A stretch of DNA of 64,000 nt from Isoetes taiwanensis (lineage: Eukaryota; Streptophyta; Lycopodiopsida; Isoetales; Isoetaceae), in assembly GCA_021234155.1 (NCBI GenBank), contig JAJEKV010000036.1:10987426-11051425 (forward strand), written 5' to 3'. The position numbers and the translations under genes are program-made. The first letter of the stretch is position 1. Each line of letters begins with the position of its first letter. Positions 1-64,000 of the stretch are shown one piece after another. Below the pieces are notes generated by a model. It was not told the DNA's origin, did not search any database, and saw nothing but the letters and a program-made list of their open reading frames with translations.

Positions 1-1
1 A

Positions 2-757
2 TATACCGTTGATTTCAGACATCCATGCCTCAATTTGATGGTTGCCATCCCCGCAAAGAAACATTCTACCACACAAATCTGACCAATCCTTGTTATTTAG
101 CAATGACTCTTCAAATGCCTTATTCACTTCTTGCCAATACGGGTCCCAACCATCAATGTCTTCATCAGTCACTGGAATAACATTACCTTTTGCTGTAGCC
201 ATAGATAAAATGAAGTTCCCCTTGGATTTCACATAGCCATCCTGTCTGAAGGTATCTCTTAGTATTTGCGCTCTTGAACCCACTTTGCGGACCTCCTCAT
301 TTATCCTAATCCGACATAATGGAATCATGGGTGGTTCTGTATCCCTCTTTAATGCTAGCGCATCCAAGGTTTTTGAAATCACTTCCACAGTAAAAAACGC
401 AGATAAGTCACCAAGAACATCATCATCAGATCCTGAACTTTGCCCTTTTTTCTGTCCTTTTTCTTTTCTGTTTGCTTTAGTATTATCTGTAGCATTGTTA
501 TCTTTCTCATTAAGTGTTGCTCTCTCTTCTTCTTCCATAACAATTGTACTGTCATCCAACTGCATAGCAATACTTCCTGCCTCTTTGTCTATGTCAACAA
601 TCGTATCTACAGGCCCTTCTATTGTCTCTAGTGGATCTGCAGTAGATTCAGATGACATTGCCAAACTTCGATGTGTCTGACGGCCTCTTGGCTTTTTTTT
701 AGGAGTGACGAGTCTAGTAGGCTGCAAATCTGGTTGACTGTTTCTTGTTTCTACCAT
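2..757 (-). CDS. Partial hypothetical protein with a ParB/sulfiredoxin-like GDGNH motif
   Basis: An uninterrupted frame of 252 codons starts at an ATG at 757 and runs off the left edge, so the C-terminus is missing. A good splice acceptor (TTTCTTGCAG) ends at 771 on this strand, so the ATG is near the start of an exon. Residues 1-30 are basic and Lys/Arg-rich, 30-125 are acidic and low-complexity, and a folded part begins near residue 130. In the folded part I see SRAQILRDTF (about 180), then LCGDGNHQIEAW (about 236). The second motif resembles the GxxR / G-H-R-x-x-A loop of ParB-N and sulfiredoxin folds, with Gln where Arg is usual. I do not recognise a named plant family; the function is unknown. 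The long open frame with sensible composition argues for a real gene; the domain assignment is only a suggestion. Confidence 0.6.
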   Translation of the reverse strand, partial: MVETRNSQPDLQPTRLVTPKKKPRGRQTHRSLAMSSESTADPLETIEGPVDTIVDIDKEAGSIAMQLDDSTIVMEEEERATLNEKDNNATDNTKANRKEKGQKKGQSSGSDDDVLGDLSAFFTVEVISKTLDALALKRDTEPPMIPLCRIRINEEVRKVGSRAQILRDTFRQDGYVKSKGNFILSMATAKGNVIPVTDEDIDGWDPYWQEVNKAFEESLLNNKDWSDLCGRMFLCGDGNHQIEAWMSEINGI

Positions 758-902
758 AACAGAGGCCACACTGCAAGAAATACAACATAAGATAAGAAAA
801 CACAATTCATTTGATTAGTGACAAGGGACAAAATTTCTGTTTAACATTCTGTGTTCTAGAACAGAATAGGACAAAATTTATTTAAAATGTTATGAAATCT
901 AT

Positions 903-1310
903 GGCAACGGTGCCGTCCCCTTGGAATGAAACACATATCAGATCTTCCACTAAGACCAAAAATAAGGCAACGGTGCCGTCCCCTATTAATGTCAGCATAT
1001 TTGAACAGTATTTGAACAGTCAATGACCTATGCCAGAAGCTCCATGACCAATGCCAGAAGCTCCGAAAATGAACATTCAATGTGTTCTGGATTTAGTCTA
1101 ATGTTCTGCAACAGTGTCGTCCCCTTGCATTGGCTGGCATTATCGTGATTTGAAATGTGATAAAATCTAGAATCAAATGTGCTAGAATAAGACAATATGT
1201 TCTAGAAGAAGACAAAAGTTAAGCAACGGCTGTCATTTTCGGATTTCAAATCAGATAAATTATAAGGCAACGGTGTCGTCTCGTCCCCTTGGAATCAATC
1301 ACAGTTTAAG
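903..1310. repeat. Dispersed short repeats upstream of the left-edge gene
   Basis: The core GGCAACGGTGCCGTCCCC occurs at 903 and 966. Decayed versions lie at 1108, 1222 and 1266; the 903 and 1266 copies share flanks (TTGGAATNAA and TCTTCCA). A separate short tandem, ATGCCAGAAGCTCC, is doubled at about 1028-1064. The cluster lies 150-550 bp upstream of the minus-strand frame that starts at 757. Confidence 0.65.
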
Positions 1311-1329
1311 TCTTCCAGCAAGGCCTGAT

Positions 1330-2528
1330 CAGCCTGGGTGGCCGTAGGAACTGGAGTTGCACTGCATACTTATGGATACCTCATGGATATTTCATGTTTG
1401 TCATGGTTTTATGGTTATCTCATGATTATTGCAGGGTTATGGTATATGCATTTAAAACGTAACTGTATTGTTTGATGATGTTCGGATATTTCTCATAATG
1501 TGGTTTCTTATTGTCATTGTCATATTATGTGCTAATATTGCATTGTTGGGTAGCATAGAGAGATTCTCATGTGAGGTATCTAAGCCTAAGAGTGATTTTG
1601 GTGATTGTTATACCACATATATGTCTTGTTGATTAAGCCAGCATTATGTAAATGCCTCAAACCCCCACTTATCTTTATGACTAACCCCACACGTGTTCAT
1701 GGTGTACGCATATTGATAGAAGGCTTGAAGAATCATTGTGCAGCTGAGAGCCGAGCGAAGTTGAAGTTCTAAGACCTGTGTGTGGTGCTAGCAAGGCCTC
1801 ATGGTTACTTTATTAAGCTTGGCACAGTGGAATCTTGTGTGGGAAGTGTTTCATTGCATGTATAACATGAAATTGGACTCTTTGAGAGTTGTGATCATAG
1901 GTGTTTATGCGATTCAGTAGAGATTAAAGATTCAATTCTTTACCTTGAGTTTGTATTAAGAATGCTTTTGCATTGCATATCAAATCATGCATACAAACTT
2001 GTCCGTGTTATGCAAGTCTTAATGGGATCTCGGGTTACCCGGAGGGTTGACTTGACAGGCCCGTTACATAATACATCTGATGTTACAAGACTTTACTTCC
2101 ACATCAATGAAGTAAAGGATTCATAAACCCAAACGACTATTACATCTCCAGGATATTTAATGTAAACTATCAACTAATTAAACATTACCTGAGGTGGGGA
2201 TTATGAAATTACATCTTACATCTTCTAGCCAGATGCACTTCTTCACATATTTACCAATAGTGAATCTGTAGCTGAAAGACATGATGTAATATGGGTGCTT
2301 GCATAGTGATGTAAGTACTATAGATCTATCAAGCCCTTCATCATAGTTTGCGCAGCATTGTTCACTTGAATTCTCTCCATCCCTAACTTCTACTGGAGGT
2401 GCCCTTCAATCTGCATAAACATAAGCAGCTCCCTCACATTCTTTTCATATGGCATCTCCATCTGCCCTCCTGATAAAGCTCCTATTTCTAGATATTTTTA
2501 TATGCAAATCATTCTTGCTCACTTGCAG
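1330..2528. other. No gene recognised
   Basis: About 1.2 kb of AT-rich sequence without a convincing frame, splice pattern or repeat in either direction. It could be intron or old transposon sequence. Confidence 0.4.
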
Positions 2529-2964
2529 AAATTGCTTGTTGTAGACTGAACGAGATTGGTGTTGTTCGTACAAGTCTACAAGATACACTAATGATTGTGC
2601 ACAGAGTTGCTACTGCCAAACCAGATAAGTATATGAAGGAATTATCTCCCAGTGAGTTAAAAGCACAGAGGACAAGGGAAATGATTGGGTCAAACGAGCC
2701 TTGGTATTGGTATCCTCTCACAAGATTGGACTATGCAAAGATATTATATAACGTAAGTTTAATATTGTTTCTGCTGTTATATTACTTTTGCTGTTTAAGA
2801 TTCAATAAACTAATTACTAAGAATCCATGATGCAGGCTTCAATGGTTAAGGACATTGAGGATTACATAAAATCAAATCATGAAAACATTTCAGAAGTTGA
2901 TGTCTTGAAGGCAAATGCTAAAAGAAAAGTGGGAAATTCGCAAAATTCTGAACAGGGGTGCTGA
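2529..2964 (+). CDS. Two orphan exons of an unidentified protein
   Basis: Exon A (2529-2752) follows the acceptor CTCACTTGCAG and ends at the donor GTAAGT. Exon B (2836-2964) follows ATGATGCAG and ends in TGA. The phases match, giving about 116 residues with no internal stop. Exon A encodes ...KPDKYMKELSPSELKAQRTR and then NEPWYWYPLTRLDYAKILYN. Exon B is Lys/Glu-rich and ends NSQNSEQGC. I do not recognise the family. No upstream exon with a start was found before 2529, so this is either the 3' end of a gene whose 5' part lies in 1.3-2.5 kb, or a remnant. It runs opposite to the left-edge gene. Confidence 0.4.
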
Positions 2965-3366
2965 CGTGGAGGATGTGACACATGTCCGGTAATCGTAGGG
3001 TATACGTGGCTTACGTTTTGAAGTCCCTAGAAACGGTGCCTGATAAATGCATAGATAAAAATGCTTCATGGGTCTAACATAACATTGACCAATATTTACG
3101 ACCCATCAGCAACATATAATTGTAAAAGAAGAAGCAGGATTAAGTGTCGCGTTGATAGCATCACAGAAAGAAGGAGGAGTATCGAGTGCCGCGTTTGCAT
3201 GCAGTGCCACACAATTGTAAAAGAAGAAAAACGCGTCACACAAGCAATTTTTATAAGTCACAGAATAGTAAATGGCTAAAAGCGGATATAACGGGACCTG
3301 GGTGGCAAGGGTGCAGAGCGGTTTAGGCTGGCTGGGCGACGGTCGAGCAGATTAAGGGGACAAAAA
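2965..3366 (+). promoter_or_regulatory. Putative promoter/5' region of the SPIRAL1-like gene
   Basis: No frame of note. The stretch is rich in GAAGAAG-type purine repeats around 3125-3180, with AT-rich stretches TTTTTATAAG (about 3248) and GGATATAACGG (about 3284) that could serve as a TATA region. No transcription start can be fixed from sequence alone. Confidence 0.3.
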
Positions 3367-3408
3367 ATGGAGCCATTTTCCGAAAACAAGCGATGGCAAG
3401 AGGAGTAA
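3367..3408 (+). promoter_or_regulatory. Upstream ORF overlapping the SPIRAL1-like start codon
   Basis: An ATG at 3367 opens a 13-codon frame ending in TAA at 3406-3408. It runs out of frame across the main ATG at 3393, so ribosomes starting here would pass the main start. If this ATG is within the transcript it should lower translation of the main frame. Confidence 0.45.
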
Positions 3409-3850
3409 GCAGCGGAGGAGGGCAGAGTTCTCTGGGCTATCTGTTCGGCCCCGAAGCAGTCCACCACATAGTTCCTCCACCGGATCCTCCTCCATGTCCA
3501 AGCAAAGATGCTCTAAAATGCGCCACCTTCTTGGACCCAGACGCATCCACCCGCTCCCTCCTCGGCCTCTCCAACAACAATTACCACCGCGCTGATGGCC
3601 AAAACTCTGGTAACTTCATCACGGTAAGTTCTCTTTCGAACCCTATTTTTCCAATTCAATTCAATTCAATTCAAACCCTAAATTCAATTCATTTCATCCT
3701 TATCTTGTGTTTTTTGCATCACCTATATCTCTTACCCTTGGTTTGTAATTTTCTTATCTTTCTCTTCAGGATCGGCCTTCTACTAAGGTCCATCGCGTCC
3801 CTGGCGGCGGTTCATCTCTAGGTTATCTCTTTGGAGATGCCAAAGAGTAA
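3393..3850 (+). CDS. SP1L: SPIRAL1-like microtubule-associated protein
   Basis: Two exons, 3393-3623 and 3770-3850, joined in phase 0 across a GTAAGT...TTCAG intron, give 103 residues. The N-terminus RGVSSGGGQSSLGYLFG (residues 3-19) and the C-terminus GGGSSLGYLFG (about 89-99) are the paired glycine-rich repeats that define plant SPIRAL1 proteins. NYHRADGQNSGNFITDRPS spans the splice junction and is equally typical. SPIRAL1 proteins are small plus-end and cortical microtubule proteins needed for straight anisotropic cell growth. Length and exon layout fit the family. The intron starts with an (ATTCA)n run at about 3651-3676. Directly upstream is an overlapping uORF. All signature residues are intact, so this should be a working gene. 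Confidence 0.95.
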
Positions 3851-5584
3851 TTTCGGTCACATGAGTAGAAGAAGGCACCTCTTCCTTGATTTTACAGGTT
3901 CCCTGCATTCTTGGAAATTGTTTTACTATGGATCTCCACTGTAATTTAGTGTTACATCTGGCTTCAAGTGAAGCCTTCCTACTTGTGTTTATACAATGAG
4001 AACGAAAACTAAGATGAGACAAACGTTTTTTGACAAAAAATCCACATTCTGACATATGTTGAGTCCTATGTATGTATATATGCTTAATAATTTTGTATTC
4101 TGCCCCTGTTCAATTTGTGTACCATGCATAAACTTGCAACAAAGAGATCTTGAAAATACATTACGCCATTTTGTTGCTACACTTTGTGGTTGTCCATCTT
4201 GTAGTCATGTCCATGGTCGTATTTTATTGAATACAAGTTGCATCTCCATTTTCAGGAAAGCTTAGATGTGCCTGAGAAAACAAGGTTTCTCTCTGATAAT
4301 TGAAAATTTATTTTGTGCACTTACTCCTTGCCTTGGCCAGAGTTCTCCCTTATTCTCAGTGCTTACCAGATTTGCAATGGTGCAGCTTGGGATATGATTA
4401 TAGCATTGTTTGTCTTGCTGTTCTGGAAGCAGGATTGAAGCAAAAGTTTTTCGACTGTGCGACTTAGAAAATACTACAGAATTGCTCATGGGCAGATGTT
4501 TGCCAGGAAATTGGTTGATGGTTGCAATAATGACCCTTGGATATCTTATATTATTTTTTATCTGAGTAGCGAATCATATCAAGCCCTGGGAATAACGTCC
4601 GCGTAGCAAATTATTGATGTATAGGGGAGGAAAAACAGTTGAAAAGGGATTGAATGAGGCTGCATGAACAGCACAAAGGCATGAAACTGATGGAGCAAGC
4701 AATTAAAACCTTGTTCAAAATGTGAATCTATTCATCAATAATTCAGCAGCCAGATTTGCAAAATGCAGCCTGGTCAGAAATATGATCTCCAGCTCTCTAT
4801 AGCATTCAGATCCATTTTTCTTCATTTTCAGTTGGCAAATTGGCAAATCTGGCCCATGAACTAGTCTGTAGTGTTTTATAAGTTACACAGCAAAGGAATA
4901 TTGCTTTCCTCCTGATTGGTGGTTGCAATAATGACCAAACACGAGCGTTGGCAAGCAGCACTAATTTTGATATGCAAGTGTAGTATTATTGCACCTGCAC
5001 GTCCTATATTGTTTACTACCTGAATGGTGATTGAGGATTTGCTTTCTTTAAGAAGCCCTGGGAATAAGTCTGTGTAGCAAATTCTGAAGAAAAGTTGAAA
5101 AGGAATTGAATGATACCGCATGAACAGCACAAAGGCATGGAAGTCATGGAGCGGGCAACAAAATCTAGGCATGGAAGTAAAACCTTGTTTTATTATGTGA
5201 ACAGAGGATCTCTGACACCCATGTCTCTTTCAATTTATAACACAGTTCCAAGAAAGGCTAGCAGCAGACAGAAAAGTGGGGATGATAAATTGAGTAGCTC
5301 AGATTTGTTTATTCCAACCTAAAATTCAGTGGAAATTCAAGGTCTTAAACTGCAGTTGTATGTACAAAAGAGCCTGCACCTAATGTTTGCAACGAACATA
5401 AATAGCATTGGAGATCTTTTATGAAGGTGCACAAATGCAAGGGCCCTATCAACAAGTGGTAAACATAGCCATGATTATATTGTTAAGCATAAACTAGAGT
5501 GGAATCAGAGCTATCTTCTGGTACTTTTGTATGGTAAATTTAGTGCTTTGCAGGATGCTTGTGATGTTTTTGCAGCATGTTTAG
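3851..5584. other. 3' flank of the SPIRAL1-like gene; no gene found
   Basis: The first few hundred bases are probably 3' UTR. The rest has only short unconvincing frames. Its main structure is the duplication listed at 4519-5205. Confidence 0.5.
4519..5205. repeat. Diverged direct duplication
   Basis: The block starting GGTTGCAATAATGACC (4519) and running through AAGCCCTGGGAATAA (4581) and GCATGAACAGCACAAAGGC (about 4662) recurs at 4920, 5053 and about 5119. The offset is about 400-470 bp, so small insertions have accumulated since duplication. Both copies end near AAAACCTTGTT. Confidence 0.7.
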
Positions 5585-6790
5585 ACGTATAACTTTTTCT
5601 GGAATATCATGATATCAATCTATGTTCAGCATGGACACCTTGATGAGGCTCTTCATCTTTTTGAGAATATTCCTAAGGCTGACATGGTATAGTGGCTTTT
5701 GCTTAGAAAGTAAGCTTCATGTGGCCCTTGAGTTTTTCAACAGATGCCAGAAAGATCTTGTATCTTGGAATGCCATATTGGCAGGTTACTGCCAACTTAG
5801 CCTTTTGAACGGAGCTCTTCAATCTTTTTGATTAATGCCACAATTGAATGTTTGCCCTTGGAATACTATGATTGTAGCTTAGGCCTAGCATGGTCATCTC
5901 GAAAGGAGCCTTAGTGCTTTTCACAACATGCCTCATCCTGATGTTGTATCATGGACTGGCATAGTCAGGGCATGTCCAGAAGAGAGAACTAAAAAAGGCC
6001 CTTAGGTTGTTCGAGGACATGCCTAGATATGATGTCATTGCATGGATACAATCATTGGTGCCATTGCAGGGGATGGAAAACTCAATGTAGCTCTTTTATG
6101 AATACTGGTGGAATGTCAAAAGGCCTGATAAGCTTACATTTATAAGCATCCTTGATGCCTGCGCATCTAATGGGGCCTTAGTTTAGGGGCAGGCAAGAGT
6201 TTGCATGCTTATATTATCCGCCAAGGGCTTGGTTTAGATGCTGTTTTTGGTACATCACTTATTGATATGTATAAGAATTGTGGAAGCTTGGAGGGTACAA
6301 GAAGTGCTTTTTTGAAAACATACAAGATGATACAGTTTCCTGGACAGCTATAATTACAGCATGTGCACAATATGGCTTTGGAAAAGAAGCGCTTGAAATT
6401 TTCTGGTTATTGTATTGGGAAGGTGTGTTATTGACTGAAATCACACTTGTCAGCATACTTTTGGCTTGGAAACATACTGGCCTCATTGATGATGGCTATA
6501 CTAATTCCTTTCTATTAGTTGTTATTTTTTGCGCGGCTTATATATACGATTGACGACTTCAACTGTGTGGTTGATATTCTTGCAAGAGCTGGTGAACTTG
6601 ACATTGCAAAGGCTTTTTTTTATTAATATGCAATTGGATCCGGATGTGATGTCCTGGGCAGCATTGCTCAGTTGCTGCAAGCAGTAAGTCTTATGCCAGA
6701 GGTTCAAAGTCTTGGACAATAGTTGAAAAAATATGTGCATAAGTCCCTGAGGTCCTGAAAATCGATCTTGATATTTCCCTGAATACACAT
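5585..6790 (+). pseudogene. Decayed PPR gene (PLS type)
   Basis: Successive PPR motifs appear in changing frames with many stops: QKDLVSWNAILAGYC (about 5750), PHPDVVSWTGIV (about 5935), LTFISILDACAS (about 6130), then a longer open part at 6226-6480 with GTSLIDMYKNCGSLEG and DDTVSWTAIITACAQYG. Near 6560-6690 come VVDILARAGELDIAK and DPDVMSWAALLS, which is the region where the E domain follows in this family. Intact members are organelle-targeted RNA-binding proteins used in RNA editing or processing. At least six interruptions rule out a full product, and no DYW domain is visible. No intron is needed to explain the frames. Confidence 0.85.
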
Positions 6791-6950
6791 ATGTTGGAAG
6801 TGTCTAATTAGAACATATCTTCAGGATTGAATCAAATTGGTTTATGCAAACGCCGGGGAAATGGAAAATGGTGGGAGCTCAATTATGGGGTAAGAAATTA
6901 AGTCGTTGGAATAGTAGAGTGTTCAATAAGTAAGCTGGTTGTAGACGCGA

Positions 6951-7137
6951 GTTCTTGCATAATGCAATATTGTTGAGACTTAATATATTATACAAGAAAG
7001 GAGTGCGAAGTCGGGAATTGAGTTCTTACACAATGCAATATTGTTGAGACTTAATATAGTATACAAGAAAGTAGTGCGAAGTCGGGAATTGAGTTCTTGC
7101 ACAATGCAATATTGTTGAAACTTAATACACTACAAGA
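6951..7137. repeat. 71-bp tandem repeat, about 2.6 units
   Basis: Units starting GTTCTTGCA(T/C)AATGCAATA occur at 6951, 7022 and 7093, a period of 71 bp, with only a few changes between units. The third is cut by the CACTA-like terminus at 7138. A lone relative lies at 9675-9757. Confidence 0.85.
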
Positions 7138-7185
7138 AATTTATCGTGGCGACCAACCGCCGCAAACATTTCTCTTCCTTTGACT
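7138..7185. mobile_element. CACTA-like transposon terminus
   Basis: CACTACAAGAAATTTATCG begins at 7138. CACTACAAGAAA is the usual terminal motif of plant CACTA (En/Spm) elements. The adjoining GTGGCGACCAACCGCCGC is a GC-rich subterminal inverted motif. Nearly the same stretch recurs at 25347. I found no opposite end (TTTCTTGTAGTG) in the window, so this is one end only. Confidence 0.6.
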
Positions 7186-7739
7186 CATTTATTGGTCGAA
7201 ATGATGCTAGGGACACTCAATATGCAAGATACCTAGGCTGGAATTAAATAACATATCAATAACATATCAATAGTATATGTTTGATATTGAAATATTGATG
7301 GTTGCACTTTTCCTTAGTGCTTAAAGTGTGCACTATTGTTTTGACTATGGCACTATGTGGTTATGGTACTCTGTCATAGACATCAAAATATATGTAAGTC
7401 TTAGGTTCACAGGCCCAAAATGACATGTAATTTTATGTTGGGTGTATGTCTTACTCTCCTTTTAATTGTCAAGGTTGTGACAAAATTTAATTTGTAGCCA
7501 TTTTTGTGACAATCTTTGAAATCATGCCATGCTTATCTAAATCCATTGCAAAACATTATTTTCTACGGAAGAAAATGTACATGCTTAAATACTGGAGATG
7601 GTCTCAAATGCTAATAAGCAAATACATAGAGTCAGATAGCCATTCTATTTCAAACCTAACGGTCTCAAATGCAATTAAGCAAATACGTTTCGAATCTATA
7701 GCCATTCTAGTTTAAACATAATGTAAATGTAATTCTGTT

Positions 7740-9290
7740 TACATTCCAGAGTGAGCAGTAAGAGACACAAAGTTGCGACGATATTCTTGATGTTTGCATG
7801 ATATCACATATTGCGAAAGTGGATCTCTCCGCTCTCCAACAGATATCAATAATAGAAGACACTGAAAGCCACAAACCTAAGGAACGAAATATTTGCAAGA
7901 GAAAAAATGTACTATGATAATATCTGCAAGAGAAGAATGAAGTAAGAGCATCGTAATATATAGCGTCTATGATACACTTTATTCACATATAAACTTTTGA
8001 CTGCTTAGACCAATCAAGAAGGTGAGACTAATTTGACAGATCATTGTTTGTAGTAAACTAGATAATTAGTAAACAAATTCTTCATAGTTAATTTGCCTAT
8101 AGAAGAGCATCGTCATCCATGTTGCAGTCTATCTCTACTATATAAATTTGGCATGGCTTGTCTATGAATAAGCATGTACGATGCAGTCTGTGTAATAGCA
8201 ATTGACTCAATAAATCTAAAGGCTGGAATACATTCTCTAAATGCACTAGCAATGGACCAGCATCTTCCATGGCACATAGCAACACACAATCATTCTGCTA
8301 ATGTTAGCATTGTGCAATTAATGTAGCTTCCATAGGCTAGTGCATTAATGGTTAACTTTGAAGCTACTTAAAAAAACTGCATGGAAATTCAAGCCAATAT
8401 CTGATTTACACAATAAGAAGAAGTCTAAAATGGCCAGCATAAGCAACATGCATTACTTATGTGTGCCTTAAAGAAATCAAGGAAAGAATGCAACCTTCCT
8501 GAACACCTGTCCCCTTTGCCTCTTTGTCTATCCCCATTGATGAAGGTGGTCATGTTGTATTCACACCGCACCTATTCATTGAACTGATTAGGCTCTCAAT
8601 TGGGCTTCTATGAAGAGATATATAAAACTAAAGGACTTTAGGACGTACCAATGCCCGTGATCGTGGTGTTGTTTGCTCCTATTTTGCACCTGCAAAATTT
8701 CCATCACAACCTGGATAATGTGCCGAAAATGTCCATTAATTTTTTATCTGAACCGCATTGCTCCAAGTAGGCCATCAAGCAGGCAGAAAAGACATAAATA
8801 AGCATTGCCTATAAGAACCAGTGAACATAATAATATACATAGTAAAGTTACTTCTTGATATAATTGAGCGGGTCTGGTTATACCTGTCTGGGGCCATATA
8901 CGCCTACTATAACCTTTGTGTTTTCCATCTCAAAACTTGCAGAGCTGCAAAATTATTGTAAAGGATAAAGGATAAACGATGCATCACTTGAAACTTAAAA
9001 TATGCCATGAGAGAATCTCACCCATCTGCATTGTCAGTCACTTCGATGGAAGCCTACAAATGCTGCATCTGCACTCCATGCTATATTTTCGAATTCATGC
9101 ATCAACCTAGAGGAAAAAGATTGTAATCTTCATAGCTCCATGGGTCTCTGTCCTCCATGTGGAGCCCTTCAGGACTCATAAATTCGGGCACCATCCTTGC
9201 CTCAGACTTCCTACTAATGCCAAGACTCAGAAATTTTTGTCTTTGGTTGCGGTTTAGGGCTTTAGTTTCAAGACTGATGGAATTATTTGG
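7740..9290 (-). pseudogene. RRP41: Exosome subunit RRP41 (RNase PH family) pseudogene
   Basis: Seven pieces of an RRP41-type protein lie in order on the minus strand: VPEFMSPEGL (about 9200), VTDNADG (about 9030), SASFEMENTKVIVGVYGPR (8884-8945), VQNRSKQ (about 8690), VRCEYNMTTFINGDR (about 8570-8510), CQIYIVEID (about 8170-8120) and a weaker ATL match near 7780. RRP41 forms the RNase PH-like ring of the RNA exosome. Splice sites remain around several pieces (GTGAGA after NADG, GTACGT before VRCEY). The family's DGRR after SPEGL reads EDRD here. A 2-base insertion after VQNRSKQ breaks the expected IND-ALV stretch, and the later exons are poorly conserved. It is best read as an old unprocessed (intron-bearing) pseudogene copy. 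Confidence 0.8.
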
Positions 9291-9674
9291 CAAGGATTCA
9301 GAATACTCTTGCTAGATGGAATCATCCAAGGTTTCATCTACCAGAGCACCAAAAAACACAAATTGAACTTACTTGTTCATAGAAGAAAGCATTTCTGCTT
9401 TTGGATTTGCAGATGCGCTTCCCAAACACGCCGAAATCACAGGACAATACCAAGATTGCAGTCCTGCTTAAAAAATCGTGACGAGAAATGGAGCCGACAG
9501 ATGCGAAATGGAGCCGACAGATGCGCGGCTGCTGAAACCCTCTTTGTTTTCCTTTTTTTTTCTCATCAATTCACGAAGCCATTCACGAAGCCGGAAATCA
9601 AGAGTTAGAATGTTCCTAGAATAGACACGTGCGCCCCATATAACGTTGATGTATATATAATTATATATGTTTTG

Positions 9675-9757
9675 ATAAAAGAAAGTAGTGCGCGAATTGA
9701 GTTCTTGCACAATGCAATATTGTTGAGACTTAATATACTATACAAGAAAGTAGCGCG
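9675..9757. repeat. Isolated copy of the 71-bp repeat
   Basis: The unit GTTCTTGCACAATGCAATA (9701) with flanks GAAAGTAGTGCG and TATACAAGAAAGTAG matches the array at 6951-7137, 2.6 kb away. The RRP41 pseudogene and the CACTA-like end lie between the two. Confidence 0.8.
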
Positions 9758-12234
9758 GTACCACTGGCACTGCATTTGACGTGGTGTTCAGTAAGATGTG
9801 ATGTTCAATAAATTACATTAGTAAATTAACTTTGAACAAATTGGATGAGCAGAGTGACTTCAAACAAAGGGAAAATGCTAGACTTACACATAGCTCAGCC
9901 TACATGGGCATTTTCAATAAAGTTTCACAAAAGGGTTCCATCTCCATCAAGTTAGCTCCACACAACTATTTGCAAGCCATTACATATTCCTTAAAATTAG
10001 TAGTTAATAAGTTGCTAAGTGAATTACATCATTTTGTGCTAAAATTTTATGGTTGTCATTCAATTTTCTCTACATCTGTTGAAATATCGCTTATCCAACT
10101 CTAATCGCTTTTTTTAAAAAAATCAAAAACATATGGTCCACTAGATCAAACCATACACATGACAAAAAAAAAAATGAGTCATACACGTGGCAAAATGAAT
10201 AGCTTGAAAAAGAAGGCATTACAGAAGCCATCCAAGAGGCAAGAAACATAGCCACCCAAATGGCATACATAGCATCCAAGTGCCAAGATACATAGTCTGA
10301 CATCATGCCAGAAGTGCATGTGACAGAAACGTATGTAGAATGAAGAACTCTTTGACATAGAAACAAAAACATATGCACATCTGAAACACAATTTCAACAT
10401 TCAAGCATGCATGGTGCGTGGATGCGCCCTGACAAGCTGCTCCAACCGATGGATCCTAGAAGTGAGCATAGCACGCACACGATTGACTTCAGCCCGAAAG
10501 ACTCTTCTATCTCTCTCTGTCGTGTGCAACACATCAAGCTCATCAAGTGTGTTTGTGAGCGCCATGATCATATCATGCAGAATACGCCATGTGTGCCTCT
10601 TCATCCATTCAACATCCAAGAGCACCGAATGAGCGATGGGTATAATAACAAATGGCATTGTTAGACAACAAGCATACACAAAAAAGTAAAACAAGAACAG
10701 AAAGCATACATAGTAAAACTACCGCTCAACTATGGAAGGGAGGATCTGCATGACTCTCAATTGGCTGCTGAAACCTCGGAACAGTAGCAGCATTGGTTTT
10801 AACACATATTTCAATCACACTGGATATTATTCGTCTTCAAAAGGTTCTTCTAAAAATGTGTTTCTATTCCTTATATAAGGAGATGAATCCTTAATCTTTC
10901 GGATCAAATTCTGAAACAATCAATTCCTAAGACCTGCACTCTAGCCCAACACAAACCCTTGCTATGCCATAATCCACATCCAATATGTTTCTAGCCTTTG
11001 TTGAGCACTCGTATCAATTCATGGCAAGTCCTAAATTCTGAAAACACAAGCTCTAAAACGTACCTTCCTTGGTGTTGCTTCCAGCTGCAGAGCAATGATC
11101 AGAAGACGCCATCACGAATATTAAGAGAAAACATGAAGTGAGACATGCTCTTATCTGGAAATGGCCCGCCAAATTTGAAAACACCAAAACCTCCCACACC
11201 ACGTGCATACTGGGGATGATTTACCATTTGAATGGCCCTCTTAGCAATAGCTATCTCGGCTCTGCACAAAACCATCGCCAAAGCTGACGGCCCATAGAAT
11301 TTTGGCAAAAAAAGGCTATAAGTACGCTATGTTTCGTAATTGGAAACCTAATCATGCCCTGCATGTTTATTTACAATGGAGTGGAGCTGGTTTAAGGTGC
11401 TCTTTTTCTTGATCCAGATTGGCTGATCAAGAGCTCCTTCAAGTGACAGATCATCTGGGAATGGTTTCCAGTTGTGCTTGAGAGTTAATGATGTCAACAA
11501 CTCAATAATATAAAAAGTTGTCTAAGGTTAAAGGCATGCCAGAAACAAAAAAGAATTTACTCACGCTGCTAAATGATATTATAGCCTTCCAACTAGAGTC
11601 ATGGCTGTCTCCGTTGATAGTGTTATGAGCAATAACAGTTCTGGCGATTGCTATTTGAAAGGCTATTTTCATCTAAGAAATGCAAATTCTAGTCTTCGTC
11701 AAACAGACTATATTTCTATGCAGTGAATAATCCAGAGAGTGATCTATTTGATTGAATTCAAAAATATGTGCTTTGCATTAGCCAAACAGACTCTATTTTT
11801 ATGCAACTGATTAATCCAGATATATTTGATTGAATTTAGAAATTTATGCATCTCATAAGTAAGAGTCATAGAGAGCTATTATCTCCAATGTTGTAACTCC
11901 TATTTCTAAATTAATCTCTGGTCCAAACCCAAACAGGCCGAATAAGAAAAATGTGATTCGTTGTCCCAGAGATTGTTTTGCAAAGAGTGCAAGTTTGCTG
12001 AATTGCCATCTTTAAGTCTTGTGTGAATGTTATCAGTGGAGGGAAGAGTATTGTAGGCGGAGCATAAGAGGACCAAGCATTTCTTAAGATCTTTATAAAA
12101 TCATGTGTGCAAAGGCGGCATTTTTTTTATAGATTTAGTCCCTGCAATAGTCTTATAAGCCTTTTTCACATAAGGTATGTCTCTATTATCTAGATGTTGT
12201 TGCCTGAGTGCGTTCAATGTTGTTGCATACTGGC
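9758..12234. other. No recognisable gene
   Basis: Short frames exist (for example 10401-10694 and 11099-11308 on the minus strand) but none matches a family I know or has supporting splice sites. Small direct repeats occur: CAAACAGACT twice near 11700-11790, and CATCCAAG several times near 10230-10290. Confidence 0.4.
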
Positions 12235-12560
12235 AGAGGTGTAAACCAAGAGATCCACATTATCTGCATATATATTATCATTTGCATAATGAGCAAGCCG
12301 AGGCCCCGCCATGTCCATGCAGAGCAAGTTACTCCTCAAGCTGATCAACATAAAGTCCAAACAGTGTGGGAGAGAGTGGACATCTCTAGCGCACTCCCAC
12401 GCTACTGTTGATATGCTAATCCAATGGCGGCAATCAAGCTGAAACTATTTCATACATTCTGTAGACTGCATTTTGCAATGATTTTGCAATTCTTGAGGAA
12501 CACCTAATTGTGACAATCTCCCCCATAGCTCTTCCCTAGGAACTGAAAAACAAAACATGA
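12235..12560 (-). mobile_element. LINE-B fragment, reverse-transcriptase core
   Basis: In shifting minus-strand frames I see VPRELLW (about 12540), GVPQ, then SPTLFGLYVDQLEE (about 12350) and IYADNVDL (about 12260), the counterpart of the YADD catalytic box. The same order is found at 58.8-59.2 kb. Stops and frameshifts make it inactive, and Asn replaces the second Asp of YADD. Confidence 0.7.
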
Positions 12561-12594
12561 GCTATAATGACATTTTAGACGGAATGGCAATCAC

Positions 12595-12815
12595 TCGGAG
12601 TCCTTGATGAGGTTAGTGAATATAGCATTTCAATTAGAGAGGCCAATAGAAGATCAAGAATTCGTAAATCCAAAATCAAGGACTGACAATATGGTAGATC
12701 ATACACAAGCAGAAAGGGCATCCATGAATCTATAACAAGAAAGGAAATTAGTTAGACGGGCTCTTGCTAGGGTAGCTTCATGGACGGGAGTGACGCTAAG
12801 TGCAATGAAGGGGAT
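12595..12815 (+). mobile_element. pogo/Tigger-like transposon fragment, copy 1
   Basis: GAGGTTAGTGAATATAGCAT and the following ATTTCAATTAGAGAGGCC match the helix-turn-helix coding region of the longer copy at 39270-39310. The match continues with breaks to GGAGTGACGCTAAGTG (compare 39445). Only this N-terminal part is visible. Confidence 0.75.
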
Positions 12816-13312
12816 AATACAACACAAATTGCTAACGGCAAGATTCCATAAATGGTGGCATGCATATCACAAGAAATGAAAACTATTCAAACAAATAAAA
12901 CGTTGAGGAGCGCATAAACATTCTCATGTACTATCTACATGCCAACATAATTTGGATATGTTTTACTTTGGTCTAAAATCAAACTATGATGAATAATAAT
13001 CAAACTATGACGAATATAATTTTCTCCATCCAGAATATGGGATGGTGTAGGGGTGCATGTAATAATTGTGCATGGAGTTTCCTTAGTGCATGTAATATTG
13101 TGCATATAATATCTGTGCATGGAAATTCCTTAGTGCATATGAATCATAATAGAAAATGGTAGTAGAGCTAAAAACAAGCCATTACATTCGAAGTCCTAAT
13201 ATTAAGTGTGACATAATAGCATAATAGATAATAGACAAATGGTAACACATTTAAAAAACAGACAGACAGGCAGACTCTGAAACCTAAAACGTGATTACTT
13301 TCTGCAATGGCT

Positions 13313-15449
13313 TCATGGACCACTGTTAAAGAAAGAAAAATTACCATGAGGCCAGAAAAGGGGCCAGTTCAAGCCATCTCTTAGAGCTGCCAGATTGGCA
13401 CATGCATCCAAAGCAGTCGCATGAGTGTATTTATCTGGTTTCAGCCCTTCAGCATTCATTCGATTGAAAAACTCCAAAGCCTTCTTATTATTTCCATTCT
13501 GCACATATGCTCCAAGCATACTTGTCCAGGAGATAACATCACGATAATGCATTTCATCAAACAATTGTGTTGCATTCTTAACATCTCCACAATAAGCATA
13601 TGTTGCAAAACAACTACAAGGTCTCCTTCAAAACCCATGGCAACAATGTTCTGATGGATTTTCTTTCCAGTTACCAGATCCATCATAGCAGCACAAGCGT
13701 CAAGAGCACTCACATAAGTGACTTTATCAGGGACTATGCCCTCCAGCTGCATTTGCCTAAAAAATTCAAGTGCTTGATTCTCATGTCCATTCTGTGTACA
13801 TGCTGCAATTATGGAGTTCCATGACACTAGATCATGCAGAGGCATTTTATGAAAAATATTCCGGGCCTCTTGGATGCTCACTTGCTAGGCAAATGCTGCT
13901 AACATTGAATTCCAGGAGACTACATCACGACGTGGCATCTTTTCAAATACCATTTTAGCACCATCTAGGCTTCCAAGTCTTACATAGATCCCAAGCATAA
14001 GGTTCCAAGAGAATACATTGGGTTCCTGAATAGACTCAAATACTGCCTGAGCATCCTTCAAAGCTCCACATCTACCATACATTTCTACAAGAAGGTTTCC
14101 CAAAAACCTAACTTTTCCATATCCATACTTATCAATATCCTTCTGAACCCTTCTGCCTGGGGCCACCAGTCACATTTGTTCCGGGCACTGGTGGAGCCAG
14201 TTCTTCTGTATGGGGTCGAGGTGTGGGGCCCAGTGGTGTCTTTGGCGACTTGGAACGACTTAGAGCAGGTCCAGAAGGCATTTTTGACGCGGGCACTTGG
14301 GGTCAAGCCCTCAGTTCCATATCAGATCTTGTTGCAGGAGACAGGATTCATGCCCCTGCAGCATGCGGCCCTCGATAGACACATTGTTTATTTCCAGAAG
14401 GTGGCCAGCATGGGCGACACTCGGCTCCCGCACTTGGCTTACGCTGTGGCGATGAGCCCGCAACGACTCAGGGCTTGTTGGAAGGACAAGAGAGCCCAGT
14501 GGCTGGCGCGCTGGAACGTAGACGCACATAGGTGCGTCCAGGTGCACACAGACGCCGGCCGGGATAGGCTGAGGGGGTACTTGGACTCTTGTTTCCTGGG
14601 GAAGCTCTGGGACCACCATGCTCTGGAACAGGTAAAGGTGGCACACTACAAACAGCACATAAACCCCACCCTGGTTCGAGGCCCACAGCTCTACCTGCAT
14701 TCTCAGTTGCCCATGAAGAAGCGCAGGATCATCGCGTCCATTCGAACAGGGGCCCACCATCTTCGGCTTGAGACGTGTCGGTGGGTTGGAGAGCCGCGCC
14801 AGGACAGGCTTTGTCAGTGTTGCCCGCTGGGAATTGTTGAGGATGAAAGCTATGCCTTCCAGAGCTGTCCAGCCTATAGTCAGATTCGGGCTCGCTACAT
14901 TCTCTTGGTGCGACCTGGTCTGCCCCTGCACGAGCTACTCAGTACGCCGTCAGTTCGATCCCTTGGCTCCTACCTCCAGGAGGTTTTGGATCTGCGGACT
15001 CACCTCTGCCCCCGGGCGCCTATCTGAGGTGCCGGGAATTCATGTGTATATGTTTGTACAGCTGCCAGCAGGCTTGTTGCTGTGACGGTTTTTCCCTCCT
15101 AAGGGGGGGTTTTTTAATCCGGGTAGCAACGGGCTTGCTGCACCCGTGTAATTTGGGTCCCATAGGCCGATTGGCCTCCGCGGACGATGAAAGAACCTTC
15201 CTTCCTTCCTTCCTTCCTTCCTTCCTTCCTTCCTTCCAAATCCTTAGTGTTACCACAATGCCGAATGATAGAAGCAAAATCCATGCAATGCAATCTATAG
15301 AGGCGTGTTTTCCCTGAATCAAAAGCTTGAAATGTGATAGTCTTACCAGTAGAAGCTGTTCTGCAAGCGCTAAAGAAATTTCGGCCCAAAACGATTGTTT
15401 TACCCCTTGAAACCTGGAAACGCTGATCGTTTAAGTCTGGCCATTCCAA
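13313..15449 (-). pseudogene. PPR gene split by a LINE insertion
   Basis: The minus-strand reading begins around 15449 (MEWPDLNDQRF...), reaches FASIIRHCGNTKDL at about 15250, is interrupted by LINE-B, then resumes at 14166 with APGRRVQKDIDKYGYG. Typical PPR motifs follow: GNLLVEMYGRCGALKDAQ, DVVSWNSMLAAFA, then an in-frame TAG at 13885-13887, SWNSIIAACTQNGHENQALE, a frameshift near 13610, and DVISWTSMLGAYVQNG up to about 13313, where the sequence ends out of family. The product would be a PLS-class PPR protein for organelle RNA processing. Insertion, stop and frameshift show that it is dead. The upstream frame overlaps an ATP sulfurylase remnant. Confidence 0.88.
14167..15237 (+). mobile_element. 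LINE-B 5'-truncated copy inserted in a PPR gene
   Basis: An open frame of about 283 residues (14176-15027) carries the C-terminal part of a non-LTR retrotransposon ORF2: FRALVEPVLLYGVEVWGP just after the reverse transcriptase, LARW, PMKKRRIIASIRTGAHHLRL, and a Cys/His cluster CQCC...ESYAFQSCP. The 3' UTR contains CGGTTTTTCCC and GGGTCCCATAGGCCGATTGG and ends in (TTCC)n at about 15196-15237. It is the best preserved C-terminus of the family here. The reverse transcriptase is missing because of 5' truncation, which is typical of target-primed insertion. Removing it rejoins the PPR frame. Confidence 0.9.
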
Positions 15450-15690
15450 GTTTCTTTCCTAAGCTTAAAGCTCTTAGGAGATGTCTTAGGGGCCAGTTCA
15501 AGCTCCTCTATTTTCGACTGCCGGAGCTCCTTGGGCACTACAAGCTCAACAAGCTTCCCACCATCAGGCTCTATGAGACCTGCTTGAATCCGACCCACAA
15601 AACCACGCCCCCTGTTATAAGATCTGCCACCATTTTTTATGAAGAAGCTTCTCTCCTGCATATTCACAGCCTGTAATTTTATCTTGGTAA
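15431..15690 (-). pseudogene. ATP sulfurylase N-terminal fragment
   Basis: The minus frame includes AGLIEPDGGKLVELVVP and then KIEELELAPK, which closely fits the start of the mature plant ATP sulfurylase (sulfate adenylyltransferase, the first enzyme of sulfate assimilation in plastids). The preceding stretch, NGGRSYNRGRGFVGR, could be the end of a transit peptide. After LAPK the match is lost (a faint LEW trace near 15440) and a stop follows. The catalytic domain is absent. It abuts the start of the broken PPR gene on the same strand. Confidence 0.65.
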
Positions 15691-15964
15691 TCCCTGTTGT
15701 TGCAGATTTGCAAGTCCTGTTTCATGCCCTAAAATGCTATCCATGAGGCTTGCATGTTCAGCCCCTAAAATAAAAAGAGGGCTTTTGTTGTGAGCCCTTG
15801 GATGTTGGACCATTGAAAAAAAAAAAGCTAAATCAATGACTAAGAAATGGTGCACTCTATAGATGTATGCATTAGTACATCCATTCGAATACGCCATGAA
15901 ATCTTAGGAAAACCTTTGTGAAAAGCGTACAAAAACACAAAGAAAACCCCCTGTTATTATGCTA

Positions 15965-16535
15965 CATATTGAGGGCCTCATGCTTCCTAATATGTACATA
16001 TCTAAAGACAAGAAGATGAAAGCTGACTACATAAGCAAGTATGAGGAAGGGGTTGTCCAAAGTGTGGTCAAATACGTAAATAACCACATCCCTATGGATC
16101 TTCCACTTTCAGATGAGAATGACTAGAGTGTATCTTTTGAGAGACCACACAATACATCGTTGGATGGCCATAGTAGTTATGCGGCATTAAGGTGATTCTT
16201 ACTGCCAAGAAGTTTGTCATTCACTTTGCCTTGCTAACACCATGCACATCCCATGAGCTTAAGCCTCTTAATGCCTCATGTTTTGTCTTATCTTATCTTA
16301 TCTTATCTATTGCAAGCTGCCTTCAAGAGGCTGAGAGGCCACCAGATGGTCATGAAGGGCAAACAAGATCCTAAGATTGCTGAAATCATCTTTAGTGCAA
16401 TTCAGATGGGTCTAAATCCAAAAACCACTAGGGCGGCTAGTCTTAGAGCAACAAGAACATATCCTTTTGGCCCTGCAATGCGAGAGACACCTGTCGTGAT
16501 TCCAGTTCAAAATGTCGACCCAACTTCTGTATTGT
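15965..16535 (+). mobile_element. pogo/Tigger-like transposon fragment, copy 2
   Basis: In changing frames: KMKADYI (about 16010), LDGHSSYAALR (about 16155), the counterpart of the LDGHGSH catalytic block, IHFALLTPCTSHELKPL (about 16210-16265), AAFKRLRGHQ (about 16318) and IAEIIFSAIQMGLNP (about 16380). This matches the DDE region of the copy at 39.8-40.4 kb. A (TTATC)n run at 16285-16309 interrupts the coding match. Stops make it inactive. Confidence 0.8.
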
Positions 16536-16707
16536 AATTTGTATTTCAAGAAGATACCAATTTCTGATACCGAACTTGAAATACCCACTAAAAGGGGAGT
16601 GTCTCGATAGTTCTCTGTTCTAGAAAGTTTTCGCAGCCGGAAAATATTTTAGTGAATCTTTAGGGCTATATATCAGCTTCACTAACTGAGAGGCATTGCG
16701 TCCAATA

Positions 16708-18119
16708 ATGAGCCGGTGGGCTTGTTTCGAGCAAGACAGAGGCTGCTGTGGGGATTTTAGTTGTTTGATTGGAAGCGATTTGGTCCTCCGGATCATTGCC
16801 AAGATTGAGCTAAGAGATGTGATAAGAGTAAGGCTTGTTTGCAAATCATGGTATGATGCTGTTTTGTCCCCGCAGTTTCTCAAGATCTGGAAGGACGAGG
16901 ATGAGCGGATCTGGGTTGTGCTGGCCGTGAGGTCAGAGCCCAAAGAATCACAAGAAGAGTACGAGGAGCACGTATGGTATCCTGTGAGCTCTTCATCAGA
17001 AAATCATAGGGAGGTATGGTATGTTTCTAGCTCCTCATCCACTTTAGAAACACAGAGTGTGAGAAGAAGTCCCTGTATGTTGCCCATGCCCCCTTCACCA
17101 AATGCCACTAAGTTTGAAGGATTGCTTTCCTCACATGGCCTTGTTTTAGCTAGACTTATGGACTATGATGAAGACAGCAAGCATGGTATAAAGCTTGTTG
17201 TGGGAAATCCTGTTACTAACACTTGGAAACCTCTCCCCATTGCACCTTTGCCTCCCACTATTTCTCCTTATGGTTACCATTACTTCTCCACTCATTATGG
17301 TTACCACCACGTCTACATGGAACTGGATCCTGGCTCTTCTGGGGACTACATCATTGTGATATTATTTTTTCATTGTGATATCTGGGGACGACATCATTGT
17401 GATATTTCTGGGGACGACGATGAAGAAGAAGAAGGAGGAAAGGAGTGCTTGTATCATGTTTTGCAATATGAATCTAAGCTGGGCACTTGGTGCACAGGTC
17501 CAACTTTGAAATGCACCAATAATCGTAGTCATCACATGTTGCTTCATGGTTCCATGGTGGGTATAAAACCTTTTGTGCCATGTCACACCGATTTTCTCAG
17601 TTTATGATCCTGTTATTATGGCTTGGTCTCATTTGCACATTGCATTCTCGTTTGAACTCCCATTGGAAGAAAATGTTGAAGAGGATTGGAGAGGCACTCA
17701 CTGCCTTGCAGGTTTTAAACATGGAGGCAAATACTTTCTAACTACCACCTTCTTTAGGCTGGAGAGTGTTGACTATGAGGATGTGGGCCTTGCCGTGTGG
17801 GAGTTGGACCAAGAAAATGTATCTTGGAAGTTGGTGTCTAGAAGAATGTTCAAAGGATATGTATGGTGCTGGTTGGTGGAGTGCTAATTTGGATGATGTG
17901 AACTGGAAATGCCAGTTTGTTGGTGAACATGTTATTTTCTCCGCGGCCTACAAGCCAGGCACGCATGGCCTTTTTCCTCCAGTTGCATTTAATATGCACC
18001 AGTTTACATGGATCAGTGCTTTGACAGAAGAAGAAAAATGTAGCAATGCAAACTTTTCTCGGGTTATTGATTACGAGTGTGCCTATGCATTCATTCCGCG
18101 TTTGGCCGCTCAGGCTTAG
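16708..18119 (+). pseudogene. F-box protein gene with two frameshifts
   Basis: From the ATG at 16708 the frame encodes an F-box at about residues 20-60 (LIGSDLVLRIIAKIELRD, VRLVCKSWYDAVLSPQF), which would bind SKP1 in an SCF ubiquitin ligase. A kelch/F-box-associated-like region follows (LLSSHGLVLARL, VGNPVTNTWKPLP). Near 17570 the frame must shift to continue as VTPIFSVYDPVIMAWSHL, and near 17870 again to continue as NLDDVNWKCQFVGEHVIF, ending at 18119. All three segments have gene-like composition, so the decay is recent, or the two shifts are sequence errors. A local tandem (CATTGTGATAT, three times) lies at 17350-17430. No intron with usable phases replaces the shifts. Confidence 0.75.
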
Positions 18120-18890
18120 ACCAAATGATTACATATTTTGGTAAGTCAGTCTCCTTCTTTCTTAGCAATACGATGTATAATGCCATAAAACGTGGGATTA
18201 TGAGCATCATAAAACATACATATCAGTGTTACGCATCCTATCAAAATAATAATAGATAGACTTTTAGATGAACCTATTGACATTTGTATGATTGCAAAAT
18301 GTGTTATTGGTAATGAACATCAGCACACCATTTACTTGTATACTGAAGTTATTCTAAATCCATATTATCTTTTAAGACTAGATTAAATTTTGCCTTCTCA
18401 AAACATTTGCAGGGCTGAACTACTCTAGACTACAACGGGTCATGGGTCTTACTTCCCAATGCTACCGTTTGAAGTTTAAAAAGTTCTGCAATGATTTTGG
18501 CAGCGTAACATATCTACAGGTCCATATGGCATATGGTAATTCCATGACAGTATCTATTTCCTTGTTCAGACTGGCAAATAGCCCAGCTACAGCAGCAAAA
18601 GCTTCCAACAGTTTCTATTGATCAATTTCTGTGCAGGCAAAAGTGTCTGCTTTGTTTGAAGGAGTATGCTTATGGGGGATTCACATGGTCTCCCAAAAGT
18701 ACAGTGCGGGAGCAGTGCTGCCCCGTCGCTGTTTTTTCACAGCCAAAGGCGCAGCGCATTTGGTGTGGGCATTTCCCAGCGCCTACTATTTGCAGCTGAA
18801 ATTTTGCAGCTAGCATAGCAGTGCGGATAAAAAAACCGCTGATAAACAGCCAGAAATCTACCATGTGAATCTACCATTCTTAGGATGGGT
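18120..18890. other. No gene found
   Basis: Probably 3' flank of the F-box locus, then unrelated sequence. ATCTACCAT is repeated at about 18855-18880, just before the purine-rich tract. No coding signal. Confidence 0.4.
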
Positions 18891-21800
18891 CCTAGATCAA
18901 CACATATCAGAGAATCTAATGAGACAAAAGAATGTAAACCCATAAGTATCAAAGGAAAGAATGAAACAAATTGAGATCACTTTATTAGAGAAAAGACAAA
19001 ATGAATAATAAGATGAGTGGAACGAACAGGAAAAATAGGTAAGGGCATGTGGAGATGCTGGTTCACAATGGCCAACACCTAACAAAAGCTTTCAAATCAA
19101 AGGATCAAGTGTACCTCGTACTGGGCAATATGAAGTAACTGGAGTACTTATGATTAGAGAAACAAAGGGCATACAAAGAAAAATATAGCAGGTTGAAATT
19201 AGTGGAATTTGTAGAGCAAAAGGACTAAACCCACAAAAAGGGACTATGAGAACAAATGGAAAGACAATTTTAAAGGAATGGGAGAAATTGAACAAATAAG
19301 AATAACAGCACGGGTGGAAATGGAAGTAAACAAGATAAATGAATCTACATAACATCGAGCAGAAATGGAGTTGGGCCATGCTAGGATGCAAATCGAACCA
19401 ATAGGTGTACTAGAGCAGTCTAGAGGGAGTGGAACAAGGAGAACACAAGACAGACAAATGGAATAAATGCGACTCATAAAGTATAATGAAACAGATGAAA
19501 CTTTTGACACGAGTATCCAGCAATGTGTAAGAACATAACATAAAATATTATGATCACAAAGCTCATGCGACAACAAATCCATATCGGAGGAACGAAAGTA
19601 ACAGAACGAAATGACTACCTATTTGCACAGATAGAACATTTGTTACTCCCTAGCCGAGCAAAATAGAGCCCACAAAATTCAAGAAACAAGTACGATCAAT
19701 TGAAACTAAAAAAGGAACACGAAATGAGAAGATGCCAAGCGAAGAAAATAGAGTCAATACAACAAACGGAGAAATAACAAAAGGATGAAATGGAACAACA
19801 GGGTCGGTAAAGACAAGACCACCTTAACACAAAACGAATATTAAAGTGGCAAATAAGACTACCTGACTGGAACCCAAACTAGCAAGCATAATAAATAAAA
19901 GCACTAATACCAAGGTAATACCTTGAGACGAAATACTGCAAAAAATAAAGCAAAGGCACTAAGGGGATCAAATAAACATAAACAGAATTAAAGATGCAAT
20001 GAAAGAAGTTTCAATCATACAAAACTGATAAACATTGACAACTAGAACAAATGACTATGGAGTAAATGGAAGAAAATAGAACAAAAAGAACAAATGGGAC
20101 CAAAGAGACTCGCAAATAATATAAATGACAAAAATCAAGCAAGTGGAACCAAGATCACATGAAAAGGAGGAGAATGGATCCAACAAGATTAAAGGAGCAA
20201 GACGGACTATTAAGACTAATATTAACACTAGAGCCAACTACGAGAGAAATGAAATTGAAGCAATTGCAGGAATACATCAAGTAAATAGCAGACAAAAGGA
20301 TTAATGAGATAGATAGGATATATAGACAATATTGGGGTCAAATTAGAAAGCAGAATGAATCGGAACCAAAATAACAAAGGTAGTAATACCTTGAACTGAA
20401 CTGCTGCAAAAATGACGCAAAAGAAACTAAGGGGTTTAAATACTAATAAGCAACCCTAGAACAAGGGATGCAATTAGAGCAAGTAGAACAATGAAAAGAA
20501 TCAAAAGTGGGACTAACAAATCTATTTGCATACCTGAATCTACATCTAATGCTAAAGCAAAGGAAAGCCACAGAGACGTTCCAACAATAAAACCAATGAA
20601 TTAATGACAACTAGAAACAAAAGACTATGGAGTTAATGGCACGAATAGAACAGACATGACTAAATGGGCTAGCAAAATGCAACAAAGTAAATAATGAAAG
20701 AAGACCAAAGAGAATAATAGAATAGAATGGATCCCAAGATTAAAAGAGCAAGACACACAACTAGAATGACTGGATTAGGTAAAATAACAGTAGAGCCTAA
20801 AATGACTAAAGGCACTAGTAGAATACCTAGACAATGGAACTATTGAAGCAACTGAACAATGATCCAAACAGAGCAAATTGCCAAGGAAAGTTTTAAGCTA
20901 AGATGAAATGAGACAAATATGATGGTCTAAAAGGGGCAAAAACGAGAATAAAGGGAAACAAATAAAAGCGAAATGAAGCAAAATAGAACTAGAGACGCTC
21001 ATATGATGAATGAAGCTACTTCAACTAATGGAATATATAGTGCAATGGAACTACTCAAGAGAACATGAACCAACAAAGCAAATGGGGCAAGTATACCCAA
21101 AGGATCTAAACATATAACGGCGAACAAAAACGGATGGTGGTGGTAAAACAAAAGGTATATTACATGGCTGGAGCAAAGGATCTTGGAAAAATCTAGGAGG
21201 ATAGGGGCAGCAATAAACTGTGGGAATATTGCCAGATTGGAGCAAAGAAACCAGAACTAGAAGAACAAGATGTGCATTATAACACATGGGACTGAAAGAA
21301 TTAATGAAGAAAACAAAGTACAAATGGCTACAGGGAATGGATTAAAAAGGAGCAAATTAGAACAAAATGGGACTAATGGGATACACATTGAGATGATTAA
21401 AGCAACGAAAATTAGTAGAGCAACTACAACACATGGGATAACTAGAAAAGAAACAGAAAATAACAAAAAGGGGACTAACATGAATAATGGACCTAAGGGA
21501 GCCAACTAGATCAAAGGAACTCATGGATTAAAGAAATTAAATGAATTGTAGAAATAATAAATCAAATGGAGCAAAAGCAGAGCAAAATATAGACTTCAAA
21601 TGGGAACTAACATCCAAGTGAAAAATAGAAGCGTAGACACCAACTTGATGCAAAACCAAAGCCAACTAGCCAACCTTTGATAACAACCCTAACCAAAAGA
21701 CAGAACTGAAAGAACTTAAACAGGATATGTACACATGAAGACCCTCAATTTCATGTGAAAAATAAGCTAAAGAAATAAAACAATGCATCGAATGTAATAA

Positions 21801-22640
21801 AACACAATATTATAATCCCGAGTATAGAGGGACTGTCAAATCCTAGACACAATATCGATAGCTATGTACAGGAAACAAACATACAACAAAAGTACTGGAG
21901 ATCAAGAAACGAACCTGGATGAATAATTTATGTAACGTTAACTTCTCACTGAATGATTATCCAAAGCAAATAGCACCTTTGAAAATAGAATCTGCAACCT
22001 TGTAGAAATAACAAGCAAGGATGATGACAATAAGAATGCATGAACCTCAACCAAATGGTGTAGTCCAAAGGCTTAATACCTTTGTACAAATAAAAGCCAA
22101 AAAACCATTACGTCAATCCACGCTTAACCCAAAAGGAGGCTAAAGCATGTGACTCTTACTCCAAAAGTGTGAACCCTATAGAGTCTCTAAGTCAATAAAG
22201 AATAGGACTCACCAACGTTTAAATGATCAGGATATATTATGGAGAAGCATCTCTAGGTTGAAAGCACTTAAACGAAATATAAATGATCATATCGATTATG
22301 TAACAGGAACTAACAAACATGAAAACTTAAACAAAGGGTATTTGTTATGTAAAATTAAAACATAGGGACTTGTGGCACATTGGTAAAGTGGCAACAAAGG
22401 GGAGCCCCTAGGAGAATAGCAATCAATCTGACTCAATGGCCATAATAGATGAAAACGATGGATAAAAGGCGATGAATATCAGGAAAAACAACAAAGGCAT
22501 GCAAAAGAAATCCTAGAACAAAATAGGTCTAGTGATGTACTAATGTGAGGGGCATACTTGGACAAACTAAGCATACAACCTCGCCCTAAGCTAAACCTCG
22601 TCATACCAATGCTCAACTACCATTAAAAATTAAATCAATG
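18890..22640. repeat. Long A/G-rich degenerate repeat tract
   Basis: For about 3.7 kb the plus strand is dominated by A and G, with endless variants of AAATGGAACAA, GGACTAA and GAGCAAA, and no gene. Longer segments recur: TAATACCTTGA...CTGCAAAAA at about 19917 and about 20391, and GACTATGGAGT(T/A)AATGG at about 20050 and about 20624, which suggests old units of about 470-570 bp. Frames on the minus strand are short and low-complexity. Confidence 0.6.
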
Positions 22641-23033
22641 CCATTATAGTGGTTCCTTGAGCGATGCGTATACTGAAAAGATCTTTATTATGTTTCTCGT
22701 CCTGCAGCGTGTGCCCGCCTCGAGCCTGTTTTCTTCTTCTCCCCTGCACCATTCCACCATAGTTCTAATCCGTTGGTAAGCATAAATTGCTGCTCCTTTT
22801 CTTTTTTCTTTTTTTTTTTCTCTTTTTTTTTTTTAAACCCAGACTCTGTTTCCGGTGCCTGTTCTCTCTGGAAAACGCATCCCGCCCTTTTCTTTGAAGA
22901 GAGTAAGTAGCGCAAGATTTTTTTGTATCTTTTTTGACAATTCTGTTTTTGTTATTACAAAAGATTCATGCTTTGCTTCAATCTGAAGACGATTTGGAAA
23001 GATTTGTGTTTAATTCGTAGTTCAAAGCAGACG

Positions 23034-23420
23034 ATGGCTCAAGCGGGAGCACAACATAGCCAGCACCAGTAGAGCGTGCAACAGAGCCATGAAAGAAAAG
23101 ATTTAATAGACCGAGTAAGGCACGATCATGTGGAGCTAGAAGATTACTACAACAAATACAAGGAAGCGGCCAAGGCAAACAAAGAAGAAGATGCAAAGAA
23201 ATGGTTTAATCAGTTTGTATGGGAGATAAGCCGGCACTCTGTTGCAGAAGAGCGGGAGGAAAGGGGAAAACTCTGGCTGATAAATCTAGGGCAGATCATC
23301 ACCAGATCAAAGAAATGCAACAATCAGCGATCCTCTATGAAGGGCAAAATGGATGTGATGATGAGGAGTTTGAGGGAGCATATTGAGCTAGAAGAGCGGG
23401 AAGATCTGCCATTTGAGTGA
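23034..23420 (+). pseudogene. Hemerythrin-type (HHE) domain gene, broken
   Basis: The ATG at 23034 is followed by an in-frame TAG at codon 13 (23070-23072). Then comes LIDRVRHDHVELEDYY...WFNQFVWEISRHSVAEE, a clear HHE helix pair with the H-x-x-x-E and H-x-x-x-E/D iron-ligand pattern. The middle is shifted: ADHHQIKEMQQ reads in another frame at about 23295. The end, LREHIELEEREDLP, returns to the first frame. Intact HHE proteins bind a di-iron centre and take part in oxygen, NO or iron responses. One stop and two compensating shifts point to a pseudogene. A T-rich tract (22795-22835) lies in the 5' region. Confidence 0.8.
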
Positions 23421-25346
23421 TGACTGCAAACATTTGAAAAATGGCCAAGATGTGAACGCTGGAGGCAGAACACTTTTGCATGGCAGCAGACATAACTCAT
23501 TTGTTGGTGAGCATTCAAATTGCAGTAAGCTTGTTTGGCAGAGGAGACAATGATTTCAGCAAGTTTCAATTGTCGGATTGCTACCTGAATCGCAGCGAGA
23601 GCCAGAATGGCAGCCTGGCCACTCTAATTTGCAGCACAGTTATGGATCAACACAACTCAACTTAGTGATTGAATAAGAAATAAAATGGAATACCAAACGA
23701 TCCGGTATCCTTTCTCAACAAATACACAGCGATGCACAGGATACGCATGGATGCCAAAAAATGAAAAGGAAAGAGAGAAAACTGACGGCTTTGTAGACTC
23801 GTTTACCTTGGAAATTCATAGTTATAAGCAGCAAAGGATTTGATGTCGACCATAGCCAGAGCTTACATCCACAGTCGTGGAGATGAATCGACAGCAACAA
23901 AAGGCGGTTCATTGAATCTCCAGAGCAATGGAGATGAATCGGCAGCAATAGGAGGGACATCTGTAATTAGGAGCTCTCCACATCCGGCAACTTCTGATCG
24001 ATCTGGTGTAGCTGAATCTATCATTTGAATACCAGCCACAACCGATTATTTGAGCCTCAAGCTCCATGGTTAATGCATTGGAGCTGCCATAGAAGGCAAA
24101 ACCCCCCCTTCCCAAAGAAGCATCCTGCATCAGGAAAATAACTGGCTCGCTTTCTGTGCCCAATATACACATGCTTTTTGTGCCAAAGCCTCCATGTCAA
24201 CTATAGCTAGATCTCAGAGGAGCTTAAACGGTTACAAGTTTTCCATAGTGGTCGCCCTCCAAAACTGCGTTTTTTCCATCTGATCTCAAACACAACAGAA
24301 AATCCCTTACTGTTCTTGTATGTCACTGTGAAATCACTAATAATATCCTAGAGATGAATCGCCAACAAAATATCCACAGCAATGGATAATCTGATTGAAT
24401 CTGCAATTGGGAAGAAGAAAATATGGGGTCGGAGAAGGCCGCCATGTCCATCGATTAAAGATAGCAGTAAAAAAGGATGTGGATATTGCCTTGCCAAATA
24501 CACAAATACAACACTGCCATACACATCAAAATAGAAGATGTCTAGACAGAGGAAAGGCAAGCAGCAAAGCTGTAAAAGCTTCTACAAACACAGTGGTAAA
24601 ACCTCCATCCAAGCCCCAAGCATTCAGGGATCAAAATTTCTGCCGTAACACAACCCAGAAACAAATACAAGATCAAAACCACTGCATCACACAAGAAGGC
24701 AAAGACTGTAATCTACAAAAACAAATAACTAAGTAGGAAGTAGGTAGATAGGATGGGACACTAGAAGGCAAGAGAAGATGGAGCAACCAAGGTAGGAGCT
24801 CAAGAGAATGCCGATAACCTACCATAGCATAATGAGGCTATAAATAGGGCCAACATGAATAGGCGTCCCCATCCAAAGAATGTTGGTTCTATTGCTATCG
24901 CAATAGAACCATGGCATTATAAGTGTTTTAAAGATATCTGAACAGTTCCAAAACATAAATTACCCGTAATTTAAAGTGTTTAGCAGGGTTGCCTAACCCC
25001 AGGTGCACCCTTTGCCGCAATTCTAGCTATGTCACAGGTTATGCCAAGCCAGCTTAATTCATCTCAACCGTTAGATTTACTAATTTAGGAATCGACGGCT
25101 AAGAAATAGAAAACCCAGGTAATTGCTTTGGCCGGTCGCGGCCCTAACCATTCCGCCCAAACATCTTGCCTTCAAATCCTTCCAATCTGGCCAACTAATT
25201 TCTTTCGACTATTTTTTTCTTTGTCATGGGCATCCATGTTTATGGAGTATGCCGGAGCTTGACTGGGAGCCTCCTTCAGGCCTGATCAGAAAATGCCTTC
25301 TTGCATTTTAAGTGCTTTATCACCGGCCTATCTTAGAGTAATAAGT
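23421..25346. other. No recognisable gene
   Basis: The motif GATGAATCG(A/G)CAGCAA occurs at about 23881 and 23935, with a decayed third copy at about 24353. A 113-residue plus frame at 24395-24736 is Lys/Gln-rich and matches nothing I know. A perfect hairpin lies at 24884-24911. Confidence 0.4.
24884..24911. repeat. Perfect 12-bp hairpin
   Basis: TGGTTCTATTGC (24884-24895), the loop TATC, then GCAATAGAACCA (24900-24911). Both arms are exact. No coding or repeat context explains it. Confidence 0.9.
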
Positions 25347-25395
25347 CCTACAAGAAATTTATCGTGGCGGCCAAGGCCGCCGCGAACATTTCTCT
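25347..25395. mobile_element. Second CACTA-like terminus
   Basis: CCTACAAGAAATTTATCG at 25347 matches the end at 7138 (CACTACAAGAAATTTATCG), followed by the palindrome GGCGGCCAAGGCCGCC and CATTTCTC as at 7138. The first two bases are damaged (CC for CAC). Confidence 0.6.
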
Positions 25396-25759
25396 TTCCC
25401 GGCTTCTTGTGTGTAAGAAAGTGAATCATATAGGGAATGTGTGCAACATCCATAACGATACCAAATATGAGATGAATGTGGAACCATAGAGCGATGCCCG
25501 TGTTTGTGTATTTCCTATAAACCAACTAGTCCGTCGTGAATGTTAAAAAGCTATCCTTCTCCTCTTCTTCTCTTTGCATTGTATTAGAGCAGACCTTGCA
25601 TCCAATATGCGGAAACTAAACTCTTCAATATGTTTGCCACACAACCAAGGCACCATGCATCTCTACTACGTGGCCCCTTAAACTTGCTTTTCCAATATAT
25701 CTGGTCATTTGAGACTACCTCTCAAATGACTAGATTAAAGATCTTTGCATAAGCATAGA

Positions 25760-27650
25760 AGCTCAGGTGTGGGAACTCAATCATGCTGCAATCTGTACCT
25801 CCAAGAATAGAAACATCAAGATTGAGGAAATGCATATTGCATCATACGGGTTCGTGAAGGTAATTGATATACAAGTTTTCTTTTTTCAGACTACCAAGCG
25901 GTGTCACATGGCCTCTACCATGTCCTCATTGGAATTGTCAGATGGTTCAGTATTTTCAGAGCATTTAGATCTTAAACAACATCTTCATGGTCATTTCCAG
26001 ACTTTCTTTGTTGAAAGAGATTTACCCTTTCAGACAGAAATGAGAGGACTTATTTTGTCAAAGATTCCCTATCATTTTTTATGAGTAACATTTATCAAAG
26101 GCAGAAATAATTAGAGGTGATTTGAAGGCAGCAGTCTTTACTCTCAAAAAAGATAAGTGCCCAGGGCTTGCTATCATACCTATTAAGTTCTTTCAAAATT
26201 ATTGGGAGTGATTGGGACTAGACATGTTTGATGCATTTTGTAACTTTTATCGGTCTAGTGCCCTCGACAGAATCCTCAATACAGGTACTAACTCATTGAT
26301 TCCTAGGACCACGGAGCCATGACCAATTCCGGGTTGGCATCAAATCATATTATTGTCATCTGTCTATAATAGTTTGTCAAAGCTTTTGCAAATCATATTA
26401 TTGTCATCTGTTTATAAAAGTTTGTCAAAAGAAATTCATTCGTGTTGAGTCTATCTCCTCTCCCAATCTGGATTTCTTCTTCGATGGCGCATTCTTAACA
26501 ATATGGTTGCGGCTTATGAAAGGATCTATTTGGCACGCCGAGAGAGTCTCCTTTTTGTATATATTAAGTTTGATCTTGCTAAGGCTTATGATAGTGTCAA
26601 TTAGATTTCATCTGTCTATGTTTGCTCAGGCTGGGGTTTGAACAACAATTCACTTCAGATGTTACATAATTTCATTGTCTCCTACTTGGGCCACTGTCTA
26701 TTCCATGGCGAACCATCAGAGATTTTTTCAATTGGTCGTGGCATTTGACAGGGATGCCCATTGGGCCCCCTTCTCTTCACCATTATGGCTGAAGTTCTCT
26801 CGCAGTTATTTCATGTCGCTATAGTAGAGGGCCTTCTGTAGGGTTTGGCTATGGAAGATGGCTCACAAGAAGTATGCAATCAATATGCAGATGACATATC
26901 ATGTCGCTATAGTAGAGGGCCTTCTGTAGAGTTTGGCTATGGAAGATGGCTCACAAGAAGTATGCAATCAATATGCAGATGACATATTTTTGTTCCTTGT
27001 CACTTCTTTAGAGAATTTGGATACGGCAAAGCTGCTTCTAGATACATTTCCACTGACATTTGGTGTGCTTATTGGCTCTGCTCTTTGGACTTTGGACACT
27101 CCGACACCGTCATCTTTGAACTTTGGACTTTTCCATGGAAGGTGCTTTACTCTTGGGCCATCCACCAAATTCTTTGGTATTTCGGTTGAAATTCATGCCA
27201 GTGTGGGAGCAGCATGGGAAGAGATCATTAAAGGATTAGAGAAGCATCTATTTTGGTGGAATACTGTGAAATTGTCGCTTCCAAGCTGAATTGCTATGGC
27301 CAAGTCTATGCTTAGTAGCGCATCTGTGTATATGGCATCTTGCTTGCTAGCCCCACGAACCAAGGTGCAAGAACTTATAGACATCGTTAATAACTTCCTC
27401 TGGGGGAGGGAGGTTATAGAAGTGGGTACATTGGACAAGGTATTCTGGTCCAAGTATGTCCATAAGTGGGTAGGTGGTCTGAATATGACAGACTTCTTAC
27501 TTTAGAGTAAAGTCCTCATTTCAAAATTCACTTGAAGGCTTTTGAATCAGGAGGATAACTCTCTTGGTCACATCTTCTCAAGCAGTCGGTTACTCATTGC
27601 ATCCCACTTGGCAATTGACAAGATGGCAGCTGAACCCCCTTTATCGTGAG
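25760..27650 (+). mobile_element. L1-like LINE ORF2 remnant
   Basis: Pieces of a plant L1-type ORF2 are in order: LHGHFQTFF (about 25990), LKKDKCPGLAIIPIKFF (about 26140), a region matching KFDLAKAYDSV near 26570, a match to G-CPLGPLLFTI near 26755, QYADD (26886 and 26974), KFFGISVE (about 27170) and VNNFLWG (about 27390). The pieces are separated by stops. Two local tandem duplications are present (48 bp at 26341; 88 bp at 26811). It differs in sequence from LINE-B. Confidence 0.85.
26811..26986. repeat. 88-bp tandem duplication across the YADD box
   Basis: The block TCATGTCGCTATAGTAGAGG to GCAGATGACATA starts at 26811 and again at 26899. The copies differ at only about one base, so the duplication is younger than most of the decay around it. 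Confidence 0.9.
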
Positions 27651-29430
27651 CACTATTTGACGCATGGGCTGTGATACGGTACTATTTTAGCCATCTCCTT
27701 CCATTCATACTATGCTACCTATGTCTGGAATGAATTTCATATGCTTTGCACAAGCTCCGTGCCTGTGTGGCAATAATTGCCAACTATCGTACAGTATAGG
27801 AGATCGTGACGGCTTAGGGCATGCCAACAATGCTAAATAGACCATGCAATCGCACAAGCCTTTTCATGCATCGTGTCATGAGCCCTCCCCCACGCTCAAA
27901 CCTCGATGCACCACACGCATAGGGGAAGTCGTCTCGACCTTTCTCACATCCATTAATCGTGGTTTAGTTTAGTGTCAATTTGCCATTAATTATCTGATTT
28001 GAGCATAATAGACCAAGCAGAGTTCAAATATAACTTGATTCAGGTTGTAAATTGACAAATTTTGAGGATGCTACGTATTGAAGTACCGTTGGAGGGCTAG
28101 AAAATGAGCCGGCCAGTTAATGGCCAAATTCGGAAAATTTTCAGAAATATTGGGTAATCACTTCACACGTAACCTTTCTCTCTATAAATTGGAGGCACAT
28201 TCCTATCTGGATTCAAGCTAGTGCCATTTGAAATTGCATAAGGTAAGATGTGCCTCACAATTGTTCTTCTGGATCATAGTCTTTTTTGGATTTGTCTTAG
28301 AATGTTTTCAATTATGACTATGAATTTGCTTGCAGCAAGACGAATGAATCAGATTCTCTATGGTTGAAGTTCTCCCCAACGTTTCTAATGGCAATTCCAA
28401 CCCTACTCGATTCTCGATCCCCTGCGAAGTGAACTCAGTCTAGCAGCTCTTCTTCTTATACGAGCAATACAGTGCCAATTCCTGCAAGGAGCAGCATCTT
28501 GAGCAACATCCTAGTTATATAGAAGGAGGTGGATAGGGCAATCTCGTCCACAATTCTGTGCACTACTCCCCAAAAGCCATTGACACCATCCATCATGCCT
28601 GGAGTGGCCAGTAGGAGTAGGTCCACTGCCCGGTGCGAATCAAAGTCAATGGCTCTCTGAAGGGCTGAAGCCTTCCTCTTGGCGCTGGTACTTTGGTCTT
28701 TTTCTTCTTTTTTTTTTAAAGTATTTTCTTTGGTCTTGAAGCTCTATGACCTTATGATTGGGCTCGTCAGGCATCTAACTGTTTTTGCCACTAAACTACT
28801 TAATGAGCCCCATTATATCCGTCTTGTGGAACATTTGCTATTTTTGAGTTACTATTGTTAAGATACAGTTTTGTTGGAATTGTTGTTTCAATGAATGAAT
28901 TATACTGTAACATAAGATGTACCAACAAGACATTACATCTACAATATATACGATTACTTTTACCTAAATACATGCTTCTAGCCATGCAACAATTGTTAAA
29001 AATGTATTTATCTATCTATCTACTTTAAGCGTTTCTGAACAAAGTGTGTGCTCAAAGTGTTGGGCTTTGGATGTTAAAAAAAAATCTTGAATGTTGACAT
29101 CTAATGGTTGACTCTAACATTTGAGTTATAGACCACTGAGAAGTACAATGTGAAAGCATAAAATGTTCAAATAAAGGAGTGTGACACGAAATTGTGATGT
29201 CCAATTATATTCACATCCTGCTAGGTGTGGGTCACATCCATGTTGCTCTCGTCAATTATCTCATCACTGTCATATGCATCTTCTGCGTGTGTTTCTGCCT
29301 CAGTTGCAACACCAAATGCTGGTGTACAACTAAAGACCTGTACATGTTTAGGATAGTTTCAGGACAAAAAATTCAGCATAACTAACTGTATTCCAAAACA
29401 TTGAATTAAGTAAAGATAATACCCCAGCTT
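27651..29430. other. Unassigned; a Ser-rich gene trace near 28.2-28.7 kb
   Basis: A TATA-like CTCTATAAATTGG at about 28178, a donor-like GGTAAGATG (about 28241) and an acceptor-like TTGCTTGCAG (about 28337) precede a plus frame with three stops. That frame encodes Ser/Thr/Pro-rich stretches such as SSSSSYTSNTVPIPARSS, QKPLTPSIMPGVASRSRS and TARCESKSMAL. It looks like the relic of a low-complexity regulatory or cytoskeletal protein, but I cannot name it. The rest of the interval shows nothing. Confidence 0.35.
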
Positions 29431-29439
29431 GCTCTTTGC

Positions 29440-30290
29440 ACCATGCACTTGCAAAGGCAAGACCCATTCCTTTGGCCTTGGATACTTGGCAAGGATCATA
29501 AGAGGAATACTTGTTGAACCAGTATTCACATTAGCATATTTGATCCAAGACCTAAGTGTTCATGTTCAGCTCAACCTCCTCTTCTTCGAGTAGCCTATGA
29601 ACATGTGACCCAAGTTGGACATGCAACATCAAGTCCCATCTACTGCAAGAAGATGCAATGTTGTCAATCCTTTTTGGAATAGGGCTCAATAGAGGTATGT
29701 GGATTCCAGTGCTGATTAGAGGCTGGTAGATGGCACGTAATCTATTTGGTTTGTTGCATCTTGATTTTGAGTGATAGATGCTATTATAGGCCCCATGCCC
29801 ATCTTAACCATCGTCCTACTCGAAAGATCTAGCCTTCTCTTTGATTGCCCGGTGGATACATGAACTTTCTGAATTTATTGATGCTCTGCTCATATTGGAA
29901 ATCCTTTTGGCATGAGCTCTCCTCTTCTCCTCCTTTGTGCCTCAATTTTTCTAGGTTTTGTTCAGCCTGTGTCCTCATGGCCTTCTCAATCCTAACCGTC
30001 TCAAAGAAGGCACCTGAACTAATGTGAACTAAGCCACTCATGTCATGACCCTTACCTTTCCTTCTTCCACCTCGCGATTGCAGTGCCTAATCACCATGGC
30101 ATGCACAGTAGCCAGATGTCTCTCCTTGTTCAAACACTTGTGGTCTTTCAGTATTCACATCACAATTGGCTAAGTGTGCATTGCCCCTTCTGGTCCAACC
30201 TCCTCACCTCGTGAATCCACTTCCTCCATCAAGGTCTTCCTGATGTACTAGAATTCTGTGGCACCTAGAGCATGCAAAGGAACATTGCTA
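29440..30290 (-). mobile_element. pogo/Tigger-like transposon fragment, copy 3
   Basis: On the minus strand the order matches the C-terminal part of the 39-41 kb copy: GAAGTGGATTC (about 30225), then MSGLVHISSGAFFETVRI (30041 downward), KFRKFMYP, then GACAACATTGCATCT (about 29660) and GAACATGAACACT (about 29560). The DDE region is not visible. Many stops are present. Confidence 0.85.
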
Positions 30291-32131
30291 GTGGAATATA
30301 TCATTTTTGGAGAAGATAGTAGAGAACTTGCCACTTCTTGTGACGACTAGTATCATGGAAAAGGCTCCCTATAGAGGCAAGAACTTTGTCAAGTTTGTGT
30401 ATCGTCTTCTCCAAGCACTGATTGCCCTGACAGTGTCAGTTAGGTGGCAGTTGCAGATTCCACGTGAGTATTGGTCTCGTACATGACATCGGGTTTAGGA
30501 TAAACTACTCCATCCCAAGGTATCTGTGCGTTGATGGCATATCATTCACAAGTCTCTGCGTGTTAATGTCTTTCGTCATCAATGTGGTCCTCAAGTCTCT
30601 ACATTGTATCTAATCTACCTTGCGAAGATTGAATCACTTAAACACTACTTGCTTGCATGTCTTGGGGTCCAACCAGCTTGAACTTGGTTGCCATAGTGCC
30701 TTGGATGGCCATTCTTCTAGCATCTTACCCTGATAGGTGGTCCTTAGCTAAGAATAGGACATTTCATCTTGGTTCTGGTTAGAGACCTTAAACCTGCTAT
30801 ATTTGATAATCACATGCAAAGCAGCTCCTAACATGTCGTGCCTAGGTAGTGGATTTGTGATATGTAGAATAAAGTGATGTAGAATATATTCGTGGTGTGG
30901 TGATGAATAGAATGATGTCCTTCAATAAAAAAAAAAAAAAAAGATCTTGGTTCTGGTTAGCTCTTGGTCTATTTAAGAAGGATGTGGACTTCACATTTTT
31001 CAAGGCATTTGTTCTTCTCCTCAAACTAAAATAATGATGGCTTATAAGTGCTCTCTTATTGAGGCGAGGTTAGGAATCGTATTTGGATCCAGTATCTCCA
31101 AATTAGTATACATCCCTAGGCCTCTCTTACGAGGCAAGTGCATTTTGCTTGAGGCTCTAGTTCCGATGACATATGCACATGCTTGTACTATAAGACGAAG
31201 TTTTATTTTCGCGTACTTTGCTTTTGATTAATTAAACTTACGTCCTTCAAAAAGAAGAAAAAGAAATGGAGGATCACATTGGCTAATACTAAGATTGCTA
31301 GCAAATTGTCATGTAGCTTTTATAAATAATCAAAGCATTGCTAAACATAACTGGCCACCTATATTCCACCATAAAGTACATGAAAAACATATAATGTGAG
31401 AGACGATTGTTCAAAAAATTCCAATCTTCACATAATTTGCCTCCTCTAGCAAGATGTTGTCTCTACAACTGATGACTACCTATAATAGAAATGCACTTCT
31501 TCAGACACCCATTACTAGTCTTATATATGTGGGTTTGGGAAAGATTAGTATATGATCAGTAATATTTGGTTGTAATAATATCATGACTGATAATAATTGG
31601 TAGTAATAACATCACCGAGTTTGCTAAGAATGCAAATCCTCATGTTCGCCGAATAATCATAATAGTAAAGAAGCTAGAGGGCAAAATTGTGGGAAAAGCG
31701 AAGTGAAGCCAACAAGCAATCCTTGCCCTAATTGTACATTTTTTAATTATTAAAATAATTCTCATGCAGTTGTTTATCGTAAAAAAAGGAAGTGACTTTC
31801 TGATTTCCTGATGCAGTCTTGGTGTGGTTCAACATTTTATAGATCTGTCAACCTTTGCGGATTGGTCAAATGTCATGAATTCGTCATTGTAAACCCTTCA
31901 GCAATACAAGACCCAAAAAGCTTTTATCAGTTAGCGCATCGTACAATGGACATACATACTTATCATACACTAAATGGATGGCACACAATTGAAGACATTA
32001 GCACACTTTGGGCATGCCATCAACAGACATTTTTTATCTATAACATTTGCGTTAAAAAAAAGCTAAAGTTATAATATAACGACGGCATATTTTTGATGGG
32101 ATCCTTGCAATAGAATACTATTTCTAAGGTG
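30291..32131. other. No gene found; 5' flank of the pectinesterase gene
   Basis: This interval has an A-run at about 30927-30941 and otherwise AT-rich sequence. The last few hundred bases must hold the pectinesterase promoter, but I see no certain TATA box or element. Confidence 0.4.
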
Positions 32132-33984
32132 ATGGGAATAAAAGCTGAAATTGCATTTCAACTAATTTTAGCTTTGGTTGGAATAACAACAATTTATGGT
32201 AGTAATGTGAGCCTGCTATGCCAAGAGACACAATTTCCACAACAGTGTCTCAGATTTCTAAGTAGCCAACCCAAGGAGGCAACCAGCTCATTAAATCCAA
32301 TTGATTTGGCAGCTGCTATGGTGAGCAGTCTTCTGAATGAAACAAGAACATCTTTGGATCTGTCAACATGGGTTCTCATTTCTGGTGATTCAGATGACAA
32401 TTCTGCAATGTCAAGTTGTGCAGAAATGCTTGAATATTCATCATACAGAATTTCCATGTGTCAACTCATGGATTTCTATAATTCTTCTTCAATAGAAGAT
32501 GCACAACATTTTATCAGTGCAGCACTCACATATCATACTGATTGCATAGATGCGATCTCTCAAGTTTCTGCGCCCTCCTCGACAACCAAGTCTTTAGCAA
32601 AAAAGCTGAAGGAGGAGGCAGTGCCTCTGTTGAGCAACACCCTTTACCTTCTGCGCAAGGCTTTAAACGCAAGTTATAAAGCTGAGGTCAACATAGCCAA
32701 GGGATTGAGCATGGAATACTTGGAAAAGCCCACTTGGATTACTGAACATGATCACTACCTCTGCAATGCACCACTGAAGGATCTAAAACCATCAATGGTA
32801 GTGTCAAAGCAAAATCAAAAGATTGAAGACTCAGAATTGACAAATCCTTATATGCAGTATGTAACATTTGAGACCATTCAAGATGCAGTAAATAATGCGC
32901 CTTCTCACAGCACAGATAGGTATTTGATCTACATCACTGAGGGGATCTATGAAGAACAGGTGTGTTAATATTCCCTAGCGCTTAGTTGCATAAGAGCATA
33001 AGATATAGAATTCTAAGAGCTTGTATGGAAAAACAGGTAATGGTTCCTCATAACAAGAGTATGCTCATGTTTGTTGGGGATGGCGAGAACCGGACTATCA
33101 TCAGATATAACAACAGTGTTAATTCCCTAGTCTCAACATATCTTTCCTCTACATTAGGTACTCCCCTGTAATATAAATTCTAGATAATTCTGTTAGCACA
33201 TGTTTCTTGCACAATGCACCAAAATGTAGGGTGCATGAAGCAATGACCATTGACTATTTCATCCTTTTCTTGAATATTTATTCCAGGGATCAATGGGGAT
33301 CAGTTTTTGGCACGAGACCTTACAGTAGAAAACACTGCCTCGGCGGATGGAGGACAGGCAGTAGCATTGAGAGCAAATGGAGATAAGTCTGCATTCTACA
33401 GGTGTTCATTCAAGGGCCATCAGGACACCTTATATGCCCACACGCTCAGACAATTCTACAGATCATGCTACATAGAAGGCACCATAGACTTCATTTTTGG
33501 CAATTCTGCCTCCATTTTTCAGCAATGTGATATCAGAGTAGTTCCTGGCAAATATAACTCTGGACTTAGCACATTGACTGCTCAAGGGAGGTCAGATCCC
33601 TCTCAGGCAACAGGCATGGTGTTCCAAGGCTGCAATGTTGGTGCAAAATCTGAGTTCTTGATTCAGTTTGAATCAAACCCCACGGGTCACAAGGTATTTT
33701 TAGGGAGGCCCTGGAAATTTTATGCCAGGGTTGTTTTCCTTGATACTTATTTGAGTGAAATTGTAGACAAGAGTGGCTGGATGAGTTGGAGTATTGATCA
33801 AAACAATACTAATGTATTTCTAGCAGAGTATAACAGTTATGGTCCTGGCGCGAGTGTGCTTTCAGGTAGGGTACCCTGGTCGAGGCAGCTTAATCACACA
33901 CAAGTTTCTCCATTCTCAGTGCCTAATTTTATTGAGGGGAATGAATGGCTTCCATCCACTGGTGTTCCTTGCCAACCTTGCTAA
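32132..33984 (+). CDS. Pectinesterase with N-terminal inhibitor (PMEI) domain
   Basis: Exons 32132-32959, 33037-33157 and 33287-33984 join in phases 0 and 1 with GT-AG introns of 77 and 129 bp, giving 548 residues. A signal peptide (about 1-25, with LILALVGITTIYG) targets the cell wall. Residues 30-210 form a PMEI-like helical domain with Cys pairs (LCQETQFPQQC). The catalytic beta-helix holds GGQAVAL (Gln about 340), QDTLY (Gln362, Asp363), DFIFGN (Asp384) and LGRPW (Arg457, Trp459); all key residues of the family are present. It removes methyl groups from homogalacturonan in the cell wall. ATG 32132 is the first methionine ahead of the signal peptide. No break is seen in a neighbourhood full of broken genes. 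Confidence 0.95.
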
Positions 33985-34380
33985 AGCCTTCTTCCTATGT
34001 AGTATGCTTCTAATGTTTTATTGAAATGCTCCTCCTTGTCCTTCAGAGGATCTCAATGAAAACTCATTTGTAAAATGTGTCTAAAATTTTTATAACTGAA
34101 TCGTTTCTATATTTCAATATAGAGATGAACAGACGGAAAAAAGATTGAACTGGAAATTCAATAACAATCTCGATCAGCTAAAAACTAACTGCCACTTATC
34201 TCACTGCGTGCTTTAGCCGACTGCCTATGCTAGGTTCCCTTCCGAAAATACTGTACCGTCGATCGAGGACTATATACTTCGATAGCTATCGATTTGCAAA
34301 CCCTAACATCATGGTATGCTGAATCGATGGGCTCGGGCTCCATTGTCTCTTTATGTTGTCTTGTATTGTAAATCTTATTA

Positions 34381-35190
34381 TTTCTTGGGAAAAACTACAA
34401 AATACCCTTATGTTACAAATTTTATTACACACCCTTGAGTTTTCATAATTATTTGAGATGCCCTTGGTCAAAATACAAAATATTATGTATCTTTTAAAAT
34501 TATTCAAATGCCTTTAAGCTTTACATTAATTTCCCAAATGCCCTTAAGTTTTCTTTCAATATCCAAAATGCCCTTGAGAACTAGAACGTGAGATTTCCTT
34601 CAAATTTCAAATGCTTCAAAATTCACTAAATACCCTTAGGCCCTGCATGTGAGTGAACTATGATCTCTGCCCTTGCATCCTTCACCGCTTCTTAACTCCT
34701 AAATATCCTCTTTCTTGATTTTATTTCACTAAAATAAGTTCTTATTGTAAATTGGATCGAATTATTACTTTCGACAAGAGGATCATTGCAAATCACTAGA
34801 GGAAATCGATGGGCTGAGAGCAAATCAATGGACCAGAAATTAATTTGGTGTCTTGCCTTCCTTTAAGGTAACAAGAATAAAAATAAGCGTCTTTGCTAAA
34901 AAAGCGCCATGAATATCTGTTACAGAAGGGTATTCTATGAAATACAAAAAACGAGAGGGCATTAGGTGAAACTTAAATTTTACAGATGGATATACGTTGA
35001 CCAAGGGCATCTCAAAAATTTAATTAAACTCAGGGGTATATCGTGAAATTCGTCAAAACATAAGGGTATTTTGTAGTTTCGGGTGGGTTTGTTTATCTTT
35101 TGTTCGTCTTATGAATCATATCTTCAAGGGAAACCCTACAAAATAAATACCCTCATGTTTTGACAAATTTCGCCACATACCCTTAACCTT
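34381..35190. mobile_element. Foldback repeat with arms rich in ATACCCTTATG / ATGCCCTTG
   Basis: ACTACAAAATACCCTTATGT through GAGATGCCCTTGGTCAA at about 34393-34475 returns in reverse complement at about 34995-35085, giving arms near 90-100 bp that enclose about 520 bp. A third, direct copy begins at about 35133 (CCCTACAAAATAAATACCCT). Inside, ATGCCCTTAAG-type units repeat at intervals of about 40-45 bp (34510-34580). No coding capacity; MITE-like. Confidence 0.65.
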
Positions 35191-35207
35191 TTAAAAATTT
35201 ATGGAAT

Positions 35208-38159
35208 GCAAGGAGAGTAAGGCTTCTTGATTTTTGCTTCTACTCATGGTTTTCGCTTGCCATTTCTATAAGAACTTGGATGTTTCTATTGTTGGCATCA
35301 CGGCTGCATGCAGATGCATTGGTACCTATAGGCCTTACTATTATGGTACATGCAACTTCTTGCAAGCAAGTGAGATGAGGGATAATATTGCTTATAATTG
35401 CGCCACTTTGCAAGTAGATTCTTGCAAGTAACAAACAACTTGAGCAAGCTGGTCCTAGGCTGAAAGAGTGCTTTCCTTCTCTTGGAGCATCTTGGTAAGC
35501 AGATTTTATCCCAGTCTTTGTGCTCAACATTACTGTGTGGCCTTGACTGCATTTAGGAGGCGCGCTTTAACTTGCTTGCATCCTTCATGTTTATGTGTTG
35601 CAGATAATGACAGAACGTCTGTTAAAGTCAAGGCATTATGTATCTTCTGGACTTCATGAAATAGGTTTGCATCAGATTCTTCTTGATTTCTTCTCAAAGC
35701 CTGTGCATCTCAGCCAACCCAAACATATAGTATCTTTTTGTTCCATTACAGCAAAGTAGGTTTGCTCCAGATTCTTCTTGATTTCTTCTCAAAGTCTGTG
35801 CAAATCAGCCAGCCCAAACATATAGTATCTTTTAGTTCCATTGCGTTTTTGGTTAACAAAGCGGATTCTAAATTGAAGATGGTACTTTTATTTTGTATGG
35901 GGGAAGAGCAATTGGGCCTCCATTCCGGTTTCCAGGTGGGGTCCCGTGATCGGCGGCAGCTGGGAGCGGGTCACCTGGAAACTAGAATGGAGGACCAATT
36001 GCCCTTCCCCCGCAATATAGAAATAGGGGAGATTTTTTTTCTCCCCTTTCTTTCTTCACATTTTTTTCCTCTATTCATCTCTCCGCCACGAATGCATCAA
36101 GGTGCTAGGGCCGACTTCCGCGAGATCCATCAAGCAAAGCTGGAAGGATGAAGGCCTTTGCTCGAAAGAAGCGTTTTGAAGGCATTTTGGCTTTTTTCCT
36201 TGGTTTGATGGAGATTTTTGTAGCAGTTGGGCTTTTTATCGTTGATTCCTCTTGCTTAGTTGTATCAGAGACTAGTATTACCAGAGTTGGAGCTGAAAAC
36301 ACAAATCCTAAAGGTTTCTGTCAAGTTCTTATTTATTTTTGTTGATTTTTGCATTCGTTAACTGTTTTTTTTTTTTTTTTTTTTTGACAGGTTTGGGGAA
36401 GGAGATACTGTCGATTCCGTCGAGTTCTGTAGTTAGTTCAGAGTGTATAGGTAAAGATTTAACTGTTTTTTGGTTGGAGATTTGATAGTCTTTTGTGCAT
36501 GCAAGGATTTTTAATGCTGGATGCTCGAGGCTTGTTGTAGATGGAGGTTATACTTCGGAATAGCTCGGTTTTGGAGGTAAGTTTTCATGCATTTGGCTAT
36601 AAATTAGTTATTAGATCTAATTTTTACACAATGCTATTGTAGATGGTTGTGGAGTTGTAAATTTTGGAGCAACAGAGGTTCAGACGGCTGCATGTATATT
36701 AAGTAAGTTAGTACTGTTTTAGTAGGGTAGCATGCATGTGCACTAGGTAAGTTATTAAGTTAGTAGTAGTCTAGAGTAGTTTGTTGTGGAATTAGGTAGA
36801 GTATATTTAAAAAAAAATATACTTAATGTTTTGCAGATGCATCTGAGGTGCCAAATGTTATACCTGGAGTGATAGATGAAGAATCTGGCATGGTGAATGT
36901 GTCTTCGGAGCAGCAGTTGAATGGATCTTAGTCATGTAAGTGTTTACTTTTAGATAGTTTTTTAATTATTATTCTTTGTATTTAGGTGTTGGCTGTCCAT
37001 CATTTAGTCTCGGTAACCCTTTTTAGGCTACTGCTAAAGATGACAGTGTAGGCTTAAGTTGAGGATTGTTTTGATGGTGGCAACAATTTGTTGACGGATG
37101 AGGGGCATGACAATTTGATTGCAGACAGTTTCATTATGGATGAGGGTAGTTCAAGTTTGATTACAGATGAAATTAGACATGATGGCAATATGAATATGAC
37201 TGATTTAGTGGTTGATCGGCGTCGTGGAAAGAAGCCATTGAAGCTTGGTGGTTTTGTTGACTCCGGCTGCCGCCGGTCACGGGACCCCATCTGGAAACTG
37301 GAATGGAGTCCCAATTGCCCTTCCCCCATACAAAATAAAAGCATCACCTTCTTAGAATTCGTGCTAAGACAACATACAATGGCTTAACTGAATGAAAATG
37401 AATGAATGTTTACCTGGAAACTCCTTGGGACTACTAGAAATAATAGAAACTTAACCAAAAACGTAATGGAACTAAAAGATACTATATGTTTGGCCTGGCT
37501 GAGATGCACAGACTTTGAGATGAAATCAAGAAGAATCTGGAGCAAACGTAGTTTGCCATAATGGAACTAAAAGATACTATATGTTTGGGTTGGCTGAGAT
37601 GCACAGACTTTTAGAAGAAATCAAGAAGAATCTGGAGCAAACCTACTTTGCCATAATGGAACTAAAAGATACTATATGTTTGGGTTGGCTGAGATGCACA
37701 GACTTTTAGAAGAAATCAAGAAGAATCTGGAGCAAACCTCCTTCGCGAAGTCCATAAGATACATAATGCCTTGACATTAACAGAGGTTCTGTCATTATCT
37801 GCAACACATAAATACAAAGGATGCAAGCAAGTTAAAGCGCGCCCCCTAAATGTAGTCAAGGCCACACAATATTGTGGAGCACAAAGATTGGGATAAAATT
37901 TGCTTACCAAGATGCTCCAAGAGAAAAAAAGCACTCTTCCAGCCTGGGACCAGCTTGCTCAAGTTGTTTGTTGCTTGCAAGAATCTGCTTGCAAAGTGGC
38001 ACAATTATAAGCAATATTATCCCTCATCTCACTTGCTTGCAAGAAGATGCGTCTGCATGTAGCCTTGGTGCCAACAATAGAAACATCCAAGTTCTTATAG
38101 AAATGGCAAGCAAAAACCATCGAGTAGAAGCGAAAATCAAGAAGCCTTACTCTCCTTGC
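35208..38159. mobile_element. Large inverted-repeat element, about 2.95 kb
   Basis: GCAAGGAGAGTAAGGCTTCT at 35208 reappears in reverse complement ending at 38159. From these ends the arms match for about 0.75 kb (35208-35965) and 0.9 kb (37255-38159), with identity around 90% by eye. The inner edges are CCATTCCGGTTTCCAGGTGG on the left and its relative on the right. Arm lengths differ because a subrepeat of about 96 bp is present twice on the left (35664, 35760) and three times on the right (37465, 37561, 37656), and the left arm has an extra 40 bp. The unique centre (35966-37254) has small exon-like pieces. No transposase is visible and no target-site duplication is evident. It could be a non-autonomous Mutator-like element with long terminal repeats, or an inverted duplication. 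Confidence 0.8.
36148..36563 (+). CDS. Possible small membrane protein inside the inverted-repeat element
   Basis: An ATG at 36148 (after GGAAGG) starts MKAFARKKRFEGILAFFLGL, a basic N-terminus followed by a hydrophobic helix to about residue 37. A GT-AG model joins 36148-36313, 36391-36450 and 36541-36563, all phase 1, ending in TAG for about 83 residues. The second acceptor is preceded by a T-tract of more than 20 bases and GACAG. Further exon-like bits at 36840-36930 and 37055-37260 (acidic, LLTDEGHDNL and SSSLITDEIRHDG) could belong to it or to a captured host gene. I do not recognise the protein. Expression evidence is needed. Confidence 0.3.
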
Positions 38160-39073
38160 AAGAAGGTCTGCACAATATATAAATGACATCAAGAATGCTG
38201 CTTAAGAATGCTTGTGGAAATAAAAGGCATTCATTTTTATTTCCTGGCAGTTAAATACCTGATACAACCAGCAACTAGAAAGCTTTCTGCTTTGGATGTC
38301 CTGCAATAAGCCTGCACCACAAAATGTTCATACATAAGCATGAAAGCTAAGCTTTGTGAGATTTTAATCTGTGCTTATAATAGATCCGAAAGAGTTGGAG
38401 CTACATAAACAGACACTGGAGAATGGGAAAAACCTCATGTCGAATGAAGCTATTTATAGGAAATCGTATGCCTCGGGTTAGGCAACTCTACTAAAAATAA
38501 GAAATCCTAATTTGAAAATACCAAGCGCACAAGAAGGCCCAAAAACCCTAATATCATATAATGTATGACCCAAAATAGCAATTCTAAAAAACTACACGTC
38601 TCAAATCAAATTGGGGCCTCATTGCAATTTTGCAAGATAATAGTATCCAATATGTGAGTAGGGTATGGTCACCCCCTACTGCGACTTGCCCGCGTCGGCG
38701 GGACCAGGGCTCCTGCTAGCACGTTGCAACGCCCCCAAGTACCGCGCAGCGTAGAAATGCCCTGCACGTATGCTGGGCCCTGACACCGCGCAGGACATAA
38801 GTTACAATCGTGACACGTCACACCCAGCGTCGATGGCTATGGCGCATTTGACGAGGCCTCCCCAACCCATGTCGTGCCCTTTTGCCAGACATAGCACGTT
38901 CAGTAAAGCCCGCCAATTTAATTGAGATAGGGACAATTCAATGCGTTTTACTTCGAATTGGCGGACAGATCGATTGACCCTTTTCCAAATAGAGTGGATA
39001 CTTTAAAATGTTTTGAATCCAAATTGTGCTCTATATCACCATATCAGGAGCTTCTACTGCTTCAACTAGCTCG
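38160..39073. other. 5' flank of the pogo-like element; GC-rich block
   Basis: 38160-38640 is featureless. 38670-38910 is unusually GC-rich (CCCGCGTCGGCGGGACC, ACCGCGCAG twice) and probably belongs to the 5' non-coding part of the pogo-like element. I could not find its terminal inverted repeat. Confidence 0.4.
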
Positions 39074-41031
39074 ATGGCACAGACCGGATCGAACAGGATG
39101 CACGGCAATGCCACGCCAATCCAAGTACCTGCCAATACCAAAAGGGTTAGGGAAAAGCGGGTGAGGAAGAGAAGGACGGATCAAACTCCGGATAATACCA
39201 TGGCAAGGCAGCCTTCAATATCCAAGAGCAGCCAGTGGACTGAACAACAGATGGAGGACATCTTGGAAGAGGTTAATGAATATGGCATTTCAATTAGAGA
39301 GGCCTTGGTATACCTGAGTCTATATACCATGATTGGCAATATGGTAGAATTACCCGTAAAGAAAAGAAGCATTCTCACGTTCTTACTCCCAAGCAGGAAG
39401 AAGAACTAGTTGCCTGGGCTCTTGATAGAGCGAACTCGGGTATAGGGGTAACCTTGAGTGTAGTCAAGGCAAAGGCAGTCCAAATGGAAAATGCTGGGGA
39501 TATAAGTACATTAGATGGTATGCCAGGCAATAAGTGGTGGAAGCTCTTCAAGAAGAGGCATCCTAACATAACTTTGAGGAGTGCCCAGACATTGGAGAGG
39601 GTAAGGGCACTTGCCATGAATCAGCCAAACCTGGACATGTTCTACAATGGTCTCAAGGCCATCTATGATGAGTTTGATTTTCCACCATCCAGGATTTGGA
39701 ATGCTGACGAGACTGAGATACAGGCAGGCAAGGTTAAGGGCCTAAAAATAATTGCAAGGAAGGGTGCACGAGATGTCTAGAGAGTGGGTGACAATTCTAG
39801 TATGTGTTAATGCTGAAGGGTATAGATTGCCCAACTTGTACATCTTTAAGTGTAAGAGGATGAAGGCAGATTACATAGCAGATGTGAAGAAGGGGCAATC
39901 CAGGCAGTTCAGCAGCATGCATGGATGACCGCTAAACTTTTTAAGTCGTAGTAGACACACTTCTGATCTAGGGTACCTGGAGGAGTGTCCCCAGAAAACC
40001 CACATCTAATTTTTCTGGATGGTCACGGTAGCCATGTGGGGTTGGATATTATATTGGCTGCAAAAGAATTCGATATTCATTTTACACTACTCCCAACACA
40101 CATATCCCACAAACTCCAACCATTTGATGTGGCTTGTTTTGCACCATTCAAGGCAGCCTTCAAGAAATTGAGAGCTGAATGGATGTGTATGAGGCGCAAG
40201 CTGGAACCCAAGAGGGAAGAGATTGCTGAGGTTACATCCAAGGCAATTCATGTTGGGCTAACACCTGACAACATTAAGGCAAGGTTCAGGGCCGCAGGCA
40301 TTTACCCCTTCGATAGCACAAAGGTGGTGGCATCTAGTATCAGCATGGCATGTGCATCAGAAGGTAATGTGTCTCAGCATGTTGCAAGGAACGCTCACCA
40401 TTGAAGTGATGATGGGAGTGAACCAGAAGGTGAGGGTAATGACGAGGATCTGGAAGAAGATCCTCATGTTGACATATATGTTGATATAAATGAAGGGATG
40501 TATGAAGTTTACAACCTTGCTCCCAATGTTCCCAATGCCCCTGGTTTCCAGCACATTATGGAGGGATTGGTCGTTGAAGTGAATTCAATAGCTCAGCCTG
40601 CACATGAAGAGGGCAGCCAGTTGTCCAAGCCAATATTTGAGAGAGGAGAGCCTTCTGGCTGCCATGTTGAGACAGCAAGACTTCAATCACAAGGTGGAAG
40701 GAGAGGTAAGGGTCCTGACATGGCAGGTTTGGTTCACATTAGCTCAGCTGCTTTTTGTGAGAAGCTCAGGGTTGAGAAAGCTATGAGGGTGCAGGCTGAA
40801 CTCGAGAAAAATGAGAGGTTGAAGGCTAAGAAAATCGAGGCAGCTAAGAAGAGGGCATTAAGAGAAGAAGAGAAGAAAAGGGCCCAATCTAGGAAGGAAG
40901 AAAGAGAGAGTTGGAAAAGAACTGAGGCTGAATTTGAGCTTGGAACCAAGAGGTTCAGAGAATTCATGTATCCACATGGCCAGTCAAGAGTGGCATCCAC
41001 CTTCAACACTCTAGGGATATGGACGCTATGA
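39074..41031 (+). pseudogene. pogo/Tigger-like transposase, frameshifted (copy 4, longest)
   Basis: From the ATG at 39074 come a basic N-terminus, then a psq-type helix-turn-helix (QWTEQQMEDILEEVNEYGIS, about 39235). A frameshift near 39350-39400 leads to LTPKQEEELVAWALDRANSG, a CENP-B-like second DNA-binding domain (KWWKLFKKRHPNITLRSAQ), IWNADETE (first catalytic Asp), a shift and TAG at 39778, LIFLDGHGSH (second Asp, about 40005), then THISHKLQPFDVACF. A TGA at 40402 interrupts. The frame resumes in an acidic linker and a charged coiled coil (LKAKKIEAAKKRALREEEKK, about 40810-40910) and FREFMYPHGQ. This is the DDE_1 class of pogo/Tigger transposases. Three lesions make it inactive. Confidence 0.88.
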
Positions 41032-41573
41032 AGAGAAGATTGGACCTTCTGAATAGAAGGAGGGTTAGATTGGGCAGAAGGGTTGTCTGTGAAGGTGCTA
41101 CTCAAGCACATGATGGTGCAACTGAACTGGACTATGTGCCTTCCAGCCAACCCCCAATCAGCATTGGTGGTCACATAACTATAGTCAGGCCCATCCCCAA
41201 CAGAGTTGACAACATTGCATCTCCTTGCACAAGATGGGACTTGCCTTCACATGTTGAGCCTGATGTCCGTGCACATGACGAGGTTGACTTGGACATGAAC
41301 ACTCAGGCTTGGGTAAGGTATGCTGATGTGAACACTGGCCCAGCAGGTGATCCACTCCCTGCTAATGATAAGACGAGAATTATTAGGGGAGTGGTGGCTG
41401 ATGGTGTAGAAAGAGATATAGTATCTAGGGCTAATATAGTATCCAGAGATATAGCTTCGATCCTCCTTCTTGAGGAGGACGTTGCCATTGTCGTCGATGC
41501 GGACTTGGCAGTGGATCTGCTGGCCACTCCGGGCATGATGCAGTGCATCCGCGACCTCCGAGCATATGCATGA
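41019..41573 (+). CDS. ORF downstream of the pogo-like transposase
   Basis: A 184-codon frame overlaps the transposase end by 13 bases in another frame. It starts MDAMKRRLDLLNRRRVRLG, continues ELDYVPSSQPPIS and NRVDNIASPCTRWDLPSH, and ends in an acidic, Val/Asp-rich part (ILLLEEDVAIVVDADLAVD). The first two thirds have a decayed counterpart in copy 3 (29440-29830), so this is conserved element sequence: either the true C-terminus of the transposase after a frameshift, or a second ORF. No known domain. Confidence 0.55.
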   Translation: MDAMKRRLDLLNRRRVRLGRRVVCEGATQAHDGATELDYVPSSQPPISIGGHITIVRPIPNRVDNIASPCTRWDLPSHVEPDVRAHDEVDLDMNTQAWVRYADVNTGPAGDPLPANDKTRIIRGVVADGVERDIVSRANIVSRDIASILLLEEDVAIVVDADLAVDLLATPGMMQCIRDLRAYA

Positions 41574-42358
41574 GATAGTGGATTGTCGACCTCCTGCTGT
41601 GTTACCAGTAGGTTCTTGAAGGTGATGGCCCGCTCTGGGATTGGACGGTGTTGGAAGTATCAGAAGACGAGCTCGCAGCCCGTGAATGCTTTGGGGTGTT
41701 TGAAGCCCCAACCGAACTTGCAGGCTCAATCTTGCAGGTTAAACTCTACATCGGTATCATGATGAGGAGTACTCGAGACGGGAAAGTCTGCGTGTGTAAA
41801 ACCTCGAGTGTACCCCGACGGGGAGATCTCGTGACCTTGATGCGTATGAACCTGTCCGCGGTAGCGGGTGCGAGTACTGTCCGCGGTAGCGGGGTCTACT
41901 CGCACCCGTTGACGGGCCTTAAACCATCGCGATAGGCTACACCTGCCGCAGTACGTGGGACGTTTTGCCACGTATGCAGGGAATTGGCTGCCATGCAGGG
42001 GGCTCCTTAGCCCCCCCACATTTGGGGTAGTAATTGGAGATGGAAATGTCAAAATCTCGTTCAAAAAACTTGCCCAAATTGTTCCCACCATTGAGGACCA
42101 CGCGAAATTACCAAAATTCGTGCTGGATTTATATATAATTTTCAGTGGTGCACTCACCACTTTTTAACTTTACATGTATGTATGCTAATGGTAAAATTGA
42201 TTCCTGACAGTAACTTGTTGGAAGAATCAGAGAAGAGTGTAAAAAGCGTACAAAGGTTGAGAAGAGTGTAAAAAGCACACACAAAAGAATAAATCAGAAA
42301 AAACAATCAGAGAGGTAGTCTGTAATTTGTCACTAACTACTTTCGGTCTGTTTTTAAA
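41574..42358. other. 3' flank of the pogo-like element and of the kinase gene
   Basis: The motif TGTCCGCGGTAGCGGG occurs at 41853-41868 and 41879-41894, with GGGTGCGAG mirrored by CTCGCACCC at about 41905. A GC-rich end (TGCAGGGGGCTCCTTAGCCC, about 41993) probably marks the element's 3' side. The kinase 3' UTR occupies the last part, including the direct repeat AGAAGAGTGTAAAAAGC (about 42232 and 42260). Confidence 0.5.
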
Positions 42359-44122
42359 TCATTCAGGAAGGAGGAGCTCAACACTGGTGCTGCTGAGCCA
42401 AGATTGGTGACCTTTTACATAATTTTCAGGAATCCAATATCCAGTGCCTATGATCTGCCTCAATTCTTGCACTATTTCTACCATAGAAGGCCTGTCTTCC
42501 CTTTCCTCTGCTAAGCACCTAAATCCTAATTCTGCAACTTTTTTCACCATATCCTTCACCCCTTCTTTTTCTATTTCTGGATCTATGAGCTCTTCCAGCA
42601 TCCCACTTTGAATCTTAGAAACAGCCAAAGAAGACAGATTAATCTCTCCCCTGCTTCTGGACATGTCTACAGCAGGTTTTCCTGTTACTATCTCCATCAG
42701 AACAACTCCAAAGCTGAAAACATCGCTCTTATCTGTCAACTGATAATTCTGGTGGTAAACAGGATCTAAATATCCTGGAGTTCCTTGAGGAGCTGTGGAA
42801 ATATGGCTTTTGCTCATGTTACAATCCCTAGAGAGGCCAAAATCTGCAAGTTTGGCATGAAAATTTTCGTCAAGAAGTATGTTACTGGATTTTACATCTC
42901 TGTGGAAAATCGGTGGTTTTACTTTGAAATGCAGGTATTCTAAAGCCTCTGCAACTTCATAGGCCACTTGTAATCTGTTATGCCAGGTTAATTTTTTAAC
43001 TTGGTCACCATGAAGGTGTTCCTCCAGAGTACCATTTGCGACAAATTCATAAACAACAAGGAAGTCCCCTTCTTCTAAGCAGTATCCAAGCAACTCTACA
43101 AGATTGGGGTGTTTTGCTCTTGATAGAAGAGTGATTTCGCTTACAAATTGGCGAACAACTTGATGGTTGTAGTGATTTAGTCTTTTAACTGCTACAGTTC
43201 GGCCCCCTTTAAGCCTGCCTTCATAGACTGTGCCAAATCCTCCTACTCCAAGCAGCCTGCTCTCTGAGAAGCCCCCTGTGGCTTTCTGTAGATCTTTGTA
43301 GTTCCACTGTGTTGCACCTCCTATGCTACTTTCTGCATCGCTGAGGCTTTTACTCTTTTTTGGTGCTGGGTATTTGTTGGTATGCTTTCTATGAAGCAGC
43401 AGAACAAGCACAACTAGTATTGCTAGAAGAACAGGCAATCCGACTGCAAGCCCTGATTAAGAAGACTTGATGTTTTAACAAACAAAAAGGAAAGGAAAAA
43501 AGTTGAAGATGGATTATTTCACAAGGATTGCATATCTTACCAATTATTACAGGCGTTTTGTTGCTTCCGCTAGACGCAGTAGTATTATTAGCGCTACTTT
43601 CTGATGGTGGAATAGGAACAGGATCTGGAGGGGAGTTCGGTGTATTAGGAGCATAAGAATTACTACTCTCTGAAGCAAGTGCTGAAAAGGTTGGAGATAA
43701 TCCCGTATCTGGCATATGAAAATCAACATCATCTTAGACATCACATATTTAAAATCTCGGTACAAAATGCAAAGATTATCACCTGTCCAATTATAAACTG
43801 ATCCATTCTCATAACAGTTCTGGAAAGAAAAGAAACTGGGCAGATCCAGCTGAGGCAGATCCAACTGGGAGAGGGAACTGAAGAAAACTGTGCGATCGGT
43901 GTAATTTATACGCTGAACGAAGACGGAATCATTTGCAGCGAGGAAGATTGGGAAGGAAGAGCAGGAGGAGCAATCGAGGGCGACGAACTGGGAAGAATTT
44001 TGGGAAGGATCGCAAGTGAAAGGGGAGCAGATGGAGATGCCGCTGCAGGATTGGCAAGGGCGGGAGGAGGGGAGGAGGGAGAGGGCGCCGGAGAAAAAGA
44101 GGAGGAAAAGGGCGGGAGACAT
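42359..44122 (-). CDS. Receptor-like kinase with short Cys-rich ectodomain (LRK10L/WAK-related)
   Basis: Minus-strand exons 44122-43783, 43708-43541 and 43452-42359, all phase-1 junctions with GT-AG introns, encode 533 residues. There is a signal peptide (MSPALFLLFFSGALSLLP), then a Cys-rich extracellular part (residues 22-113; ISICSPFTC, DCSSCSSFP) resembling a trimmed GUB_WAK/LRK10L domain, and a Ser/Pro/Asn linker from exon 2. One membrane helix lies at about 170-190. The kinase has GVGGFG (238), AVKRL with Lys259, HRDVKSSN (Asp355), DFGLSR (Asp373) and GTPGYLDPVY, all intact. It would sit in the plasma membrane and sense the cell wall or ligands. The ectodomain is much shorter than the usual 200-250 residues. 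The close relation to LRK10L kinases is inferred from kinase sequence style. Confidence 0.93.
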
Positions 44123-44505
44123 GGCGCCGGAGCAGGGCGGAGGTCTGGCTATGGCGGGCGTTCATGATTTACTTACGTACGTTTCTTGCCTGTGGAGGAT
44201 GACCCCATTAGTTGTTGGGAGTGGAGTATGTTACCAAGGTCACATACTATCCTGCACTTTCCAACCCCCAGTCGGCACGACTGACCGCCGCACTATTCAA
44301 AGTCTTTTTTTTTTTGAAAGTCTTCCCTAGAACAGTCGTCCATCTTTGTGTGGTGTTTTTCCTTCACTACATATACCCATGCTCAATATGGAAATATCCT
44401 CGCCTCTGCCTCTGTCATTCCCTATCACTCCTCTCACAATAAAAATATGGAAATATCCTCGCCTCTGCATTGTCATTCCCTATCACTCCTCTCACAATAA
44501 AAACA

Positions 44506-44532
44506 CTATTCTATTCTATTCTATTCTATTCT
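44506..44532. repeat. (ATTCT)n microsatellite
   Basis: Five tandem CTATT units, here not adjoining a recognisable LINE-B tail. Confidence 0.9.
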
Positions 44533-45088
44533 CATCGGAACGATCCCAGTGCCAACCATCGTCATAGTTTTAAGAACATCCAAAGATCACCATGCCAAGC
44601 CAACTAGCCATTGTGCTTCGCTCGATCAGTTTGTCCATTCGGTTGCGTTCTAGCCCTGACTCTACATTGTCCCTACCTTCTGTCGAATAAAGCTTTCCTT
44701 CTCACAAAAAATAATGCTAAGCATGAACATAGTTTCAAGAGCCACACTCTCTCCTTGAAATACCATCTATTTATCTATCCTTGACTTTTCTCCCTTGGAC
44801 CCATGTTGGCGACATTACCAAGTCATTGACCACCCAATATAAGGCACTCCCACGTTCGCCTGCCATCATGGAAGCTGCATCGCGTCATTCAAACCTACAT
44901 CAAGGCAAGTAGGTATTTTATTCTTGCTTGTCATCCAATCATAAACCGCCATGTGGAGATCATTCTAATCAAGAATATAAAGTTCTTCTTCATTCTTGGC
45001 GTGACCTGCTCCAACCAGTCGTCAATCTTTCCTCTCTGCTGCAACAAGCCTATATTTACCTACTTCATTTGGATCTTGCCTTGATGTC

Positions 45089-45176
45089 GTGGAGCAGCAA
45101 CCAGTCATGGGTTCCTGTCCTGGAATGCGCTCTTGCTGGCTCCCATTCCAGGACAGGAATGTTGTTGCTGTTCCAC
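45089..45176. repeat. Long imperfect hairpin
   Basis: The outer arms GTGGAGCAGCAAC (45089) and GTTGCTGTTCCAC (45164-45176) pair with one mismatch. The inner arms TTCCTGTCCTGGAATG (45112-45127) and CATTCCAGGACAGGAA (45144-45159) pair perfectly. An asymmetric internal loop (10 and 4 bases) and a 16-base terminal loop remain. The size and shape resemble a small-RNA precursor, but no known miRNA is recognised. Confidence 0.85.
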
Positions 45177-45746
45177 ATCACAACATGTGAAATTTCGAAA
45201 TTCCTAGTTCATTCCTCCCAATGATGTCAAGATATGGTTGTGGGCTCTAAAATCACGCTTATGGGACCCCTAGAGTGGGAACACTTGTGACATCATGTAC
45301 ATGTAAATTTGGATTTTTTTATCGCCATGTTATCTTGAATTTGGATCTGATCTCTTTTTTGTTATAATATAGTACATGTTCATCCAGGTTTTGCCACTTA
45401 ATTGTTGGAGCTTCCGTGTCATCTTGTGGATATTATTAGGTTGATGTTAACAAATAATCTATAAAAGGAGGACCTGGCATATTCTCTGATTTGTAGAATA
45501 TTCCTCGAATTGTGCCAGATCCACGACCAAATATTTTTAGAACAGGAATCAAATTGCAAGTTCCAATGGTGCAAATGAAAACTAAGAGACTCAATGGTCT
45601 ATCACATCTAGCAGATAATTCCCTCGTAACATTTACACCACAATGGTTAGAAACATCAGTAACATTTACATCACAATGGTTAGAAACATCAGCAACAAAC
45701 CAACCACACAGGCAAAAAGCCATGCTCGATAGTAAGCCAGGCCAGA

Positions 45747-45757
45747 GGAATCGAACC
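45747..45757 (-). other. tRNA-like B box
   Basis: The minus strand reads GGTTCGATTCC inside GAGGTTCGATTCCTC, a T-arm-like stem-loop, preceded by CTCTGGTAAGGCC. This could be the tRNA-derived head of a SINE. No full tRNA cloverleaf can be drawn. Confidence 0.35.
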
Positions 45758-45952
45758 TCAGGCCACAAACGGCCTTACCAGAGCGAACATAACAATACAA
45801 ATAAAAAACAGAGAGCTCTTCCTCTGCATGTTGCTTTCTTTACATAAAGAAGCTTTCATCTTGCAAAACTCCTTCCATTCACCTGAATCCAAGAACCTCA
45901 TGAATCAATGAGTTCATGCATGTTGGCTGCATTCTCATTCCACTTCCAGGGG

Positions 45953-45963
45953 GGAATCGAACC
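45953..45963 (-). other. Second tRNA-like B box
   Basis: The minus strand again reads GGTTCGATTCC, within GCCTGGAGGTTCGATTCCCC, 206 bp from the first. It is the same interpretation as the first, and equally uncertain. Confidence 0.35.
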
Positions 45964-46139
45964 TCCAGGCAGATCTGTATCACAAGCAAGAAAGCACAAG
46001 GAATTTGGACCGGCAACAACAAATTCCACCATTTTCTCTCCTCAATCAGAACAAATTCTGGCCTGAACTAAGGGACCCAGAGACGCAGTCAGAAGGAACC
46101 TAGAAATTCGTTACAAGGAACCCAAGGGTAGAAAGACAA

Positions 46140-46873
46140 GCAAGCCCAGTGGTTCTCGCTATGGAATGTGCAGGCACACAGATGTGGAACAGTGCATACA
46201 CCGAAGGAATGCGCTGCCTTGAAGCAGTACTTGGATGCTTGCTTCATGGCCAAGCTTTGGGATGCAGAGGCCCTGTCACATGTCAAGGTGGCAATATCGA
46301 CAGCAGGTTAATCCCATGCTCACGAGGGGCCCACACCACTACCTGTGCACCCATCTACCCATGAAAAAGCGCAGGGTGATTGCTTCCATTCAAGACAGTG
46401 CACACCACCTCCGCATTGAGACAGGGGAGATGGATTCGAGCCGCGTGAGGACGCCAGTCCGCCCAATGCCGCCAACAGGCGCCATTGAGGATGAAAGTCA
46501 CGCCCTCCGTGCCTCGTCCGTGCACGAGCATATCCGGGCTCGGTATGCTCGGTTAGTTGTGCCCCATCGCCTTGCATGAGCTAATCGAGCACGGCCTCTG
46601 AGGGCTTGTTGGGATCGCACCTCCGTGAGGTAATGGATACGCTCGATTCGCCCCCGTCCGACATTAACCTCACCGTGTACTTGTGATTATGTATATAATC
46701 AGCAAAGTATGTCGGCATCCTTATTGCTACTAAGGTTTTTCCCAAAACCCTTCTGGCGGGGGTTTTTAATCCCGTAGTAATACGCTGTGCCGCTCTCTCT
46801 TTGTACTTGGGTCCCATAGGCCAGTTGGTCTCCGTGGGATCGATAAAATCATATTCTATTCTATTCTATTCTT
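46140..46873 (+). mobile_element. LINE-B 3' copy ending in (ATTCT)n
   Basis: This matches 14500-15190 from CAGTGG...TGGAA onward: MKKRRVIASIQDSAHHLRIE (about 46361), a broken Cys/His region, then the 3' UTR with AAGGTTTTTCCC, TGGGTCCCATAGGCCAGTTG (about 46809) and CGATAAAATC, followed by (ATTCT)n at 46853-46873. The ORF has several stops and shifts. Confidence 0.85.
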
Positions 46874-46886
46874 GTTCCTCCCCCCC

Positions 46887-47264
46887 CGAAAATATCTTTG
46901 GAAAAAATTTTGCCCCCTTTTTGGCATGTTTTTCAACGGTTTAAACATTTTCCCAACGCGTTTTTCGTTTTTCTTCCGCTTTTACGACATCCGCTTTTGC
47001 CCCGCTTTTTCCTGGAGGGGGCGAATAAGGAATGTCTCCCTTTAACGTGGCGGACGGGCGTAAGTAGTTGTTGCCATGACGACATATTTGTTGTGAAGGT
47101 GGCTCTGCACGGCTCTGCTCACGACCTCTAACTATGTCCCTCGGGTTGGGAGACCTTCCTTATTCGCCCCCTCACCTAAAAACAAAGCCAAAAAATGTCG
47201 GCATCTAAAAAAAATGTAAGAAAATAGAAAAACAGGGCAAAAATTTTCCTCGACATATTTTCCG
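46887..47264. mobile_element. Foldback/MITE-like inverted repeat
   Basis: The left arm 46887-47040 (CGAAAATATC...GGGGGCGAATAAGGAA...GTCTCCC) and the right arm 47148-47264 (GGGAGACC...TTCCTTATTCGCCCCC...ATATTTTCCGG) are reverse complements with gaps. They enclose about 107 bp. The inner ends are the best conserved (GAGGGGGCGAATAAGGAA). A further GAATAAGGAAGGCTACCCC at about 47282 suggests nested or tandem insertion of the same end. Confidence 0.7.
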
Positions 47265-47299
47265 GTGTTGTTGGGGGTAACGAATAAGGAAGGCTACCC

Positions 47300-47786
47300 C
47301 ACGTTAATCCCTCTACTAGGGCGTTCGGAGGATTCTTCACCTTCAGCTTCAAAGCATTATTCAGGGCATTCATGGGATTCTTCAGCTTCAGGGGATTCTT
47401 CTGCTTCACCACTAAATCTAAGCTCCTTGCTCCAATTCTAAGCACCTGGTAGAGACCCTCAGGAACTCTCCTCGCTGGATTTGGCAATTTAGTCGACAGT
47501 TTCCGCATGGGAAGCGATAGCAGCGACATCTTGTTTGTTATGCCCAAATATATATTTACATACCATGCCCAAAAAAGACCCCAAAAAAGGAAATATGACC
47601 TCTAAATCAAATTACGATGCTAAAAGATGCACAAATATACGGTTTTGCATACAATACATCCCAGAAATCATAGTCCCAACCATGCATCATGCATGAAAGG
47701 CCCTCCCGCAATACAAAATGAATTGGGCATACTTAATGCATTATTATCTAAAATTAAAGGGACACGGCCCATTTTGATGTACACTA
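47300..47786. other. No gene found
   Basis: Short imperfect repeats of GGGATTCTTC(A/T)GCTTCA occur at about 47370-47410. There is nothing else I can assign. Confidence 0.35.
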
Positions 47787-49332
47787 GAATATTACATAGA
47801 GCGATGGTTTTATTCTCTATTGATTATTGACCTTGTATTTTTGGCCATGCATCAATTACTCTATTACACTACAAATAAACATGTTGGGAGTGGAGTATGT
47901 TACCAAGATAAGATGATAATCCTGTTGGAAGTATTATCATGTTCAGATCTTGTTGGATCATGTGTGGTGTTGGTGTGTTTCTTGGCAGTATGACCATGCT
48001 CAATATGGAGAAATCTTAGCTTGTGTCATGCATGCCGTATGACCTTCTTGATCGGGAAACGTTCTAGTCATGGTTTTGAGAACCTCAAAAGATCACAATG
48101 CCAACCAAACATTATGCCTCGATTGAATCAATTTGTCCGCTCATATTGGTGTTGTAGTCCTGTCTCTACATACACTGTCATTATTTTTTAGTTCTTGAAT
48201 AAAATTTTTGTTTCTCAAAGAAAATAATGACAACCATGAACATAGTTTCAATCAAGAACCCCACTCTACGTGGTAAAAGTATTATTATCATGGTTAGAAA
48301 TCTTATAGAAAAGGTGTATAATATTCTTTTCGTCTCGGAATGAATAGAATAGAATAGATTTTTTAGGACATCTCACATTGGAGCATGACATGTCCAATCC
48401 AATACCTAAATGATAGGACAAAGTCCATTTAACTAGAACTAAAAATTTCTCATAAATACAATGTAACCATAATGCTACCTCTAAAATAGCACACAACGTA
48501 GCTATAGATAAGATAAGATAAGATAAGATAGAAGGATTTGAGAATGTACGAGAAAAAAAGAAAAAAATAAAGCTAGGGAAAAAGAGAGAAGCAAATTCTA
48601 ATCATAAACTTGTATAAAATAAATATGTACGTGTGTAGCTACTAAAAGAAATCCTCCTATGTCCAAATCAAATTGGATGAAATCCTATTCTTATAATATC
48701 AATAGGACAAAAGCGTAATTCACTGTCCTTTTTTTTTTGGACAATTCGTCTAGCTCATTTTAGCAAACTTCTAGGACACGTCACTATTTGGAACCATGAT
48801 TATCATTCCTTCATTGACTTTTCTATTTGGCTTGGCCCCATGTTGACAACATCACAAAGTCATTGGCCGCCTAATGTAAGGAACTTCCCACGTCTGGAAG
48901 ATGCATCGCGTCATCCAGACCTACAACATGTGAAATTCGAGACTCCTAGCTCATCCCTCCCAATGATGTCAAAACATAATGTGGGCTCTAGGATCATGAT
49001 TATAAGACATCTAGAATAGGAACACTTATTGATGTTATGTTGCATGCCTACAAATTTGGATTCTTTACCATGGCCATGATATCTTGAATTTGAATGTTCC
49101 TATATTCAAGTAGGTTTTGACGCTTAATTGTAGGAGCTTCCATGTCATCTTGTCCGTATTATTAGCTTGATGCCAACGAAAAATCTATAAAAGAGGACTA
49201 TGACCATGTCGTATATTTGATATTGGCGTTAATTGTATGAAAGTAAAAGAATATGGTCGAATTGATATAGACTATATAGAGCGATTCTCTCTTGATTATT
49301 GGCCTTATATTATTGGCCATGCATCAATTTCC
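47787..49332. repeat. Interspersed repeat R1, copy b, with short flanking direct repeats
   Basis: 47880-49205 matches copy a at 44210. In addition, ATAGAGCGAT...TTGATTATTG...GGCCATGCATCAATT occurs both before (about 47797-47860) and after (about 49277-49332), so the unit is flanked by a direct repeat of about 55-65 bp spaced about 1.48 kb apart. A (GATAA)n run lies at 48505-48531 and (AATAG)n at 48343-48358. Confidence 0.65.
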
Positions 49333-49582
49333 TAGCGCTACATGTCTAGGATCCACTGGACTCTTATTAAGGTTGTAACTCACTTGACTATGGATGTTTT
49401 CATATGCGTCCCATTTGGGTTGAAAACTTTATAGGGTTTCTTAATGAAACCTAATGTATTTTCATGAAAAACATAATCTACTTTCATGAAAAACATAATC
49501 TACTTTCCACGAGACTATATCATTCTCCATGGAAACTACACGAGAGTTCCTTGGATACAATATTAGGTTTCCTATGCTGAAC

Positions 49583-50013
49583 ATGCCAGGATAGGCTTTG
49601 TCAGTGCTGCCAGATGGGAGCCATTTAAGATGAATGTCACGATTTTCAGAGATGCCTAATATAAATCAGATCTGGGCTTGGTATGCTCTCTTGGTCAGGC
49701 CAGACCAGCTGCTACATATGTTACTGAGCACGATCTCGGTGCGCTCGCTAGGATCATACATTCAGGAGATAATGGATCTGAGGGCTCACATATGCCCCCG
49801 GACAACCACTTGATGGGCAGGAAATACTTCATGATGTATGTATGTATATTTGTATAGCCTGTTAGCAGTCTTATTGCTGCCACGGTTTTACCCTTGAAGG
49901 CCCTTTGGGGCAGGGGTTTTTTAACTCGGCCAGCAATATGCCTGTTGCGCTCTTGTATTGGATCCCATAGGTCGATTGGCCTCCATGGATGATAAAAATC
50001 ATTCAATTCAATT
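49583..50013 (+). mobile_element. LINE-B 3' copy ending in (ATTCA)n
   Basis: It starts at CCAGGATAGGCTTTGTCAGT, the counterpart of 14810, and runs through the stop region and the 3' UTR (CACGGTTTTACCC, GGATCCCATAGGTCGATTGG, GATGATAAAAATC) to ATTCAATTCAATT at about 49998-50013. About 430 bp; 5'-truncated. Confidence 0.85.
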
Positions 50014-50439
50014 ATAATATGGAAACTATATATAGTGTTAGTGCAAAAACATGATAATAAACTTTATAAGGTTTTTATATTTTTATGTATATATGTGGAC
50101 GTGCACGTGTAAGATTGTGTGGTACATGTGTAAGATTCTACGACAAGATCCAGTGGGAAATGTGAGATTCTATGACAACATTTGCAACTACTGATTGCCT
50201 AAACAGATGCTGCATATACTTTTACAAAGGTCTAAACTTGAGACTAACATATGCTTCATTGACATGCCAACTATATCAGAGAAATATATTGATATGTATG
50301 CATTCCTTAGAGGACTCATTATAGGCATGGTTTGGACAATAGACACATGTGGAGAATGAATCGTAGGAAGAGTGTCAAATGTCCATCAATGGGCTGATAA
50401 CTCAGTGGTATGATCTCCAACATGTCCCCTCAATCAAAT

Positions 50440-50600
50440 GATGCTCATTTCTCAACAGCTCTTTTCTTGAAAAACCCCTTAGAGCAAGGATTTTTTTAAT
50501 CTGTCACAATAATGGGCTTATAATACTCTTTATTGTACTGGGATCCATAGACTACTTGTTCTCCGTGAGTTCCATACGATTCAATAGTTCAATATGTAAA
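50440..50600 (+). mobile_element. LINE-B 3' tail fragment
   Basis: CTTGAAAAACCCCTTAGAGC, then TTTTTTTAATCTGTCAC, TGGGATCCATAGACTACTTG and CTCCGTGAG correspond to the last 150 bp of the family, ending in a decayed (ATTCA) tail at about 50580-50595. Confidence 0.7.
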
Positions 50601-50690
50601 TGTTTAAAAAGTCGACTTATGCCCCTCTTCGTTGTACATATTTGATCATTAGTGCAGGTTGCACAATTTCAATGGTTATCACCATTAGGT

Positions 50691-50769
50691 CTATCCTATC
50701 CTATCCTATCCTATCCTATCCTATCCTATCCTATCCTATCCTATCCTATCCTATCCTATCCTATCCTAT
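50691..50769. repeat. (TATCC)n microsatellite, about 15 units
   Basis: Uninterrupted CTATC units across 79 bp, the purest array in the window. No LINE-B tail directly precedes it. Confidence 0.95.
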
Positions 50770-50930
50770 AATCTAGTGATTTGTACAATCTTGTAAAGTA
50801 TATTGTGCCAAAGTTGCAATTGCATGTTTTAGGAGCTACAATCACATTTTCAACAAATCTAAATGAGCAAATTGAGCTAGAATGTACCATCTTGTGGCTC
50901 AGGACGATATCTTTCTCCACATGATATTAG

Positions 50931-51010
50931 AGAATAGAATAGAATACAATAGAATAGAGTTTTTATCATCCATGTAGACCAATCGGCCTATGGGACTAAA
51001 AATGGAGGCG
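50931..51010 (-). mobile_element. LINE-B 3' tail fragment, minus strand
   Basis: Reading the minus strand, AGTCCCATAGGCCGATTGGT and CATGGATGATAAAAA are followed by (ATTCT)n at 50969-50931. Only about 45 bp of the element plus its pentamer tail is present. Confidence 0.75.
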
Positions 51011-51506
51011 CTTAATGTCATATACATTATAAAATAGAACTCACTGAAGGTGAGAACTACTTCTTGGTATTAAGATGGGGCAAATTAATTTATAGGGGGT
51101 GTCTTTCTTTCCCAGCCTATGTCTTGATACTCGTGTTGTGCCAGGGTAGTTTTGTGTTGCAAATGTTCTGGGTCTTAAGAGTTGATTCTAGACATGGAGA
51201 CGTACTTGCATAACCCTATCTCTTGTAGTAGCCACCCTATCTTCTAATGAAGTCTCCAAATATGGCTCTTTGCTTTTAAGAAAATAATATAAGCAAGCTT
51301 TATTTTATAGTGCATCCTTTTACCTTTTCTAACAATCACCTACAATGTTGATACATTCCACTTCGATTCCTATGATACCTACATCTTCTTCCAAAGGTCA
51401 CTAACGCGAAAAAAAGGGGCGAGTAATAAGCGTGTTGGTTAATTGTGCATATGTACATTTGTACATGTCAATGTATTGATGTAGGGCATATTTGCGATCG
51501 CATGTC

Positions 51507-52070
51507 AAGAACCTCTTAGATATAAGATGATAGTGCCATTATTGCAGACATCTACAAGTGTTACAACTAGCACCTCTAGTGATAACCAACAACCTCTTGG
51601 ATATAAGATGATAGTGCCATTATTGCAGACATCTACAAGTGTTACAACTAGCACCTCTAGTGATAACCAACAACCTCTTGGATATAAGATGATAGTGCCA
51701 TTAATGCAGACATCTACAAGTGTTACAACTAGCACCTCTAGTTATAACCAATGCACCAAAAGGGCGGATCCTTCATAGAAATCATTATCCAATGGGCTCC
51801 AACCTTTCCAAGGTTTCATCCTATACCTCATAGACCATATTAATTCCTCCTCTTCTTCGAGATGCTTGCCCTCAAGGATGTGTCACACACCAATATTGCA
51901 ATGAAGAATTGGCTCTGATACCAAATGTTACAACAAGCACTTCTAGTGATAACCAATGCACCAAAGGGGTGGATCCTTCATGGAGATCGTTATCCAACGG
52001 GCCCCAACCTTTCCAAGTTTTTATCATATACTCCATAGACCATATCCATAAGAGCTTATATAGCAGCTGA
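51507..52070 (-). mobile_element. LTR retrotransposon relic with PBS and an 81-bp tandem array
   Basis: GGCTCTGATACCA at 51911-51923 is the complement of TGGTATCAGAGCC, the usual primer-binding site for initiator tRNA-Met, so the element reads on the minus strand. Two bases away begins the LTR edge TGTTACAACAAGC (51926 onward, to about 52070). A second LTR piece in the same orientation lies at 51559-51850, and only about 60 bp of internal sequence separates them. In the second piece the terminal 81 bp is repeated, starting at 51559, 51640 and 51721, with a partial unit from 51507. No protein genes remain. Confidence 0.75.
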
Positions 52071-52640
52071 TTAGGTGTAATCAAGTCTACATATCATGCT
52101 CGTATGGTTGCAGTGCTGGGCAAATCTCACTATGTGGCATTTATCTTCAACGGCTTCCATTTGACAACACTTGCATACATTGTTTTCATGCTTCTCACAA
52201 GTCCCTCTGCCTATTTCAATTCTGAGATGGTGTACACTAGTGTGAATGGACATGATTTCTCCACGTCTCTTCATGGGCAAGCATGACAACATGTACTTCT
52301 ATGGACCACGAACTAGTGTGGGATTAATCTAGCTTTTGTAATGTGTTGTCTTGACCATTTGCAAAGCACTAGATCCTAAAGCTTACGAGGGAAGCATATA
52401 TTCAAATACTGCATCAATTGAATCTGGTCTTCATTATTCTGCACATGCATACATCCATGTTCTTTCCATCTGGAAAACCATCCTGCACGTTTCTTCTTCC
52501 CATATGCTTTAAGGCATTGTGGACCCGTGGCCATTATATAGGCGAGGTTTGGAAGTCGGGTATCTTCCATGTTTACTACCTTCTGGCAATAGAGTATATG
52601 ACGCTCCAAATTAGCATGTCATAAAGGCCAGAATCATGTC
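52071..52640 (-). mobile_element. LINE-B C-terminal fragment
   Basis: Minus-strand frames give ERHILYCQKV, MEDTRLPNLAYIMA (about 52560), KKRAGWFSRW, then, after breaks, LPMKRRGEIMSI (about 52275) and CKCCQMEAVEDKCH. The order and motifs equal those of 14380-14900. The 3' UTR is missing; the match ends against the LTR relic at about 52071. Confidence 0.85.
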
Positions 52641-52705
52641 TCTTGTAGGAGAGTTGTATACGAAACTGTAAAACACCAAGCTTGGCATGGCTGCATGTAT
52701 CTGAA

Positions 52706-52772
52706 GAATAGAATAGAATAGAATATAATATAATAGAACAGAACAGAATAGAATAGAATAGAATAAATTAAC
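52706..52772. repeat. (GAATA)n microsatellite with variants
   Basis: About 60 bp of GAATA units, with AATAT and GAACA variants inside. It lies just 5' (on the minus strand) of the LINE-B piece, so it is not that copy's own 3' tail. Confidence 0.85.
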
Positions 52773-55199
52773 GTTCACAAAAACCAGAAGGCCATGGAAC
52801 CCATACAATAGGCTAATACGATCATCATGATTAGGATTAAGGAAATCCTTGCCTCAAGATGTCTTCAAGGGAAAAACCTTTGCAGTAATGATGACACTAG
52901 ATAATGAGTAATAAATACGTATATATAAAGAAGATCATGGTGATTGTGATGGCTCAACAATTGAAGACGTGCATCTAGAACCTCAAGTGTATATAACGCC
53001 AAGTCATGCACAGAGGGTGCTCTGAGAGTTGGAAAGCGTGGAATGTAATGCTAACGTCAAACGATTCCTAATTATCTCAAAAACAAGACATTTTAGAAGT
53101 ATATTATTTTCATCTTCAATAACCTATAACTAGCAATATGCACATAATCACATTTTTTCCTAAAATTGCGGCCACTCCCATCTATATGTTTCAATATATA
53201 CCTTGTAGGACCCTGTATGAATTGATGCAATAGCTACAAGCTTTTTCCTGGACAAAAAAGCAAGCAAATAAGCTTGTGGTCCTTGTGTCAAAATGGAGTT
53301 TATATGTGCTTGACAATGACTAGTTTTAGATACATATCCTATTGTTTAAATTTGGTTTTTCCGACAAATGGAAAACTTTTCAGATTTTTTTTTCAGGTTG
53401 ATATTCTAAGGTTTTGAAGCTTTTAGATGCCGGAAAAAACTTCCGGTATTCCAAAAATTGGTTTGTGCATTTTCCTATGATTTGAAAATTCGTTAGAAAT
53501 TCGTATTTTTGAGTCGAAGCTTCAGCTATATGCTCTGTTACCATGCGGGGTCAAAAGCCAGTTTTATTGTAAAAGTTCATCGGCATATGGATGCTACGTT
53601 CTCCTATTCCGGCAGCGTATCTTCTTCTACCCGATTTTCGATGGGATTCCTCTTCTTATCTGATTGCAGCTATGCATGCATGCCACGCCCAAATTCAAGG
53701 TTTTTCTGTAAGTATGTAGTATGCTTTTAATCCATTCACAATTTCCTATTAGAATTGGTTTTTCCAAGTTTTCTTTTACTTGTTCAGTCATATAGCAATA
53801 TTTTTTGTATCCCAGGTGCATGCTAGGACTGCTTGCTTTCCTGCTTGGCTTGGCGGTGAGCATATACAAAGAAGGTTTTACTGCCATAATCACAGGTTGG
53901 AGGCGACTCTACCCAGCAAAAACTGCATCACATCTGCCCGAAATTGGTACCAGGGGATCGGAATCCAGGCCCAAAGGGCCAATTTGCTGGTTTGAGGGCC
54001 TATCCAGGCCTGAATCAGGGGAATCGAGGGCCTGAACCCCTCTATCCGAGTTGCTGACCATAGCCCTAAATTTTCGGATGCAGTACATCTGTTGGGGTTG
54101 AATTTTTTTGATGGGTATTTGCGACAAGAATAGATTTCCTGATTTGCTTCCTCCTTTTTCGAATCTTTCAGGTCCTTTGCTTTATTTGGGATGGTACAGT
54201 TTGGCACGGTTTATGCATTTTGCTTTTATATTTGTGTAGTTTGCATGCATGGGAGTTATGTATTATGCCCTTCTCAGCTCTTTGCTGGACTGTTTTTTAA
54301 GCTGGCTACCCTATCAGAAGCTTGAAACAATAGATATGGAGTTCAAGTTAATTTTTACTGGTACTATTTTGGTTTCTTTTGTCTTCCCAGGTAGCATGCC
54401 TCACGATGAGGATAGTTGCAAAAGGAAGGCAAGTTAGTTTCTGGATGCTGTAATGGGGATGGTATGTTACGCATCAATATAGGACATTTTAAGATACAGC
54501 TATACTTCCAAATCTGCTACTTCTGAGTTTTCAAGTACACTATTTTAGTTTGATGAGATTGTTGATTGTAGATGGTTGTTGAGATTGTATTTTTTGTCGT
54601 AGGAATGAGCTTTCATAAGATGATTTACCGCTTCTGTAGAATTGATTGCCTTCTCTACCATACTCTGTCTACATAAAATTGTATCTAAGGAGGTCTATAC
54701 AAACATCATATGCAACTGATTTCTCTAAATGATAGACATCTCCATTCACCTGCACATTCTGGCTCCATCCACAGCCAAACTGCTGCCACAACTAATAGCA
54801 AACAATCCTGATAATTGCAGAGATGATGATGATTTCATAGCAAACAGGGAGCCGATTTGAAAATTGGGGCTCTCCACGATGCCCTACTTCTGTCCCTATT
54901 TTGAGGTATTTACATAATAATGATGCAAATGGCAGAAGAAGCCATGATCGATGGAGTTTGAGAACTCCTAGCTGATGCTTAAGCAAATTGAATCTTCTAG
55001 ATCTTTTATAATTTCTCTCCACATATTACAACATTTTGGGCCATCAGAAGACTATGGCAAGGATTACATCAGCTTGGAAGCTGAGCTTCCACCAGTGTAT
55101 CATTTTTTGTAGGGTTTCCTTCTATCTTTTGTTGACAAGAGCCATGTATAGGTTTTGGATTCATGAATTCGTTATGTGCTCAGATTATATTTTGTTTGT
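52773..55199. other. No gene confirmed
   Basis: A plus frame at 53590-53715 (MDATFSYSGSVSSSTRFSMG) and an exon-like stretch at 53816-54030 with a hydrophobic run (GLLAFLLGLAVSIY) have plausible GTAAGT and CCCAG borders. I could not join them in phase without a stop. AGGCCTGAATC and related AGGCC motifs recur at 53965-54040. Confidence 0.35.
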
Positions 55200-55970
55200 T
55201 GAATTTTTTCGGTAGGCAAGATTCTTGGCTAGATAGTTTTGTATGTGAAGATGATTTGTGTATTGTGCTATTGTGGTTCTAAGTTACTTCCTTTCACCAG
55301 CAACAAATGCAGCTTGCACTTCAAAGGATGAAAACAATTATTCCATGATTGCATACACCATGGATACATACTATGTTATCAATTGCCTATGTAGATATTA
55401 CGACGGAGGTAACAAATGCAGTTTGAACTTCCTTTTTACAGGCAATAAATGCGGCTCCATGTTTCTAAAGACATTGAGATAATTATGTTTGTTCCTTGGA
55501 ATCTCTAGGTAGGCAATATTCTTGGCTACATTATTCTGTATGTGAAGATGATTTGTGTGTTGTGCAATTGTGGTTCTATGGTGTGCATTCTATTCTATTT
55601 CTTTATGTTTTTTGTATTTCAAGCCTTATGGCATATGCAGATACTGCAACAGAGGAGCACATGCAGTTTGCACTTCCTTTTGCAAGCAACAAATATAGCT
55701 TGCACTTCAAAAGATGAAAGCAATCAATCCATGATGGCATATACCATGGGTACATATCATGTTATTTTTTTGAAGATGAGAGCCTATATATCAAGGTAAG
55801 AGGTAAGAACAAAGAGTGTTGCATTTTAGTGCAGTATTGACTTTGTGAGACATTTGAAACCTTTAATTTACAGTTGTAAATATGGAGGTAAGAACAAGAG
55901 TGTTGCATTTCAGTAACTTTGTGAGAGATTAGAAACATTTACTCTACAGTTATATTGACTATGTGACTGC
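55200..55970. repeat. Nested direct duplications
   Basis: A block from GGTAGGCAAGATTCTTGG (about 55212) to GCTTGCACTTCAAAGGATGA and TACACCATGGATACATA recurs from about 55509 to 55755. A second, smaller pair (GAGGTAAGAACAA(A)GAGTGTTGC) starts at about 55800 and 55885. Unit lengths are about 300-360 bp and about 85 bp. No coding frame is preserved. Confidence 0.7.
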
Positions 55971-58069
55971 AAACATTAGTGTAGTAGAAATATTTCTTCG
56001 TTGCATCAGGTAATGCGAGTGTTTATTCCATTGGTGGTTTGCATATTGATGCATCACCTACACTTCTAATATCTCCAAATTTTGTGAACGGATACGGAAG
56101 GTTCATGTTTGCGTAGTTTTGTAAATTGATAGTTTTACCATAGATGTTGCTTTGAAATTGTTGAGTTTTAGTTACTGCAATGTATCATTGGATTACTTTG
56201 AACGTGCATTCTAACTAAGTTCTATGGGTCATACAGAGACGAATAAATGCAGATGCAAAGAAATTTTGTGGAAGAAATAGGAGCAAAAACCTATACGCCT
56301 TAGTGCTCCGCTCCATCATACCAATCTTGAATAAGTGCAGCTCCAGAAATTCTATTAGGCAAATTCCATTACATTTAACAGTATGTGACGCATTCTGTTT
56401 CTACCAGGTGCTTACCAATCAGGTCTCAAAAGAAGGAAAACTTGCTGGAAAGTAGGGATATAACCTCTCTATTTTAACTTATTTGATGATTTAGCCTGAT
56501 ATGCAATTGCATGAATGAACATAAAATTGCACCTCAACTGTGTAAACTGTAGGCGTAGAGGAGAAAATAAGTTTCTGTTGATTTTGACATGTTTATGGTT
56601 AAGCAGGTATTCAGTATTTGTTCTTTGCATGGACAGGCTTTTGTACTTCAACAAATGACGAATACTTGAAGGTAACAAATACTATTGAGTATTTTTGAGC
56701 ATTTTAAACTATAATTTATTGGTCAAACATTTAGATCAAGATTGCTGGTGCGAGAAAATCACAGGAACCTAGCTATGATATTGACGAATTAAAGAATAAT
56801 GATAAGCAGGTCATATATGCAGAGGGATGCTTTAGAGTATGTTCAAGGCTTGAAAGACGCTTTAGGAATATTCTTTGAGTAGTAGGCAATGGCATACTAC
56901 TACATATTAAAGATAAGATACAATGTTTTCCATAGAACTAATAGCTGGCGAAAAAACTACAATGGGATCCTCATATACGCATGATAGAACATCCATTTCT
57001 CTGGACAAATATGACCATATGTATTCTAAGATGCATATCATCTTTTGAGGTAAATGTCTTGGATGTCCATGCAATACATTTTGAAATTTCATCCCCAGGC
57101 ATAAGAACATAATATTTGAAATTAATAAAAAATGCACACAAGACATTGGAGACAAAGGTCTTTATTACTATAAGAAGAAAGCATGCACACGTAGTGAATC
57201 TTTGATTGCACGTAAGCCATTGCAAGCATACATACATAGTGGTCCTATTACGTTAAAGACTAACCAAAGCTTAACCCACATTCTAAGTTTTAGCATCGTA
57301 AACTTTGAGTCAATTGTTGCTACACCTTGACTAGAAATTCCAGTTGTTCTTGTATCCTCTGATTATTATGCATGGGTGTAAGGTAATTTAGACTCTATTC
57401 TTCAATGGAGGGAAGGAGTCCTGACAAAGGGAAAGGCCCCAGTAATCATACATTATATTTGCTCCATTTATTCATCAAATAACTAAGAAGCCTGGACCTA
57501 TAGCTCTACTTGAACTTTGGTTTTGGCTTTTCATTTGATGAGATGAGTTCAGCTAGATCACAAACATTTGGCATAAGTACAATTTCAATATTCCAAATGT
57601 CCAATTCTAGGGCAAGTCAACACAAAATATACATTGATACCCCTCTTTTAGTATCACGTCCAATGCCAAAATAGGGCAATACAAAACAATGACACTACCC
57701 TAAAGTTAACACACATCCTCTCATTTGTAAAGCTAGAGAATCTCATTTTATTATCTACCCCTATATTTATACAAAAGTGAAAGTCATAGAAATCCATATT
57801 GGACATCTAGAAGAAGAAATAACATTATGCAATAAGAGGGAAGTCATATATAAATGCAAGCAACTAAGTTCTATTCCTACAATGGAACCGTATTTATGCC
57901 CCATGATCTAACATACATCTCAGGTTAAATTCATAATTTTGTATACAATGGTTTTTTATCCGCATCAATGAATGTTAAACGATTGCTTTATATTACTCTT
58001 CCTTTGTGCAACCTTTTCTTTTAGTTTAAGCCAACAATGAAACAACCACCTCTTCAAATTGTTATTAAA
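55971..58069. other. Probable body of a Helitron or unassigned sequence
   Basis: AT-rich, without recognisable genes. Because a Helitron 3' end lies at 58070-58098, some part of this stretch should be the element's interior, but no 5' end (ATC with a TCTCTACTA-like start) was identified. Confidence 0.35.
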
Positions 58070-58098
58070 GCCCGGCAACGCCGGGCACCATAGCTAGT
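58070..58098 (+). mobile_element. Helitron 3' terminus
   Basis: GCCCGGC AAC GCCGGGC (58070-58086) is a perfect 7-bp hairpin. Seven bases later comes CTAG (58094-58097), followed by T. A GC hairpin shortly before CTRR and insertion between A and T are the defining 3' features of Helitrons. The sequence following it is LINE-B, which would be the insertion target. Confidence 0.75.
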
Positions 58099-58104
58099 CT
58101 TATA

Positions 58105-59480
58105 CATTTTGGAAAAAATGACCATCTAGATAGTGTTCCAACAGTGTCAGGTCAGAACTTGCAAACGCCATGCATTGTTCATGTTGCACAGGCCAGCGAG
58201 TAAAACCAGCATTACAATGCTCTTTCCAAAATGCTAAGGAGATTCACACATGGAAAGTGCTAGAAGAGCTATCACTGTCCACGTGATGCCCCTTGTTTGT
58301 ATAGTGGTATGGTGCTTCATACCAGATTGTTGATGTGGTTGTCTCTCGTAAAAGAATAGCATGTGGAATTGTAGTTTCCACTCTTAGGTTGTAAGTCAAA
58401 AAGGAATTTTGCACCGGTTCCAAGCTCTCCCAAGCATTAGCACTCATGGCAGGCCCCTACACTTCAAACTTGTACAGGAAAACATGCTCTACTAAAGCCT
58501 GAAACAAGTGGGCTTTCATGATCAATCATGAATCTCTGCACAAAAATGATTGTATTGCATGGCCTAGAGTGCTCTCCATCCAGTAATCACATGCTTGGTG
58601 ATACACTATTCCAAGAGCCTATTCTTACAGAATTCAATACCAAGATACTTGTAGTTATCTAGAACTTGAATTCAACTTCATGGCTATCATAGCGCAAAGT
58701 TGAAATAATACGCCGAGAAGAGTGAACTACTAAGAGCTTGGTCTTTTGGAGGTTAACGGGTAGGCCTAATTTCACAGAAAATGTGTGCAGAGCATGTAAA
58801 TATTGTTGCATACTAGTATGTGCATAAGTGAAACATCATCAGCATATATAAGTTGCTTGCTGATATAGTGCCAAATGCAATTCTTTGACACCATGATTAT
58901 CAAGCCATACTTCCCGTTGATCAATGTATAAGCCAAAGAGTGTAGGAGATCGAGAATAACCCTGACGTACTCCAATCTTGCTGTTGATTTGGGTACCTAA
59001 TGCTGGAAACTTAGCAAATACCCTTTCATAAAGCCTATAAACTGCATTTAAGATCTTGTGGAACCCCAAGCACTTGCAACCTCTGCCAAAGAAGCTCCCG
59101 AGGTACTGTGGCAATAGCAGAAGTGATATCCACAAAGCACTGTTTGATTGCTTTAAAGATACTACATTAGGCTATCTAGTGCATGGTATATTGAACTGAT
59201 TTTTGCAATAAACTAGTCATCTAAGTGCCTTACCTAAGCATTGGAAGTTGTTGTAGCTCTTTTGTTTGATTTGTTGCAGAAGCATGTTTAAAATTAGCTT
59301 ATCAAGAATATCAAGAACGAAGGCAGCCGTAGTAGGAAGGCATGGAAAATTTTATACCTTATTTGGAACATAGGATGATCATAGACCCTGTAATCAAGAT
59401 GTATCAATGCGACAATCCCTCAGCATATTCTAGGAATATGCCCATTCACCGAGAGGAGCTAGGGGTTGCACTTTAGGGGC
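58105..59480 (-). mobile_element. LINE-B copy with reverse transcriptase
   Basis: Minus strand in broken frames: AAFVLDILDKLILNMLL (about 59320), VDITSAIATVPRELLWQRLQ (about 59125), NSKIGVRQG and SPTLFGLYID (about 58980-58925), LIYADDVSLM (about 58845), LGLPVNLQKTKLLV (about 58760), then EPVQNSFLTYNLRV (about 58410) and WKEHCNAGF (about 58215). It keeps the YADD box but has many lesions. It ends at the Helitron border. Confidence 0.88.
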
Positions 59481-62400
59481 AACCCTAAAAATACTACTCC
59501 CTTGTAGAGTTAATAAAAATTTACCCGTAAACTAACAAGGGCTGTGACGTTCCACGTATTTATATGCCTATTGGATATAAATACATGATACATCACTATA
59601 AATAAATAATGGTGCATTAATTATTCATAAGCTAAGGGTAGCTATGTTAATCATTAATTATTAAGGTGGAAATCTAACCCTAAACCCTAATTCGAATTTA
59701 GGGCTTAACCTAATATTAAAGGGGTTAAAATATAAAATTAGTCAATATTAACCAATCTAGAGTTGCCACCTGGCCCAAATCGATTGGGCAAGGCAGACTT
59801 GCCAATTTGGGACACCAAAAGTGGAGCTTCCACCCCAATTTGCCCCAATTCAAATTGGGGATGGATTGGTGGAGGAGGAGATGTTGTTCAACCCTGCCCC
59901 AGCCAGAAGGACGGAGAACCAAAGAGATAGTAGATCTAGCTATGATTCTGGTTAATACCTAGATAAATTGGATTTCTAGATAGTCATAGGATTAACCCTT
60001 GTATGCTTAGAAGATAGTTAGGATTAACCTTTATATGAATAGATGTACAGTTAATCTCTATTTTATGTTCTATTCAAAGCTACGGATGGATGGATGTATA
60101 ATTATAGTTCTCTTTGTGTTCCTCCTGTGTTTGTGGGGATTAAGGGGGGTAGAGACCTAAAGGCTATGTAGAACTAGAGATGCTCCTAGCTAGAGTCCCT
60201 TAAATCCCAATATATGTGGCCTGTGCACAAGAGCCCACCTGGCTGTGGATGCTATGTTGTGATTCAACACCAGATAACGGGTATGATGGTGAAACGGGGG
60301 TGGGGTCTTGCCTAGCATGGCTACAAGACTTCTACAGTGTGCTAGGCTTATAGTTGGGCACTAAGTGTGGGAAGGGTATGGGTCTGACACTCCCTGGGTC
60401 CCAGGATGAGTGCCTATATGGATGTCTTGGGGCTCGTACGGGCAGGTGAGCTGACCTTTAGATTTAGGGGAGTAAGTCGGGTACAGATGGGGGGGTCACT
60501 GATGTGGCACGTGTTCTCTAACACACCCAGAGATCCGTCATGCCAGGGGAGGGGACGCCTCCCTGATCTGTCTCATCGGACTACGGAGATACCATTACTT
60601 TAATGCCTAAATGTCATTGAGTTCCACAAATGAACTTATATATTCCAAGGAATTATATGAATATCCCTAAGCCATGCACCAAACATTTAAAGAGCTTTTC
60701 AGCTCTTGCGGCTGTTCAACCTGGAAATCTATTCTTGCATGTTAGGAAAGACCACCCTTCAAGTCATGCCATTCATCCAAAGATCATGGAGGTAATAACC
60801 TTCCCAATCCAGGTCGCTAAATATCATCAATAAAGGTCCTTCATTCCTTTTCTTCTTCAATATGTTTTCTACGTCCATGGTCGATTTTCGTTATCTCGGC
60901 CCTTACACGTGACACATCGTATACAATGCACCATTTGGTTGTGACCTTTATTCAGTAGAGTCACCAATCCATTTACTTCTTTAGGTATTCGTTAACCATC
61001 TTGTGGATTCTAAGCCGCTATACGCCCCCCCATGTTGTTAACCCACATATCATTGGGGGTTAGGATTCAACGTTGTCGCCCACCCTAAAAATGCTAGTCA
61101 TTACATTTCTCTGTCATGACATTATGCTGCTGTTGTGGCATTACAAATGACTTGGCACCCTCATCTAAGCCATAGTCATGCCCTAAGTTAGCGAGTGAGC
61201 TTTCATAAGAATCCTAAGTTACCTAGGGTCATCAGGACGCCTCCCTTGCATTTTTCTAAACCTTCCTAAGTATCTACCCTGGCTTGTATCGATGTTCGAG
61301 CCCTATATGATCTAACTTACACTTCCATCTAACCTATGGGTTTCACCTCTGCCTGACCCGGGTATGGATCATGTGGGAGATCTAGTTTTAGGTGTCTATG
61401 CAAGACACGTTCAAGCTTCTAGCAGGTAACTACTATTCACTACCCATCTTGGATTGTACTATTGTACTATTCGACCCCATCATCCCGAGCTTTATTCTAT
61501 TGGTCGTTGACATTTATTTCAAGAGCCAACTACAACATCGTACCTTAACATGCAACAGATTGACTGTTGTTTGCACATTCCGAACATACTCAAAACCCTT
61601 CATCGGATTGCCTATATACCTTTCTGATGTGGTTGAGCTACCGATTGTCCAAATGAGTAGCCAACTCTATGTTGGAATTCTATATGCTTCCTAAATTTTG
61701 ATAGGATTCCCAGGTACTTCAACCACTCCTTTAGTGCCTTATGGTACTTTAGTCCCGTACATAAACTATGATTCCCCCACGGGATTATGCCATAATTCCG
61801 AAGGTTTAGACACTAAAGAGAAACAATGTAACTATAGCTATGTTAACTACCCTATATGAAAAGCTTTCTAAAGGCTCCTTCAACTAAATATTCTTTGTGT
61901 CCCCAATATCAACCATGCTTTGTCACAATTAACCTATTTTCTTAATCTTATAATAGAGAACCCCTATGTTTGAACCTTTATTAGTAACCGCCATATGGTT
62001 ATCTGATTCCTTACCCTCTTATGAGTCTCAAAGTCATACTCCATAAGAGGTGCGTACTCAAGGCAAGAGAACCACCAGCCTCTACTTCGGGGTCTATAAT
62101 TGCTCCCCGTGAGTAGGGTAACTCTTACGATATATGGACTGTTGGTCTATATAATCTCACCCCTTCTACTCTATACACCTCGTCTTGATTTTCACTGGGG
62201 CTTTGAATTCCTATGTTTTGTCCTCTTGTCGATCAGCCTAAGGAGATGATCGGCAAGGTCATTGAACTTCTCTTCTTCCATCATTCGACGGGATATTTCA
62301 TACAACCTGTCATACCCAAACCCAATAAATACTCCCAGCTTATAACGCTGAATTAATTCATTACCCTTTGAATGGCTAACCTCTCATTATTTGTTATTCC

Positions 62401-64000
62401 AACACAGTTCCAACCATCCTCAGGATGTTCTAGAATGTAACATCACCATATATGCTAGACTTACTCGAGCTACTTCCCTGACTTGAACTCCTTTCATGTC
62501 CCTTAATATGTTCTACTTATCGACATCCATCAACCTCAAACAATTGAGATAACTTGAATGCTTATCTCTAGTACTTTATACCCCATTAAATACCTTCATC
62601 TACAAGCATACCATTATGCTTATTCTTAAACCTTATCCTGTAACATTTCGTTCGTCTTGCACGAATGTCCTACTATCTTCCACTATAATATACATCTGAA
62701 TATCACAGTCGACATCCTTGATATCCTCACTAATGTAGTATTTGATACTATTAAATCCTTCTAACATCCACAATCACTATCGTGTAATTATGTGATATAG
62801 TAACATGTGTGAGCCAACCCTAAGTCTAGACTCATATGTGATTCTTTGACATAGCCACATAGCTATGCTCATACTTGCCGGTCGTATTGTACAATCCTCG
62901 CTACCTACATATATATTTTTTTCCATATATAGTCTTCATCTCATGTAATTATAATCTGCTCCCGTATAACAATATAGCGGATGCTATTATCTACCAAAAA
63001 TTCAACCTCTTATTGCCGCAAGTGTATTTCCTCAACTCGTTTATCTTGTACCATATACATGTTGTGGTTTTGACACCACACTTTTTAGACTCTCTAACCT
63101 TAGTTTGCCTTGATCCTCAAGCTCTAGTCACAAATTCCACAGGGAGATAGTCACAAATTCCACAGGAGAGATGCCATCCTAAGTTTCTAGTGGACATGTT
63201 TAACGTCTAATATAGAAACTCTTATCTTCATTATTTTCGTATTCATACGGACTGTGAACTAGAAGTTCTATTATACACCCTTTCTTTTTCTTGTTATGTT
63301 TTACCAGTAAATGGTCCTAGTAAGCATATATCAACGAGGAGCTACTCCTCGAGATACTCACATAGTGCCAAGCCCAGAACACATTCTCCTTGGTGAGATG
63401 TTCATTGGGCACCTACCTTGTTCATACTCTAGAATTCTCTATATTTGAAACGTTGTTTACAATAGCTTTCAAGCTCCCCTTGTCTCACACTTGTCATGTG
63501 GATACATTACTTGCCTCCCTAATGCATCATTGGTTGTATGTCCCATACTATTGGCATCTTGTCAGAATGGACATATGCAAATTCATTCCCATTTGTAGGT
63601 GACTATGTTCTTATATTACTCATGCATACCTTGCATCTTTATTGCAAGTCTTAGGACCATCAATCTCCTTGTGAAACACAACGTATGCGTAATTTTATAA
63701 TCTATGGTTTATGGATCTGCGTCGTTATACGCCATTCATTTTCTAGCTTATATTATATAGCATAAATATGCTATACCTTCACCATCATTGTCGAAATCTA
63801 CACTTCTAAAGTGATCTCCCTTTCATAAGTTGGGAGCTTATAATCCAGTTTCCACATTAGTATAGTACCTCACTAATGTGGTCTATGGTTGATAATCATA
63901 TACCACTTCTTCCTCACCTGCATGGTGCTATATCCAGTCTCCTTCTACATTGAATGACAATATATATATCGCATGATAAATCAATCCTTGTAATTATTAA
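59481..64000. other. No gene recognised in the right-hand 4.5 kb
   Basis: 59.5-60.6 kb has small inverted motifs (CCCCAATTTG at 59833 and CAAATTGGGG at 59851) and two telomere-like CCCTAAA units near 59680. 60.8-63.8 kb is rather pyrimidine-rich on the plus strand, with many short frames and no domain. A 20-bp repeat (GTCACAAATTCCACAGG) is doubled at about 63127-63165. A faint Gypsy-like stretch (PKEMIGKVIELLFFHHSTG, about 62240) is too weak to call. Confidence 0.4.

Follow-up and report, generated by a model that had tools for sequence, protein, structure and literature searches.

The window, by which we mean the whole 64-kb stretch of DNA that was analysed, was taken as land-plant nuclear DNA and contains a receptor-like kinase gene (kinase domain E 5e-43), an F-box gene (E 5.5e-7) and, at 32114-33984, a pectin methylesterase gene with an inhibitor domain, in which the Pfam family PMEI was matched at E 1e-16 and Pectinesterase at E 7e-6, slightly below the Pfam cut-off. 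An element of 688 bp at 34392-35079 is bounded by terminal inverted repeats of ~80 bp, the outermost 23 bp of which are perfect. A decayed transposase at 39017-41031 (HTH_Tnp_Tc5 E 3.5e-8, DDE_1 E 1.4e-11) adjoins the right side of the unit described here, and two segments of this Tc5/DDE_1 region, 40680-40801 and 41130-41356, are repeated in inverted orientation at 29960-30084 and 29501-29742 respectively. On the minus strand of the right-hand region DUF6229 was matched at E 0.0069, short of its cut-off, and this was put down to chance.

The unit itself occupies 35207-38160 and consists of two long inverted arms around a centre. Its parts, together with the sequence abutting it on the left, are as follows.

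35128-35209, plus strand: incomplete relative of the terminal repeat found in the 34392-35079 element, broken off at the left junction
35207-35963, plus strand: left arm, 757 bp, 92.8% identical to the reverse complement of 37263-38160; proposed to mirror E's right flank and to include the left terminal repeat
35659-35842, plus strand: two 95-bp subrepeats in the left arm
35899-37327, no strand assigned: inner element E, a proposed TIR transposon with matching ends T1 and T3
35899-35963, plus strand: terminal repeat T1, 65 bp, with 6 differences from T3
35972-36011, minus strand: extra internal terminal repeat T2, 40 bp, 90% identical to T3 and T1
36012-37262, no strand assigned: interior of E, with gene-like pieces not above chance
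37263-37327, minus strand: terminal repeat T3, matching T1
37263-38160, minus strand: right arm, 898 bp, the proposed original
37464-37748, minus strand: three 95-bp subrepeats in the right arm

An initial annotation of this DNA had described inverted arms of 0.75-0.9 kb and ~90% identity at 35208-38159. Both points were confirmed: the arms measure 757 and 898 bp and agree at 666 of 718 aligned columns (92.8%), with 38 transitions and 14 transversions, and each extends one base further outwards than had been stated. In a BLAST self-comparison of the window the arm pair had an E-value of 0.0 and was the strongest inverted repeat among the 36 of 38 self-matches listed (E up to 1e-6). The alignment is interrupted by six gaps: the left arm lacks 1, 95, 23 and 61 nt, and the right arm 36 and 3 nt. 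The 95-nt gap corresponds to one tandem subrepeat unit, present in two copies on the left versus three on the right. The subrepeats of the arms, like a 113-bp near-palindrome at 35899-36011, were absent from the initial annotation. The arms differ by ~7%, which speaks against their being a recent chimera of reads or assembly. An exact-pattern search with the arm subrepeat returned no matches in viral_contigs, a viral collection with little bearing on a plant sequence, and a 68-aa open reading frame spanning the right flank into the right arm had no matches in the PDB up to E 10.

The mobile-looking part of this structure looks to be the inner element E, which we propose to be a TIR transposon, an identification made from its ends alone. 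These ends are sharp and match as inverted repeats. The end motif GGGGGAAGRGCAATTGG... occurs three times in the window against 0.14 expected, with T1 starting at 35899 and pointing right, and T2 and T3 ending at 36011 and 37327, both pointing left; T2 thus has the same edge as the outer pair. The bases immediately outside T1 and T3 are mirror copies of each other (TTTTATTTTGTAT and ATACAAAATAAAA). T2 is bordered on its outer side by different bases, and the GGGGG edge thus behaves like a genuine mobile-element end. No second copy of E was found within the 64-kb window, and the exact pattern of its end had no matches in viral_contigs or genome_contigs, viral and prokaryote collections that again have little bearing on a plant.

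The relationship between E and the arms is informative. Homology between the arms crosses the outer edge of E unbroken, continues through the 65-bp terminal repeat and stops at its inner edge, and divergence is alike in the terminal repeats (6/65) and in the remainder of the arms (46/653; p = 0.46). E thus sits at the centre of the inverted duplication, with mirrored flanks on its two sides; an ordinary insertion would give direct flanks. No direct repeat of 4-13 nt was present within 4 bases of the T1-T3 or T1-T2 ends, and a target duplication of E would have disappeared when one flank was mirrored in the way proposed.

T1 and T2 face each other and together form the 113-bp near-palindrome. 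Short palindromes can seed large ones. In one alternative origin this near-palindrome would have been extruded into a cruciform or hairpin end and then replicated into the large palindrome, the 1.25-kb interior being inserted or gained later and breaking the perfect symmetry. The hairpin does lie where the left arm ends on its inner side, but the right arm has T3 alone, without the second half of the hairpin, and the interior bears no mark of being a later insert; we regard this origin as very improbable. The near-palindrome was also tried as a microRNA and rejected, as its scores against many miRNA precursor models all fell below the gathering cut-offs and were scattered across unrelated families.

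At the outer ends of the unit, around 35207 and 38160, the only direct repeat of 4-13 nt within 4 bases was TGCA, which lies inside the arms; the lack of a clear target duplication in the initial annotation therefore holds at the outer ends, as it does for T1-T3 and T1-T2. On the left, the stretch at ~35128-35206 is similar to the terminal repeats of the adjacent 34392-35079 element (E = 7e-7), with scores of 55 and 38 on the two strands compared to maxima of 31 and 30 in 60 shuffles each. This likeness ends at the left arm, the trinucleotide TGC (35207-35209) being common to repeat and arm. Had a 2.95-kb transposon inserted here, the rest of the repeat would be expected on the right. It was not found in 38161-39160, where the best scores of 20 and 22 compare with shuffled means of 22.9 and 22.4, in a search that covered 1 kb to the right and presumed the cut repeat to be similar to its neighbour over its full length. 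The left outer end is thus best read as a rearrangement breakpoint rather than an insertion site. The cut repeat at this junction also suggests that the right arm is the original of the two, an assignment for which the support is indirect.

These observations bear on the main alternative, in which the whole 35207-38160 unit would be a decayed non-autonomous long-armed transposon of Mutator-like or Foldback type, inserted as one piece. Its long arms of 757 and 898 bp end at matching bases, in the manner of long terminal inverted repeats, and the 95-bp subrepeats in unequal number (2 versus 3) give it the arm-plus-subrepeat architecture of Foldback and Galileo transposons, whose long inverted arms likewise contain internal repeats. 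An extra terminal repeat is, furthermore, described for some Mutator-like elements (MULEs; PMC3310237). Set against this are the left end, which interrupts another repeat, the remainder of which did not turn up within 1 kb to the right, the lack of any transposase or gene signal, and the missing target duplication, which separates the unit both from Foldback and Galileo and from MULEs with their duplications of 9-11 bp, though age could have erased one. On balance we consider insertion as a single piece unlikely. The more specific suggestion of the initial annotation, that of a gene-capturing non-autonomous Mutator-like element, was not upheld: no Pfam family attains its cut-off, a target duplication is missing, the spliced open reading frames do not exceed those of shuffled sequence and the left outer end is best read as a breakpoint inside another repeat.

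Between the arms lie 1,299 bp (35964-37262), in agreement with the 1.3-kb centre originally described. This centre had been called unique, but it is not wholly so, since it contains T2 (35972-36011). Exon-like pieces had also been reported within it, and the peptide start MKAFARKKRFEG is indeed present, with its ATG at 36148, but the gene-likeness of these pieces does not rise above chance. A 126-aa open reading frame in four exons could be assembled by hand, compared to 66 aa for the best automatically spliced frame in the same stretch, and the latter length was equalled by 51/100 dinucleotide shuffles (34/60 on repeat). Under lax splice rules the frame reached 137 aa and was equalled by 48/60 shuffles. 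On the reverse strand the real value was reached by 97/100 and then 53/60 shuffles, and under lax rules by 10/60. The pectinesterase control was itself reached by 6/60 shuffles under strict rules and 0/60 under lax ones, so the strict test has limited power. Two peptides from the centre matched no Pfam families, and a six-frame search of 35.0-38.8 kb gave a single match, MPK1_gelsolin_C, at E 0.14 (12.7 bits; cut-off 27). The statement that the unit contains no transposase was borne out, as no transposase domain lies inside it and the Tc5/DDE_1 remnant is just outside, at ~39.0-41.0 kb. The exon-like pieces are therefore not evidence of a gene, and a short or broken gene fragment is possible.

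A cluster of motifs on the right flank, comprising AAACCCTAA at 38543 on the plus strand and, on the minus strand, TATAAATA at 38451 and TGGGCY at 38536, is one that we take to be promoter-like and to point into the right arm. The right arm was accordingly considered as exons of a minus-strand gene served by these motifs (38451-38551), and this candidate was dropped after the spliced-ORF test, in which 31/60 and 28/60 shuffles of the right flank and right arm (38660-37400) equalled or exceeded the real value. As flank and arm are no more gene-like than shuffled sequence, no gene spanning 38160 serves as proof that the right arm is the original.

Taken together, these features place the structure most readily among the fold-back inverted duplications at TIR elements, which are events of a known kind. 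The initial annotation had named a simple inverted duplication as the outcome that would count against its own proposal, and this fits better than a Mutator-like element, with the modification that a small transposon sits at the centre. The symmetry of the unit, the points at which it stops on the inside and the outside, the absence of a target duplication and the cut repeat can all be read directly in the DNA, and from them we infer a series of events as follows. At the start, the right end of E at 37327 would have adjoined the present right flank. The DNA would then have broken at or near the left end of E, leaving an end that bore the left terminal repeat and paired with the inverted right terminal repeat, either its own or that of the sister chromatid. 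Outward synthesis from this point would have copied ~830 bp of the right flank into a mirror-image left flank, and the new end would have been joined, through the 3-bp TGC microhomology, to a left side that had been trimmed back into another repeat. Insertions and deletions, including the change in number of the 95-bp subrepeats, and substitutions at ~7% of positions would have followed.

We give this local inverted duplication by fold-back repair at the small TIR transposon E (35899-37327) an even chance of being correct. Fold-back from the terminal repeats predicts a symmetry that reaches from the outer ends to the inner edge of the terminal repeats, as is seen here; the 3-bp microhomology offers weak support for the joining step. 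Against it, T2 has no explanation under fold-back repair, and the arm subrepeats also fit Foldback-type transposons. The scale is a further difficulty. In the yeast events described in PMC11724301, synthesis folds back from one break end and the other end is captured at 0-5 bp of microhomology, much as we propose for an inverted copy primed at one break end and joined by microhomology. Those events nonetheless span 2 to ~150 bp, most of them <14 bp, and are primed by ~10 bp, whereas here ~830 bp would have been copied from a 65-bp terminal repeat. Animal TIR transposons, as reported in PMC8277862, undergo gap filling without transposition, with a median microhomology of 2 bp and capture of other DNA. 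The repair proposed here would likewise be independent of transposition, at a TIR element and with microhomology, but the filler in the animal cases lies inside the element, while at this locus the copy lies outside it, as a mirrored flank.

MULEs with multiple terminal repeats provide another partial parallel, as E has the internal repeat T2 beside the outer T1. The elements described in PMC3310237 had to show a target duplication of 9-11 bp to be included, and their repeats are mostly tandem; E has no such duplication, and T1 and T2 face each other.

Whatever its origin, the unit is predicted to form a hairpin. The initial annotation proposed that RNA transcribed across both arms would form a long duplex, and as a structural prediction this stands, with 683 of the 757 left-arm bases pairing with the right arm. 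The predicted plus-strand fold has a minimum free energy of -1585 kcal/mol, compared to -779 for one stretch of the same length from the window, and the minus-strand fold reaches -1429 kcal/mol with 678 of 898 bases paired. Within the predicted duplex are 12 perfect runs of 21-45 nt. A transcript across both arms could thus feed siRNA and methylation pathways.

The arms may even be a working hairpin-RNA locus, compatible with any of the origins above, in which a transcript through them would be diced to siRNAs acting on the locus or on homologues of the arms. Apart from the perfect runs of the predicted duplex and the promoter-like motifs directed into the right arm, transitions between the arms are enriched at CG and CHG sites (18/93, against 20/231 at CHH; p = 0.012), and hairpin transgenes are reportedly methylated within their repeats (PMC9263138). 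For CHG alone against CHH, however, p = 0.088, and 12 other repeat pairs from the window, hand-picked among the 36 of 38 matches listed, most of them older and some overlapping, gave 27/100 at CG, 18/117 at CHG and 114/597 at CHH, so the CG bias is not particular to the arms. At most, the transition pattern hints faintly at methylation in the past. No Rfam family reached its gathering score anywhere in the window, the miRNA-family matches being sub-threshold only, and we judge a functioning small-RNA locus to be quite improbable. A one-step natural hairpin, in which fold-back primed by terminal repeats at a non-autonomous plant transposon mirrors host flanking DNA and the resulting small RNAs methylate both the locus and sequences homologous to its flank, is a similarly improbable extension of the fold-back reading.

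In geometry, the closest analogue of the unit is maize Mu killer (Muk). There, too, a duplication at a transposon is inverted, the two terminal repeats come from a single end of the element, and a hairpin transcript was proposed (PMC3440606). The inverted duplication described here similarly includes one transposon end, with both flanks of E and its terminal repeats mirrored. The two differ in that Muk duplicates transposase-gene DNA, whereas our locus, known from sequence alone, duplicates mainly flanking DNA. In the account given in PMC3440606, short antisense RNAs are present in silencing plants and silencing is attributed to them, the model of read-through from the flank is disputed and a minor role for the hairpin is left open; this dispute counsels caution over hairpin claims at our locus. 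An inverted-duplication origin has also been put forward for plant miRNA genes (Allen et al. 2004, as cited in PMC3237417). Adjacent inverted copies such as these arms could give a comparable fold-back transcript, although nothing in the window matches a known miRNA family at the gathering score.

The unit looks like a repair scar of an ordinary kind and shows no sign of being a novel gene or transposon. Were the fold-back reading true, it would nonetheless be a legible case of how a TIR transposon, without moving, can make a long inverted repeat of its flank, and such inverted repeats would be raw material for silencers resembling Mu killer and for young miRNA genes. Should the one-step hairpin reading be true, it would amount to a general way for TIR transposons to convert whatever sequence lies beside them into a silencing hairpin. 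More generally, the locus cautions that long-armed inverted repeats are not all gene-capturing transposons.

Several further features of the window were recorded. Plus-strand AT skew reaches 0.44 at 20001-22000, the highest among the 2-kb steps of the window. A diverged repeat in 13969-15192 recurs in two parts, 14481-14805 at 46131-46452 (67%) and 14798-15192 at 49585-49997 (69%), and its first copy overlaps a 352-aa open reading frame that has no Pfam match. Finally, a tandem repeat with an 81-bp unit in three copies (97% matches) lies at 51506-51751.
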